A DNA stretch of 47,545 nt from Prevotella sp. (GTDB lineage Bacteria; Bacteroidota; Bacteroidia; Bacteroidales; Bacteroidaceae): the NCBI GenBank assembly GCA_017462915.1, contig JAFTQG010000033.1:1-47545 (forward strand). The letters run 5' to 3'. Both the position numbers and the translations under genes were made by a program. Positions 1 through 47,545 of the stretch are shown in pieces. The notes beneath the pieces are model-generated. The model saw only the letters and a program-made list of their open reading frames with translations, ran no database searches and was not told where the DNA came from. Every line of letters begins with the position of its first letter. Positions within the stretch are counted from its first letter, which is position 1.

Positions 1-1
1 C

Positions 2-316
2 CGCATGTCAAAGGAAGAGCTCAAGGCGTACTACCGTCATCTCGACAATATTGTCATCCTCAAGGACAATATCAATACAGAAAGGGAGGAAGGTAGAGCG
101 GAAGGACGTGCCGAGGGAAGAGCGGAAGGAAGAGCTGAAGGACGTGCGGAAGGAAGAGCAGAAGGACGTGCTGAGGGAAGAGCAGAAGGAAGAGTTGAAG
201 GCGAGAAAGAAGGAATAGCCAAGGCTATACGTATGATGAAACAGTCGGGAATGACAGATGAGCAGATAGCAACAATCATGAATCTGTCACCAGACTTTGT
301 CAAGAGCATACAATAA
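2..316 (+). CDS. Rpn-family recombination-promoting nuclease / PD-(D/E)XK transposase, C-terminal part
   Basis: This is the 3' end of a gene cut by the left window edge: the frame is open to base 2, and the first ATG at base 5 is probably internal. The visible part begins SKEELKAYYRHLDN, which matches the end of the nuclease core of Rpn-family proteins as I remember them. A charged (Glu-Gly-Arg-Ala)n stretch follows, then a short tail (EQIATIMNLSPDFVKSI) resembling the helix-turn-helix-like end common in this family. The catalytic PD-(D/E)XK residues would lie upstream and cannot be seen. Family proteins are DNA endonucleases that promote RecA-independent recombination; many Bacteroidota genomes carry several copies. 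The family call rests only on this C-terminal pattern. Confidence 0.65.
   Translation, partial: RMSKEELKAYYRHLDNIVILKDNINTEREEGRAEGRAEGRAEGRAEGRAEGRAEGRAEGRAEGRVEGEKEGIAKAIRMMKQSGMTDEQIATIMNLSPDFVKSIQ
87..202 (+). repeat. 12-bp tandem repeat inside the Rpn gene
   Basis: About nine units of 12 bp, each encoding Glu-Gly-Arg-Ala, with variants GAAGGACGTGCC, GAGGGAAGAGCG and GAAGGAAGAGCT. The units differ mostly at silent positions. Copy-number change would stay in frame and alter only the length of the charged linker. Confidence 0.85.
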
Positions 317-335
317 CAGAATAGAACTTACCACA

Positions 336-378
336 GAATAATCCACTGGTTTTTATATTGCAAACCAGTGGATTATTC
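336..378. terminator. Perfect 17-bp hairpin downstream of the Rpn gene
   Basis: Arms 336-352 and 362-378 are perfect inverted repeats (GAATAATCCACTGGTTT) around a 9-nt loop. There is no T-run directly after the stem, so it is only a probable terminator or 3'-end structure. A second short palindrome with the same TCCAGTGGA core lies at 404-420. Confidence 0.55.
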
Positions 379-428
379 ATTGTAAAGAGATAGTTTTTGT
401 TACACAATCCAGTGGATTGTAAAAATGA

Positions 429-790
429 TTTTACGGTTATTTTCGGTTATGCGGTTATGCGGTCATACGAATAACAGTTTCTATTTCTGCTATCCAAACC
501 ACTAAACAACGAAACGACAAAACCACTAACTACAGTTTTACGACCAACAGCTTCTATTCCGGCTATATCGGCTATTCCGGCTATTCCGGCTATCCAAGCA
601 ACCAAACAACTACAGTTCCGGTTAAGCGAGAGCAGAGCAGAGCCAAGCTGGCTTGAACTCTGCCGAACTTTTCGAGTAAGCGAGAACAGTAAAAAGCTTG
701 CTTTTATACTGTCGAGCGAGAGAAAAGTCAAGATTACTTAATCGGAAGGAATTTCGAGCGAAGCTCAAACGACAAAGCCACTAACTACGG
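429..790. repeat. Composite intergenic repeat, copy 1
   Basis: The stretch between the Rpn hairpin and the pyridoxal kinase gene holds no convincing gene. It contains TGCGGTTA octamers (about 445-465), a block of AAACCACTAAAC type, the linker ACGACCAACAGCTTCTATTC, repeated CCGGCTATT nonamers (about 555-600) and a second AACCAAACAAC block. The same modules recur in the same order in other gaps of this window. A less patterned part (about 620-760, with repeated GCGAGAG) follows. Confidence 0.7.
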
Positions 791-796
791 TTACCG

Positions 797-1627
797 TTAT
801 TCCGCAAGTCTTCCTATAAGATACGGCAGAGCCTTCTCAAACTTCACTCCATACCAATGGTCCTTGTCGTCTATGGTCTGACGTATCGTCTCCACGACAA
901 AGTCCGCAGCTATCGAAGCCGCCTCGACAACACTCTTGCCACGCATCATAGCACCGACAAACGACGATGAATAGACATCACCTGTACCGTGCATAGATAC
1001 ATCCATACGCTCCGTGAAATAATACTCTACCTTCTCACCGTCATAGCAGGCAACACCGAGTTTGCCTTCCTCGAGACTTACACCCGTCAGCACAACATTC
1101 TTCACACCGAAAGCCGCAAGTCCCTTAAGCACATCTTCTACAAAGTCCTGAGAATATCCACTCTCCACATACGGTCTGCCCAAGAGCAGGAGTGCCTCTG
1201 TCATATTCGGAAGGATGACATCCGCGCCCTCTATCAGCTTGCGCATCTCCATAGGGAAATCATCGTCAAAGCCAGCATACAGCTTTCCGTTGTCTCCCAT
1301 CACCGGGTCTATGATACGCAATGCGCCGGGACGAGCCACCTCATCCATTATCTGCATGATATGAGGTATCTGCGCCTTCGACACATATCCTGTATAGAAA
1401 GCATCAAAGTCAATGTTCTCCTTCTTCCACTGTGCGAGGATTGAAGGCATCTCGCCCGTCAAGTCACAGAAGGTCCAGGCAGAGAATCCTGCTGTATGAT
1501 TGGAGAGCACCGAGCTCGGCAATATTGCTGTTTCCACGCCACAGGCGGAAATGACAGGCAGCGCTACTGTCAGAGAGCACTGGCCTACACAGGAGATATC
1601 CTGAATCGTTAGTATCCTTTTATCCAT
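797..1627 (-). CDS. pdxY: Pyridoxal/pyridoxamine kinase (PdxY/PdxK type)
   Basis: This 276-residue cytoplasmic kinase of the ribokinase superfamily phosphorylates pyridoxal, pyridoxamine or pyridoxine in the vitamin B6 salvage route to pyridoxal 5'-phosphate. Near the N terminus is the family sequence SNHTAGFSAW (residues 42-51); DPVMGDNG is at 107-114, PNMTEA at 140-145, and the anion-hole and catalytic-base motif HGTGD at 213-217. Length is normal for the family. The ATG at 1627 gives the natural N terminus (MDKRILTIQDISCVGQ). It stands alone, with composite repeats on both sides, so it is probably monocistronic. Substrate preference between pyridoxal and pyridoxamine cannot be read from sequence. 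Confidence 0.9.
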   Translation of the reverse strand: MDKRILTIQDISCVGQCSLTVALPVISACGVETAILPSSVLSNHTAGFSAWTFCDLTGEMPSILAQWKKENIDFDAFYTGYVSKAQIPHIMQIMDEVARPGALRIIDPVMGDNGKLYAGFDDDFPMEMRKLIEGADVILPNMTEALLLLGRPYVESGYSQDFVEDVLKGLAAFGVKNVVLTGVSLEEGKLGVACYDGEKVEYYFTERMDVSMHGTGDVYSSSFVGAMMRGKSVVEAASIAADFVVETIRQTIDDKDHWYGVKFEKALPYLIGRLAE

Positions 1628-1639
1628 TTTGAATTATAT

Positions 1640-1915
1640 ATATGCGGTTATGCGGTTATGCGGTTGTGCGGTCATGCGGTTGTGCGGTGATGCGGTTGTA
1701 CGGTTATGCGGTTGTACGGTCATGCGGTTGTACGGTCATGCGGTTGTACGGTCATGCGGTTGTACGGTCATGCGGTTGTACGGTCATGCGGTTGTGCGGT
1801 TGTGCGGTTCTACTACCAACATCTGCTATTCCGGCTATCCACTATCACCAAATATCCAAACCACTAAACCACTAACTACGGTTGTACGGTCATGCGGTTG
1901 CACGGTTTTTATTAT
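1640..1915. repeat. Octamer and 16-bp tandem array with composite repeat, copy 2
   Basis: Bases 1642-1690 are octamers of the type TGCGGTTR. Bases 1691-1786 are six nearly identical 16-bp units (TGCGGTTGTACGGTCA), each built from two octamers. Then come three more octamers, the CCGGCTATCC core (about 1832-1842), AAACCACTAAACC (about 1857-1875) and further TACGGTCATGCGG units. It sits directly upstream of the pyridoxal kinase start codon. No promoter or gene is evident inside. Confidence 0.85.
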
Positions 1916-2400
1916 CGTTAGTGCTAACGCCATGATTAAGGTTGGTTCCTGTACCATTAAGGTTATGGCTGACCTTATGGTTATATGTTAACTCGCAAAA
2001 ACATGGAATGCAAAGTTATCCAAATATCTGCGTCCGTCCATGCCTTTGTTCCCAAAACGGAAAATAAAACACACATTACGGAAACAGCATGACAGGATAC
2101 AGGTAGCTTGGTTAAGGTCAAATAAAAGAATCTGCGTACTCCGCGTGCTTAATATCTCCCACAGATTCCGCAGATATCCACAGATATTATAGTTAAGGTC
2201 ACATGAAAAAATCTGTGGCTTCTGTGCAATCTGTGGGCGTAAATGTGGCACGCTGATTTCGCAGATTATGCAGATTCCATATACTCAGCGAGAGCAAGGT
2301 TACTGACATTTTCTGTATTGTAAATAGTGTTATTAGTTTTTCCAAAACAGAGGAAAATATAAAAAGCCATGCACCCCACACCATCCCACACCATACACAA
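1916..2400. repeat. Gene-free stretch with a reversed 'AATCTGCG' family repeat, copy A
   Basis: Bases 1925-1985 carry hexamer-like TTAAGGTTATGG sequence, the reverse of the CCATAACCTTAA tracts found near the ATPase genes. Bases 2110-2290 carry the reverse complement of the repeat seen at 10.3, 11.9, 12.3 and 13.8 kb, recognisable by GCGTGCTTAATATCTCCCAC and CCACAGATATTAT. No convincing gene is seen here. Confidence 0.7.
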
Positions 2401-2402
2401 AA

Positions 2403-2900
2403 TCAGCCAGCACCATATTTTTCTTTAAGATATGTGCCAACTATATTTATAATAGGTGCGTGTTTGCTCCGATAAAATGTGCGTGTGTATGACAAATACC
2501 CTTCCGGTCCGAAAATAACATCTTGTGTGAGAATATCAGCACGTTTATTGTATTTTATAAACCGTTGGAACAAGGCATCAAACAAACTCCACCTATATAG
2601 TTCCGGCGGTATATCTTTATGATTATTATCTAATTCGTCCAAGGAACAAATAAACGAAAATACAGCGTTAGGATGAAGCTCAAACTGTTCAAATAACCAT
2701 TTGTTCATAGCTGCAAAAGCTCCGTAATGGAGTGGTTCTCCCAGTTCTTTCTTTTCTATGTTTATGTCTACAATTTCAATATCCGTATATTCAATAGGAA
2801 TCTTTAATGTGTTGATTTTCTCATTGTTGTCATAAAAAACAAGGGCTACCATTAACTGATTGCCCTTGTTGTCTGAGAAAATATTTGATATACTTTCCAT
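2403..2900 (-). CDS. Hypothetical protein, AT-rich, second gene of a two-gene cassette
   Basis: I do not recognise this protein. From the ATG at 2900 it has 165 residues; a GTG at 2915 would add five and overlap the preceding gene, so I prefer 2900. It is acidic in its first half and contains a run of aromatic and charged residues (DIPPELYRWSLFDALFQRF, LSYTRTFYRSKHAP) with no signal peptide or membrane segment, so it is probably cytoplasmic and soluble. Base composition is clearly more AT-rich than in flanking housekeeping genes, suggesting acquisition by transfer. It is linked to the 42-codon gene at 2909-3037 and shares its promoter. A toxin, immunity or other accessory role is possible but unsupported. 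Confidence 0.65.
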   Translation of the reverse strand: MESISNIFSDNKGNQLMVALVFYDNNEKINTLKIPIEYTDIEIVDINIEKKELGEPLHYGAFAAMNKWLFEQFELHPNAVFSFICSLDELDNNHKDIPPELYRWSLFDALFQRFIKYNKRADILTQDVIFGPEGYLSYTRTFYRSKHAPIINIVGTYLKEKYGAG

Positions 2901-2908
2901 AAATTGAT

Positions 2909-3037
2909 TCAACACTTTTTAAATTTTTCTCGCAGTTGCTTCATGTGCTCCTTCTTCTGCTGATGTGCTTTCTCTATGAATGCCGTCAATGTCGCAGAAG
3001 GGTTTGGAATTCTTATTACATTTGTTGATTCCATCAT
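2909..3037 (-). CDS. Small hypothetical protein (42 residues), first gene of the cassette
   Basis: A short frame starting at tandem ATG codons (3037 and 3034) and ending with TGA at 2909-2911, nine bases before the preferred start of the 165-residue gene. The product begins MMESTNVIRIPNPSATLTAF and ends in a Lys/Arg-rich helix (KKEHMKQLREKFKK). It is preceded by a well-formed promoter, which is the main reason to accept it. The basic amphipathic C-terminal half would suit a nucleic-acid-binding or partner-binding peptide, as in small antitoxins, but there is no homology I can name. Confidence 0.6.
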   Translation of the reverse strand: MMESTNVIRIPNPSATLTAFIEKAHQQKKEHMKQLREKFKKC

Positions 3038-3070
3038 AGTAGGTTTGTTTTGGATATTATTTTACGGATG

Positions 3071-3102
3071 CAAAGATAAGATAAATTTCTGATTCCAGCA
3101 AA
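3071..3102 (-). promoter_or_regulatory. Bacteroidota promoter of the two-gene cassette
   Basis: On the minus strand TTTG (3102-3099), exactly 20 bp, then TATCTTTG (3078-3071). This fits the -33/-7 consensus of the major Bacteroidota sigma factor. It lies 34 bp before the first ATG. Confidence 0.8.
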
Positions 3103-3543
3103 TTTACATGATAAATATCACGTATTTTTCTTTAGATTTAACCGATTTAACCGAAGTACCTATAAACGTAACTGTTCAGCAACAGTGATTCCTGCTCTCT
3201 TTCCATGCCAAAAAATCGGCTACAATTTTATTTCCATACTTATGGTTTTGTGGCAAAATTACAGATTTTTCTATGAAAAAAAGTGGTATATCCCACTTTT
3301 TTAAAATATTTATTAGCAAGTGGTTATGACATCAGCAACTATACTATTTTCTTGTGAAAGCGCAAGCAGCCCTAAGTTCAACCTGGCGTCTGACATGCCT
3401 ATATAAAGTTGGTTTAGAGATATCATTTCATGTCCGACATCCCTCTAATGAAGTGCAAACTCCACATTATCTGAACAGTAAAAAAGACGGAGTAGATACA
3501 TAGAGAACTTTTCATAGACTGATTTCATTGTATCAACATGCAC
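3103..3543. other. Gene-free AT-rich interval
   Basis: I see no gene or clear structure in this stretch between the cassette promoter and the terminator at 3544. It is AT-rich like the cassette beside it, including a run near 3275-3310 (AAAAAAGTGGTATATCCC and the partly mirrored CCCACTTTTTTAAA). It may be a decayed accessory region. Confidence 0.4.
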
Positions 3544-3601
3544 AAAAAAAAAGCGTCCGATGAATGCTGAGGCAAAGAAAGCCTTACATCCATCGGACGC
3601 T
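3544..3601 (-). terminator. Rho-independent terminator of the GH105-like gene unit
   Basis: Minus-strand stem AGCGTCCGATG (3601-3591) pairs with CATCGGACGCT (3562-3552), followed by an unbroken T-run (A-run 3544-3552 on the plus strand). The loop contains a small second stem. It ends the transcription unit that starts near 10,150. Confidence 0.85.
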
Positions 3602-3669
3602 CCATGCTATAGTCTTATTCCTGCATCATCACATACATATTAATATATCCTGATGATGCCTGGAACAAA

Positions 3670-3879
3670 TCAATCCATATTGAAATCGAAATCATCACTC
3701 CATGGGAAACCACCTTTTGAAGACCCTGGAACCTCTTCGCCTGATCCTGTTTCCATTCCTCCGCCTGGATTGGCTCCGCTATCAGGGGTTTTCTCTGTAT
3801 CCAATTGTGACACATCCATCAGAGGAGTCTTTTCCATATACATGATTTCACATGCAGGTTTCATATATGTCTTTCTCAT
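3670..3879 (-). CDS. Small acidic peptide (69 residues) following the secreted GH105-like protein
   Basis: The gene starts 14 bp after the stop of the large secreted protein and lies before a strong terminator, so it is almost certainly cotranscribed. The peptide begins MRKTYMKPACEIMYMEKTPL and continues with a Gly/Ser/Glu-rich acidic tail ending DFDFNMD. It has no clear signal peptide. Short proteins with this kind of start (M-K/R-K-T-Y-x-x-P) are common in Prevotella and Bacteroides as uncharacterised genes, in my memory. A peptide signal, a RiPP-like precursor or a chaperone for the secreted neighbour are all conceivable; none is shown. The alternative is a non-functional short frame, but position and terminator argue for translation. 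Confidence 0.65.
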   Translation of the reverse strand: MRKTYMKPACEIMYMEKTPLMDVSQLDTEKTPDSGANPGGGMETGSGEEVPGSSKGGFPWSDDFDFNMD

Positions 3880-3893
3880 AATGTCTTGTTTTT

Positions 3894-6800
3894 TTATTTT
3901 ACTACTATCTTCTGGCCATTCACGACATATATGCCAGCAGGCAGATTGTCTGCGGTGTCCGCCACCTTCTGTCCGCTAAGGTTATATACACCTTTCAGCC
4001 CTAATGTCATTACAGCATCTGGAGAAAGCTCTGCTATACTTATCTCTGTAGCCGTGCCGTTGTCAGGATTGTCCTCTACACCTGAGTATGTTAATATCAC
4101 TGATTTTGCAGGTGTGACTTGAGGGTCAGCAGTAGTCATATATGCACGGTAGCCCTTGCAGTACGATGCCCCCTTGGAGACATAGAACTTACCATTACTG
4201 TCGCTCAGGAATACATCTCCTTCCTTGAGATTTACACTAAATGGATACTTATCTGTAGCCTTTGGAGTACAGTATTTTTCAACACCTTTCAGGATGTACG
4301 GACCTGGCTTGCCGAAAGTCAGCTGTTCTGCTGCTTGGGTTATATGCTTGACAGGGACATTGAATGATGTAAGGACAAGAGCACCGTCCGTTTCTACAAT
4401 TGTACTTGCGTCCGTTGTCCCGTTAGAATAGTTGTTGCCATCTGCATCTTTAAGAGTAGGCTTGATAAGATAAGGATAGCCTGGCAATACATTCTGTATC
4501 TCGTGATATATAAAATGCAGTCTGACAGCACTACCGTTCATCTCGCTGCTCTTAAGCAGGAGAAGCTCAGTACCCACTCCGAATACCTCCTCGACTTTCT
4601 TCTGTGTCATATTGAAAGGCAAAGTGAGAGTAGTCCACTGGCCCTGCTTGAAGTCACGCTGTACGGTGATGGTCTTGAACTGCGGAGCCTGAACTCCCTC
4701 GACATTCACACCGTCAATCTTAGTTCCATCCGCTTTTGTCACAGTGAATGTATGCTTCTTAATCTTCGGGAGTTCTTTGCCACCGAAAGTAGGCATTTGA
4801 GAATTACCGTCATAATATTCCCCAGTTTCGGTTGCTTTAACAGTCGGATATGCCACTTGATCATTAAGTTCAAGCGTTGCGGTAGGCTGTGCGGTATCAG
4901 GATCCGGCGTGAAATTGGCTCCGCAGAATCCCATCTTGGAGAAGTTGGAGAAGAAGTAGTATGTCTCGTGACCTGTAACGTGGAAGGTGTACTTGACGAT
5001 ACACTTCTGCACTGCAAGGAACGAGCCGTCGTGCAACATCACAATCTTCTGATGACCGCGAGGACCGCCTGCCCATGCTTCGACTATGTCTTTTTGTTCA
5101 CCATCGGTCAAGCGGCCACCCTTGAACTCCGGCCACAGTGCTACATTATCGCTAAAAGGATCCTGTCCTTTTTCTTTCTGGTTACAATAGAGTTTGTTTC
5201 CGGTCACAGGATTTGTCGCGGTAACATCCCGCTTTGTGTCTACCGACCATTTCGTAGCGAACTGTGAGAGTGTAAGTCCACGCTGATTGACAACTTGGAA
5301 CGAGTGAGGACGGAATTCACCCAGCTTTATGTCACCTTTGTTAAAGGTATGATCAATAGTATATTCTTTTTGCACTACATCATCTAATTCATGTACATAG
5401 GTATGAGGATTGCTCGATTTCTTATTCCAAGTGTTCCATGCACCATTCTGGACGACGAACACGCTCAGCGTACCGTTCATCATCGGCTCGAATGTCATGT
5501 ATGCTCCACGTACAGGCAATGTAAACGGATAGGTCACTGTGATGTTGTTCGGGTCATGCAGATTGTTATCGTTATCTGACGGGGCCTTGAACCATCCGTA
5601 ACGAGTCTTTTTGTAATGCTTTTCAGCAGACATGGACTCATTGCAGGCGTCATTATTTCCTGGGAAGCCGGCTGTAAAGCCGTCTATGCCGATCACGCCG
5701 CTGCTTTCAAGGCTTCCCCAACCGTCGGTGACATAATCTTCATCACTGGCACTTGTCCAGTTACTGCCTTGGCATACAGACGGCTTGATATACTTACCTT
5801 TATTGTATTTCCAGCCGCCGAATTTCATTCTTACAAGGGTTTTGCCATCCTTATCTGTAATATATCTGAACGCATTTAGCGTAGGCGGGGTATTCTTATC
5901 TGCGTCGGTTACATTATATGTATATCCGTCCCTTATATAGACTGCACATCTGGTCTCTGCGGCTTCATAATCTTCGTTTCCAGCAAACGTGGCATAGATA
6001 TATGCTCTACCAAGAGAGTTGCCTACAAGAGTGATGGTTCCGTTGTATTTGTCTACTGTAGCCACCGACGGCATATCGCTTTCGTATGTTATGCCAGAAG
6101 GAAGAGATGTGAGTTCTTTGTCTGTGGCATTGCCTTTTGAGTCTGCAATATAAGCATGGAGGACGAGAGTATTTGCAGTAAACTCTTTTGACGGATTTGC
6201 AAGCTTATCCCAGAACCATTCTGCATTCGCTTTCCGTTCTGCAGTGGCATCCTTAGAATTATCATTCAGCACATACTTCAGAACAATAGTCTGCTTCTTC
6301 AACTTTACGGTAATCTTGTAGGTAGTGGTAGAAGTCCCGTCTGCAGAGGTGACAATGACGGTACATGTCACAGTGGAACCAATAGATGCTGGAGCTGTCA
6401 CTGTTACTATGGTCTTATCATCTGAAACAGTGCCTCCGTCACACACAACCGTTGCACCTGACGCTGTCGACAGAGTGATGCCCAAGTTGGTGTTCTTCTT
6501 CTCCGCGCCGACCTCTATTGTCGCTTCATACGTGTTCTCTGCACCTTCCACTTTCGTGAATGTCAGGTCAGAACTTTCATACTTGAATGTAGCATTAGAG
6601 TTTGACTCCACGGTTTTGTCTTCACCGTATATAATTATATTTTTAACCCAGGCATTATCTCCAGAAGCCTTTAGGTACAATACTTGTTCGCCTGTCACAG
6701 ACGGGTCGAAAGTAACAGTCTGATATTCATAGCTACCACCTTTGACAAGAGTAAATGTCTTAGAAATGTCTGTACCTGTAATAGAGACTGTGGCATCTTG

Positions 6801-9800
6801 TGAAGAGCTTGAACTCTTTGCCTCAAACTTTATCGCAGTCATGGTAACCCCTGACGGTATAGTCAATTTCAAGCGATAGCCATCAGAAGTTCCCACCCTT
6901 ACAGCGGAATTGTTGTCTTCCAATTGAAGACTACCGTCGGTACGTTCTATTGTTATAGTATTTTTTTCTGTATTGACCCAAGATTTGTCGTTTTTATTTT
7001 CACTTGGTTTTTCGAATGTCGCTATAACATCACCCTCTATTGGTGTTTCCGCAGATGGTGTGAAAGCGAAGCCGTAGAAGTTTGCCTTTGAGCCATCGAC
7101 ATATACATAATATGTCTTGTTTGCAGCTACATTGAAAGTCACATCGCCTGTATAGCTCGCTGCACTTGCCGAACCGGTTATCACATTACCGTCCTTGTCT
7201 TTTGCTTCTATGGGTGTGGCGTCGCTTTCAACAACATATAGCCGTTTATTTGCTCCTATTGATATATTCACGGCAAGGCTACCGTCCTTTGCAGGAACAA
7301 ACTTATAATATGTTCCTAAAGTCGGTACCTCATCTTTGCTTGGCTTCGGACCATTCTGACCTGAGGTGTATCCATTGTTCGTGCCAGCCTTCTTCCAGAA
7401 CCCATCATTACCGAAGGTCATGGTGATGTCCTTTAAGGCTATAGTCATGCCGTCGCTGACGACAGTTTCTGATGATGTCGGGAATGTGTATGCATTAACA
7501 GTATTGTCTGTGACATTATCACCGATTGCGATATTGATGTCCACACTGCCAGAGGCATATCCACCAGCAGCAGCTTGCGATAGGGTTATCGCGCCGTTCT
7601 TTACTGCTGTCAATGTCGTACCATCAGCACTTAGAGTTGCAGCATCTCCAGCGGAGATTCTATATGCACCAGCGCTTGCAGACGTCACCAGTTCAGACAA
7701 TGCTATTGTACCACCTGCTGCAGGTGTCCAAGCATTGGAGTTCTTGACATAGTTAGATGTTTCGTCGGCTCTTGTTCCTAATATATGGAGGTCGGGATCA
7801 ATAAGGTCTCCAGAAGAAGCGCTTTCCAATTTCATGCACAGGAATGCATATCCCACATTCTTGTCCGCATTTAATGTGTATTCGCCAGATGTCAATGCCG
7901 AGAATTCAACAACATTATTTTCAAGTCCCTTCTGTTCTACCGTTGCGCTCTCCCTCTTCAAAGTGAATATTCTGCCAGAACCATTTGCTATAACATAAAG
8001 AGTTCCTTTGTCACCCTCATTTATTTTAAAAGTAATGTCCGGATTAGCATTTCCGGCACGTCTCGTAACACTATATGATGTGCCATCAATGGTACAGCTA
8101 CCTGTAAAAGAACTACCACCAGTAAGAGCTGTACTAAAAGTGAAAAATGTTGTATTTGTAAAACCTGCCTCTTTTGAATCGGTTGGCTCATAGAACCATC
8201 TTTCATACTTAACTCCACCCTCCGTTTCTGCTGTGACAGTCACGTTAGTTTCAGATGATGTCAAAGTATACGCTGCTGCTCTTGCTGCAATGCGTCCTTT
8301 AGCTGAGGAAGAGGTTGCAGGGACAGTGATTGCGCAATAATATATGCCATCATTTGTAGGTGTGTATGTTGCACTTTGAGCACCAGAAATTGCACCATTG
8401 GTCTTCTCATACCATTGGTATGTTTCATTACCGTTGCCATTCACTGCAACTTCAAGGGCAGTCTTGCCGTCAAGTTTGCACTCAGGGTGGAGGTCGAGAG
8501 TGAGGAGCACAGGTTTTTCATTTTCTGGCAGACGCTCATACTCCGTTGCCGCGAGGATGAATGCGCCGAGCACCTTGCCTTCTGTGTATTTTCCATCTGT
8601 AACGGTATTAGGATAAGAAGACGGCACTGGAGTAGGGGTAACGTCATACCCTTGCAGATAGTAGGCATTTGAACCATCACGGAATTTATTTGTACCAACG
8701 GCAGTTGTACCCAGTCCAGCAGAGCGACTGCATCCTACGAGTTCTACGGTACCGTCTTCCTTTTGTTTCATGAACTGATTTACAAGACCTTCGTATGCAT
8801 TCTTGGCTATAGCGGTGTATTCTGCATTCTTGTCGCCAAAGAGTTTAAGACGTGCGCCTTTAAGATATGCGGCAGTGAATATTGCAGTGCATGATGATTC
8901 GAGATAGTTGGAGACAGCTGTCACCTCTTTCCCATTATAGTATTGTGCAGAGTAAGTCCCGTCTTTTGCCAGAAGCTGATACCAGCATCCTGTTGTTTTA
9001 TCCTGACGTGCAGCTATGCCTGCGGCAAGCTCATCAAGATAGCCTTTCAGAATAGCATAATTTTTATTATCTGTAGGCATCTGCTCCAGCACATCGACGA
9101 GAGCGAGGAAATACCATCCTTCGGCGCGTCCCCAGAAAGCGGCAGAGTGTCCGCCAGCTGACAGACCTGTCCAATTACTCGTATCAGTCCCACGAGTAGT
9201 CCAAATCTCGGCATCGTCAGCCCAAGTGCTGTTTGCTACGGAAGAGAAAGCGTGGTAGAGGAGTTTCTCTTTATCGTCCCAGCACTGTTCCCATACGATA
9301 GTAAACTGCTTGGCGATGAGATCCCAGTCACCATCTATGGTTCCTGTTATAGGGCTGTATCCGTTTTTTATCAGCTGTGCGAGCAGTGCCGGTCCCATAT
9401 ACTGACCGTCAAGCCACATCTGGCTTTGATAATTGCTTTTATGATACCATCCGCCAGAGACGTCTTTGTCGTTCAGGGTTGTGCCTGATGGGAAAGAGTA
9501 TCCTTTGTTATGGGCTACCAAGCCTTCCTGTGCATTTTGCAACTGAGTCTGTGCCTTAGTTGCCATATCGCCAGCAATCGAGCTGAAGTTTCCGTTTGCC
9601 AGAGCATACAGGCCGAAGAACATCTTTGCGGCATTAAGGTCATCAAGGCTTCCGCCTGCATTTGTTATGTTTATGCCATTACCTTCATTGTCTTTATAGT
9701 TTGCATAACTCATAACACTCTTAAACCAAGGCTTTGACCAGTCATAGTCCTGATAGAGGATTGCCGCCTCTACCGCAGCCTTAGCCACAAGTCCTGCGAC

Positions 9801-10058
9801 ATAATCCATTGTTACAGTTTGTGTTTTTCCCTCCTTGGTCCATGTAGGGAATTCGGTCTTGGCCGAAAGGTCTTGATTAAATGTCGCGAATCCCATACGC
9901 TTGGTGTTCCCATAGAAATCACCGAGACGCGAGTCCAGAACCCACTGTGAGTAGCGTACATCTGGATTGAACTTGACGTTCTTCCATTCATCTGCCGCCC
10001 GTGTGGCACTGAAGCTGACGACTGTCATCAGCAACAGCAGAAGATGTTTCAGTTTCAT
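3894..10058 (-). CDS. Very large secreted protein: N-terminal GH105 (unsaturated rhamnogalacturonyl hydrolase-like) domain, multiple accessory domains, T9SS-like tail
   Basis: The product has 2,054 residues: a signal peptide (1-21, ending SATRA), then a GH105/GH88-like (alpha/alpha)6 domain at about 25-510. Family landmarks visible there are WLDGQYMGP (catalytic-type Asp near 217), YHAF (His near 269) and FWGRAEGWY (308-316). Enzymes of this type remove the terminal unsaturated uronic acid from pectin fragments. After 515 come an Ig-like segment (YQWYEK...GIYYCAI), Ser/Thr-rich beta domains including a KTYYVYVDGS-type module that may bind carbohydrate, and Big-like repeats. The last 50 residues (GVYNLSGQKV...LPAGIYVVNGQKIVVK) resemble a type IX secretion sorting tail. 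Ordinary GH105 enzymes have about 370-400 residues, so the 1,500-residue extension is notable. Probably cell-surface pectin degradation; the substrate is inferred. Confidence 0.85.
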   Translation of the reverse strand: MKLKHLLLLLMTVVSFSATRAADEWKNVKFNPDVRYSQWVLDSRLGDFYGNTKRMGFATFNQDLSAKTEFPTWTKEGKTQTVTMDYVAGLVAKAAVEAAILYQDYDWSKPWFKSVMSYANYKDNEGNGINITNAGGSLDDLNAAKMFFGLYALANGNFSSIAGDMATKAQTQLQNAQEGLVAHNKGYSFPSGTTLNDKDVSGGWYHKSNYQSQMWLDGQYMGPALLAQLIKNGYSPITGTIDGDWDLIAKQFTIVWEQCWDDKEKLLYHAFSSVANSTWADDAEIWTTRGTDTSNWTGLSAGGHSAAFWGRAEGWYFLALVDVLEQMPTDNKNYAILKGYLDELAAGIAARQDKTTGCWYQLLAKDGTYSAQYYNGKEVTAVSNYLESSCTAIFTAAYLKGARLKLFGDKNAEYTAIAKNAYEGLVNQFMKQKEDGTVELVGCSRSAGLGTTAVGTNKFRDGSNAYYLQGYDVTPTPVPSSYPNTVTDGKYTEGKVLGAFILAATEYERLPENEKPVLLTLDLHPECKLDGKTALEVAVNGNGNETYQWYEKTNGAISGAQSATYTPTNDGIYYCAITVPATSSSAKGRIAARAAAYTLTSSETNVTVTAETEGGVKYERWFYEPTDSKEAGFTNTTFFTFSTALTGGSSFTGSCTIDGTSYSVTRRAGNANPDITFKINEGDKGTLYVIANGSGRIFTLKRESATVEQKGLENNVVEFSALTSGEYTLNADKNVGYAFLCMKLESASSGDLIDPDLHILGTRADETSNYVKNSNAWTPAAGGTIALSELVTSASAGAYRISAGDAATLSADGTTLTAVKNGAITLSQAAAGGYASGSVDINIAIGDNVTDNTVNAYTFPTSSETVVSDGMTIALKDITMTFGNDGFWKKAGTNNGYTSGQNGPKPSKDEVPTLGTYYKFVPAKDGSLAVNISIGANKRLYVVESDATPIEAKDKDGNVITGSASAASYTGDVTFNVAANKTYYVYVDGSKANFYGFAFTPSAETPIEGDVIATFEKPSENKNDKSWVNTEKNTITIERTDGSLQLEDNNSAVRVGTSDGYRLKLTIPSGVTMTAIKFEAKSSSSSQDATVSITGTDISKTFTLVKGGSYEYQTVTFDPSVTGEQVLYLKASGDNAWVKNIIIYGEDKTVESNSNATFKYESSDLTFTKVEGAENTYEATIEVGAEKKNTNLGITLSTASGATVVCDGGTVSDDKTIVTVTAPASIGSTVTCTVIVTSADGTSTTTYKITVKLKKQTIVLKYVLNDNSKDATAERKANAEWFWDKLANPSKEFTANTLVLHAYIADSKGNATDKELTSLPSGITYESDMPSVATVDKYNGTITLVGNSLGRAYIYATFAGNEDYEAAETRCAVYIRDGYTYNVTDADKNTPPTLNAFRYITDKDGKTLVRMKFGGWKYNKGKYIKPSVCQGSNWTSASDEDYVTDGWGSLESSGVIGIDGFTAGFPGNNDACNESMSAEKHYKKTRYGWFKAPSDNDNNLHDPNNITVTYPFTLPVRGAYMTFEPMMNGTLSVFVVQNGAWNTWNKKSSNPHTYVHELDDVVQKEYTIDHTFNKGDIKLGEFRPHSFQVVNQRGLTLSQFATKWSVDTKRDVTATNPVTGNKLYCNQKEKGQDPFSDNVALWPEFKGGRLTDGEQKDIVEAWAGGPRGHQKIVMLHDGSFLAVQKCIVKYTFHVTGHETYYFFSNFSKMGFCGANFTPDPDTAQPTATLELNDQVAYPTVKATETGEYYDGNSQMPTFGGKELPKIKKHTFTVTKADGTKIDGVNVEGVQAPQFKTITVQRDFKQGQWTTLTLPFNMTQKKVEEVFGVGTELLLLKSSEMNGSAVRLHFIYHEIQNVLPGYPYLIKPTLKDADGNNYSNGTTDASTIVETDGALVLTSFNVPVKHITQAAEQLTFGKPGPYILKGVEKYCTPKATDKYPFSVNLKEGDVFLSDSNGKFYVSKGASYCKGYRAYMTTADPQVTPAKSVILTYSGVEDNPDNGTATEISIAELSPDAVMTLGLKGVYNLSGQKVADTADNLPAGIYVVNGQKIVVK

Positions 10059-10108
10059 GTTTTTATAATAGAATGTTAAGTTTATAGTGTATCAGTTCTC
10101 TCGGTCTG

Positions 10109-10162
10109 TTGTGTGCGCACACAAGGTATACGTTAACAGGCACAAACATTTTTGCAAAGATA
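10109..10162 (-). promoter_or_regulatory. Promoter -7 element and 16-bp palindrome in the leader of the GH105-like gene
   Basis: The minus-strand -7 element TATCTTTG lies at 10162-10155; no good -33 TTTG is seen 19-21 bp upstream. About 30 bp downstream, inside the predicted leader, is a perfect palindrome TTGTGTGCGCACACAA (10109-10124). The palindrome could be an operator or a leader hairpin. Confidence 0.55.
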
Positions 10163-10282
10163 CATATATAATATATAAAAAAACGTAATGGGGGGGGTAA
10201 ATTATAATTATTTAAGATTTTATAACGATGGTTGTGGTTTAGTCGTTTGATGGTTTCGGGGTTGGATGCGCGCGGCAACATC

Positions 10283-10455
10283 TATAGCCCACTGATTTCG
10301 CAGATGACACGGATTTTTCATGTAACCTTAACCATAACGATAACCTTAACCATAATATCTGTGGATATCTGTGAAATCTGTGGGAGATATTAAGCACGCG
10401 GATGACGCAGATTCAGCAGATTTTTCATTTAACCTTAACGGTAACGATAACTCTA
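10283..10455. repeat. 'AATCTGCG' family intergenic repeat, copy B
   Basis: Contains GATTTCGCAGATGACACGG, hexamer tract CCTTAACCATAACGATAA, ATATCTGTGGATATCTGTG, GGGAGATATTAAGCACGCGG, ATGACGCAGATTCAGCAGAT and a second hexamer tract. The same blocks recur in the same order at 11.9, 12.2-12.4 and 13.8 kb. The poly-G run just before it (10191-10197) is separate. Confidence 0.85.
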
Positions 10456-10592
10456 ATCGGAAAAAGTGGCATATATGTCAGAAATTCCGATTGGAATATA
10501 AAGTTTTTTGGGGAAAATATGTATGATTTCGGGCAAAATTATGTAACTTTGTAACCGATAGAAGAGGTATATATGCCATAAATTCCGATTAC
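10456..10592 (+). promoter_or_regulatory. Promoter region of the first ATPase gene with repeated AAATTCCGATT element
   Basis: A -7 element TAACTTTG is at 10544-10551; the -33 box is poor. The sequence ATATATGTCAGAAATTCCGATT type occurs upstream (10471-10492) and again as ATATATGCCATAAATTCCGATT type just before the start codon (10569-10590). In the first copy AATCGGAA (10456-10463) faces TTCCGATT (10485-10492). The two copies bracket the promoter like paired operator sites. Confidence 0.5.
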
Positions 10593-10593
10593 G

Positions 10594-11850
10594 ATGAAAA
10601 CCATTGAACGCAAGAACTATCTTGACCAACTTATTTCCGGAAGGGGGAACGGTCTTATAAAGATTATCACGGGCATACGCAGGTGTGGGAAATCATTCCT
10701 GCTGTTCAACATTTTTTACGACTACCTGCTGTCTGAGGGTGTCAGGGACGACCATATCATAAAGATTGCCCTTGACGATCTGCTGAACGAGGAATACCGT
10801 GATCCTCGCACCTTATTATTATATATAAGGGGATGCATCAGGGACAGGTCGGTATACTATATCCTTCTTGACGAGGTGCAGATGGTGAAGGATTTCACTG
10901 GTATGCTGAACAGTCTGCTACATATAGACAATGCTGAGGTGTACGTCACGGGTAGCAACTCGAGGTTTCTCTCTTCAGACATAGCTACGGAGTTCAGGGG
11001 CAGAGGGGATGAGATACGCATATATCCTTTGTCGTTTGCCGAATATCTGTCTGCATACGACGGCGACAAGCTGGATGCATGGAGGGACTACTGCATGTAT
11101 GGCGGTCTGCCTCTGACAATGAACATCGGGACAAGGCAGAAGAAGTGCAGCTATCTCAGCAACCTCTACAACAGTGTCTACAAGAAGGACATAGTGGAGA
11201 GGAACGCTATAAAGAAGGAGGCGGAGTTTGACACTCTGGCAAAGGTCATGGCATCGTCGATAGGCGCGCCCTGCAATCCGACAAGGCTGTCGAACACATT
11301 CGCGAGTGTGGAGCATACGGAGATAAGACCAGAGACGATAGGGGCATATCTTTCGCACATGCAGGATGCGTTTCTGCTGGAAAGGGCGCAGCGGTTTGAT
11401 ATAAAAGGAAAGAGGTATATAGGGACTTTGTCTAAATATTATTTCACTGATGTGGGCTTGCGCAACGCACTGCTTGACTTCCGCCAGCAGGAGGAGTCGC
11501 ACCTGATGGAGAACATCATCTACAATGAGTTGCGCATGCGCGGTTATCTTGTCGATGTGGGGCATGTGGAGCTACGGTCGTACAGCAAGAGCAAGGGTAC
11601 GGTCCGCAGGCAGCTGGAGGTTGACTTTGTGGCGAACAATGGTTCGAGACGGTACTACATACAGTCGGCACTGTCCATCCCTGACAGTGAGAAAATGGCT
11701 CAGGAGACGGCTTCGCTGATGCATATCTCTGACAATTTCAAGAAGGTGGTTGTCGTGAAGGATAATATTGTGCCGTGGCATAACGAGGATGGCATACTCA
11801 TCATAAGTCTTTTCGACTTCCTGTTGAAGCCGGACTGCCTGGAGTTGTAG
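10594..11850 (+). CDS. ATP-binding protein, AAA_14 plus DUF4143
   Basis: This 418-residue protein has a Walker A motif GIRRCGKS (27-34) and Walker B YILLDEVQ (89-96), followed by the sensor-like TGSNSRFL segment (AAA_14). The C-terminal half matches DUF4143, including YFTDVGLRNALL and a PD-(D/E)XK-like LEVDFVA segment. Such proteins are widespread in Bacteroidota, often in many copies per genome; their function is unproved, with suggestions of mobile or defence-related ATPase activity. It appears monocistronic, is set between copies of the same intergenic repeat, and a second member of the family (12484-13659) lies downstream on the other strand. The sequences of the two proteins are clearly different, so this is not a recent duplication. 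Confidence 0.9.
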   Translation: MKTIERKNYLDQLISGRGNGLIKIITGIRRCGKSFLLFNIFYDYLLSEGVRDDHIIKIALDDLLNEEYRDPRTLLLYIRGCIRDRSVYYILLDEVQMVKDFTGMLNSLLHIDNAEVYVTGSNSRFLSSDIATEFRGRGDEIRIYPLSFAEYLSAYDGDKLDAWRDYCMYGGLPLTMNIGTRQKKCSYLSNLYNSVYKKDIVERNAIKKEAEFDTLAKVMASSIGAPCNPTRLSNTFASVEHTEIRPETIGAYLSHMQDAFLLERAQRFDIKGKRYIGTLSKYYFTDVGLRNALLDFRQQEESHLMENIIYNELRMRGYLVDVGHVELRSYSKSKGTVRRQLEVDFVANNGSRRYYIQSALSIPDSEKMAQETASLMHISDNFKKVVVVKDNIVPWHNEDGILIISLFDFLLKPDCLEL

Positions 11851-11859
11851 GGAAGTTTT

Positions 11860-12050
11860 TTTTTACCTTAACCATAACGATAACCTTAACCATAATATCT
11901 GTGGATATCTATGAAATCTGTGGGAGATATTAAGCACGCGGATGACGCAGATTCAGCAGATTTTTCATTTAACCTTAACCATAACGATAACCTTAACGGT
12001 AACGATAACCTTAACAGAAGGCCAACGACCCACAACCTACAACCGTATGA
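11860..12050. repeat. 'AATCTGCG' family intergenic repeat, copy C
   Basis: Starts directly after the first ATPase gene with CCTTAACCATAACGATAACC and continues with ATATCTGTGGATATCTATG, GGGAGATATTAAGCACGCGG, ATGACGCAGATTCAGCAGAT and hexamer tracts, ending in CCCACAACCTACAACCGT, which resembles the end of the composite octamer repeats. Confidence 0.85.
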
Positions 12051-12110
12051 TATCACGTCACTGCCGAGAAAAACAGCAGCAACGGAATTAGCTGTATTTC
12101 AATATATTAC

Positions 12111-12164
12111 AAAAGGTCACCTTTCACCATGCGGAGGGTGGCCTTTCTATTGGTAAAAGGTGAC
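12111..12164. repeat. AAAGGTCACCTTT palindrome cluster
   Basis: A palindrome AAAAGGTCACCTTT at 12111-12124, followed by GAGGGTGGCCTTTC and AAAAGGTGAC (12155-12164). It can fold as a hairpin with itself or with the later copies, and could act as a terminator after the first ATPase gene. Related clusters occur at 25.87 and 42.3 kb. Confidence 0.6.
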
Positions 12165-12224
12165 ATGTTATCAAGTGAAAGGTTAGGGTTGACGTCGCGC
12201 GGAGAATATGTTGAATCTGCGTGA

Positions 12225-12445
12225 CAATATCCACAGCCCACAGATTTCGCAGATGACACGGATTTTTCATGTAACCTTAACCATAACGATAACCTTAACA
12301 TAATATCTGTGGATATCTGTGGATATCTGTGGAATCTGTGGGAGATATTAAGCACGCGGATTTCGCAGATGACGCAGATTTCCATTTAGCCTTAACCATA
12401 ACGCTGAGCTTAACAGAAGACCCACAACCAATAACCTACAACCGT
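12225..12445. repeat. 'AATCTGCG' family intergenic repeat, copy D
   Basis: Contains CAGATTTCGCAGATGACACG, a CCTTAACCATAACGATAACC tract, a triplicated ATATCTGTGG unit, GGGAGATATTAAGCACGCGG, ATTTCGCAGATGACGCAGAT and CCCACAACC. Copy D has one more ATATCTGTGG unit than copies B, C and E. Confidence 0.85.
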
Positions 12446-12483
12446 AGAACCGCATACTACCTCACTTGAATGGTCATTGTATT

Positions 12484-13659
12484 TCAGGCCATCTGCAACT
12501 GTGCATCAAGATTCCTATAATTGACGATTTTTATATCACCCGCAGTATTTTCAAACTCGCCTGTGTAGACAACTATTTTCTTTATAACAGGTGTGCCAAT
12601 CCAGCTTCCTATCTGCTTCAAGGATTTTTCAAAACTACTGCTGTATGTCATTGCACTTTTTACCTCGATGGCGGTTATCTCACCTCCTTGTTTAAGGAGG
12701 ATATCTACCTCATTGCTATTGGAATCCCGGTAGAAATATACACCGCCGGCGCGTCCCTGGTTGTATCGATGTTTCAGAACTTCCATTACAATATAGTTCT
12801 CAAAGATTGCGCCCCTCATCTTGTCTCTGTCCAGCTGTTTCGGGCTCTCGATGTCAAGGAGACAACATGCCAGTCCCGGGTCATTGAAATAGAGTTTCGG
12901 GGTCTTTACGAGTCGTTTGGAAATGTTCTCGTAATATGGCGGCAACAATGTGACAAGATATGAGGCTTGAAGAACCGACAGCCACTGTGTGACGGTCTTG
13001 CTGTCTACTCCTACCTCATTGGCGACTTCGGAGGCATTGAACAATGAGCCTACACGGGCAGCGCATAGTCGCATGAATTTCATGAACTGCATCATGTTCT
13101 TGACTTTCAACAGGTCACGGACATCCTTTTCTATATATGTCTTCACATACGAGGGATAGAACAGCGATGCCTTGTTCTTGCCTGCACAGATAGCTGGATA
13201 CAAGCCGTCATAGAGCAATTGGTTGGTATCCTTGCCTTCTTGTTGCTCCCGGCTTTCGCCATACGACATTGGAAGAAGTTCAAACACTCCGGCGCGTCCG
13301 GGCAGCGATTCGCTCAAGCCTCCTAAGAGTTCAAGGTTGCTGCTTCCTGTGAGCAGGAACTTGCGCTCAGGATTATTGTCGACTAGCCCCTGAATATATT
13401 CCAGAAGAGCAGGGACTTTCTGCACCTCGTCGATAAACATCCCTCCATGTGTCTGATTCAGGAATGCTATAGGGTCGTTCTCGGCGAACTCGCGTACATT
13501 GACATCTTTCATGCTGTATTGTCTGTAGTCAGGGAACATGTGCTTCAGCAACGTACTTTTGCCAGACTGGCGTGGTCCTGTGACAGAGATAACTGAGAAA
13601 TACTGTACGGCTTCCGCGATTACCTCTTCGAGCTGTCGTGTTATGTAAAGTCTTTCCAT
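12484..13659 (-). CDS. ATP-binding protein, AAA_14 plus DUF4143
   Basis: This 391-residue protein carries Walker A GPRQSGKS (28-35), Walker B MFIDEVQ and the TGSSNLELL sensor segment, typical of AAA_14. The C-terminal DUF4143 part contains YFNDPGLACCLL, GAIFENYIVMEV and NEVDILL...ITAIEVKS, the last two fitting a restriction-like PD-(D/E)XK fold. It is the more canonical of the two family members here. It has its own well-formed promoter, and a perfect 19-bp inverted repeat covers the predicted transcription start, suggesting tight control. No function has been established for the family; a toxin-like, defence or mobile-element role is conjecture. Confidence 0.9.
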   Translation of the reverse strand: MERLYITRQLEEVIAEAVQYFSVISVTGPRQSGKSTLLKHMFPDYRQYSMKDVNVREFAENDPIAFLNQTHGGMFIDEVQKVPALLEYIQGLVDNNPERKFLLTGSSNLELLGGLSESLPGRAGVFELLPMSYGESREQQEGKDTNQLLYDGLYPAICAGKNKASLFYPSYVKTYIEKDVRDLLKVKNMMQFMKFMRLCAARVGSLFNASEVANEVGVDSKTVTQWLSVLQASYLVTLLPPYYENISKRLVKTPKLYFNDPGLACCLLDIESPKQLDRDKMRGAIFENYIVMEVLKHRYNQGRAGGVYFYRDSNSNEVDILLKQGGEITAIEVKSAMTYSSSFEKSLKQIGSWIGTPVIKKIVVYTGEFENTAGDIKIVNYRNLDAQLQMA

Positions 13660-13682
13660 TTGTCGAGGTTGTTTTTACATCC

Positions 13683-13727
13683 AAATCTATGTAATTTCGG
13701 AATGCAACTCCGAAATTACATAGATTT
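13683..13727. promoter_or_regulatory. Perfect 19-bp inverted repeat at the start of the ATPase transcript
   Basis: Arms AAATCTATGTAATTTCGGA (13683-13701) and its exact complement (13709-13727) flank a 7-nt spacer. The element begins five bases downstream of the -7 box, so it covers the predicted transcription start and most of the leader. It could be an operator, or a strong 5' hairpin in the mRNA that hides or stabilises it. Confidence 0.8.
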
Positions 13728-13732
13728 AAGCG

Positions 13733-13764
13733 CAAAGATAGTATATTTTTTCTGATTAAACAAA
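13733..13764 (-). promoter_or_regulatory. Bacteroidota promoter of the second ATPase gene
   Basis: Minus strand: TTTG (13764-13761), exactly 20 bp, TATCTTTG (13740-13733). This is a full match to the -33/-7 consensus. Confidence 0.85.
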
Positions 13765-13799
13765 CAAAAACGCACGAATGTGCATACAAAAAGAAAAAA

Positions 13800-13935
13800 A
13801 CGACCATAACCCGAACCATAATATCTGTGGATATCTGTGAAATCTGTGGGAGATATTAAGCACGCGGATTTCGCAGATGACGCAGATTTCCATTTAGCCT
13901 TAACCTGAGCTTAACAGAAGACCCACAACCGCACG
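13800..13935. repeat. 'AATCTGCG' family intergenic repeat, copy E
   Basis: A shorter copy with CCATAATATCTGTGGATATC, GGGAGATATTAAGCACGCGG, ATTTCGCAGATGACGCAGAT and the ending CTTAACAGAAGACCCACAAC. Its last half is nearly identical to copy D. Confidence 0.85.
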
Positions 13936-13960
13936 TAACTGACAAAAAAGAGTCGATTTC

Positions 13961-14022
13961 TTGTTTAATTACAGAAAAACGACTATCTTTGCAACCGTGG
14001 TTGATTTTACCACTGTTGCAAA
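13961..14022 (+). promoter_or_regulatory. Promoter with an inverted repeat over its -7 box
   Basis: TTG (13961-13963), 20 bp, TATCTTTG (13984-13991). The TTTG of the -7 box is also the start of an inverted repeat: TTTGCAACCGTGG (13988-14000) and CCACTGTTGCAAA (14010-14022), 13 bp with one mismatch. No gene begins soon after; the next start codon with support is 280 bp downstream, so this is presumably the promoter of the DUF5686-type gene with a repeat-filled leader. Confidence 0.65.
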
Positions 14023-14074
14023 GACGAATGCAATATGAGATTTTATAACGGCTGGAGACATGTGATGACGTAAC

Positions 14075-14300
14075 GACAACCATAACGATAACATTAACCA
14101 TAACATTAACGGCAACCATAACATTAACGGTAAGGGACAAAACCGAAAACCTACAACCGCGTAACCGTAGTTTGTGGTTTGGTGGGTTAGTCGTTTAGAT
14201 AGCCAGAATAGCCGATATAGCCGGGATAGAAGCTGTTGGTCGTAAAACCGCACAACCGTACAACCGTATAACCGCACTCAACCGTAAAAACCGCACATAT
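14075..14300. repeat. Hexamer tract and composite intergenic repeat, copy 3
   Basis: Bases 14075-14130 are CCATAACATTAACGG-type hexamers. Bases 14165-14300 carry the composite element in the reverse order to copies 1 and 2: GTGGTTTGGTGGGTTAGTCG, ATAGCCGATATAGCCGGG, AAGCTGTTGGTCGTA, then AACCGCACAACCGTAC octamers running up to the start codon at 14302. Confidence 0.8.
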
Positions 14301-14301
14301 T

Positions 14302-16821
14302 TTGAAAAAAGACTGCATCATGACACTATGGATACTGTTGTCGTGCGTGACGGGATTTGCCGCGCACGGCAACAGTGGTGGCATGTGTGCAGGGATAACG
14401 GCGGTGGACTCGACGATGAGTACGGCGACGATGACTGCCGGGCAGGAGGCTCTTGCAACGGACAGCCTGATGCCGACAGAGGATGGAGACTCCATAAACA
14501 TCTTGACAGAAGCGGACTCTACTGTGGTTGCGGATGCCGGGACGGTGATGAAGATGGTGGACGACGAGACGGTGGAAAGGGTCATGGCCGACTGCATGGC
14601 TGGCATGTGGCGCAGGAACGACTACGAGAAGGTCACGCGTTACGAGAAGATGGAGATTGCCGTCAACGATGTCAATCCGCTGGACACGAGAAGAAGGTTT
14701 TTCAAGAGTCATGACTGGATAAGGAATTTCGTGGAGCGCTGCGGCCTCAACGGGAAGTTTGTGTTGCCGATACTTACGGAGGAGCGTGTGGAGGACTTGC
14801 TGTACCGCAGGAGGCCGGAGAAGAAGATGACGTATGTCCGCGGAGTGAAGAGAGAGGGACTTAACGAGATGTGCTATACGGATGCCGTGGTGAATGTCCT
14901 TGTCGGCGACAAATATGCTGACGTGAATGTCTGCGACAGTGTGATAAGGATGGACGGGAAGCGTCTGCCGTCGCCCTTGGCTGGCAACGCGGCAAGGCAT
15001 TACCGCTATGAGGCGGTGACGCTTAGCGACAGCGTCTGTCACCTGTTTTTCAGACCTAAGGAGGGAGAGCAGGGCTTCTCGGGAGAGATGATTGCGGAGC
15101 GGGACAGCGTCTACAGGTTGAGACATATAAAGCTGATGCTGCCGAGAAAGAGTGCATTCAGTTCGATAGATAATCTGTATATAGTGCAGGAGTTCGGCAC
15201 ACTGCCTGACGGCAGGGATGTGCTCATGCAGAGCGATGTCCTTGCGGAGATGAAGGCAAGGAGCATCATCGGCAGGCTGTGCTACATAAAGTCGCAGAGA
15301 TATTCCGGCCATGCCACGGACTCCATAGACAGCAAGGTATTGAAAGGCAGGATGACGGAGAAGTATGACGCCAAGGCGGAGTATCAGACGGATGTCTTCT
15401 GGGCTCTGTATGACGGCCGTCAGACAGAGGAGGGAGATAGCACGGGAGAGGATGTGTACAGGCCTCACGAGTCGTATGTGAGGCGCATACTGCGTTATGC
15501 CGACGACATAAAGGGTCTGCACTGGCTTGTACGGACGCTGACGGCCTTTGTTGACAACAAGATTCCTGTCGGCGATCCGAGTGTCGTGGACATCGGGCCG
15601 ACAAACAGTCTGGTGTCGTTCAACGACCTTGACGGCTTACGCCTGAGGATAGGAGGAAGCACGACGACACGACTGAGCAGGCATCTCTTCCTCGAAGGAT
15701 ATTATGCCCACGGATTCAGGTTTCACGACAATTACTACAGGGGGCGTGTGGCATACTCGTTCATTCCGAAGAAGTATACACCGTATGATTTCCCTTCCTA
15801 CAGCATAAGTCTTGAGGCGAGGAAGGATATAGGCTATGTCGGCGAGCGCAGCCAGCATCCTGACCGTGACAATATATTCTCGTCATACCACTGGGACAAG
15901 AACACGCAGATGATGTACTATGACTTCCAGAAGCTGGAGATAGAGCGTGACGCGAAAAACGGGTTGCGGTTCAGGGCCGGCATAAAGACGGAGCATGACA
16001 TCGCCACGGGCGGACTGCTTTTCAAGAATCTCACGGAGTATGGTGACGGTGTCTATACCGGCGGTACATGGACGGAATATGAGGCTTACGACCCTGAATA
16101 CATCTCGAGGAACAACGGTTCGCTGCGCACGACGGAGCTCTGCGTCGGCATAGAGTACGCTCCCGGCAACGGCAGGCGCAACGCCCTGCGCGGACAGCTT
16201 CCTGTAAACAGCGATCCGCCAGCCGTAGGGCTATCGCATACCGTGGGCGTGAAGGGGCTGTTAGGAGGACAGTACAGCTATCAGATGACGGAGCTGAAGG
16301 CGTACAAGCGTTTCTTCATGGGCGACTGGGGATTTGCGAGTGCTTTCCTCAAGGGAGGCATCGTATGGGACAGAGTGCCCTACCCTCTGCTGCTTGCTCC
16401 GCAGGCGAACATGTCGTATGTCAGCGACGAGGAGTCGTTCAGCCTCATCACGCCTTCTGAGCTTGTCAACGACCAGTATGTGCAGCTGTTCCTGACATGG
16501 GAGATGAACAGCAATCTCATCGGCGTCGTGGACTTCATGAGGAAATGGCGGTGGAAGGAGTATTTCAGCCTGCGGATGTTATGGGGCAATCTCACGTCGA
16601 AGAACAATCCGCAGCTGCCGAAGAACTGGGAGAACGGCATACTGATGGCTTTCCCGGAAGGTTACGGCATGTTGTCCTCCACGCCGTATGTAGAGGGTGT
16701 GGTGGGTATACATAATATATTGAATGTCTTGAACATCGATTATGTTCACCGCTTCTCGTACCGACGGTTGCCTAACTCGCGGCATGGCGGAATACGATTC
16801 ACATGCCGGTTTAATTTCTAA
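14302..16821 (+). CDS. Outer-membrane beta-barrel protein, DUF5686 type
   Basis: An 839-residue envelope protein. I start it at the TTG at 14302, because this gives a Lys-Lys-Asp start before the hydrophobic stretch (MTLWILLSCVTGFAAHG), as in a signal peptide; the ATG at 14320 would leave no positive charge. Residues about 85-410 form a periplasmic or plug-like part; from about 430 the sequence alternates like a beta barrel (LRLRIGGSTTTRLSRHLFLEG, FASAFLKGGIVWDR) and it ends with the aromatic residue typical of outer-membrane proteins (FTCRFNF). The arrangement and the WKEYFSLRMLWG region resemble the DUF5686/CarboxypepD_reg-like proteins of Bacteroidota, of unknown role. The usual N-terminal carboxypeptidase-regulatory domain is not obvious here. 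It is flanked on both sides by composite repeats. Confidence 0.7.
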   Translation: MKKDCIMTLWILLSCVTGFAAHGNSGGMCAGITAVDSTMSTATMTAGQEALATDSLMPTEDGDSINILTEADSTVVADAGTVMKMVDDETVERVMADCMAGMWRRNDYEKVTRYEKMEIAVNDVNPLDTRRRFFKSHDWIRNFVERCGLNGKFVLPILTEERVEDLLYRRRPEKKMTYVRGVKREGLNEMCYTDAVVNVLVGDKYADVNVCDSVIRMDGKRLPSPLAGNAARHYRYEAVTLSDSVCHLFFRPKEGEQGFSGEMIAERDSVYRLRHIKLMLPRKSAFSSIDNLYIVQEFGTLPDGRDVLMQSDVLAEMKARSIIGRLCYIKSQRYSGHATDSIDSKVLKGRMTEKYDAKAEYQTDVFWALYDGRQTEEGDSTGEDVYRPHESYVRRILRYADDIKGLHWLVRTLTAFVDNKIPVGDPSVVDIGPTNSLVSFNDLDGLRLRIGGSTTTRLSRHLFLEGYYAHGFRFHDNYYRGRVAYSFIPKKYTPYDFPSYSISLEARKDIGYVGERSQHPDRDNIFSSYHWDKNTQMMYYDFQKLEIERDAKNGLRFRAGIKTEHDIATGGLLFKNLTEYGDGVYTGGTWTEYEAYDPEYISRNNGSLRTTELCVGIEYAPGNGRRNALRGQLPVNSDPPAVGLSHTVGVKGLLGGQYSYQMTELKAYKRFFMGDWGFASAFLKGGIVWDRVPYPLLLAPQANMSYVSDEESFSLITPSELVNDQYVQLFLTWEMNSNLIGVVDFMRKWRWKEYFSLRMLWGNLTSKNNPQLPKNWENGILMAFPEGYGMLSSTPYVEGVVGIHNILNVLNIDYVHRFSYRRLPNSRHGGIRFTCRFNF

Positions 16822-16829
16822 CGGTAAGC

Positions 16830-17000
16830 GTAGTTGGTGGTTTAGTGGTTTGGTGGTTTGGTGGTTTGGTGGTTTAGTGGTTTAGTCGTTTGGTGGTTTA
16901 GTGGTTTAGTGGTTTGGGGATAGTGGATAGCCGGAATAGAAGCTGTTGGTCGTAAAACCGTAAAACCACACAACCGTATAACCGTATAACCGCACTTAAC
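16830..17000. repeat. Composite intergenic repeat, copy 4 (clearest copy)
   Basis: Ten octamers of GGTTTAGT/GGTTTGGT type (about 16838-16917), then GGATAGCCGGAATAG, AAGCTGTTGGTCGTA, and octamers of AACCGTAT/AACCGCAC type up to about 17000. It lies between the DUF5686-type gene and the tRNA promoter. Confidence 0.85.
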
Positions 17001-17030
17001 CGTTAAAAATAAATAATCTTTTCTCTGATA

Positions 17031-17062
17031 TTTCCTTTTACATGTTTTTATTAGTAATTTTG
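17031..17062 (+). promoter_or_regulatory. Promoter of the tRNA-Arg gene
   Basis: TTTC (17031-17034, near-consensus -33), 20 bp, TAATTTTG (17055-17062). The tRNA 5' end follows 27 bp later. Confidence 0.65.
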
Positions 17063-17088
17063 CATTTCGAAATGGCAAAACAGGTGAT

Positions 17089-17162
17089 GGACCGGTAGCT
17101 CAGCTGGATAGAGCAACAGCCTTCTAAGCTGTGGGTCAGGGGTTCGAATCCCCTCCGGTTCA
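17089..17162 (+). tRNA. tRNA-Arg, anticodon TCT (reads AGA)
   Basis: A complete cloverleaf of 74 nt: acceptor stem GGACCGG/CCGGTTC with one G-U pair, D arm AGCTCAGCTGGATAGAGC, anticodon stem ACAGC/GCTGT around loop CTTCTAA (anticodon TCT at 17123-17125), and T arm AGGGGTTCGAATCCCCT. The discriminator base is A, and no CCA is encoded. A single gene with its own promoter and terminator. Confidence 0.95.
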
Positions 17163-17176
17163 CTCCCCAAAAAAAA

Positions 17177-17216
17177 TAGATGCACGCGAGATTTTCTCTG
17201 CGTGCATCTACTTTTG
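17177..17216 (+). terminator. Rho-independent terminator of the tRNA gene
   Basis: Stem TAGATGCACGC (17177-17187) with GCGTGCATCTA (17200-17210), followed by CTTTTG. The A-run before the stem could also serve the converging peptide-maturation cassette. Confidence 0.8.
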
Positions 17217-17329
17217 TTATAAACTTGTACTGTGGCAGGCTCTTCTGATTTCATAAAGACATCGTGACCACAGTTTTTGAGCGGATTCTATAAATTGTCA
17301 GCACTGTATCAGACAGATACAATGGGGTA

Positions 17330-17602
17330 TCACTCGATAATTATTCCTGCATCCATCATTTTACGGCAAAGGCCCTCGATATCCTTACGGGCTGTGTCAC
17401 GAGAGACTTCATACTCGGAGAGAAGGATTTCTACAAGTCCTTCAACAGTGAACTCCTGCTCTTCGTCTATCGCATTCCACAGGAAGACCGATGTCTCATT
17501 GAGTGAGACAAGATTGCTGAAATCTATGTTTTCTTCACCTTCCGCTATCAAGAACTGTTCCCCACATACGGAACGGAGTACAAAGCCTGGTTTCTTTTTC
17601 AT
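17330..17602 (-). CDS. PqqD-like protein (RiPP recognition element fold)
   Basis: This 90-residue protein fits the PqqD family, small winged-helix proteins that bind leader peptides of ribosomally made, modified peptides and present them to enzymes. The start has the family pattern (GFVLRSVCGEQFLIAEG), then LNETSVFLWNAI, a form of the conserved L-N-x-(S/T)-x-x-x-(L/I)-W motif, and ends with an acidic helix that pairs with D...IEGLCRKMMDAGIIIE. Length is normal. It is last in a minus-strand cassette, 93 bp after the S26-type peptidase gene. The gap has no obvious terminator. No precursor peptide gene is visible next to it, so its client is unknown. Confidence 0.85.
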   Translation of the reverse strand: MKKKPGFVLRSVCGEQFLIAEGEENIDFSNLVSLNETSVFLWNAIDEEQEFTVEGLVEILLSEYEVSRDTARKDIEGLCRKMMDAGIIIE

Positions 17603-17695
17603 TGTTGCTGATATTTTTTGCTTAGAGTATGGTGTATACCTTTATTAATATATATAAGTGGTTTGACAAAATAGAGCCACAGACATGCCTGCAGT

Positions 17696-18154
17696 CTAAT
17701 CGTCAAGCGGCTTCCGTGAATGGAAAAACATATCATGGAGCTTCAGCAGGTAACGGCGCACAGGCAGAAGCCTCATCCACAAGATGCTGTAGATACGCCA
17801 TTTGGGAGAGTCGACGCTGTCAAGTGTCATCCTGCCTTTCCTGTAAAAGCCTTTGGCAAGTGCCACGACATCTTTCCTGCGACAATGCTCCACATCCCTG
17901 TTACCGTCACCGCGGAGAGTTATACTGTCACCGTCTATCGCCACTATGCGATGGAAGACATAACGCGTAGGATATACTTCCGCAAGCACCGGGTCGCCTA
18001 CTTTCAGCACGTCCGGCAGGACAAGCAACGCCTTGTCACGATTATGGACGAGAAACGGGCGCATACTGTTGCCACGCAACGGCAAGATTACGGTATGGCC
18101 CTCATGCAGCAACTGGGCTATGACAGGGAAAAGCTTTGCGTTGTCAATCGTCAT
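17696..18154 (-). CDS. S24/S26-type (signal-peptidase-like) peptidase
   Basis: From the ATG at 18154, which overlaps the upstream stop by 11 bp, the protein has 152 residues. The nucleophile motif GNSMRPFL is at residues 28-35 (Ser30). The second catalytic position falls at YVFHRI, with His68 where bacterial type I signal peptidases have Lys; a Ser-His arrangement is known from SipW and the archaeal and ER signal peptidases. A box-E-like RGDGN follows. There is no N-terminal membrane segment, unlike real signal peptidases, so it is more likely a cytosolic processing peptidase or a LexA-like S24 relative. Its setting with PqqD and the HprK-like gene suggests cleavage of a leader peptide. Confidence 0.8.
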   Translation of the reverse strand: MTIDNAKLFPVIAQLLHEGHTVILPLRGNSMRPFLVHNRDKALLVLPDVLKVGDPVLAEVYPTRYVFHRIVAIDGDSITLRGDGNRDVEHCRRKDVVALAKGFYRKGRMTLDSVDSPKWRIYSILWMRLLPVRRYLLKLHDMFFHSRKPLDD

Positions 18155-19118
18155 GGGCAATGGCTTTTTGACATACGATGGCAGACTCTGGAGATGCCGT
18201 ACAGTGGAGCACATAGACAGGAATGGCAGAGACGAGTGCCGTCACAGTGTCACATATACGAGAATACAATGTGTGGTCCCATTTCATGGCAGCGCAGGAG
18301 GGGAGGATTATGCCGAACGCCGCAAGCGGCGAGAGACGCTCCACCCTGTTGTCCATGGCACGGCTTATTTTCGTCACAGCCCCGAGAGGAGCGCAGACAC
18401 GGCGGTAGCATGGAGTCTTGCCGCTCCACGGACTGCCATAGATGAATGCCTTGCCGTCAATGATGCGGATTATGGGATTGTCATCATTCATGAGATCACA
18501 GTCAGGGATAGTCTTCAGCCAGTTGGCTACCTGGGTGCTCTTGCCTGTACCGCTCTTCGCCGTGAACGCATAGCCTTTGCCTCTATGACGCACGAGTGAC
18601 GCATGGATAAACAATGTATTGTGGAAACTGGCAGCATAGGCATAGGCAAGCATCAGTGCGTTGTTCAGACCGAAGCGTCTCATATTGCCTGTGCCAGTGA
18701 TATTGCATCGGCACTGTGAGAAGTCGGCATTTGATATGAGCAGGGCGCAGTCTTTACCGAACACATCACGGATGACGAACTGGTATCCTCCATCGCAAAG
18801 CCTGTCTACGATGGTGTTGCCGTTGCCTGTATCAAAAGTGCGGATACGCTGCCGATTATCCTTAGGCAGAGGACGGAGATTAAGGTCAACGGTGAAATGA
18901 AGCATCGGCGCCGCAGTCCTTACACCGGACATTACGGCTGCATCGACAGTGTCAGCATCGGAGTCCGGCATGTCCCCATCCTCTTCCGCCTCAATGACAC
19001 GGAACGGTTCAAAGGAAGGAAGGATATGCATGCCTGTCTTCTCATCCTCTTCAAGGAAATCTATGCAGACAAGATTGTCGGCTATGGTGAAATGATGCTT
19101 CACAATATTACTCTTCAT
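18144..19118 (-). CDS. HPr-kinase/phosphorylase-like P-loop protein
   Basis: From the ATG at 19118, which overlaps the upstream stop by 11 bp (a longer start at 19130 is possible), the protein has 324 residues. The P-loop is AKSGTGKST (about 187-195), followed by a Walker-B-like NDDNPIIRI and GSPWSGKTPCYRR, a sequence I associate with HPr-kinase-like proteins found beside PqqD-like and lasso-peptide genes. The N-terminal 130 residues are unlike HprK and may bind the substrate. Likely cytoplasmic and ATP-using. By analogy with lasso-peptide kinases it may phosphorylate a peptide or protein client, but that client is not seen. Codon use is like that of its neighbours. Confidence 0.75.
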   Translation of the reverse strand: MKSNIVKHHFTIADNLVCIDFLEEDEKTGMHILPSFEPFRVIEAEEDGDMPDSDADTVDAAVMSGVRTAAPMLHFTVDLNLRPLPKDNRQRIRTFDTGNGNTIVDRLCDGGYQFVIRDVFGKDCALLISNADFSQCRCNITGTGNMRRFGLNNALMLAYAYAASFHNTLFIHASLVRHRGKGYAFTAKSGTGKSTQVANWLKTIPDCDLMNDDNPIIRIIDGKAFIYGSPWSGKTPCYRRVCAPLGAVTKISRAMDNRVERLSPLAAFGIILPSCAAMKWDHTLYSRICDTVTALVSAIPVYVLHCTASPESAIVCQKAIAHDD

Positions 19119-19527
19119 CAGGGCGTACACCCTGGAAAGTGAACTCTTCTGCCGGAACGGACTTCATGACTACTCCCGAGCTGGCATAGCGCTTGCGTAT
19201 CTTCGCCAGAGTCTTCTCTGCCTTGGAACGCTTCTTCTTGAAATAGACAGCATTCGTGCGGCGCTCACCTGTCTTGTTCTGGAAATAGAGATTCATCTGG
19301 TCGGAGTAGCTCTTGTATCCTCCGAGGTATACCTTACGCACAAAATACGCGCTGTCGACTTCCTGCACATCGGTAAAATAGACAATGCTGTCGTTGAACG
19401 AGGCAGAGATGCCGAACATATAGAGCGTAGTGCTGTACTTTGCCCCTTGCTTCGCAGTCTTTGACTTCTTGGCATGGATGCAAAGAGGCAACATGCAGAG
19501 CAGTGACAGGATAATAATCTTTCTCAT
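19108..19527 (-). CDS. Small exported hypothetical protein conserved in Bacteroidales
   Basis: The start is taken at the ATG at 19527, giving a clean signal peptide (MRKIIILSLLCMLPLCIHA) and 139 residues; the frame is open 11 codons further. The mature part is basic, with YMFGISASFNDSIVYFTDVQ and a final KKKRSKAEKTLAKIRKRY helix. I recall uncharacterised Bacteroidales proteins with the same YMFG..SFNDS..Y.TD pattern. It overlaps the HprK-like gene by 11 bp and starts 90 bp after the sigma-like gene, so it is probably transcribed with both. Function is unknown; its periplasmic location separates it from the cytosolic cassette proteins. Confidence 0.75.
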   Translation of the reverse strand: MRKIIILSLLCMLPLCIHAKKSKTAKQGAKYSTTLYMFGISASFNDSIVYFTDVQEVDSAYFVRKVYLGGYKSYSDQMNLYFQNKTGERRTNAVYFKKKRSKAEKTLAKIRKRYASSGVVMKSVPAEEFTFQGVRPDEE

Positions 19528-19617
19528 TAATATAATAAATAAAGCAATGTTTTTACACATGACTGTTACGATAGGCAGACAGACAGTTCGCCTTCATCGG
19601 CAAGCTGTCCGGCTTCA

Positions 19618-19938
19618 CTACCCTATCAGTGATTTAGTCTTGGAACGCAAATGTCGGAGAGCCTTGTCGCGTATCTGGCGTGCCCTTTCACGCTTCATGC
19701 CATAGGTCGCGCCTATCTCGGCAAAGGTCATCTGAGGAGCCCCGATACCGTAGAAGGCACGTAGGACAAGCTGTTCACGCTCGGAAAGGAGAGAGATGGC
19801 ATCGTCAAGCTCGCCACGCAACTGTGCACGGGCGACAGCATCGTCCGCCAAAGGCTGAAGGTCGGAACCGAGGAAATACTCGACCTTGGACAGCTCTATG
19901 TTCTCTTTATAAGTCGGATTGTTCTTTATACGTTGCAT
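19618..19938 (-). CDS. Sigma-70 region 4-only protein
   Basis: A 106-residue protein. Residues about 47-97 (LSEREQLVLRAFYGIGAPQM... RERARQIRDKALRHLR) match region 4 of a RpoD-type sigma factor, including the helix-turn-helix that reads the -35 class element. The first ten residues (MQRIKNNPTY) recall the N terminus of Bacteroidota RpoD (RQLKISKSIT), and regions 2 and 3 are absent. Without region 2 it could not open a promoter alone. It may compete with or modify RpoD at promoters, or be a regulator of its own cassette. The alternative is a decayed sigma gene, but the frame is intact and the core of region 4 well kept. It heads a minus-strand run of five genes. Confidence 0.8.
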   Translation of the reverse strand: MQRIKNNPTYKENIELSKVEYFLGSDLQPLADDAVARAQLRGELDDAISLLSEREQLVLRAFYGIGAPQMTFAEIGATYGMKRERARQIRDKALRHLRSKTKSLIG

Positions 19939-19959
19939 AGTGATATTGGGGGTTGTGGT

Positions 19960-20080
19960 TATGGTTATATTCAGATAGCCGGAATAGTCTTAATAGCCGG
20001 AATAGAGACGAGTCTGCAAGCAAGCGACCCTTTATCCAGACCACCAGAAGACTAAACGGCCAAACGACTAAGCAGCCACT
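19960..20080. repeat. Composite intergenic repeat, partial copy
   Basis: Contains GATAGCCGGAATAG twice (about 19973 and 19993) and AAACGGCCAAACGACTAAGC, so the core and the octamer arm are present but shortened. It separates prfC from the sigma-like gene. Confidence 0.6.
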
Positions 20081-20081
20081 A

Positions 20082-21650
20082 TCAGAACTCACTGGTAAAG
20101 TGGAACTTGATGTTCTTGAAATCCTCCTGCGCCATCTGCAAGACATATCCCGAGTCAGCAAGGAAGACATCACGGCCTTCACGGTCCTTAGCCATGTACT
20201 GATACTTACGTTTCTTGAAATTGTCAAGTTCCGCTTCGTCGTCACTCTCTATCCAGCAAGCCTTGTACAGGTGTATCGGTTCCCAGCGGCACTTGGCGTT
20301 ATACTCGTTCTCCAGACGATACTGGATGACTTCAAACTGAAGCTGGCCGACAGTTCCGATAATCTTCCTGCCGTTGAACTGATTGACGAACAGCTGTGCG
20401 ACGCCCTCGTCCATAAGCTGGTTGATGCCTTTTTCAAGCTGTTTTGCCTTCATAGGGTCATCGTTTTCGATATACTTGAACAGCTCAGGAGAGAACGACG
20501 GCAGACCGCGGAAATGTATTTTCTCGCCCTCTGTGAGAGTGTCGCCTATCTTAAACACGCCATTGTCCGGCAGACCTACTATATCTCCAGCCCAAGCCTC
20601 GTCGATGGTCGACTTGCGCTGTGCCATGAACTGCGTAGGAGAAGAGAAGCGGAGAGTCTTGCCGTTACGGACATGGAGGTACGGCTGGTTACGGACAAAC
20701 TTGCCGGAGCACACTTTACAGAATGCGATACATGACCGATGGTTCGGGTCTATATTGGCGGTAATCTTGAAGATAAAGCCAGAGAACTTCGGTTCGTCCG
20801 GGTTTACCTCGCGCTCTTCCGCCTTTGTGGGACGCGGAGAAGGTGCTATCTCGACAAAGCAGTCGAGCAGTTCCTGCACACCGAAGTTATTGAGGGCAGA
20901 GCCGAAGAACACCGGTGCCACCTCGGCAGAGCGATATGTCTCCACATCAAACTCAGGATATACGCCGGCAACAAGTTCGAGATCCTCACGCAAATGCTGC
21001 GCATCCTGCTCGCCGACATGAGCATCCAGTTCCGCGCTGTCAATGTCCACAGTGATTTTCTCCGTGACACGCTGCTTGTCGGGTGTGAAAAGGTTCAGCT
21101 GGTTCTCATATATATTATATACGCCCTTGAACTTCACGCCCTGATTGATAGGCCATGACAACGGGCGCACACCGATTTGCAGCTCCTGCTCGAGTTCGTC
21201 AAGGAGGTCAAACGGGTCACGTCCCTCGCGGTCCATCTTGTTTACGAAGATTATCACAGGAGTATTGCGCATACGGCAGACCTCCATCAGCTTACGTGTC
21301 TGTGTCTCCACGCCCTTTGCACCGTCTACGACGATGATGCAGGAGTCCACCGCCGTAAGCGTGCGGAACGTGTCTTCGGCAAAATCCTGGTGACCGGGAG
21401 TGTCAAGGATATTCACCTTATAGTCTTTATAGTCAAACTCCATGACGGATGTAGAGACAGAGATACCACGCTGTTTCTCTATCTCCATCCAGTCGGATGT
21501 CGCTGTCTTGCGTATCTTGTTGCTCTTCACGGCACCTGCCACCTGTATCTGTCCACCGAAGAGGAGGAACTTCTCGGTAAGTGTAGTCTTACCTGCATCA
21601 GGATGAGAGATGATGGCAAATGTTCTGCGGCGTTCTATTTCTGGGTTCAT
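20082..21650 (-). CDS. prfC: Peptide chain release factor 3
   Basis: A 522-residue translational GTPase that recycles RF1/RF2 from the ribosome after termination. The G1 motif is SHPDAGKTT (15-23), G3 is DTPGHQDF, and G4 is NKMD. The [19 protein letters not shown] spacing and full length are those of RF3, not EF-G or LepA, since the EF-G domain IV is absent. It is last of lysE, DUF4924, rfbD and prfC on this strand, a gene order I remember from Bacteroidales. The 139-bp gap from rfbD contains a hairpin (21665-21692), so expression may be adjusted separately. Confidence 0.97.
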
Positions 21651-21664
21651 CTTCTATCTGTTAC

Positions 21665-21696
21665 AAGTTTCCGTTGTCACCAGCGGGAACTTTTTT
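21665..21696. terminator. Hairpin with T-run on the plus strand, in the prfC leader
   Basis: AAGTTTCCG (21665-21673) pairs with CGGGAACTT (21684-21692) with one G-U pair, followed on the plus strand by TTTTTA. No plus-strand gene ends here. On the minus strand it is a leader hairpin 15 bp before prfC. Confidence 0.4.
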
Positions 21697-21789
21697 ATTA
21701 TAAGTATTTTAGCAAAATCAAACTATAATATTCCTGTTTTCATATTCCGGAGCAATGCAGACACACTGCTTTCGGGGCGGAATCACGGT

Positions 21790-22665
21790 CTATCCCTGCA
21801 GGTTCTTTATACATTTCTTCAGGGAATCGGTCCAGTAAGGGACAGAGATCCCGAAAGTTTCCTTTATCTTTGTCTTGTCGAAGACGCTGTAGGAAGGGCG
21901 CTTCACAGGAGACGGATATTCCTCCGAGCGGCACGGCTGTATATCACAGTCTGCATGTCCGGCATACTCAGCAATCATCCTGGTGAAGTCAAACCATGAG
22001 CAGACACCCTCGTTGGAGTAGTGGTATACGCCCGACTTGCCTTCATACTTGCGGTTCTCCACGATATCGAACACCACCTCGGCGAGGTCTCCGGCGTAAG
22101 TCGGAGTGCCACACTGGTCGAACACGACCTTCAGCTGCGGCTTTGTCGCTGTGAGATTGAGCATCGTCTTGCAGAAATTCTTGCCGAACTCCGAGTAGAG
22201 CCATGCCGTGCGTATGATGAGATGGTCACATCCCGTAGCCTGTATCTTCTGCTCTCCATGGAGCTTTGTCAGTCCGTAGACACCCGTAGGTGTACCTTTC
22301 TGGTCTTCCCTGCACGGAGTGTTGTAAGGTTCTTTGCCGAAGACATAATCGGTAGATACATGCACGAGCAGTCCATCCACCTCCTTCATCGCCTTTGCGA
22401 GATTCTCCGGAGCCGTGGCATTGAGAGTCTCCACGATGTCCCCTGCCGTCTCGGCAGCATCGACGTTGGTCCATGCCGCGCAGTTTATGATGCATTTGAT
22501 GTCCTTCTCCCTTACAGCGGCACGCACAGCCTCAAGGTCTGTGATGTCAAGATGTTCGTAACCGTCACATACATCAGTGAAGATGTAATTGTCCTTTGAC
22601 CCTTTGCTTACCAGCTGCATCTCATTGCCAAGCTGACCGTTGGCACCTGTAACAAGTATATTCAT
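21790..22665 (-). CDS. rfbD: dTDP-4-dehydrorhamnose reductase
   Basis: A 291-residue member of the extended short-chain dehydrogenase family that makes dTDP-L-rhamnose, the last step of the RmlABCD route used for O-antigen or capsule. The nucleotide-binding motif is near the start (VTGANGQLGNEM), the catalytic Thr/Ser lies in VSTDYVFG, and the Tyr-x-x-x-Lys pair is in YGLTKLHGEQ. Length is normal. The rmlA, B and C partners are not in this window. The gene lies 52 bp downstream of the DUF4924 gene on the same strand, probably in one transcript with it and lysE. Confidence 0.95.
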   Translation of the reverse strand: MNILVTGANGQLGNEMQLVSKGSKDNYIFTDVCDGYEHLDITDLEAVRAAVREKDIKCIINCAAWTNVDAAETAGDIVETLNATAPENLAKAMKEVDGLLVHVSTDYVFGKEPYNTPCREDQKGTPTGVYGLTKLHGEQKIQATGCDHLIIRTAWLYSEFGKNFCKTMLNLTATKPQLKVVFDQCGTPTYAGDLAEVVFDIVENRKYEGKSGVYHYSNEGVCSWFDFTRMIAEYAGHADCDIQPCRSEEYPSPVKRPSYSVFDKTKIKETFGISVPYWTDSLKKCIKNLQG

Positions 22666-22717
22666 AGTTTCCTTTTCTTTGTCTTAATCCGCAAGCTCCA
22701 CAGGACGGCTTGCATAT

Positions 22718-23260
22718 CTATTCAAACTCCAGTCCTTCCTCCTTGTCTTTCTTGTAATAATCGGAGAGCATGCCTATGAATGTCGTTATCTCCTTCACCG
22801 CACGCAGCGTGTCCTCGGAGATTTCCTGACGCTGCAGGCGGAGCATCATCACGCCATACAAGGCGTCGAGGCATGTCTCTATCTCCCCTTTCTCCTTGTC
22901 GCCCTTATTGCGGAGCTCCACGATGAACGGCAATACCTTGTAATACTCTGCACTGTAGAACGGGAATTTAGGAGAGTCGAGCAGCTGCACATGCAGCTCC
23001 GTCAGATCCTGCAGCGTGACATTGTTTATCTGCAGGTGACCGCTCTCGCGGCATCCCTCCTCCGTCATCATCCTTATAAGGTTAGAATACCAGTCCTCCA
23101 GGTCCTCGCGGTCCTCGTCGGGGCAGTCGAACTTGCTGATATATTCACGGCGCAGAGCCGGCATATAGCAGTCAAAGGCACGGATGATGTCTTCCACCTG
23201 CCACATGTACAGCAGGTATTCCGCAATGTTTTCTTGTCTGAGTTTCCTTGAAATGAACAT
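22718..23260 (-). CDS. DUF4924 family protein
   Basis: A 180-residue acidic, mainly helical protein of the DUF4924 family, which I know only from Bacteroidota. Typical traits are the start MFISRKLRQENIAEYLLYMWQVEDIIRA and the middle ELHVQLLDSPKFPFYSAEYYKVLPFIVELR. There is no signal peptide or membrane segment. It lies between lysE and rfbD in the order usual for Bacteroidales. Its function is not known. Confidence 0.85.
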   Translation of the reverse strand: MFISRKLRQENIAEYLLYMWQVEDIIRAFDCYMPALRREYISKFDCPDEDREDLEDWYSNLIRMMTEEGCRESGHLQINNVTLQDLTELHVQLLDSPKFPFYSAEYYKVLPFIVELRNKGDKEKGEIETCLDALYGVMMLRLQRQEISEDTLRAVKEITTFIGMLSDYYKKDKEEGLEFE

Positions 23261-23303
23261 TTATCCTATATGATTGACATTTTCCGGAGACCGTGTCTCC
23301 TCG

Positions 23304-23978
23304 TTACCAGTAAGAGAAAGTATACAGATTGAACACTGTACCGATGAACATCACGAGAGAGAATATCACCACTACAGCGCCTATTAGGCGGTTGATGAGC
23401 TGTATGCTGTTGTCCGAGAACTTCTCCTTCACCATGTCTATGAGCCATGTCAGGCCGTACCACCACAGCAGGGCACCGGCGAATATGCACATATACCCGA
23501 AGGTCATCTCCACCGGACGGTTAGGGACGACGAAGGCAAACTGCGCGAAACACGCCATGAACAGCAGTATTATCAGCGGATTGGAGAACGTCACGAGGAA
23601 GCCCGTGATGCCGTTATGCACGAGAGTGCCTTTCTGCTTGCCGCTGCGGTGTATTTTCTTCGTCGGGTCGGAGAAGAAGCACCATGCGCCGAAAATGAGG
23701 AGCATGAGACTGCCGAACAGCTGCAGCCAGAACTTGTTCTGCGGACTCGTTATGAGGTCCATCACGAAACTCATGCCAAGGCCTGTAATGAGAGCGTATA
23801 TCATGTCGCTGACCGATGCGCCGAGTCCTGTCACCATCCCGTACCAACGCCCCTTGTTCAAGGTGCGCTGGATGGTAAGCACGCCGACAGGTCCCATCGG
23901 AGCCGACGCGATAATCCCTATGAGAATCCCCTTCAGAGCCAGCTCCATCAGGTCTATATGTAATCCAAATGGCATCAT
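23304..23978 (-). CDS. LysE-family transporter
   Basis: From the ATG at 23978 the protein has 224 residues (an extra ATG follows at 23975; the frame also opens upstream). Six hydrophobic segments are visible. The family landmarks APMGPVGVLTIQRTLNKGRW at the first loop and ITGFLVTFSNPLIILLF in the fourth segment place it in the LysE/RhtB group of amino-acid exporters. The substrate cannot be told. It is first of four genes on this strand, facing the divergent glucokinase gene. I do not see a convincing minus-strand -33/-7 pair in the 175-bp gap. Confidence 0.9.
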   Translation of the reverse strand: MMPFGLHIDLMELALKGILIGIIASAPMGPVGVLTIQRTLNKGRWYGMVTGLGASVSDMIYALITGLGMSFVMDLITSPQNKFWLQLFGSLMLLIFGAWCFFSDPTKKIHRSGKQKGTLVHNGITGFLVTFSNPLIILLFMACFAQFAFVVPNRPVEMTFGYMCIFAGALLWWYGLTWLIDMVKEKFSDNSIQLINRLIGAVVVIFSLVMFIGTVFNLYTFSYW

Positions 23979-24045
23979 ATATTCAGAAATATTGATGCAA
24001 AATTGCAAAAAAATACTGAGATGAGCAAATTTAGCGACAGAAATC

Positions 24046-24076
24046 TTTGATTTATTAGATTTAATTATTAACTTTG
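24046..24076 (+). promoter_or_regulatory. Promoter of the ROK kinase gene
   Basis: TTTG (24046-24049), 19 bp, TAACTTTG (24069-24076), a full match to the Bacteroidota consensus. The predicted start leaves a leader of about 70 nt before the ATG at 24154, which supports that ATG over the in-frame codon at 24085. Confidence 0.8.
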
Positions 24077-24153
24077 CTTGGAGATTGTCAGTGTCGCCGT
24101 TACAACGGCACCAATATCCTTACAGAAAACCAAATACAAAAAAATATATCAAA

Positions 24154-25128
24154 ATGACTACAGACCCGGAACGCCCATACGTCATAGGACTTGACCTCGG
24201 AGGGACAAACGCCGTCTTCGGCATAGTTGACAGAGACGCGAACATCATCGCGCAGACATCGGTAAAGACACGCGGTTACTCTACGGCAGAGAGTTTTGTG
24301 GACGCCTGTATCGAGGCTTTACAGCCGATTATCAGCCAGGTGGGCGGCATAGAGCGCATCTACGGCATGGGAGCCGGTGCTCCTAACTCCAACTACCGCA
24401 ACGGATGTATCGAGCAAGCCCCTAACCTCTGCTGGGCAAAAGACAGGAAAGTGCCTCTGGCAGAGATGTTCAGCGAGCGTCTCGGCATAAAGGTAAGTCT
24501 GACAAACGACGCCAACGCCGCCGCGCTCGGCGAGATGGCATACGGTTGCGCGAAAGGCATGCAGGACTTTATCGTCATCACTCTCGGCACAGGTGTCGGC
24601 AGCGGAATCGTCGCCAACGGACAGCTGATATACGGGCATGACGGTTTCGGCGGCGAGCTGGGCCATGTCATCATGGTCAGGGAGAACGGAAGACCATGCG
24701 GATGCGGGCGCACAGGATGTCTCGAGGCTTACTGCTCTGCCACTGGCGTGGCACGCACGGCAAGGGAATGGCTCGAGAAAGACAGCCGTCCGTCGCTTCT
24801 CCGCGAACTGAAGCCTGAGGATATCGACAGCTACCAGGTGTTCAAGGCTGCCTCTGCCGGTGACGAACTGGCAAAGGAAATCTTCGAGTTCACAGGAAAA
24901 ATGCTGGGCGAAGCCTGTGCAGATTTTGCCGCCTTCTCCTCTCCCGAGGCATTCATCTTCTTCGGAGGACTTTGCAAATCAGGCGAGATGCTCATGGACC
25001 CTATACGCAGGGCATACGACAAGAACGTCATGCCGATATACCGCGGCAAGGCGAAATTCCTCTTCTCCACCCTTGACGATGCCACAGCGGCAGTGCTCGG
25101 AGCAGCGGCTCTCGGATGGACCGTGTGA
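24154..25128 (+). CDS. ROK-family glucokinase
   Basis: A 324-residue sugar kinase of the ROK family, probably phosphorylating glucose to glucose 6-phosphate in the cytoplasm. The ATP-binding motif is GLDLGGTN (12-19), the catalytic Asp lies in NDANAAALGE (Asp119), the glycine loop is LGTGVGSGI, and the sugar-binding EGLGH-type motif is GGELGHV. The zinc-binding cluster is CGCGRTGCLE (Cys182, 184, 189). All expected motifs are present and length is normal. The ATG at 24154 is chosen because the earlier in-frame codon lies only a few bases after the predicted transcription start. Other hexoses cannot be ruled out from sequence alone. Confidence 0.92.
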   Translation: MTTDPERPYVIGLDLGGTNAVFGIVDRDANIIAQTSVKTRGYSTAESFVDACIEALQPIISQVGGIERIYGMGAGAPNSNYRNGCIEQAPNLCWAKDRKVPLAEMFSERLGIKVSLTNDANAAALGEMAYGCAKGMQDFIVITLGTGVGSGIVANGQLIYGHDGFGGELGHVIMVRENGRPCGCGRTGCLEAYCSATGVARTAREWLEKDSRPSLLRELKPEDIDSYQVFKAASAGDELAKEIFEFTGKMLGEACADFAAFSSPEAFIFFGGLCKSGEMLMDPIRRAYDKNVMPIYRGKAKFLFSTLDDATAAVLGAAALGWTV

Positions 25129-25204
25129 CTACCGCACGCTGCCACATACGTATAACCACTGAAAACATAAAGGATAACATAACCGAAAACGACAAAACGC
25201 AAGA

Positions 25205-25774
25205 ATGAAAATCGAAGATGATATAAAAAATGCCGTAGAGGTGCTCCGCAAAGGCGGCGTCATCCTCTACCCTACCGACACCGTCTGGGGCATAGGCTGC
25301 GACGCCACCAACGCCGAAGCGGTAAGACGCGTATACGAGATAAAGCACCGCGACGACTCCAAGGCTCTCATCTGCCTTGTCGACTCCAGCGACCGCATAC
25401 AGAGATATGTACGCAATGTGCCTGAGGTGGCGTGGGATATATTCGACCTCGCCACAAAACCGACGACGGTAATCCTCGACGGAGCCACGGGGCTCGCACC
25501 CAATCTGATAGCCGAGGACGGCAGCATAGCGTTGCGTGTGACGCAGGAGGACTTCTCCAAGCAGCTGTGTTACCGCTTCCAGAAAGCACTGGTGAGCACC
25601 AGCGCGAACATCAGCGGCGAACCGACGGCGCAGAATTTCCGCGACATATCAGAGGAAATCGTCAACGCCGTGGACTATGTCTGCTGGACACGCCGTCAGG
25701 AACACAAGCCGCATACGCCGTCGAGCATCATCAAGCTGACACGTGAAGGCAATGTGACGGTAATAAGAAAATAG
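25205..25774 (+). CDS. tsaC: L-threonylcarbamoyladenylate synthase (Sua5/YciO/TsaC family)
   Basis: A 189-residue enzyme that makes threonylcarbamoyl-AMP from threonine, bicarbonate and ATP, the first step towards t6A at position 37 of ANN-reading tRNAs. Family landmarks are GGVILYPTDTVWGIGCDA near the start, YEIKHRDDSKALICLV (the Lys/Arg nucleotide-binding positions) and ALVSTSANISGEP. It lacks the extra C-terminal Sua5 domain, so it is of the short TsaC/YciO form. A YciO role, not t6A synthesis, remains possible. It follows the glucokinase gene by 76 bp and ends at a hairpin. Confidence 0.92.
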   Translation: MKIEDDIKNAVEVLRKGGVILYPTDTVWGIGCDATNAEAVRRVYEIKHRDDSKALICLVDSSDRIQRYVRNVPEVAWDIFDLATKPTTVILDGATGLAPNLIAEDGSIALRVTQEDFSKQLCYRFQKALVSTSANISGEPTAQNFRDISEEIVNAVDYVCWTRRQEHKPHTPSSIIKLTREGNVTVIRK

Positions 25775-25863
25775 CCAAACAACAGCCTGTCGCACAAAGG
25801 TTTAATACTAACAATACGTTTATCTCTCACGGCTCTTAAAGCTAACCATGAGAGACAGCAAAA

Positions 25864-25902
25864 CAAAGGGTGACCCTTCACAATATGGAGGGTCACCCTT
25901 TG
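25864..25902. terminator. Perfect 14-bp hairpin, AAAGGGTGACCCT type
   Basis: CAAAGGGTGACCCT (25864-25877) and AGGGTCACCCTTTG (25889-25902) flank an 11-nt loop. It lies 90 bp after the TsaC gene. A related AAAGGTGACC follows near 25935. Probable terminator and member of the palindrome family at 12.11 and 42.3 kb. Confidence 0.6.
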
Positions 25903-25939
25903 TCGTGTCAAGTGTCACCTCTCACCGGCAGAAAGGTGA

Positions 25940-26105
25940 CCGTTTGGTCGTGCGGTTTTTACGGTTAGGCGGTTGTACGGTTAGGCGGTTATACGGTTAG
26001 GCGGTTTATGCGGTTGTACAAGCAACAGCTGCTATTCCGGCTATCTCTGCTATTCCGGCTATCTCCGTAAAAACCGTACAACCGCACAACCGTATAACCG
26101 CATCA
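25940..26105. repeat. Composite intergenic repeat, copy 5
   Basis: GCGGTTGTACGGTTAG octamers (about 25953-26015), the linker AGCAACAGCTGCTATTCC, the CCGGCTATCTCTG core twice, then AACCGTACAACCGCAC octamers to about 26103. Here both ends carry the CCG octamer and its complement, so the unit could fold back on itself. Confidence 0.75.
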
Positions 26106-26159
26106 ACGTGACCCATCTCAATCATACAGCCACACGGACAAAATTTTTCATACAAATAC

Positions 26160-26190
26160 TTGCATATTCAAATATTTTTCACGAAATTTG
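26160..26190 (+). promoter_or_regulatory. Promoter of the ClC gene
   Basis: TTG (26160-26162), 20 bp, GAAATTTG (26183-26190; one mismatch to TAnnTTTG). It places transcription start near 26197, so in-frame codons before that cannot be the start. Confidence 0.6.
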
Positions 26191-26249
26191 CACATTCACA
26201 CGGAAAGCCCCGACAACCTCTGTGGCATGCACGGGGTAAAGGGATAACG

Positions 26250-28088
26250 ATGCCGATAAATGGCAGAAAACCATATCATACATACGTGGACAATATTGAT
26301 TTGCAGAAAAATACATTGATGGACCGCATCGTCGAATGGCGTGTGGAACACATCTCGAAGCGTGAGCTGACACTCATGCTCGCCTTTGTAGTAGGCGTGC
26401 TCGCGGCTCTGGCAGCCTTCATATTGCACAGCCTCATACACTTCATACAGCAACTGCTGAGCGACAATTTCCTCAACACACACTTCAACTGGTACTACCT
26501 TGTATTCCCCGTGCTGGGCATCCTGCTCACCATGCTCTTCGTGAGATACGTCGTGCGCGACAACATCTCACACGGCATCACACGGATACTCTACGCCATC
26601 TCGACACGCCAAGGCCGTCTCGCGCCACATAACATGTGGAGCTCCGTGGCAGCATCAGCCATAACCATCGGTTTCGGCGGTTCCGTGGGAGCCGAGGCCC
26701 CTATCGTACTGACAGGTTCTGCCATAGGCAGCAACCTCGCGCGCCTCTTCCGCCTCGACAGCAAGACGGTATTCATGCTTATAGGCTGCGGCGCATCGGC
26801 AGCAATAGCAGGCATCTTCAAAGCCCCTATAGCAGGTCTGGTGTTCACCATCGAGGTGCTCATGGTAGACCTCACCATGGCCTCCCTCCTCCCTATGCTC
26901 ATATCGTGCGTCACGGCGACATGCTTCACATACGTCCTCGCCGGCGATGCCTCGCTGTTCCAGTTCCCGCAGACAGAGACATGGCCGGTAAGCCGTGTGC
27001 CTGCCAACGCCATGCTCGGCGTCGCCTGCGGACTTGTCTCGCTGTATTTCATACGCATGATGACCTTCTGCGAAGGTATCTATGGCAGGATGTCACAGCA
27101 TCCTTACCTGAAATGGCTCATGGGCGGCATCGTGCTCAGCGGACTCATATTCCTCCTGCCGTCACTCTACGGCGAGGGATACTCCAGCATAAACATCCTG
27201 CTCAACGGCAAGACGGAGGCGGAATGGAGCCAGGTGATGTCCCACTCGCTGTTTGCGGAACACTACGAACTCCTCATCGTGTACATCGCACTGGTAGTCA
27301 TGACAAAGGCCATCGCCACTGCATCGACAAACGGCGGCGGCGGTTGCGGCGGAACATTCGCGCCGTCGCTGTTCATCGGAGCGTTTGCCGGTTTCCTCTT
27401 CGCACGTATCTGGAACTACTACGGCATAGGCGTCCATGCGCCGGAGAACAATTTCGCACTCCTCGGCATGGCAGGAGTGATGTCCGGAGTGATGCACGCA
27501 CCGCTGACGGGTGTCTTCCTCATCGCCGAACTGACGGGCGGATACCATCTCTTCATACCGTTGCTCATCGTCAGCACCGTGTCCTATCTCACCATCTCCG
27601 TATTCGAGCCGCACAGCATATACGGTATGCGCCTTGCCAAAGAGGGCAAGCTCATCACGCACCATACCGACCATGCCGTGCTCACACTGATGTCTCTCGA
27701 CACCGTCATCGAGCGCGACTGCTCTGCCGTAGACCCCGATATGCCCCTTTCAAGCCTGATACACAAAATCAGCCGCTCACGTGTCAGCGTGCTGCCTGTC
27801 GTCGATGCCGGCAACCATCTGTTAGGGGAGATAGACATGCTGAAGCTCCGCCACATCATCTTCCGCACGGAACTGTACCACAGATTCCAGGTGAGACAGC
27901 TGATGTCTGACCCTCCTGCAACCCTCAACGTCAACGACCCGATGGAGAAGACCATGAAGGCGTTCGACAAGACAAATGCCCAGCAGCTGCCTGTCGTGGA
28001 CATAGACAATGTGCTCATAGGCTATGTCTCCCGCTCGCACGTCTATTCGCTTTACAGGAAGATGGTGGCAGACCTCAGCACCGACTGA
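26250..28088 (+). CDS. ClC-type chloride channel/transporter with C-terminal CBS pair
   Basis: The ATG at 26250 is used since earlier in-frame codons lie before the predicted transcription start; it gives 612 residues (MPINGRKPYH...). About ten hydrophobic helices fill residues 40-440. The ion-path motifs are FGGSVGAEAP, which keeps the gating Glu, and GGGGCGGTFAPSLFIG, with the Phe of the GxFxP motif. The last 130 residues form two CBS domains, which may sense adenine nucleotides. Whether it is a channel or a Cl-/H+ exchanger is not clear. It precedes fmt by 64 bp on the same strand; they may be cotranscribed. Confidence 0.92.
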   Translation: MPINGRKPYHTYVDNIDLQKNTLMDRIVEWRVEHISKRELTLMLAFVVGVLAALAAFILHSLIHFIQQLLSDNFLNTHFNWYYLVFPVLGILLTMLFVRYVVRDNISHGITRILYAISTRQGRLAPHNMWSSVAASAITIGFGGSVGAEAPIVLTGSAIGSNLARLFRLDSKTVFMLIGCGASAAIAGIFKAPIAGLVFTIEVLMVDLTMASLLPMLISCVTATCFTYVLAGDASLFQFPQTETWPVSRVPANAMLGVACGLVSLYFIRMMTFCEGIYGRMSQHPYLKWLMGGIVLSGLIFLLPSLYGEGYSSINILLNGKTEAEWSQVMSHSLFAEHYELLIVYIALVVMTKAIATASTNGGGGCGGTFAPSLFIGAFAGFLFARIWNYYGIGVHAPENNFALLGMAGVMSGVMHAPLTGVFLIAELTGGYHLFIPLLIVSTVSYLTISVFEPHSIYGMRLAKEGKLITHHTDHAVLTLMSLDTVIERDCSAVDPDMPLSSLIHKISRSRVSVLPVVDAGNHLLGEIDMLKLRHIIFRTELYHRFQVRQLMSDPPATLNVNDPMEKTMKAFDKTNAQQLPVVDIDNVLIGYVSRSHVYSLYRKMVADLSTD

Positions 28089-28152
28089 CGGGAGGAAAGG
28101 GAAAGGACACTCTATTCATCGCACTTTACAAAGAAACAGGAAACGAAACATC

Positions 28153-29121
28153 ATGAAGAAAGAAGACTTGCGCATAATATTCATGGGCACACCGGAGTTT
28201 GCGGTGGGCACACTGAAAGCCCTTGTCGAGGGCGGATATAACGTAGTGGCTGTCGTGACGCAGCCAGACAAGCCTGTGGGGAGGCATCAGGACACGCTGC
28301 AACCGTCACAGGTGAAGCTCTATGCCATGGAGCATGACATCCCTGTGCTCCAGCCGGTGAAGATGAAAGACCCGGAGTTTGTCGAGACATTGCGCTCGTA
28401 CAATGCCGACTTGCAGGTGGTTGTGGCATTCCGCATGTTGCCGGAAGTAGTGTGGAATATGCCGAGGTTCGGTACATTCAACGTCCATGCCGCCCTACTT
28501 CCGCAATATCGCGGAGCGGCACCTATCAACTGGGCGGTAATCAACGGTGAGGAGATGACGGGAGTGACGACATTCTTCCTCGACCAAGACATCGATACCG
28601 GACGTATCATAGAACAGCGGAAGTTCCCTATCCCTGACGATGCCGATGTGGAATATGTCTATGACGGACTGATGCATCTCGGTGCGGAGATAGCCCTGTC
28701 TACAGTGGACAAGGTCATCGAGGGTGACGGGAAGGTCGACTCCATGCCGCAGGACGACACTGCCGCCACCAAGCATGCACCGAAGATATTCAAGGAGACA
28801 TGCGAGATGGACTGGCACCGTGACGCGAAGGCCGTGTACGATTTTGTCCGCGGACTGTCACCGTATCCTGGCGCATGGACCACACTCGTGCCTAAGGAAG
28901 GCAAGCCTCTGACGATGAAAGTCTTCAAGACCGTGAAGACAGGCATCCCTGTCGGCGACATGCTCCCCGGGGAGATAATGATGGAAAAGGGACGTATGCT
29001 CGTGGCGTGTAGCGACTGTATGCTGGAGATATCCGAGTTGCAGATTTCAGGAAAGAGACGCATGTCTGCCCATGATTTCCTCAACGGATTCAAGAACATA
29101 GACAACTATACCTGCAAGTGA
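28153..29121 (+). CDS. fmt: Methionyl-tRNA formyltransferase
   Basis: A 322-residue enzyme that formylates Met-tRNA(fMet) using 10-formyltetrahydrofolate. The N-terminal domain shows IIFMGTPEFAVGTLKAL, and the active site is FNVHAALLPQYRGAAPINWA (Asn, His) with the Asp in DQDIDTG. A C-terminal OB-like domain follows. The ATG at 28153 is chosen because it gives the normal N terminus (MKKEDLRIIFMGTPEF). The stop overlaps the truA start by one base (TGATG), so the two are translationally linked. Confidence 0.95.
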   Translation: MKKEDLRIIFMGTPEFAVGTLKALVEGGYNVVAVVTQPDKPVGRHQDTLQPSQVKLYAMEHDIPVLQPVKMKDPEFVETLRSYNADLQVVVAFRMLPEVVWNMPRFGTFNVHAALLPQYRGAAPINWAVINGEEMTGVTTFFLDQDIDTGRIIEQRKFPIPDDADVEYVYDGLMHLGAEIALSTVDKVIEGDGKVDSMPQDDTAATKHAPKIFKETCEMDWHRDAKAVYDFVRGLSPYPGAWTTLVPKEGKPLTMKVFKTVKTGIPVGDMLPGEIMMEKGRMLVACSDCMLEISELQISGKRRMSAHDFLNGFKNIDNYTCK

Positions 29122-29861
29122 TGCGCTACTTCATTTACCTCTCATACGACGGGACTGACTACCACGGATGGCAGATACAGCCCGATGCCGTCTCCGTACA
29201 GGGCGAGATAGAGCGTTGCCTGTCTACTATACTGCGCAGGAAGACACCGATTGTGGGAGCGGGACGCACGGACACTGGTGTCCATGCAAGGATGATGACG
29301 GCACACTTCGAGACAGAGAGCGCCATAGACCATGAGCAGACGGGCTTCCGGCTGAACAGGATGGTGCCTCAGGACATCGCCATACACAGGATAGTGCCTG
29401 TGCCTGACGACATGCACGCGCGGTTCAGTGCCACTTCGCGCACATACCGCTATTACATACACACGCGCAAGTCGCCGTTTCTCCGCAAATATTCGCTCGA
29501 GACACATTACAATCTCGACTTCGACGCCATGAACAAGGCAGGAGAGTATCTGCTGACGGTGAAGGATTTCGCGACATTCTGCAAGGCTGGCTCTGACGTG
29601 AAGACGACATTCTGTGATGTCCGCACGGCGAAATGGGTGGAGACAGCTCCGGGAGAGTGGTATTTCGAGATTACTGCCGACCGTTTCCTCCGCAACATGG
29701 TGCGCGCCGTTGTCGGCACTCTCGTGGATGTCGGAAGGGGAAGGCTCTCGCTGGAGGACTTCAGGAAGGCCGTGGAGGCACACCGCCGCAGCGAGGCGCG
29801 CGAGTCCATGCCGGCTCATGCGCTGTTCCTCGAGGAGGTCACCTATCCCGATATGGACTGA
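29121..29861 (+). CDS. truA: tRNA pseudouridine(38-40) synthase
   Basis: A 246-residue enzyme making pseudouridine at positions 38-40 of the anticodon arm. The start is the ATG at 29121, sharing one base with the fmt stop; a GTG one codon upstream also exists. The catalytic Asp is Asp51 in GAGRTDTGVHA. The family sequences LSYDGTDYHGWQIQP at the start and DRFLRNMVRAVVGTLVDVG near residue 190 are intact. Length is normal for the single-domain TruA. Confidence 0.96.
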   Translation: MRYFIYLSYDGTDYHGWQIQPDAVSVQGEIERCLSTILRRKTPIVGAGRTDTGVHARMMTAHFETESAIDHEQTGFRLNRMVPQDIAIHRIVPVPDDMHARFSATSRTYRYYIHTRKSPFLRKYSLETHYNLDFDAMNKAGEYLLTVKDFATFCKAGSDVKTTFCDVRTAKWVETAPGEWYFEITADRFLRNMVRAVVGTLVDVGRGRLSLEDFRKAVEAHRRSEARESMPAHALFLEEVTYPDMD

Positions 29862-30043
29862 CAATCCTGTATTATCCGGACGCCGTTCCGCATCGACAGA
29901 GCGTTTCGCCCTACCCTTACGCAACGGGAAGAGGCACGCACGGCTGTCAAGGGCATGGCGCGACTAAACACAATATACACAACAAGAACATAATAACGGC
30001 AAGATGCTGAAGCGTCCTGCCCTACCTTTACAACACTGAAGAC

Positions 30044-30964
30044 ATGTGGCTGATACTCGCATTCCTCTCCGCCTGCCTGCTGGGCTTCTATGACGTTTTC
30101 AAGAAACATAGCCTGAGAGACAACGCAGTGATACCTATACTGCTCCTGAACACCCTCTTCTCATCACTGATATTCCTGCCTTTCATCATCGCATCTGCAA
30201 ACAACATCATTGCAGAGGACTCGCTCTTCTTCACACATTCCTACGGATGGGAAGGCCACAAGTATATACTGATGAAGTCGTGCATAGTGCTGAGCAGCTG
30301 GCTTCTCGCCTATTTCGGACTGAAACATCTGCCGCTGACAATCGTCGGCCCTATAAACGCCACACGCCCCGTCATGGTACTTGTAGGAGCCATGACGTTC
30401 TTCTCCGAACATCTCAACCTTTGGCAGTGGCTCGGCGTGATAGTGGCTCTCATAGGCATAGAGATGCTGAAGAAGACTTCCAAGAAGGAGGGCATCAACT
30501 GGTGGCACAACAAGTGGATATACTTCGTGATACTTGCCAATGTGCTCGGTGCCGTGTCAGGACTTTACGACAAGTATCTCATGGCATCTCCCGAGAACGG
30601 CGGCATAGGCCTCGACAAGATGGCTGTGCAGTCATGGTACAACATTTACCAGTTCTTCATGATGCTCGCCATGCTGATACTGCTCTGGTATCCTACAAGG
30701 AAGAGCACGACACCGTTCAGATGGTGCTGGTCTATACCGCTCATCTCCATCTTCCTCTCCGCTGCGGACTTTGTTTACTTCTATGCCCTCGGACTTGACG
30801 GCGCGATGATAAGCATCGTCTCCATGGTACGCCGCGGCAGCGTGATAGTAAGTTTCCTCTTCGGAGCCATGATATTCAAGGAGAAGAATCTCAAGGCGAA
30901 AGTGCTGGACCTCCTGCTCGTATTGCTGTCAATGCTTTTCCTCTATCTCGGAAGCTGTCAGTAA
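30044..30964 (+). CDS. EamA/DMT-type transporter
   Basis: A 306-residue inner-membrane protein with about ten hydrophobic helices in two homologous halves (starting near residue 3 and near 155), the layout of the drug/metabolite transporter superfamily. The end of each half has the EamA sequence type (AMTFFSEHLNLWQWLGVIVALIGI and FGAMIFKEKNLKAKVLDLLLVLL). Substrate unknown. The 182-bp gap after truA shows no gene or clear promoter; it may be read from the fmt-truA transcript. Confidence 0.88.
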   Translation: MWLILAFLSACLLGFYDVFKKHSLRDNAVIPILLLNTLFSSLIFLPFIIASANNIIAEDSLFFTHSYGWEGHKYILMKSCIVLSSWLLAYFGLKHLPLTIVGPINATRPVMVLVGAMTFFSEHLNLWQWLGVIVALIGIEMLKKTSKKEGINWWHNKWIYFVILANVLGAVSGLYDKYLMASPENGGIGLDKMAVQSWYNIYQFFMMLAMLILLWYPTRKSTTPFRWCWSIPLISIFLSAADFVYFYALGLDGAMISIVSMVRRGSVIVSFLFGAMIFKEKNLKAKVLDLLLVLLSMLFLYLGSCQ

Positions 30965-31059
30965 CTCCCTGTCGCACAGTCTACGGTGAAGAATAAAGCA
31001 TTACGCTGTAGAGCGACAGACATTTGGAATCAATCTACACAAATACATAATTTTAGGTA

Positions 31060-31090
31060 TTGCGAGTGCTTGGGATTTTATGTACCTTTG
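31060..31090 (+). promoter_or_regulatory. Promoter of the heme-uptake genes
   Basis: TTG (31060-31062), 20 bp, TACCTTTG (31083-31090). It leaves a short leader of about 20 nt before the ATG at 31117. I see no obvious Fur-type palindrome, though iron or heme control would be expected. Confidence 0.75.
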
Positions 31091-31116
31091 CACCCGCAAA
31101 TCATTTTCAAGATACA

Positions 31117-31908
31117 ATGTTCAGAAAACAGTTATTTTACCTTTCAATACTTTTCCTTCCCGTCATGCTCCTGAGCGGATGTGAGGGAGGTTTTGACTTT
31201 GTCTATGACGAGCCGCCTGTCGTAACGCCAGTACAGGGACAAGTCTATGTCGATGCCTCGTCATGGACAGAATGGCATTATCTCGACCTTGCCGCAGTAA
31301 GCGAAAAGAGTGCGGAGGATGAAGATTATGACGCTTCCGGGGCTTTCGAGACATTCAGTATACCGATGACTGCCACAGGCGACATCGAGACGGAAACAGG
31401 CCACGGTAGACCGGGACAGTACCAGTACTGGTATGATGTATGGGGAGAGGGACTCAGCAAGAACGAGTTCCGCCAGTTCACACCATGCGAGGCACAGCAG
31501 GAGCCCGAGTCGTGGACCTTTGCCGTACATCGTGACAATGTCCGTACAAACCCTGATGTCGTCTCCGGCGTCTGGGAGTCACAGCTGACGGACATTTCCG
31601 CAGTGACTTCCGCCTTGACCGCCAGCGCGACATTCACCGCAGACGAATGGAGCGAGAACGAGGTATGGAGCGACCAGTCGAAAATGCTCAGTTGTCTCGT
31701 CTCGTCGCAAGGAATAAAGGTCAGCAAAGTGCTCAGCAGTTGGCTGAAAATGAGCATTCCGCCCATTCCTCCGGCATTTGCCCACAACAACCATGTCTTC
31801 ATACTCGCCATGAGAGACGGCACATTTGCAGCCTTGCAACTTGCCGACTACATAGGCCCTAACGGCACGAAATGCTGCCTCACGATAAACTATAAGTATC
31901 CGCTATGA
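31117..31908 (+). CDS. hmuY: HmuY-type heme-binding lipoprotein
   Basis: The ATG at 31117 lies just after the predicted transcription start and gives a lipoprotein signal (LPVMLLSGC; lipid-modified Cys near residue 22), 263 residues in all. The mature part has the all-beta HmuY pattern: VYVDASSWTEWHYLDLA near its start, WDI-like YWYDVWGEGLSKNEF in the middle, and VFILAMRDGTFAALQLADYIGPNGTKCCLTINYKYPL at the end. HmuY proteins take heme from host proteins and pass it to the HmuR receptor. In Porphyromonas two His bind heme, while Prevotella and Tannerella relatives are said to use Met; I cannot assign ligands here. Its stop overlaps hmuR by ATGA. Confidence 0.88.
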   Translation: MFRKQLFYLSILFLPVMLLSGCEGGFDFVYDEPPVVTPVQGQVYVDASSWTEWHYLDLAAVSEKSAEDEDYDASGAFETFSIPMTATGDIETETGHGRPGQYQYWYDVWGEGLSKNEFRQFTPCEAQQEPESWTFAVHRDNVRTNPDVVSGVWESQLTDISAVTSALTASATFTADEWSENEVWSDQSKMLSCLVSSQGIKVSKVLSSWLKMSIPPIPPAFAHNNHVFILAMRDGTFAALQLADYIGPNGTKCCLTINYKYPL

Positions 31909-33848
31909 TAAAAGAAGCATACATCGGTCTCCTCTTTACATCATGTGTAACACCGGGACTGGCGCAGAATGACAGCATCTGGCGCGACATGAACCTTGAC
32001 CAGATAGTCGTAACAGGCACAAGAACGCCGAAAATACTCAAGGACGCCCCTATACAGACACGTGTCATCTCTGCCGCGGACATCGCAAAGTCTGATGCCA
32101 CAAACATCGAGGATCTGCTGCAACAGGAGCTTCCTGGCATAGAGTTCTCGTACGCCATGAACCAGCAGGTGAACATGAACCTGTCGGGATTTGCAGGGCA
32201 GAGCGTGCTCTTCCTCGTCGATGGGGAACGCGTAGCTGGAGAGACAATGGACAATATCGACTTCACACGCCTGTCTATGGCAAACATCGAGCGCATCGAG
32301 ATAGTAAAAGGCGCGGCATCAGCCCTTTACGGTTCAAATGCGGCGGGTGGCGTTGTGAACATCATCACACGACGTACAAAAGAGCCGTGGTCGCTGCATC
32401 TCAACGCAAGACTTGCCGAGCATGACAGTCAGCGATACAACATGGGCTTCGGACTGAACAGGGGGCTCGTCTCCAATGCGCTGACTGTATCGCGCACATC
32501 GTCAGACAATTACTCCGTCTACAACAAGGACAATAATCCTGCTACAAGCACATTCTCGCAGGTCTATGGAGACAAGACATGGAATATCAAGGACAATTTC
32601 GCCCTTGACATAAGCAAGAACTTCCAGATTCTCGGTCGTGCCGGATACTTTTTCCGCTCTGTGGAGAGAAACGTCGATACACCGGAACGCTACCGCGGAT
32701 ACACTGCCGGACTGAAAGCTCTGTGGAATCTTTCCGAGAGGGACAACATCGAACTGGCGTATTCCTTTGACCAATACGACAAATCGCTGTTCCAGAGGAT
32801 GAAGAATCTTGACATACGCAACTATTCAAACGTGCAGAATATCACGCGTCTGCTCTACAGTCACAGATTCGGAACGGATGACATGCTGACCGTTGGAGGT
32901 GACTACATGTACGACTACCTCATGAATAACAACCTTGACGGTGACCGACATCAGGAGTCTTTCGATATCTTCGCGCAGTATGACTGGCGCATAAACAAGC
33001 TGTGGGAGGTCGTCGGCGCCATGCGCTATGACCATTTCTCTGACGGAGGGATGTCTCGCGCCACACCGAAACTGTCTGTACGATATAACCCTCTCCGCAA
33101 TTTCACCGTGAGAGCCTCCTACGGCATGGGCTTCCGCGCTCCGACTCTGAAGGAGAAATACTACGACTTTGACATGGCAAACATCTGGATTGTGCTTGGC
33201 AACAAGGACCTGAAGGCCGAAACAAGTCACAACCTCAACATCTCTGCAGACTATGTCAAAGGACCGTACAACTTCACTATAGCCGGATACTATAACAAGG
33301 TTAGCAACAGAATCACTACGGGAGTGCCGTATTATCTGCCTGGAGACGACCGCCAGCTTTATCTCGACTATGTAAACATCGGCAAGATGGATGTCTACAA
33401 CATCGAGGCTACGGCACAGGCAAGATGGCACAACGGCATCGGAGCAAGGCTCTCGTATGTATTCTCGCACGAAGATACCGAGGCCAGTGTCAACCAGTAC
33501 ATGCCTACAAGACCACATTCGCTCACGGCGCGTGTGGACTGGGACAGGCAGTTCAGCAAGAATTTCGGACTTAATGTAGCTTTGTCTGGACGCGCAATGT
33601 CGTCGGTTGACAATACGGAATATATCGACATGTACGACATAAGCAAAGGTACTGCCACTGTAAACTATCCGGCATATTCGCTCTGGAAACTGCAGTTATC
33701 CACACGTATCATGTCTTTCGCGCAGGTCAGTGTAACTCTCGACAATCTCCTTGACTACCGTCCTGACTACTATTACTACAACGCTCCTCTCACGACAGGC
33801 TTCAATGCCATGATAGGAGTATCGCTGGACATAGACAAGATACTCTGA
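31905..33848 (+). CDS. hmuR: TonB-dependent heme receptor, HmuR type
   Basis: A 647-residue outer-membrane receptor with a signal peptide ending near CVTPGLAQ, a TonB box-like DQIVVTGTRTP, a plug domain (about 35-155, ending YGSNAAGGVVNIITRR) and a 22-strand-type barrel ending LDIDKIL. HmuR landmarks are the FRAP box in YGMGFRAPTLKEKYY and a changed NPDL box (GNKDLKAETS). It starts inside the hmuY stop (ATGA), so the two are coupled. Together they take up heme at the cell surface. No periplasmic or inner-membrane heme transporter of known type follows within the window. Confidence 0.93.
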   Translation: MIKEAYIGLLFTSCVTPGLAQNDSIWRDMNLDQIVVTGTRTPKILKDAPIQTRVISAADIAKSDATNIEDLLQQELPGIEFSYAMNQQVNMNLSGFAGQSVLFLVDGERVAGETMDNIDFTRLSMANIERIEIVKGAASALYGSNAAGGVVNIITRRTKEPWSLHLNARLAEHDSQRYNMGFGLNRGLVSNALTVSRTSSDNYSVYNKDNNPATSTFSQVYGDKTWNIKDNFALDISKNFQILGRAGYFFRSVERNVDTPERYRGYTAGLKALWNLSERDNIELAYSFDQYDKSLFQRMKNLDIRNYSNVQNITRLLYSHRFGTDDMLTVGGDYMYDYLMNNNLDGDRHQESFDIFAQYDWRINKLWEVVGAMRYDHFSDGGMSRATPKLSVRYNPLRNFTVRASYGMGFRAPTLKEKYYDFDMANIWIVLGNKDLKAETSHNLNISADYVKGPYNFTIAGYYNKVSNRITTGVPYYLPGDDRQLYLDYVNIGKMDVYNIEATAQARWHNGIGARLSYVFSHEDTEASVNQYMPTRPHSLTARVDWDRQFSKNFGLNVALSGRAMSSVDNTEYIDMYDISKGTATVNYPAYSLWKLQLSTRIMSFAQVSVTLDNLLDYRPDYYYYNAPLTTGFNAMIGVSLDIDKIL

Positions 33849-33871
33849 TTAACAACATACATATTATCCAG

Positions 33872-34056
33872 AATCGGTCATTAGATTTCACATCGTTTCG
33901 TTTTTATCTCCGTTGCATTGCAACCATTTCGGCGAAGGCATAGCGGGCTATGTCGAGACGGAACGGGAAGCAAGACAGCGAAGAGAAAGGCGAAACGAAC
34001 GAAAAGACCATATAACAATAACAGAATATTACCATATGTCGGTCTAATGACCGATT
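33872..34056. mobile_element. MITE-like element with 14-bp terminal inverted repeats
   Basis: Ends AATCGGTCATTAGA (33872-33885) and TCTAATGACCGATT (34043-34056) are exact complements, 185 bp end to end. The inside is unlike the other intergenic repeats of this window and codes only for chance frames. It splits hmuR from the next gene, leaving a 311-bp gap. I have an impression that the inner sequence (CGAAGGCATAGCGGGCTATG) recurs in other Prevotella genomes, but cannot check it. No target duplication is clear. Confidence 0.5.
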
Positions 34057-34159
34057 TGGGATTATATAGCGCAAGCTGGCTGGCATCATGGCAGAGATGT
34101 CCGCTGTGCCCTTGGCTTGCCTTCATACAAGACTCATTAACGACAAAAACGTAAAAACA

Positions 34160-35107
34160 ATGAAAAAGCATTACGGTAAGACACTCGGTAGTTTCCTCAT
34201 CGTGCTTCTCCTCATGCCGCTTGGCCACGCACTCATGATACTCATGGAGCATCTTCTCTCGCCTGAAGCCCTGCATTACAGTGCCTTCTTCATGGGATTT
34301 GCCGGCCTCGTGATAACAATCATCGGCGCACTGCAGAAGGGAGACACAAAGCAGACCATCTGGGGTATAACGGGCGCCATGCTGTTCTGGACAGGATGGG
34401 TGGAGTTCCTTCTTGCATACTACGCACAGCGCTACGGTGCACACTGCGACCTCGTAGGTTCTGGCATCGTGCAGACTACCTCACAGTATATAGACGGTAT
34501 CGCTGTAGGCCATGACTTTCTCATCAACGGCGAGCCGCTCGAGACATTCAGCCGTGCCGAACTGAAGGCTCTGCGCGGCTCACGGCCGGAATATCTCATC
34601 ATGCCTGCCACCTTCGGCATGTGGATGATGTTCATGGTGCTGTACCTTTTCTGCTCACGCACAGGATGCAACTTCATGCTGTGGATACAGAAGCATTGCG
34701 GCATAGAGAGAAATCTTGAGCTCCGTCCGATGGCACACCATGCCAGCATCGTGGTGTTCATGGAGTGGAACATCATGATGTGGGGAACATATCTCCTGCT
34801 GATGTTCTGCTACGACCCGGTATTCCTCGGCAGTTCACACCCTGTAACGCTTGCCATAGGAGCAGTGGCGCTCGCCGCTTCCGTGCTCATGCTGCACAAA
34901 CAGCTCCGTATAGGTGCTTGGGGAAGGAACATCCGGTTTGCACTCGCAACGGTACTTGTCTTCTGGACATTCGTGGAAGTGGCGGCACGCAACGGTCTTT
35001 TCAAGGAGATATGGGTTGACCCGATGGGACATATTGCAGAGATGTCCATTATCCTTGTGACCTTCATCGCCGTGATAGTCCTGTCTATCGTAACGGCAAG
35101 GAAATAA
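34160..35107 (+). CDS. His/Met-rich multi-pass membrane protein downstream of hmuR
   Basis: From the ATG at 34160 (MKKHYGKTLGSF) the protein has 315 residues and about eight hydrophobic helices. The in-frame codon at 34088 lies next to the MITE-like element and gives an unlikely start. I do not recognise the family. Several His and Met residues lie in or next to helices: PLGHALMILMEHLL, AHHASIVVFMEWNIMMWG, DPMGHIAEM. This would suit heme or metal binding. Its place after hmuY and hmuR on the same strand suggests a role in heme handling at the inner membrane, though the 311-bp gap weakens the operon argument. It ends at a hairpin shared with lpxH. Confidence 0.75.
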   Translation: MKKHYGKTLGSFLIVLLLMPLGHALMILMEHLLSPEALHYSAFFMGFAGLVITIIGALQKGDTKQTIWGITGAMLFWTGWVEFLLAYYAQRYGAHCDLVGSGIVQTTSQYIDGIAVGHDFLINGEPLETFSRAELKALRGSRPEYLIMPATFGMWMMFMVLYLFCSRTGCNFMLWIQKHCGIERNLELRPMAHHASIVVFMEWNIMMWGTYLLLMFCYDPVFLGSSHPVTLAIGAVALAASVLMLHKQLRIGAWGRNIRFALATVLVFWTFVEVAARNGLFKEIWVDPMGHIAEMSIILVTFIAVIVLSIVTARK

Positions 35108-35160
35108 GCCGTTACCGGATGTCAGACAAATAGACAGAAACAATAACCGGTAAGTATGAA

Positions 35161-35197
35161 GAAGGCGCGTCACAGACTAAAACTGTGTCGCGCCTTC
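35161..35197. terminator. Hairpin between converging genes, overlapping the lpxH 3' end
   Basis: GAAGGCGCGTCACAG (35161-35175) and CTGTGTCGCGCCTTC (35183-35197) pair with a single mismatch around a 7-nt loop. The last codons and stop of lpxH lie within it. T-runs are weak on both sides. Confidence 0.65.
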
Positions 35198-36025
35198 CTC
35201 GTATTCTGACATCAGGAGATGCTCTCCGTCAAATACAGCGTATGTAAACTGTGTTATCCAGTCTCCGAGAATCAGCATTCGCTTGTCTGCCGCAAGCATC
35301 AGGTCCAGCTCTATATGACGATGTCCATAGATACAATAGTCGACATCGGGATGCGTGGCAAGATACTCCTTGGAGTACAGGACAAGATACTCCTTGTCCT
35401 CACCGAGATACTCAAGTTCCCCGGAACTGTTGTAGCGGCTTGTCACATTACCGTTGAACCGTGTGCCTTCCGCTCCTCGTCCTGACGCTTCACGCTCCTC
35501 CGCTACCTGGCGTTCGCGTTTCATGCGCGAGTGCTTCGCCCATGTAAGCCCGAGCCACATTGACACCCGTGGATGGAAAAGCGAGAAGAGCCTCTGACAT
35601 GTCCTGTTATGGAAGACACCTCTCAACAGTTTGAACTCCTTGTCCGGGTCACCAAGACCGTCACCGTGTGCAAGGTAGAACACCTTGTTGTAAATCTCCA
35701 GCGTGGCAGGTTCGCGGTGCATGATGACACCACACTCCTCCTCAAGATAGCCATACATCCATATATCATGGTTACCTGTGAAGTAATGCACCTCGACACC
35801 CATATCGGTAAGTTCGGAGATTTTGCCGAGGAAACGCGTATATCCTTTCGGCACAGCATACTTCCATTCATACCAGAAGTCAAACATGTCGCCGAGCAGA
35901 TAGACAGCCTTTGCCGTTCCTTTTATGGAATCAAGGAACCTGACAAGTCGGCGCTCCTGCATCCGCGGATGGGCGATTCCCCAACTGCCGAGGTGTGCAT
36001 CGGAAATAAAATATACCTTCTTCAT
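35177..36025 (-). CDS. lpxH: UDP-2,3-diacylglucosamine diphosphatase (LpxH-type metallophosphatase)
   Basis: From the ATG at 36025 (MKKVYFISDAHLG) 282 residues; upstream in-frame codons give no better N terminus. Calcineurin-like motifs are in order: DAHLG (Asp9, His11), GDMFDFWYEW, GNHDIW and YGHRHIE. The HGDGLG region between them fits LpxH. The enzyme cleaves UDP-diacylglucosamine to lipid X, an early step in lipid A synthesis, at the inner face of the membrane. In some Bacteroidota this family is annotated only as metallophosphatase, so the LpxH role is likely but not certain. The gene lies downstream of the MIP18 and radC genes. Confidence 0.88.
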   Translation of the reverse strand: MKKVYFISDAHLGSWGIAHPRMQERRLVRFLDSIKGTAKAVYLLGDMFDFWYEWKYAVPKGYTRFLGKISELTDMGVEVHYFTGNHDIWMYGYLEEECGVIMHREPATLEIYNKVFYLAHGDGLGDPDKEFKLLRGVFHNRTCQRLFSLFHPRVSMWLGLTWAKHSRMKRERQVAEEREASGRGAEGTRFNGNVTSRYNSSGELEYLGEDKEYLVLYSKEYLATHPDVDYCIYGHRHIELDLMLAADKRMLILGDWITQFTYAVFDGEHLLMSEYEEGATQF

Positions 36026-36120
36026 GTTCATGTCCGCATTTATCGTGTTGCCGGCGAATGCCGGTTGTGTCATAAAGGCTCGAAAGCCTCATTGCGGCAA
36101 AGGCCGCATGACGGCCTGCC

Positions 36121-36441
36121 CTACTCGAAACCGAGCTCTATACGTGCCTCTTCCGTCATCATGGACTTGTCCCACTCCGGTTCAAAGACCATGTTTATCG
36201 TCGCGGATGTCACTCCAACGACAGCCTCAACCTTGGTGCGCACGTCCTCAAGGATAAAGTCTGCCGCAGGGCATGACGGTGCCGTGAATGTCATGTCTAT
36301 ATCCAGCGTGCCGTCATCGGAGAGGTCTATATTGTAGATAAGTCCGAGGTCATAGATGTTCACCGGAATCTCCGGGTCGTATACAGTGCGGAGCACATCT
36401 ACTATACGCTCCTCTATCTGTGTCTTTTCTTCTTGTGTCAT
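36121..36441 (-). CDS. MIP18/DUF59-family iron-sulfur assembly factor
   Basis: A 106-residue cytoplasmic protein with the DUF59 pattern: RTVYDPEIPVNIYDLGLIYNI near the start and TAPSCPAADFILEDV with the conserved Cys. SufT and related proteins help to mature Fe-S proteins; no suf genes lie beside it here. Its start ATGA overlaps the radC stop, so the two are translationally coupled. Confidence 0.9.
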   Translation of the reverse strand: MTQEEKTQIEERIVDVLRTVYDPEIPVNIYDLGLIYNIDLSDDGTLDIDMTFTAPSCPAADFILEDVRTKVEAVVGVTSATINMVFEPEWDKSMMTEEARIELGFE

Positions 36442-37160
36442 AGCTTTCCGTTTTCCTGGTAACTGTAATAGTTGCCGTCTGTTATTATAATATGGTCTGC
36501 AAGATGAAGGCGCATGAGCTTCAGGGCGTCTCCCACTTGGCGCGTGATATTGTCGTCATTGCGTGAGGGACGGGCATTGCCTGATGGGTGGTTATGCGCC
36601 AGAACCACGACCGTGGCGTTGCCGAGGATGGCATGCTTCACTATCAGTCTCACATCTACAGCCGTCTCTGTCAAGCCTCCCTGTGAGATGCGGACAGCAT
36701 CGCCTATGAGTTTGAAGTTATGATTCAGGAGCAGTATCCACGCTTCCTCCGTGGCAAGGTCCTGCATCTTCGGACGCAGATACTCGTATATCGACTCTGC
36801 GCACGACAGGTCAAGCCGCTCCAGAGCGTTCTCCTGTTGACGGCGCTTGCCCAGCTCGCAGGCAGCGAGTATTGTTATAGCCTTCGCCTCACCTATACCG
36901 TTGTACTGTTTCAGGTCGTCTACACTCATGCGTCCGAGAGCCTTCAGCGAGTTGCCGCAACCGTGCAGCACCTTCTGCATCAGTTCCACGGCATTCTCCT
37001 TTGGGGAACCCGAACCGATAAGTATGGCCAGCAGTTCCGCAGACGACAAGGCTTCCGCGCCGAGCCGTCCGAGTTTTTCCCTCGGCCGGTCTTCCTCGCT
37101 CCACTGGTTGATATTCAGTTTGTCGGGACCGAACACCTCAGAAACTTTCCATTCTGCCAT
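36438..37160 (-). CDS. radC: RadC/JAB-domain protein
   Basis: A 240-residue protein with an N-terminal helix-hairpin-helix-like part (YNGIGEAKAITILAACELG) and a C-terminal JAB domain: the metal-binding motif HNHPSG near 195 with a downstream Asp (SRNDDNIT). The name RadC comes from an early link to DNA repair that was later withdrawn; the true role is unclear. Complete and of usual length. It is first of the radC-MIP18-lpxH run, directly after a composite repeat, and no promoter of the consensus type is seen within that repeat. Confidence 0.93.
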   Translation of the reverse strand: MAEWKVSEVFGPDKLNINQWSEEDRPREKLGRLGAEALSSAELLAILIGSGSPKENAVELMQKVLHGCGNSLKALGRMSVDDLKQYNGIGEAKAITILAACELGKRRQQENALERLDLSCAESIYEYLRPKMQDLATEEAWILLLNHNFKLIGDAVRISQGGLTETAVDVRLIVKHAILGNATVVVLAHNHPSGNARPSRNDDNITRQVGDALKLMRLHLADHIIITDGNYYSYQENGKL

Positions 37161-37164
37161 AGTA

Positions 37165-37465
37165 TCAGTTGGTTGTTTGGTTGTTTAGTGGTTTGGTTGT
37201 TTGGTTGTTTGGTTGTTTGGTTGTTTAGTCGTTTGGTTGTTTGGAGGTTTAGTCGTTTGGTTGTTTGGATAGCCGGACCAGCCGTAACGGAAGCTGTTGT
37301 TCGTAGAACCGCATAACCGAAAAACCGTACAACCGTAGTTAGTGGTTTGGTTGTTTAGTTGTTTTGTGAACTAGTTATTTGGTGGCTTGGTTGCTTAATT
37401 ATTCGACTGTTTAGCCTCAACAACCTAAAACCAACAACCCAAAACCATCTAACCGCACAACCGTA
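37165..37465. repeat. Composite intergenic repeat, copy 6 (longest octamer arm)
   Basis: TGTTTGGT/TGTTTAGT octamers (about 37165-37268), GGATAGCCGGACCAGCCG, GGAAGCTGTTGTTCGTA, AACCGCATAACCG octamers, then a second set of TTGTTTAG units (about 37340-37400) and AACAACCTAAAACC. It fills the whole gap between radC and the glycosyltransferase gene. Confidence 0.85.
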
Positions 37466-37468
37466 TTT

Positions 37469-38551
37469 TCATTTATAAAATGTCTTGTCAAAGGCATGGA
37501 ACTCATCCTTGCCCAGCACGCACCTCTGCCACCATGCGTAAAGGAATCCGCAGCCATATCCCATAAGCTGTACGAAGGCGGCAACGACACTCCTTAAGCC
37601 TATGCCCAACGACCTGTACCGTATGCCGGCATCAATGACGATGAGCAGCGAATAGAGCAACAGAGGGATAAGCGGTGCGGCGCAGAGCCAATACCAGCGG
37701 TGAAGAGGGTCTGGCCCCGGGCCGTAGACCATCATAAGCCTTCCCGTGAATGAGAGTACGAGCAGCATGACAACGCCGATAGTGAATGCAGCAGGGAGCA
37801 TGTGCACGAGTTTCATCGTCCCTGGATGACGTTTCTCGAGATTGATGCGTGCGATACCACTGTTGTACACCTGCCTCCAGAATTTCCTGTAATCCGCACG
37901 TCGCTTGTGCCATACCCAAGCTGTAGAGAACAGCCGTGTCTTGTAGCCAGCCTCTACTATGCGGTACGAGAAATCGATGTCCTCGCCGAAGCGCATACTG
38001 GAGAATCCTCCGAGTTCAAGGTATACCTCACGCCGTATGCCCATATTAAAGGAGCGAGGGAAAAACTTGTCGAGCCTTGTTTTTCCGCCACGTATTCCAC
38101 CCGTGGTGAAGAACGAGGTCATGGAATATGAGATAGCCTTCTGTATCGGAGAGAACGACTCATGCACGGAGTCCGGTCCGCCGAAAGCATCGCATGACGC
38201 CACGCGTTGCGCATGATTCTCGTCAGCACTGTCGCCGAAAAGTTCCCTGTCGACTGCCTCCATATATCCGTCCGGCAGGACGACATCAGAGTCAAGTATC
38301 AAAAGAAAAGCTCCGGAAGCCCGTTCAGCGCCGTAGTTACGGCTCTGACCGGGTCCGGAGTTCTGCTTGTTATAGTAATGGATATCCAGTCTGTCGGCAT
38401 ATTTCTTGCACACATCGCCACAGGGGACAGCAGAGCCGTCCTCCACGATGATGACCTCAAAGTCCTTCATCGTCTGTCGGTCAAGGCTCTCCAGGAGCTC
38501 GCTGACCTCATCCGGGCGGTTGTAGACCGGGACTATTACCGAGTATGTCAT
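37469..38551 (-). CDS. Family 2 glycosyltransferase with C-terminal membrane helices
   Basis: A 360-residue GT-A-fold enzyme. The start (YSVIVPVYNRPDEVSELLESL) is the family 2 donor-binding segment, DSDVVLPDG gives the Asp-x-Asp metal site, and GEDIDFSYRI is the usual acceptor-site ED motif. Three hydrophobic segments follow near residues 250-270, 285-310 and 325-345, so the enzyme sits in the inner membrane. It likely adds a sugar to a lipid-linked glycan, but neither donor nor acceptor can be told. It stands alone between a composite repeat and efp. Confidence 0.92.
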   Translation of the reverse strand: MTYSVIVPVYNRPDEVSELLESLDRQTMKDFEVIIVEDGSAVPCGDVCKKYADRLDIHYYNKQNSGPGQSRNYGAERASGAFLLILDSDVVLPDGYMEAVDRELFGDSADENHAQRVASCDAFGGPDSVHESFSPIQKAISYSMTSFFTTGGIRGGKTRLDKFFPRSFNMGIRREVYLELGGFSSMRFGEDIDFSYRIVEAGYKTRLFSTAWVWHKRRADYRKFWRQVYNSGIARINLEKRHPGTMKLVHMLPAAFTIGVVMLLVLSFTGRLMMVYGPGPDPLHRWYWLCAAPLIPLLLYSLLIVIDAGIRYRSLGIGLRSVVAAFVQLMGYGCGFLYAWWQRCVLGKDEFHAFDKTFYK

Positions 38552-38650
38552 ATATCAGGCTTGTTCTAAAAAATCAAGTTTCCGATGCCCTCCATCCTGC
38601 ATTCATGCCGCGGAGGGTATCTTTCTATGTATTTTTTTCAGAACTCCGCC

Positions 38651-39217
38651 TTACTCCTTCACGCGCTGCACGTAGCTGCCGTCACGTGTATCGACGACGA
38701 TAAGCTCACCCTCGTTGATGAAGAGAGGCACACGCACCTCTACACCTGTCTCAAGAGTAGCAGGCTTTGTAGCATTTGTAGCAGTGTCGCCCTTTATGCC
38801 TGGCTCGGAGTGTGTGATGCGGAGAGTTGTCTTAGGAGGCATCTCTGCATAGAGCACATTGCCGTCTGTAGTGTCATAGACCACCTCCACGATGTCGTTC
38901 TCCTTCATGTAGTCAACACCTATCACGAGATCCTTGGCGATAGGAGCCTGGTCGAATGTCTCCTGATTCATGAAGATGTAGTCCTCACCGTCAATATAGA
39001 GGAACTGGAACGGACGGCGCTCGATGCGTACATCCTCAAGTCTCTCGCCGATGTTGTAGCGGCGCTCGAGCACGCGGCCGTCGCTGACATTCTTCAGCTT
39101 CACGTTCATGATGGTATTTCCCTTACCTGGCTTGCGGTGCATGAAGTCGATGCAAACCCAAATGCCTCCATCCATACGGATGGTAGTGCCCTTCTTGATG
39201 TCTTGTGACTGAACCAT
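38651..39217 (-). CDS. efp: Elongation factor P
   Basis: A 188-residue translation factor that relieves ribosome stalling at poly-proline. Three beta domains are visible. The tip of domain I is KPGKGN with Lys32 in the place that is modified in other bacteria; there is no Arg, so it is not the rhamnosylated type. The EpmA/EpmB or other modifying genes are not in the window. It is transcribed away from rpmH, with a -7 element TACCTTTG at 39377-39370. Confidence 0.96.
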   Translation of the reverse strand: MVQSQDIKKGTTIRMDGGIWVCIDFMHRKPGKGNTIMNVKLKNVSDGRVLERRYNIGERLEDVRIERRPFQFLYIDGEDYIFMNQETFDQAPIAKDLVIGVDYMKENDIVEVVYDTTDGNVLYAEMPPKTTLRITHSEPGIKGDTATNATKPATLETGVEVRVPLFINEGELIVVDTRDGSYVQRVKE

Positions 39218-39369
39218 TGTTTCTTTTTTATGTATTACGTTTATAGATTATTCCTTAGCATCCCTGCCGCCATAATGCCGTCACGACCGCCTACAGAGAT
39301 ACGCACGAGGTATGCTCCATAAAGCGACACAGCGACAGCAGACAGACGCTTTCCGCTTGTTTTCGGTTG

Positions 39370-39377
39370 CAAAGGTA
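39370..39377 (-). promoter_or_regulatory. -7 element of efp
   Basis: Minus strand TACCTTTG at 39377-39370. No good -33 TTTG is seen at the usual distance. The leader would be about 145 nt. Confidence 0.5.
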
Positions 39378-39428
39378 CTACTTTTTTCTTAAAAATCACT
39401 TATTTTTCAACGAAAATTCAATTATTTC

Positions 39429-39459
39429 TTGCTTATTTCAAAATAATTACGTACTTTTG
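39429..39459 (+). promoter_or_regulatory. Promoter of rpmH
   Basis: TTG (39429-39431), 20 bp, TACTTTTG (39452-39459). About 52 nt separate it from the rpmH ATG. Confidence 0.75.
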
Positions 39460-39517
39460 CAACCCGAATTGTGAATTAAGGACAACAAAGCAAAAATAAC
39501 AACAAAATAACAATAAG

Positions 39518-39673
39518 ATGAAAAGAACATTCCAGCCACACAATCGCCGCCGCGTGAACAAGCACGGTTTCCGCGAGCGCATGAAGACCAAGAACGGTCG
39601 CCGCGTGCTCGCTTCACGTCGCGCACATGGCCGCAAGAAGCTCACTGTCTCTGACGAGCATCACGGAAAATAA
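39518..39673 (+). CDS. rpmH: 50S ribosomal protein L34
   Basis: A short 51-codon gene. The product begins [20 protein letters not shown] and continues with [20 protein letters not shown], the highly conserved L34 sequence, rich in Arg and Lys. It has its own promoter and ends before a strong hairpin. In many bacteria rpmH is next to rnpA and dnaA, near the origin; here it is next to efp instead, as I recall from Bacteroidales. Confidence 0.97.
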
Positions 39674-39773
39674 CGCTGGACACCAGCGTTTCCGTAGCCT
39701 TGACGGCATAAAGGACACCGCTCCTTTACCGCAAAGGTCGTCCCGGAGACATCAACAAGACACATCTTGTCTG

Positions 39774-39812
39774 AAAAAGGCAGCAGAGGTATCTACTTCT
39801 GTTGCCTTTTTT
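39774..39812. terminator. Terminator after rpmH (bidirectional form)
   Basis: AAAAA, GGCAGCAGA (39779-39787), loop, TCTGTTGCC (39798-39806) and TTTTTT. It ends rpmH and could act on the minus strand too. A small hairpin (AGCTACATCAGTAGCT) follows at about 39824-39840. Confidence 0.85.
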
Positions 39813-39871
39813 CGTGTATATACAGCTACATCAGTAGCTATATAAGCATAACCTTTTATGTGAATTGCCAC

Positions 39872-39923
39872 TTCCCCTGCCTGCGACGCCGACGTTTTGC
39901 AGGGATACACGGAGGCAGGGGAA
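39872..39923 (-). terminator. Inverted repeat after the LRR gene
   Basis: TTCCCCTGCCT (39872-39882) and AGGCAGGGGAA (39913-39923) are exact complements with a 30-nt spacer. No T-run follows on the minus strand, so it may be a 3'-end structure and not a terminator. Confidence 0.4.
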
Positions 39924-39956
39924 AGAGGCTTTTTTACAGTTATAGACAAACAGCAA

Positions 39957-41135
39957 TTATCTTACAGCGACCTTGACTACCTGTGTGCCGACGCGGACGA
40001 TGTATATGCCGGCAGTTGTCGAGCGGTAAGTAACGGTTCCGTCATTGCCCCTTGCGCTGAGCAGGAGCACACCGTCGGCAGTATATATGTTTACCGCAGA
40101 CGTTTCCGGAAGACCTGTAACGACAATGTCTCCGCCAGATACACGGACGCATGATGCGACATTATCCGAAGAGACATCACTGATGGCTGTACCGGCGCCG
40201 CCAATTATGTTCTCAAACCTTGACCAGCCATAAGCCGTCTTGTAGGCTTCGACTCTTTCTGCGGGCACAATCAACTGGCATTTCTTGTATATTTGTCCAA
40301 AGTCAGAAGCAGACGCCAGCTGTGGCGGTGTCGGGTTCAGAGAATACAGTGTTGCAATGGCATTATCATTTACGAAAGCACTTTGTGCAATAGTAGTAAC
40401 GCTACTGCCAATAGTGACAGTCACAAGACTCCTGCAACCATTGAAAGCATTCCTGCCTATCGTGGTCACACTGTTAGGGATGACGAGAGTTGCCGGACCA
40501 GAGCAATGCCAAAATGCGCCATCTCCAATCGTAGTCACACCCTCCTGGAAAACAAAATCTCCTGATTTTCCTCCAGGCCAAGCACATAAGATTTTCATGT
40601 CCTTCGAGTAAAGGACACCATCTACACTGCAATAATTCGCATTTTCCGTATCAACATCAATGGACGGCAAGTTTTCGCAATATGTAAAAGCGCCCATGCC
40701 AATCACAGTCACACCGTTCCCTACGGTCACTGAAGAAAGTGCACTACAACCGTAAAACGCCTGACTACCTATCATTGTCACGCTGTTTGGGATGGTGACA
40801 GAGCCAAGACCAGTACACCTGTCAAAGGACAAACGACCTATCGTTGTCACACTGTTTGGGATGACTATTGATGTCAACCCCTGGCAGTCACTAAAAGCGC
40901 CTTCACCGATTCCAACTACCATATAGTTCTCTCCGTTGTACGACACTGTCGACGGGATTGCAATGTCTCCACTGTATTGTACATCAGGGTTACTTGTCAC
41001 GGCGACATCCTTGCCGCCCTCTTCTATGACAGAATAACAAAGGCCTCCATACTCGAATGTTTCCTGCGCTACGGCAGGGAGGCCAGTCGACAGTGTCAGC
41101 ACTGCCAGCAGAAGTTTGTACATCATTTTTTTCAT
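39957..41135 (-). CDS. BspA-like leucine-rich-repeat surface protein with T9SS-like tail
   Basis: A 392-residue exported protein with a signal peptide (about 1-23, ending PAVAQ). From about residue 70 to 260 it has BspA-type (LRR_5) repeats of the form LTSIVIPNSVTTIG..AF..C, with about six units. A non-repeat piece (PPQLASASDFGQIYKKCQLIVPAERVEAYKTAYGW) closes the repeats as in other BspA proteins. The end (VYIYTADGVLLLS... AGIYIVRVGTQVVKVAVR type) resembles a type IX sorting tail. BspA proteins bind host matrix or other cells, but this one is short and its partner is unknown. A strong promoter lies 475 bp upstream. Confidence 0.88.
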   Translation of the reverse strand: MKKMMYKLLLAVLTLSTGLPAVAQETFEYGGLCYSVIEEGGKDVAVTSNPDVQYSGDIAIPSTVSYNGENYMVVGIGEGAFSDCQGLTSIVIPNSVTTIGRLSFDRCTGLGSVTIPNSVTMIGSQAFYGCSALSSVTVGNGVTVIGMGAFTYCENLPSIDVDTENANYCSVDGVLYSKDMKILCAWPGGKSGDFVFQEGVTTIGDGAFWHCSGPATLVIPNSVTTIGRNAFNGCRSLVTVTIGSSVTTIAQSAFVNDNAIATLYSLNPTPPQLASASDFGQIYKKCQLIVPAERVEAYKTAYGWSRFENIIGGAGTAISDVSSDNVASCVRVSGGDIVVTGLPETSAVNIYTADGVLLLSARGNDGTVTYRSTTAGIYIVRVGTQVVKVAVR

Positions 41136-41610
41136 ATTACTCTCACGCTTTTTGTTTTGTTATTAAGTTTAGTATCAGGTTATCAGTCAGCATGTTATTC
41201 ATGCCATTTCATTCTCTCAATACATCTTCACTACTTTCCATAGGCCTACATTGTGCCTCCGGGCCTCCACATCGGCATTTTTATGTTTAAAACAGAAAAG
41301 CGTGAGAGCCGTACTTGCCGCCCATTCTGCAAACGGAGGCTCTGGTATTGCCCATCTCAGCAGAACGGACAAACTTGCAGAAGCCTCACGCAGAATATGT
41401 GAAGCGCCAACGACAGACACAGATGTGCCAGCCATTGACGGAATATACATATCCACATAAGCCATCTACTGCTTGCCGTAATCTTGACTGAGATTGAAAT
41501 TTACCAGATTTCCGTTTGTCAAGAAATAGCGTAGAGTAAACGCTTTCCATCATGTCTGTATCCCTCCCGCATAGCCCGAGACCGGGCTTCTGCGATACGG
41601 TCTACGGTCA
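41136..41610 (-). other. Long leader region upstream of the LRR gene, with a doubtful 82-codon frame
   Basis: Between the strong promoter (41611-41642) and the LRR start there are about 470 nt. They hold a hairpin-capable GC-rich segment (GCATAGCCCG and CGGGCTTCTGC, about 41568-41595) and a minus-strand frame at 41217-41465 starting MAYVDMYIPSMAG. That frame lacks a ribosome site and any family likeness, so I do not call it a gene. A structured leader or a small RNA is the other reading. Confidence 0.4.
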
Positions 41611-41642
41611 CAAAGGTAATACATTATTTTGATATTGGCAAA
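41611..41642 (-). promoter_or_regulatory. Consensus promoter upstream of the LRR gene
   Basis: Minus strand TTTG (41642-41639), 20 bp, TACCTTTG (41618-41611). A perfect match to the -33/-7 consensus, directed at the long leader. Confidence 0.8.
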
Positions 41643-41709
41643 AACATGTCAAGTTTTTTTTCCATGACACAGGGATTTTTCAGGTTTGGGTGTCTGTCCG
41701 GACATTGAA

Positions 41710-41980
41710 TGCCCTACGCAAAAGTATTGCGCAAATGGCGGAGATACACTGGGGTACATCCCTACCCTGTTGCCGAGGATACTTATAGCTGGTATTTCTT
41801 CATGAAAATATTGAGAAAACAGTCGTTTCAATTTGTTGCATAGGACGCTTATTACAGATATTATTCCATGAAAATATTGAGAAATATATTGTTTCAACTT
41901 GTTGCTAAAAGGACTTATCACAGATACTAACTATCTATGGCAAAAGTTTTGCGCAAGCATCATCTCGGCGAGAGTATTGC
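41710..41980. repeat. Direct repeats of 66-68 bp flanked by GCAAAAGTATTGCGCAA
   Basis: Units begin at 41777, 41843 and 41911 with GGAYRCTTAT; the first two continue with CATGAAAATATTGAGAAA and TTTCAAYTTGTTGC, the third is cut short. Copies of GCAAAAGTATTGCGCAA and GCAAAAGTTTTGCGCAA lie at about 41717 and 41939. No gene is recognised here. Confidence 0.7.
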
Positions 41981-41999
41981 GTAAAACGTAGGGACGTAC

Positions 42000-42260
42000 C
42001 GTGGTGTGTCCGAAACGGTGTGAAACGCCGAGAATGACAGTCTTTTCATACCTACCCAACCGCCTCGCCAAGGGAAATCAGGGCACAGAACAGGAGCGAA
42101 AGGCATATTCGCAAAGTGAAGGCGACCGTCCACTCCCGAGGAGCGAAAACTTGCGCGAGTTTTCTTATGTCCTATTTATCATAACATGAAAAATACACTT
42201 GTCAGCGTGTCGATTATGACGGTTTTTAGCATCATTCCTGTCTGGTTCGGCGACAAAACG
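42000..42260. other. Gene-free interval before the palindrome cluster
   Basis: No convincing gene, RNA or promoter is seen between the direct repeats and the palindromes. Short frames here lack ribosome sites and family likeness. Confidence 0.4.
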
Positions 42261-42335
42261 TGACCTTTCCCCAGCAAAGACGACACATCCATGCTGGTAA
42301 AAGGTCACCTTTCATTATACAAAAGGTGACCTTTT
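42261..42335. repeat. AAAGGTSACCTTT palindrome cluster
   Basis: CCAGCA...TGCTGG hairpin (42271-42296), then AAAAGGTCACCTTT (42299-42312) and AAAAGGTGACCTTTT (42321-42335). Each is a palindrome by itself and they are near-complements of each other, so two alternative folds are possible. Confidence 0.7.
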
Positions 42336-42657
42336 ACGGCTTATCCGTCACAGGCAAAATGGCAAACCCTACCGTATATTCTTATATCTCAACACATTAT
42401 ACAAAATAAAAATTCATACAAAATTTGCTCATTCGACACCTTCGCCTGATTTTCATCCTATTCTCAAGGCACGAAAACGTGCCGGGTTTTCTTATTTTGC
42501 ACCATGTCCGAGGAGACGTTCCGCACCATCAACCGCATTTGACAGACAGGAACGGCAGGCGCCGCATATATGGCAGACAGCCTGACATCTGGCGACAATA
42601 TACGCCACATGACAGAAAAAAGTCATGTAAATACATCTTGTTTTGAAATATTTTTTG

Positions 42658-42665
42658 TAATTTTG
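42658..42665 (+). promoter_or_regulatory. -7 element of the PASTA-rluD-ddl run
   Basis: TAATTTTG at 42658-42665, 32 bp before the ATG. A TTG lies 17 bp upstream (42638-42640), shorter than usual. Confidence 0.55.
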
Positions 42666-42697
42666 CTCCAAATTAAAGACCCTACACATATCACGCA

Positions 42698-43357
42698 ATG
42701 ACAACAAAGACCTTTTTCCATAAGCTCCGGAGCAAGTATATCTGGCTGAACATCGGACTGATGGCCGTCGTCGCCATTGCATTCGTCCTTGCCATAAGCA
42801 TCGGAACAGACATCTACACCCACCACGGGGAGGCTATCAGAGTGCCTGACCTTCAGGGCAAGAGATTCGAGGACGCACAGCAGTTGCTGAAAAGCTCCGC
42901 CCTCGACATCGTCGTCTCCGACACCGGCTACAACCGAATGTTGCCGCCCGACTGCATACTGCAGCAGACTCCGGAGGCAGGAGAGCGCGTGAAGAGCGGC
43001 AGATGCATATACGTGACTGTCAATGCCTCGCAGAAACCGACGCTGACAATCCCTGACATCATAGACAACAGTTCACTGCGCGAGGCCACGGCAAAGCTCC
43101 GCATCCTCGGTTTCAAGGTCGGCGAACCGCAATATATATCCGGAGAGAAAGACTGGGTCTACGGCATTGTGTCGAGAGGCAAGAACCTCGTCGCCGGAGA
43201 CAGTGTGCCGCTGGATGTCATGGTGTCGCTGCAGGTGGGCAACGGCATGCTCGGCAATGAGGACGACATCATTGTCACAGACCCCGAATATCCAGAAGAG
43301 ACTGAGGAGATGCCCGACGTGATGGAGGAAGACCCTTTCGAGGAGGTTATCGAATGA
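42698..43357 (+). CDS. PASTA-domain membrane protein
   Basis: A 219-residue protein with one membrane helix (about 17-37) and two PASTA domains outside the cytoplasm: RVPDLQGKRFEDAQQLL... from about 48 and LTIPDIIDNSSLREATAKL... from about 115. The end is acidic (EETEEMPDVMEEDPFEEV). PASTA domains bind peptidoglycan stems in other bacteria; there is no kinase or PBP domain here. It overlaps rluD by ATGA and is followed by ddl, which suggests a cell-wall link. Confidence 0.92.
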   Translation: MTTKTFFHKLRSKYIWLNIGLMAVVAIAFVLAISIGTDIYTHHGEAIRVPDLQGKRFEDAQQLLKSSALDIVVSDTGYNRMLPPDCILQQTPEAGERVKSGRCIYVTVNASQKPTLTIPDIIDNSSLREATAKLRILGFKVGEPQYISGEKDWVYGIVSRGKNLVAGDSVPLDVMVSLQVGNGMLGNEDDIIVTDPEYPEETEEMPDVMEEDPFEEVIE

Positions 43358-44472
43358 CAATCCCTTACAGAAAAGAACAGCTGATGATTAAAGACGAAAT
43401 ATTTGAAGACGACGAACTGCTCGACGACGTGCAGGAGAGCGACGCTGGCGACGGCGGACTGTATGAGCACTTCCGCATCGTGGCAGACGCAGGGCAGGAG
43501 CCGCTGCGCATAGACAAGTTCCTGTTTGAACACATGCAACACTCCTCGCGCAACCGCATACAGCAGGCAGCGGAGGCTGGATACATACATGCCAACGGCA
43601 GACCCGTGAAGTCCAATTACAAGGTGCGCCCAGGCGATGTGCTGACACTTATGCTCACCCGTCCGCCACACGACACGAGCATCCTGCCGGAGGATATCCC
43701 GCTGGATATAGTCTATGAGGACGACCAACTGATGGTCGTCAACAAGGCGGCAGGCATGGTCGTACATCCCGGAGCAGGCAATTTCACCGGCACTCTCGTC
43801 AATGCCATGGCATGGCACATGAAGGATGTGCCGGAGTATGACCCTAACTCTCCCGAGGTAGGACTGGTACACCGCATAGACAAGGACACGAGCGGCCTGC
43901 TCCTCATAGCCAAGACGCCGGAGGCAAAGCAGAACCTCGGCAAGCAATTCTTCAACAAGACCACACACCGCTCATACCATGCGCTCGTGTGGGGACACAT
44001 GAAGGAGGACGAGGGAAGGATAGAGGGGAACATCACACGTGACCCCAAGGACCGTCTGCGGATGACCGTCACCGCGCCAGACTCGGGCATCGGCAAGCCT
44101 GCCGTGACCCATTGGAGGGTGATAGAGCGTTACGGATATACCACATTGGTAGAGTGCATCCTCGAAACAGGGCGCACGCACCAGATCCGTGCCCACATGA
44201 AGCACATCGGACATCCGCTCTTCGCCGACGAGAGATACGGCGGCATGGAGATTCTCCGCGGCGAAAGGTCTTCGTCATACAAGGCTTTCATAAACAACTG
44301 CTTCAAGCTCTGTCCGCGACAGGCTCTCCATGCGAAGACTCTCGGCTTTGTCCATCCTGTGACAAACAAGCAGATGGACTTCACGTCTGAGCTGCCTGAA
44401 GACCTCGGAGCGGTGATAAGGAAATGGCAGGAGTTCATAGCGGGAACGACACGAAACACATTCGGAGAGTAA
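43354..44472 (+). CDS. rluD: RluA-family pseudouridine synthase (RluD type)
   Basis: A 372-residue enzyme with an N-terminal S4 RNA-binding domain (about 48-110, RIDKFLFEHMQHSSRNRIQQ) and the catalytic domain. The active-site motif is LVHRIDKDTSGLLLIAK with the Asp in HRIDKDTSG. RluD-type enzymes modify helix 69 of 23S rRNA; the exact site here is assumed. The first 45 residues are an extra acidic stretch. The ATG shares four bases with the PASTA stop. ddl follows at 64 bp. Confidence 0.94.
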   Translation: MTIPYRKEQLMIKDEIFEDDELLDDVQESDAGDGGLYEHFRIVADAGQEPLRIDKFLFEHMQHSSRNRIQQAAEAGYIHANGRPVKSNYKVRPGDVLTLMLTRPPHDTSILPEDIPLDIVYEDDQLMVVNKAAGMVVHPGAGNFTGTLVNAMAWHMKDVPEYDPNSPEVGLVHRIDKDTSGLLLIAKTPEAKQNLGKQFFNKTTHRSYHALVWGHMKEDEGRIEGNITRDPKDRLRMTVTAPDSGIGKPAVTHWRVIERYGYTTLVECILETGRTHQIRAHMKHIGHPLFADERYGGMEILRGERSSSYKAFINNCFKLCPRQALHAKTLGFVHPVTNKQMDFTSELPEDLGAVIRKWQEFIAGTTRNTFGE

Positions 44473-44536
44473 GCCCGTGTGGCATACAAACAAGACACAT
44501 TAATAAAGAACAAGTTAAAAAATAACGACAAAAGAT

Positions 44537-45529
44537 ATGAAACGTACCATTGCTATTGTTTGCGGCGGTGACTCAAGTGAGCACGGAGTGTCAATGCGTT
44601 CCGGACAGGGAGTATATTCCTTCTTCGACAAAGAGCGCTACAACGTATATATCGTGGAGTTCAAGGGAACAGACTGGAAGGTTCATCTCAGCAACGGCGA
44701 CACCGTGAGAATCGACAAGAACGACTTCTCGTTCGTTGAGGACGGCACAAAAAGGACATTCGACTACGCCTACATCACCATTCACGGAGCACCGGGAGAG
44801 AACGGAGTCCTGCAAGGATACTTTGAACTCCTGCATATCCCCTACTCTACAAGCGGTGTGCTCGTGGAAGCACTGACCTTCGACAAGTTCGCTCTCAACA
44901 ATTACCTCCGCGGATTCGGCGTTTCCGTGGCAGACAGCATCCTCGTGCGCCACGGCCATGAGAACGAAATCGACGAGCAGGAGATAGTGGAGAAACTCGG
45001 CCTGCCGCTCTTTGTCAAGCCTGCCGCAGACGGTTCGAGCTTCGGTATCACCAAGGTAAAGGATGCGGACCATCTCGCTCCAGCTCTCAGAAAGGCATTT
45101 CTCGAGAGCAGTGACGTGATGATAGAGGGCTTCCTTGAAGGCACGGAAATCAGCCAGGGATGCTACAAGACACGCAAGAAGAGCGTTGTGCTCCCTGCGA
45201 CAGAGGTTGTCACGGACAACGAATTCTTCGACTATGACGCGAAATACAACGGCATGGTGCAGGAGATAACCCCTGCACGCCTCGCTCCCGAGACAACGGA
45301 GCGCGTGGCGAAGGTGACATCTGCCATCTACGACATACTCCACTGCAACGGCATAATACGCATAGACTACATCATATCCAAGAACGCTGACGGCACAGAC
45401 AAGATAAACATGCTCGAGATAAACACCACTCCTGGCATGACAGCGACATCGTTCATCCCTCAGCAGGTGCGCGCCGCCGGCATGGAGATGAAGGATGTGC
45501 TCTCTGAAATCGTGGAGAACCAGTTCTGA
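44537..45529 (+). CDS. ddl: D-alanine--D-alanine ligase
   Basis: A 330-residue ATP-grasp enzyme that makes D-Ala-D-Ala for peptidoglycan. Landmarks are GGDSSEHGVSMRSG near the start, ITIHGAPGENG (HGxxGE motif), FVKPAADGSSFGITKV (ATP grasp), and LEINTTPGMTATSF with the metal-binding Glu and Asn. All are intact and length is normal. It is the third gene of the PASTA-rluD-ddl run, an order I remember from Bacteroidales. It is followed by an inverted composite repeat, so the next gene may be separate. Confidence 0.96.
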   Translation: MKRTIAIVCGGDSSEHGVSMRSGQGVYSFFDKERYNVYIVEFKGTDWKVHLSNGDTVRIDKNDFSFVEDGTKRTFDYAYITIHGAPGENGVLQGYFELLHIPYSTSGVLVEALTFDKFALNNYLRGFGVSVADSILVRHGHENEIDEQEIVEKLGLPLFVKPAADGSSFGITKVKDADHLAPALRKAFLESSDVMIEGFLEGTEISQGCYKTRKKSVVLPATEVVTDNEFFDYDAKYNGMVQEITPARLAPETTERVAKVTSAIYDILHCNGIIRIDYIISKNADGTDKINMLEINTTPGMTATSFIPQQVRAAGMEMKDVLSEIVENQF

Positions 45530-45533
45530 GTTT

Positions 45534-45690
45534 AGTCGTTTGGTCCTTTAGTGGTTCAGTTGTTTAGTCATGTGCTTTAGGCTTTAAGGCTTTCAGCATA
45601 GGCCACATACAACTAAACAACATAACACCAAAACGACTAAAAGCCCAAACAACTGAACAACAAAACGACCAAACCACAAAATGACCTACA
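45534..45690. repeat. Octamer arm of the composite repeat as a long imperfect inverted repeat
   Basis: The left half (GTTTAGTCGTTTGGTCC, TTCAGTTGTTTAGTC; about 45532-45570) faces its near-complement (AACTAAACAACATAAC, AACAACTGAACAACAAAACG; about 45612-45680). Transcripts could form a long weak stem between ddl and the acyltransferase gene. The CCGGCTAT core is absent. Confidence 0.7.
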
Positions 45691-45694
45691 AACC

Positions 45695-46846
45695 ATGCAC
45701 AACGAGTTTGACCAGATAAGACCTTTCGGCAAGGGTGAAGTCAGGCCTGCCGTAGAGTCACTGCTGCACGACAGGCAGTTCATGACCATGCTGCGCGGCT
45801 TCCTTCCGCTGCCGAAGTGCGTCATACGCTTCCTCATACGCACAATGTTCATCGGTGTCAACACCACCCTTGATTTCCAGAAAAGATACATGAGCCGCAT
45901 CGTGGGCTTTACGCTGAAGAAATGTACCGACGGCTGCACCTTCAGCGGACATCCACTTCCATCCAAGGGACGGCATCATACGTATCTGTCAAATCACCGC
46001 GACATAGTGCTCGACTCCGCCATACTGTCGTACGAACTGTTCAAGAACGGCTACGATACCACCGTGGAGATAGGCATCGGCGACAACCTCCTCATCTATC
46101 CATGGATAAGGACTCTCGTGAAACTCAACAAGGCTTTCACCGTGAAGCGTGGCCTCTCGCCTCGCCAGTTGCTGGAAAGCTCGCAGCTGATGTCGAGGTA
46201 TATCCACCACGCCATAAAGGAAAAGGGCGAGAATATATGGCTCGCACAGCGTGAAGGAAGGGCGAAAGACTCTGACGACCGTACACAGGAATCGGTGCTG
46301 AAGATGCTTAGTTACGGCGGAAAGCTCTGCGAACTGAATATCGTCCCGCTGACAATCTCCTACGAGTTTGACCCCTGCGACTATCTGAAAGCCAAGGAGT
46401 TCCAGCTCAAAAGAGACAATCCGCAGTACAAGAAGTCCAAGCAGGACGACCTTGAGAATATGAAAGTGGGCATCATGGGCTATAAAGGCCGCGTGCATTA
46501 CGAGTGTGCTCCTTGCATCAACGAGTGGCTCGGAGAGTATGACGGACTCGCAAAGGCAGACTTTTATGCCGAGGTGGCGAAGCGCATGGACAGAGCTATA
46601 CATCAGGGATACAGGATATATCCGAACAACTACATAGCCCTCGACATGCTGAACGGTAACCGGGACAACAGCGACAGCTATACTGCCGAGGACGAGAAAC
46701 GGTTTGAAGACTACCTCAACAGCCAGCTTGCGAAGATTGATATTCCCAACAAGGACGAGGCTTTCCTCCGCGAGCGTATGCTGACAATGTATGCCAATCC
46801 GCTGAGAAACAAAACGGCAAGCGAGAATGAAGGTGACGGTGCGTAA
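45695..46846 (+). CDS. Acyltransferase, PlsC/glycerol-3-phosphate acyltransferase-like
   Basis: A 383-residue protein. The motif TYLSNHRDIVLDSA near residue 100 is of the acyltransferase type (His and Asp), with the spacing His-x5-Asp instead of the usual His-x4-Asp; the later ENIWLAQREGRAKDSDD fits the EGTRS-like phosphate-binding motif. Many Bacteroidota have this family annotated as 1-acyl-sn-glycerol-3-phosphate acyltransferase. It would act at the inner membrane in phospholipid synthesis, though no membrane helix is obvious besides a weak one near 35-50. Its last 20 bp overlap the NigD-like gene. Confidence 0.82.
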   Translation: MHNEFDQIRPFGKGEVRPAVESLLHDRQFMTMLRGFLPLPKCVIRFLIRTMFIGVNTTLDFQKRYMSRIVGFTLKKCTDGCTFSGHPLPSKGRHHTYLSNHRDIVLDSAILSYELFKNGYDTTVEIGIGDNLLIYPWIRTLVKLNKAFTVKRGLSPRQLLESSQLMSRYIHHAIKEKGENIWLAQREGRAKDSDDRTQESVLKMLSYGGKLCELNIVPLTISYEFDPCDYLKAKEFQLKRDNPQYKKSKQDDLENMKVGIMGYKGRVHYECAPCINEWLGEYDGLAKADFYAEVAKRMDRAIHQGYRIYPNNYIALDMLNGNRDNSDSYTAEDEKRFEDYLNSQLAKIDIPNKDEAFLRERMLTMYANPLRNKTASENEGDGA

Positions 46847-47504
46847 TATATTATGTCTTGCAATGCTCTGTCTATGCATGTCATGTACATTGACAGACGA
46901 TGACGGTGACGACTACGAGTACACCGGACTCGTAGCGGAAATGTGTGATGTGCACACGTCCGAGGCACGACAACTGGTGGCAGCCACTACAGATACCGAC
47001 ACCCGCCTGTCATTCTCTGAACCGCTGAATGTATCATGGGCAAAAGAGCAGGATACGGATTACAGAGCCTTGCTCTATTATAATAAGGAGAATAACGGCA
47101 ATACCGTGCGCCCGATACGTGCACAGCAGGCTTTGATACTGACGCCCAAGACCATGGAAGACGCCAAGGACTGGTATGACAACCGTGACCCTGTAAGCCT
47201 CGCCACGGCATGGTTCGCAAAGAACGGCAAGTACCTTAACCTCTGCATCGACTTCAAAAGCGGAAGCGCAGACAGTGAAGACGCACGACAGACGGTGGGG
47301 ATCGTATGCGAGAAAATCACGGCATCGCCCACAGGAAACAGATACCACTACCGCCTATGCCATGCGCAGAACGGCGTACCGACATACTATACCGTAAGCC
47401 AATATGCCTCGATACCGACAAGAGAGATACAGTCAGGGGATGTCATAACCCTGGATATACAGACCTGGGACGGAGTATTGACAAAGGATTTCATAAAGCC
47501 TTGA
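46827..47504 (+). CDS. NigD-like lipoprotein
   Basis: A 225-residue lipoprotein: signal MKVTVRNILCLAMLCLCMSC with the lipid-modified Cys at 20, then an acidic tether (TLTDDDGDD). The mature part has the two-beta-domain pattern of NigD-like proteins (LSFSEPLNVSW near the first domain). The role in the cell is unknown; related genes in Prevotella lie near bacteriocin loci, which is where the name comes from, but no such locus is here. The start overlaps the acyltransferase gene by 20 bp, so the two are probably coupled. Confidence 0.75.
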   Translation: MKVTVRNILCLAMLCLCMSCTLTDDDGDDYEYTGLVAEMCDVHTSEARQLVAATTDTDTRLSFSEPLNVSWAKEQDTDYRALLYYNKENNGNTVRPIRAQQALILTPKTMEDAKDWYDNRDPVSLATAWFAKNGKYLNLCIDFKSGSADSEDARQTVGIVCEKITASPTGNRYHYRLCHAQNGVPTYYTVSQYASIPTREIQSGDVITLDIQTWDGVLTKDFIKP

Positions 47505-47545
47505 CACATTTCATATAGAGGACAGCATCGGCATTCCTGCAGAAA

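What the first reader, a model, noticed from the sequence alone, without database searches (positions are those of the whole stretch)
16830..17000. Composite intergenic element with a fixed order of 8-bp arrays around an ATAGCCGGAATAG core
The order (GGTTTRGT)n, ATAGCCGGAATAG, AAGCTGTTGGTCGTA, (AACCGYAY)n is seen here and, whole or in part and in both orientations, at 429-790, 1640-1915, 14165-14300, 19960-20080, 25940-26105, 37165-37465 and 45534-45690. Both arms have a period of 8 although their sequences differ. One strand of each arm has regularly spaced GG pairs that could form two-layer G-quadruplexes. It occurs only between genes and flanks two genes on both sides. I know no described element of this structure.
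Basis: seen in the sequence. Interest (0 to 1): 0.7.

Follow-up and report, generated by a model that had tools for sequence, protein, structure and literature searches.

The report
Fold-back repeat arrays between genes
Many gaps between genes in this Prevotella genome hold hairpin-like elements built from 8- and 9-letter repeats, and at the same gaps in a sister species such arrays recur with partly or wholly different repeats, an unusual pattern that may affect how the next gene is translated.

Summary
ATAGCCGGAATAG occurs 230 times in the genome (reversed control 1); in the 543 kb read here 139 of 139 copies lie outside called genes. It is one word of a period-9 array. Arm families vary; the AAGCTGTTGGTCGTA block was found only in this window.

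The core word exceeds two copies in 2 of 200 genus genomes. At 114 gaps shared with a sister species (95% identity) 46 are arrayed in both, 7 only here, 1 only there; family sets differ in 36 of 46. Arrayed gaps are 61% identical, others 91%. A relative at 82% has other 8-bp arms in the same layout; one at 86% has other 9-bp arrays.

Between same-strand genes the AC arm before the start codon is longer than the GT arm, and related arrays in viral contigs have an ATG just after the AC strand in 14 of 18 (GT strand 2). I read these as fast-turning intergenic satellites whose AC arm serves as a leader; function is inferred. Closest known: G-rich heptamers of Xanthomonas/Nostoc.

The parts
16839..16922 (+). 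GT-rich arm, about ten (N)GTTT(R)GT units, 17 bases after the stop of the DUF5686 gene
   Evidence: (TRF 16837-16915; gene)
16927..16939 (+). core word ATAGCCGGAATAG (one and a half units of the 9-bp family)
16940..16954 (+). linker AAGCTGTTGGTCGTA; of the 543 kb read, found only in this window
16955..17005 (+). AC-rich arm, AACCGYAY-like units, before tRNA-Arg (17089-17163)
444..593 (-). composite: B-type GT arm 444-456, 9-bp units 481-493, A-type AC arm 496-507, 9-bp core array 554-593
1642..1907 (-). composite: B-type arm in a 16-bp period (1642-1813), core 1826-1838, A-type arm 1858-1875, B units to 1907
14155..14297 (+). composite: AACCG units 14155-14167, short GT arm, core array 14199-14229, B-type AC arm 14241-14297; core and arms absent at the orthologous site of the sister genome
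19958..20075 (+). decayed composite: short GT stretch, core 19975-20005, degenerate AC stretch
25960..26107 (-). symmetric composite: B arm 25960-26019, core array 26032-26062, B arm 26072-26107; RNA fold z -6.9 for 25935-26115
37169..37463 (+). composite: A arm 37169-37268, partial core 37269-37276, B arm 37302-37337, second A arm 37339-37364, B units 37451-37463
45529..45686 (+). two opposed A-type arms without a core

Best explanation
These are intergenic fold-back arrays: a GT-rich short-unit array, a quasi-palindromic 9-bp core array and an AC-rich array fill much of the gap between the ends of two genes. SHOWN: strict GT-core-AC order, intergenic confinement, sites shared but repeat families changed between two sister species, other families in relatives, and a gene-direction bias in same-strand pairs. 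INFERRED, origin: array families form a library shared within the genus; copies spread and turn over at DNA level by array-mediated exchange, steps of about 16 bp and occasional template-switching insertion, not by a Y1 transposase. INFERRED, function: in the transcript the AC-rich, G-poor arm is the leader just before the start codon, in a phylum that initiates without Shine-Dalgarno; when the upstream gene is read through, the GT arm just after its stop codon can pair with that leader, so the hairpin can hold back the downstream gene unless a ribosome reaching the upstream stop opens its base (coupling or insulation). Selection would keep the layout while letting the letters change.
For: Order rule 67 to 0 over 151 core segments, also in convergent gaps, 9 to 0, where no start codon is near. 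Core word 139 of 139 outside genes; array marks of at least 40 bp in 114 of 276 gaps and 0 of 276 coding stretches; in those 114 the array edge lies a median 12.5 bp from stops and 16.5 bp from starts (upper quartiles 58 and 102). Shared sites: 114 orthologous gaps, both 46, own only 7, sister only 1, neither 60, flanks 95%; gap identity 0.61 with arrays (n 48), 0.91 without (n 54), p 6e-12. Family sets differ in 36 of 46; of 42 with an arm family in both, 9 share none, e.g. C38:160743, 162870, 165645. Other families: 9-bp GTCAGTACT in G125, some at gaps orthologous to own arrays; 8-bp GTTGACRA in G272, 4 of 4 opposed pairs obey the rule, that unit in 49 of 398 genus genomes. Gene direction: 95 same-strand arrayed gaps have 4.71 AC against 2.91 GT units (p 9e-5), 17 convergent 3.35 and 3.35; the 60 nt before starts are 75% A+C with 10% G (gaps of 120 bp or more). 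RNA fold median z -6.2 with core and arms (55 gaps), -2.5 core only (13), -2.8 arms only (18), -1.8 neither (86). Viral contigs: an ATG ORF 2-80 nt downstream of the AC strand in 14 of 18, of the GT strand in 2 of 18.
Against: No expression data. In same-strand gaps with a core the transcript folds better than its complement in only 8 of 62 (p 2e-9; without arrays 26 of 62, p 0.04), so the transcript hairpin is not maximised. Arms also occur at convergent gaps, where a leader makes no sense. Promoter-like TAnnTTTG in sense is in 13 of 95 arrayed and 27 of 81 unarrayed same-strand gaps, so a free leader from an internal promoter is not the common case, although in core gaps 13 of 15 such words lie between core and start. 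Left and right arms match in family only moderately (33 of 58 against 25.0, sd 3.2; best of 10,000 shuffles 38) and are no more complementary within a site than between sites of the same family. Turnover is incomplete: family sets are identical at 10 of 46 shared sites; of 11 sites with all four arms typed, none switched in 5, one side in 3, both in 3; same-family AC arms are more alike at orthologous than at other sites for A (n 4, mean rank 0.92), not for B (n 5, 0.53). In G125 the paired layout is thinly shown (one opposed pair). The template-switch origin rests on one site. The viral contigs carry mostly single AC arrays, not fold-backs, and two of the 18 (both misses) share one sequence.
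Confidence: 0.42

Rival explanations
1. A non-autonomous mobile element (MITE or bacterial analogue of a foldback transposon) inserts as a whole GT-core-AC unit and is moved in trans by a transposase.
For: Order rule 67 to 0, also between convergent genes; dispersed copies; core above two copies in 2 of 200 genus genomes; one 27-bp GT array sits in a 39-bp duplication that the sister genome lacks. Eukaryotic foldback elements also have inverted repeats that contain tandem units (PMC4079207, passages read).
Against: No fixed terminal sequence: arms differ in family and length. 46 of 54 arrayed sites are shared with the sister. None of the 8 one-sided sites read shows a complete element with a simple short target duplication. 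No PF01797 (Y1) transposase in G000 or G060; other transposase families were not searched.
Confidence: 0.25
2. Neutral satellite-like repeats: slippage and exchange between gaps with no function; coding constraint confines them to gaps.
For: Low identity of arrayed gaps, variable copy number, signs of two-unit steps (lag-2 excess z 3.1 at position 1 and 1.7 at position 6, neighbours slightly unlike at lag 1, z -1.7 and -2.2), patchy spread across species.
Against: Neutral slippage does not predict the 67 to 0 order, longer AC arms toward start codons in same-strand but not convergent gaps, AC arrays before ATG in viral contigs, or the same opposed layout built from another 8-bp unit in G272 (4 of 4 pairs).
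Confidence: 0.25
3. Bidirectional transcription terminators or REP-like 3' mRNA stabilisers.
For: Strong hairpins; arrays per kb of gap are lowest in divergent gaps (0.74, against 1.34 convergent and 1.89 same-strand).
Against: The transcript strand folds better than its complement in only 8 of 62; arrays are present in 11 of 34 divergent gaps; at C38:49612 a GC-rich hairpin shared by three species already follows the stop and the array lies beyond it (read by eye); AC arms abut start codons.
Confidence: 0.06
4. G-quadruplex-forming control elements.
For: GG pairs recur in GT arms; G-rich heptamers elsewhere form quadruplexes in vitro (PMC4692102, abstract read).
Against: The GG-forming positions are the two free positions of the A unit, G in only 0.47 and 0.48 of 554 units.
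Confidence: 0.02

Closest known systems
G-rich heptamer repeats (GGGNATC) of Xanthomonas and Nostoc (PMC4692102, abstract read)
   Same: Short-unit tandem arrays over-represented in non-coding DNA, preferably between aligned ORFs and under-represented between divergent ones; G-rich on the sense strand near stops and on the antisense strand upstream of ORFs.
   Different: There a 7-nt G-rich array with a preference for four units and quadruplex formation; here 8-bp arms of several families paired around a 9-bp core as a fold-back, GG rather than GGG, and family change between sister species.
TAACTGA heptamer repeats of Beggiatoaceae, Cyanobacteria and five Bacteroidetes (PMC4679880, abstract, section 9 and passages read)
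   Same: Mostly intergenic direct repeats ending a few nucleotides before start codons, patchy across lineages, suggested role in translation.
   Different: [quoted passage not shown] no opposed arms around a core described in what I read.
REP / BIME with RAYT transposase (PMC2817692, abstract read)
   Same: Many extragenic, palindromic, species-specific mosaic copies.
   Different: Units are period-8/9 arrays rather than 20-40 bp palindromes (size from PMC3733652, abstract start seen in a listing); no Y1 transposase in the genome.
Foldback transposons (Tetris, Galileo; PMC4079207, passages read, part of the abstract among them)
   Same: Inverted arms holding tandem repeats around a middle part, satellite-like turnover.
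   Different: Eukaryotic, with repeat units of about 220 bp in Tetris and target duplications; here about 100-300 bp in all, bacterial, no transposase or simple target duplication shown.
Tandem repeats of Borg elements (PMC9879509, passages read, part of the abstract among them)
   Same: Fast-evolving, arising independently in relatives, composition bias toward A on the ORF-carrying strand.
   Different: Perfect repeats, about half inside genes, no fold-back pairing in the passages I read.
Neisserial intergenic mosaic elements (recalled, no paper read)
   Same: Composite intergenic repeats flanked by inverted parts.
   Different: As recalled, unit sequences are fixed there and there are no 8/9-bp arrays.

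Membership tests
G-rich intergenic SSR (Xanthomonas/Nostoc kind) | tandem short units over-represented in non-coding DNA | tested here: met
   139 of 139 core words outside genes; 114 of 276 gaps against 0 of 276 coding stretches
G-rich intergenic SSR (Xanthomonas/Nostoc kind) | G-rich on sense after stop, on antisense before start; fewer between divergent ORFs | tested here: met
   62% G+T in the 60 nt after stops, 75% A+C before starts; arrays per kb of gap: same-strand 1.89, convergent 1.34, divergent 0.74
G-rich intergenic SSR (Xanthomonas/Nostoc kind) | 7-nt unit with G tracts suited to quadruplexes | tested here: not met
   main units of 8 and 9 bp; GG positions of the A unit are the variable ones
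REP/BIME with RAYT | Y1 tyrosine transposase (RAYT) in the genome | tested here: not met
   PF01797: 0 matches in G000 and G060; control genomes ring in 5 of 14
REP/BIME with RAYT | 20-40 bp palindromic unit | tested here: not met
   period 8 and 9 arrays
MITE | fixed terminal inverted repeats | tested here: not met
   arm family and length vary; 33 of 58 matched arms
MITE | target-site duplication at a new insertion | tested here: inconclusive
   8 one-sided sites read; one 39-bp duplication around a 27-bp array, no complete element with a simple duplication
Foldback transposon | inverted arms made of tandem repeats | tested here: met
   67 to 0 order; but same-site arms are not mutually more complementary than cross-site arms
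Foldback transposon | mobility by a transposase | not tested
   only PF01797 was searched
Rfam RNA family | match above gathering score | tested here: not met
   only the tRNA-Arg matches in the window

The most novel reading that the evidence does not exclude
A layout-conserved, sequence-free genetic element: across part of the genus Prevotella the same intergenic sites carry a GT-core-AC fold-back whose repeat letters are replaced from a shared library of 8- and 9-bp families, kept because the AC arm is the downstream gene's leader and the GT arm gates it. That would be a noncoding feature conserved as architecture rather than sequence, invisible to homology search.
Probability: 0.27. Interest if true: 0.85.

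Novelty: new variant of a known kind. Interest (0 to 1): 0.62.

Why it matters
If right, it shows intergenic DNA in which layout is conserved while sequence is replaced within a few percent of coding divergence, something sequence-conservation scans would call neutral. It links scattered reports of 7-bp arrays near start and stop codons to one orientation rule and makes a testable claim about translation initiation in a phylum without Shine-Dalgarno sequences.

Tried and rejected
REP/RAYT mobilisation: no Y1 transposase in the genome. Snap-back copying of one arm from the other: same-site arms are no more complementary than cross-site arms. G-quadruplex: see unit composition. RNA-stability selection on the transcript: the antisense strand folds better. 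Simple 8-bp slippage: neighbouring units tend to differ. Known RNA family: none in the window at gathering score. Virus-borne core: 0 viral contigs with the 22-base core; arms alone in 6 and 12 contigs. A generic GT-run then AC-run test gave 32 GT-AC and 0 AC-GT in G000, 29 and 2 in G060, and too few in G125 (1 and 0) and G144 (none). A decline of core density away from parS: dropped once coverage was allowed for. The array survey in other genomes was small, 20-43 kb in 15 of 20 genomes, so absence there is weak. Gene calls are my own codon-score ORF calls; starts are sometimes cut short, and 28 of 151 core segments touch a called gene.

Full report
WHAT IS THERE. The window is a whole contig (C10) of a 2.93-Mb genome, G000. 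The sister genome G060 is a Prevotella: four of its contig lengths (21,008, 4,611, 8,451, 17,595) equal those of MAG SC0317_S2_2; the tool places G060 in the genus of G000. The element at 16830-17000 is as described. The core word occurs 230 times in the genome against 1 for the reversed control. In 543,242 bases read in detail (window plus parts of C14, C16, C25, C26, C30, C38), 139 of 139 core words lie outside called genes, with 23% of bases uncalled.

ANATOMY. The core is one word of a 9-bp array (ATAGCCGGA, ATAGCCGAT, ATAGAAGCT, ATAGAGGCT), whose frame ATAGNNNCT is its own reverse complement (read by eye). The arms are arrays of A units, NGTTTRGT, or B units, RCGGTTDT, or 6- and 7-bp GGTT kinds. 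In 554 A units, positions 2-5, 7 and 8 are 0.90-0.98 constant (partly by the way arrays were picked), while position 1 is G/T/C 0.47/0.37/0.15 and position 6 is A/G 0.47/0.48. Over 151 core segments the flanks are GT-AC 67, AC-GT 0, AC-AC 7, GT-GT 5, GT on the left only 19, AC on the right only 18, AC on the left only 4, GT on the right only 2, neither 29. The rule holds in convergent gaps, 9 to 0, so it does not come from start codons alone. Arm families match in 33 of 58 composites (shuffled 25.0, sd 3.2). RNA folds of gaps with core and arms have median z -6.2 (n 55) against -1.8 without arrays (n 86). The copy given in the finding is a weak example (z -1.67); 25935-26115 is a strong one (z -6.9).

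PLACE. Of 276 gaps of 50-1500 bp, 123 hold an array family: 95 of 210 same-strand, 17 of 32 convergent, 11 of 34 divergent. In the 114 gaps with at least 40 marked bases, array edges lie a median 12.5 bp from stops and 16.5 bp from starts. The core is unevenly spread: 98 of the 230 exact cores are in the 200 kb of C38 that I read, 7% of the genome. C38 holds the genome's only matches to a parS-like word, at 125814 and 126849 (motif recalled), beside mnmG, uvrC and polA. It is therefore probably near the replication origin (inference), although dnaA is on C43. Within C38, allowing for coverage, core density shows no clear gradient from parS: 0.68, 0.55, 0.53, 0.33, 0.35, 0.50 per kb in 20-kb steps.

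SPREAD. The core word exceeds two copies in 2 of 200 genus genomes, G000 and G060 (35). A 22-base form is found only in MAG SC0317_S2_2 among the genome contigs scanned, records very near the window possibly being left out, and in no viral contig. The A-arm pattern of three units: G000 286, G060 14, six other close relatives 0; reversed control in G000 17. Relatives carry other families. G125 (86% in RF3) has 9-bp arrays of GTCAGTACT type, some at gaps orthologous to arrayed gaps here; opposed arms around them are shown at only one place by pattern. G272 (82%) has GTTGACRA arms opposed by TYGTCAAC around a spacer, 4 of 4 opposed pairs in the rule order. That unit is in 49 of 398 genus genomes, up to 119 matches in G272 and 102 in G086, with reversed-control matches in three genomes. 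Pieces of 40 kb from ten other complete genomes showed no such 8-bp arrays beyond one AT-rich hit.

TURNOVER. At 114 orthologous gaps of G000 and G060 (flanks 95% identical, 903 kb of G060 examined), arrays are in both at 46, G000 only 7, G060 only 1, neither 60. Family sets are identical at 10 of the 46; of 42 with an arm family in both species, 9 share none; the core is in both at 26. Global identity is 0.61 for arrayed gaps (n 48) and 0.91 for the rest (n 54), p 6e-12. At C38:160743 both arms are B here and 7-bp kind there; at 162870 A here and B there; at 165645 A here and 7-bp kind there. With all four arms typed (11 sites), both sides switched in 3, one in 3, none in 5. Same-family AC arms are closer at orthologous than at other sites for A (n 4), not for B (n 5). 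Against G125, 24 of 30 arrayed gaps have none of the G000 families, by patterns that do not count G125's own 9-bp arrays. Of the 8 one-sided sites, one may show a birth: at C25:90829 a 27-bp array of 6-bp units lies between two copies of a 39-bp unique stretch that is single in G060, as expected of template switching with filler. Two (C30b) look like chance pattern hits; at the other five the gap is replaced or decayed rather than cleanly empty.

GENE DIRECTION. In 95 same-strand arrayed gaps AC units outnumber GT units, 4.71 to 2.91 per gap (p 9e-5); in 17 convergent gaps both are 3.35. In gaps of 120 bp or more the 60 nt before starts are 43% A, 32% C, 10% G; in unarrayed gaps 35, 21, 19. 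The transcript strand folds better than its complement in 8 of 62 core gaps, against 26 of 62 unarrayed ones. Independently, 12 viral contigs with A-type arrays and 6 with GTTGAC arrays (two of the 12 share one sequence) have an ATG ORF of 60 aa or more starting 2-80 nt after the AC strand in 14 of 18, after the GT strand in 2 of 18. Bacteroidetes initiate without Shine-Dalgarno, tuned by structure and by A residues (PMC6847099, abstract read). This supports a leader role for the AC arm. The gating role of the GT arm is inference from position and pairing. Promoter-like words are scarce in arrayed gaps (13 of 95 against 27 of 81), which favours coupling within operons; where they occur in core gaps, 13 of 15 lie between core and start.

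KNOWN. The orientation rule for single arrays is printed for Xanthomonas and Nostoc heptamers (PMC4692102, abstract). Start-adjacent heptamers are printed for Beggiatoaceae and some Bacteroidetes (PMC4679880). I saw no paper on the paired fold-back form or its turnover in the listings. I file it as a new variant of intergenic short-unit arrays. On checking, the odds of the boldest reading were lowered from 0.30 to 0.27, because full arm-family replacement was counted at 9 of 42 sites and the paired layout in G125 is thin.

Noticed in passing
window 10261-10445, 11858-11985, 12074-12430, 13803-14092: Another dispersed intergenic repeat (ATATCTGTGGATATCTGTG ... CGCAGATGACGCAGATT with 6-bp TAACCN arrays), several copies in this window and in the sister genome.
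   Followed up: no
window about 610-785; also C38 about 56100-56300 and 171300-171500: A repeat of roughly 170 bp (AGCTTCGCTCGA ... AGCGAGAGCAGAGC) sits inside or beside the arrays in G000 and is missing at the two matching G060 sites read.
   Followed up: partly
G060 loci L092, L105, L106: A palindromic repeat of about 200 bp with GTAGGGACGTACCGTGGTGCGTCC-like ends lies within arrayed gaps at sites where G000 has none.
   Followed up: no
C38 125814 and 126849 (L066): Two parS-like words, the only matches in the genome, beside mnmG and uvrC; C38 is by far the richest contig read, and its densest 10 kb (13 core words) is 130-140 kb.
   Followed up: partly
window 1642-1813: B-type arm with a 16-bp period (10.8 copies), fitting two-unit growth steps.
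   Followed up: partly
G000 C58 216-253: One array of the GTTGACRA family of other species is present in the own genome.
   Followed up: no
C25 90829-90933: A 39-bp duplication around a 27-bp GT array; in the sister genome the stretch is single and without array. The duplicated part holds a TACCTTTG promoter-like word.
   Followed up: yes
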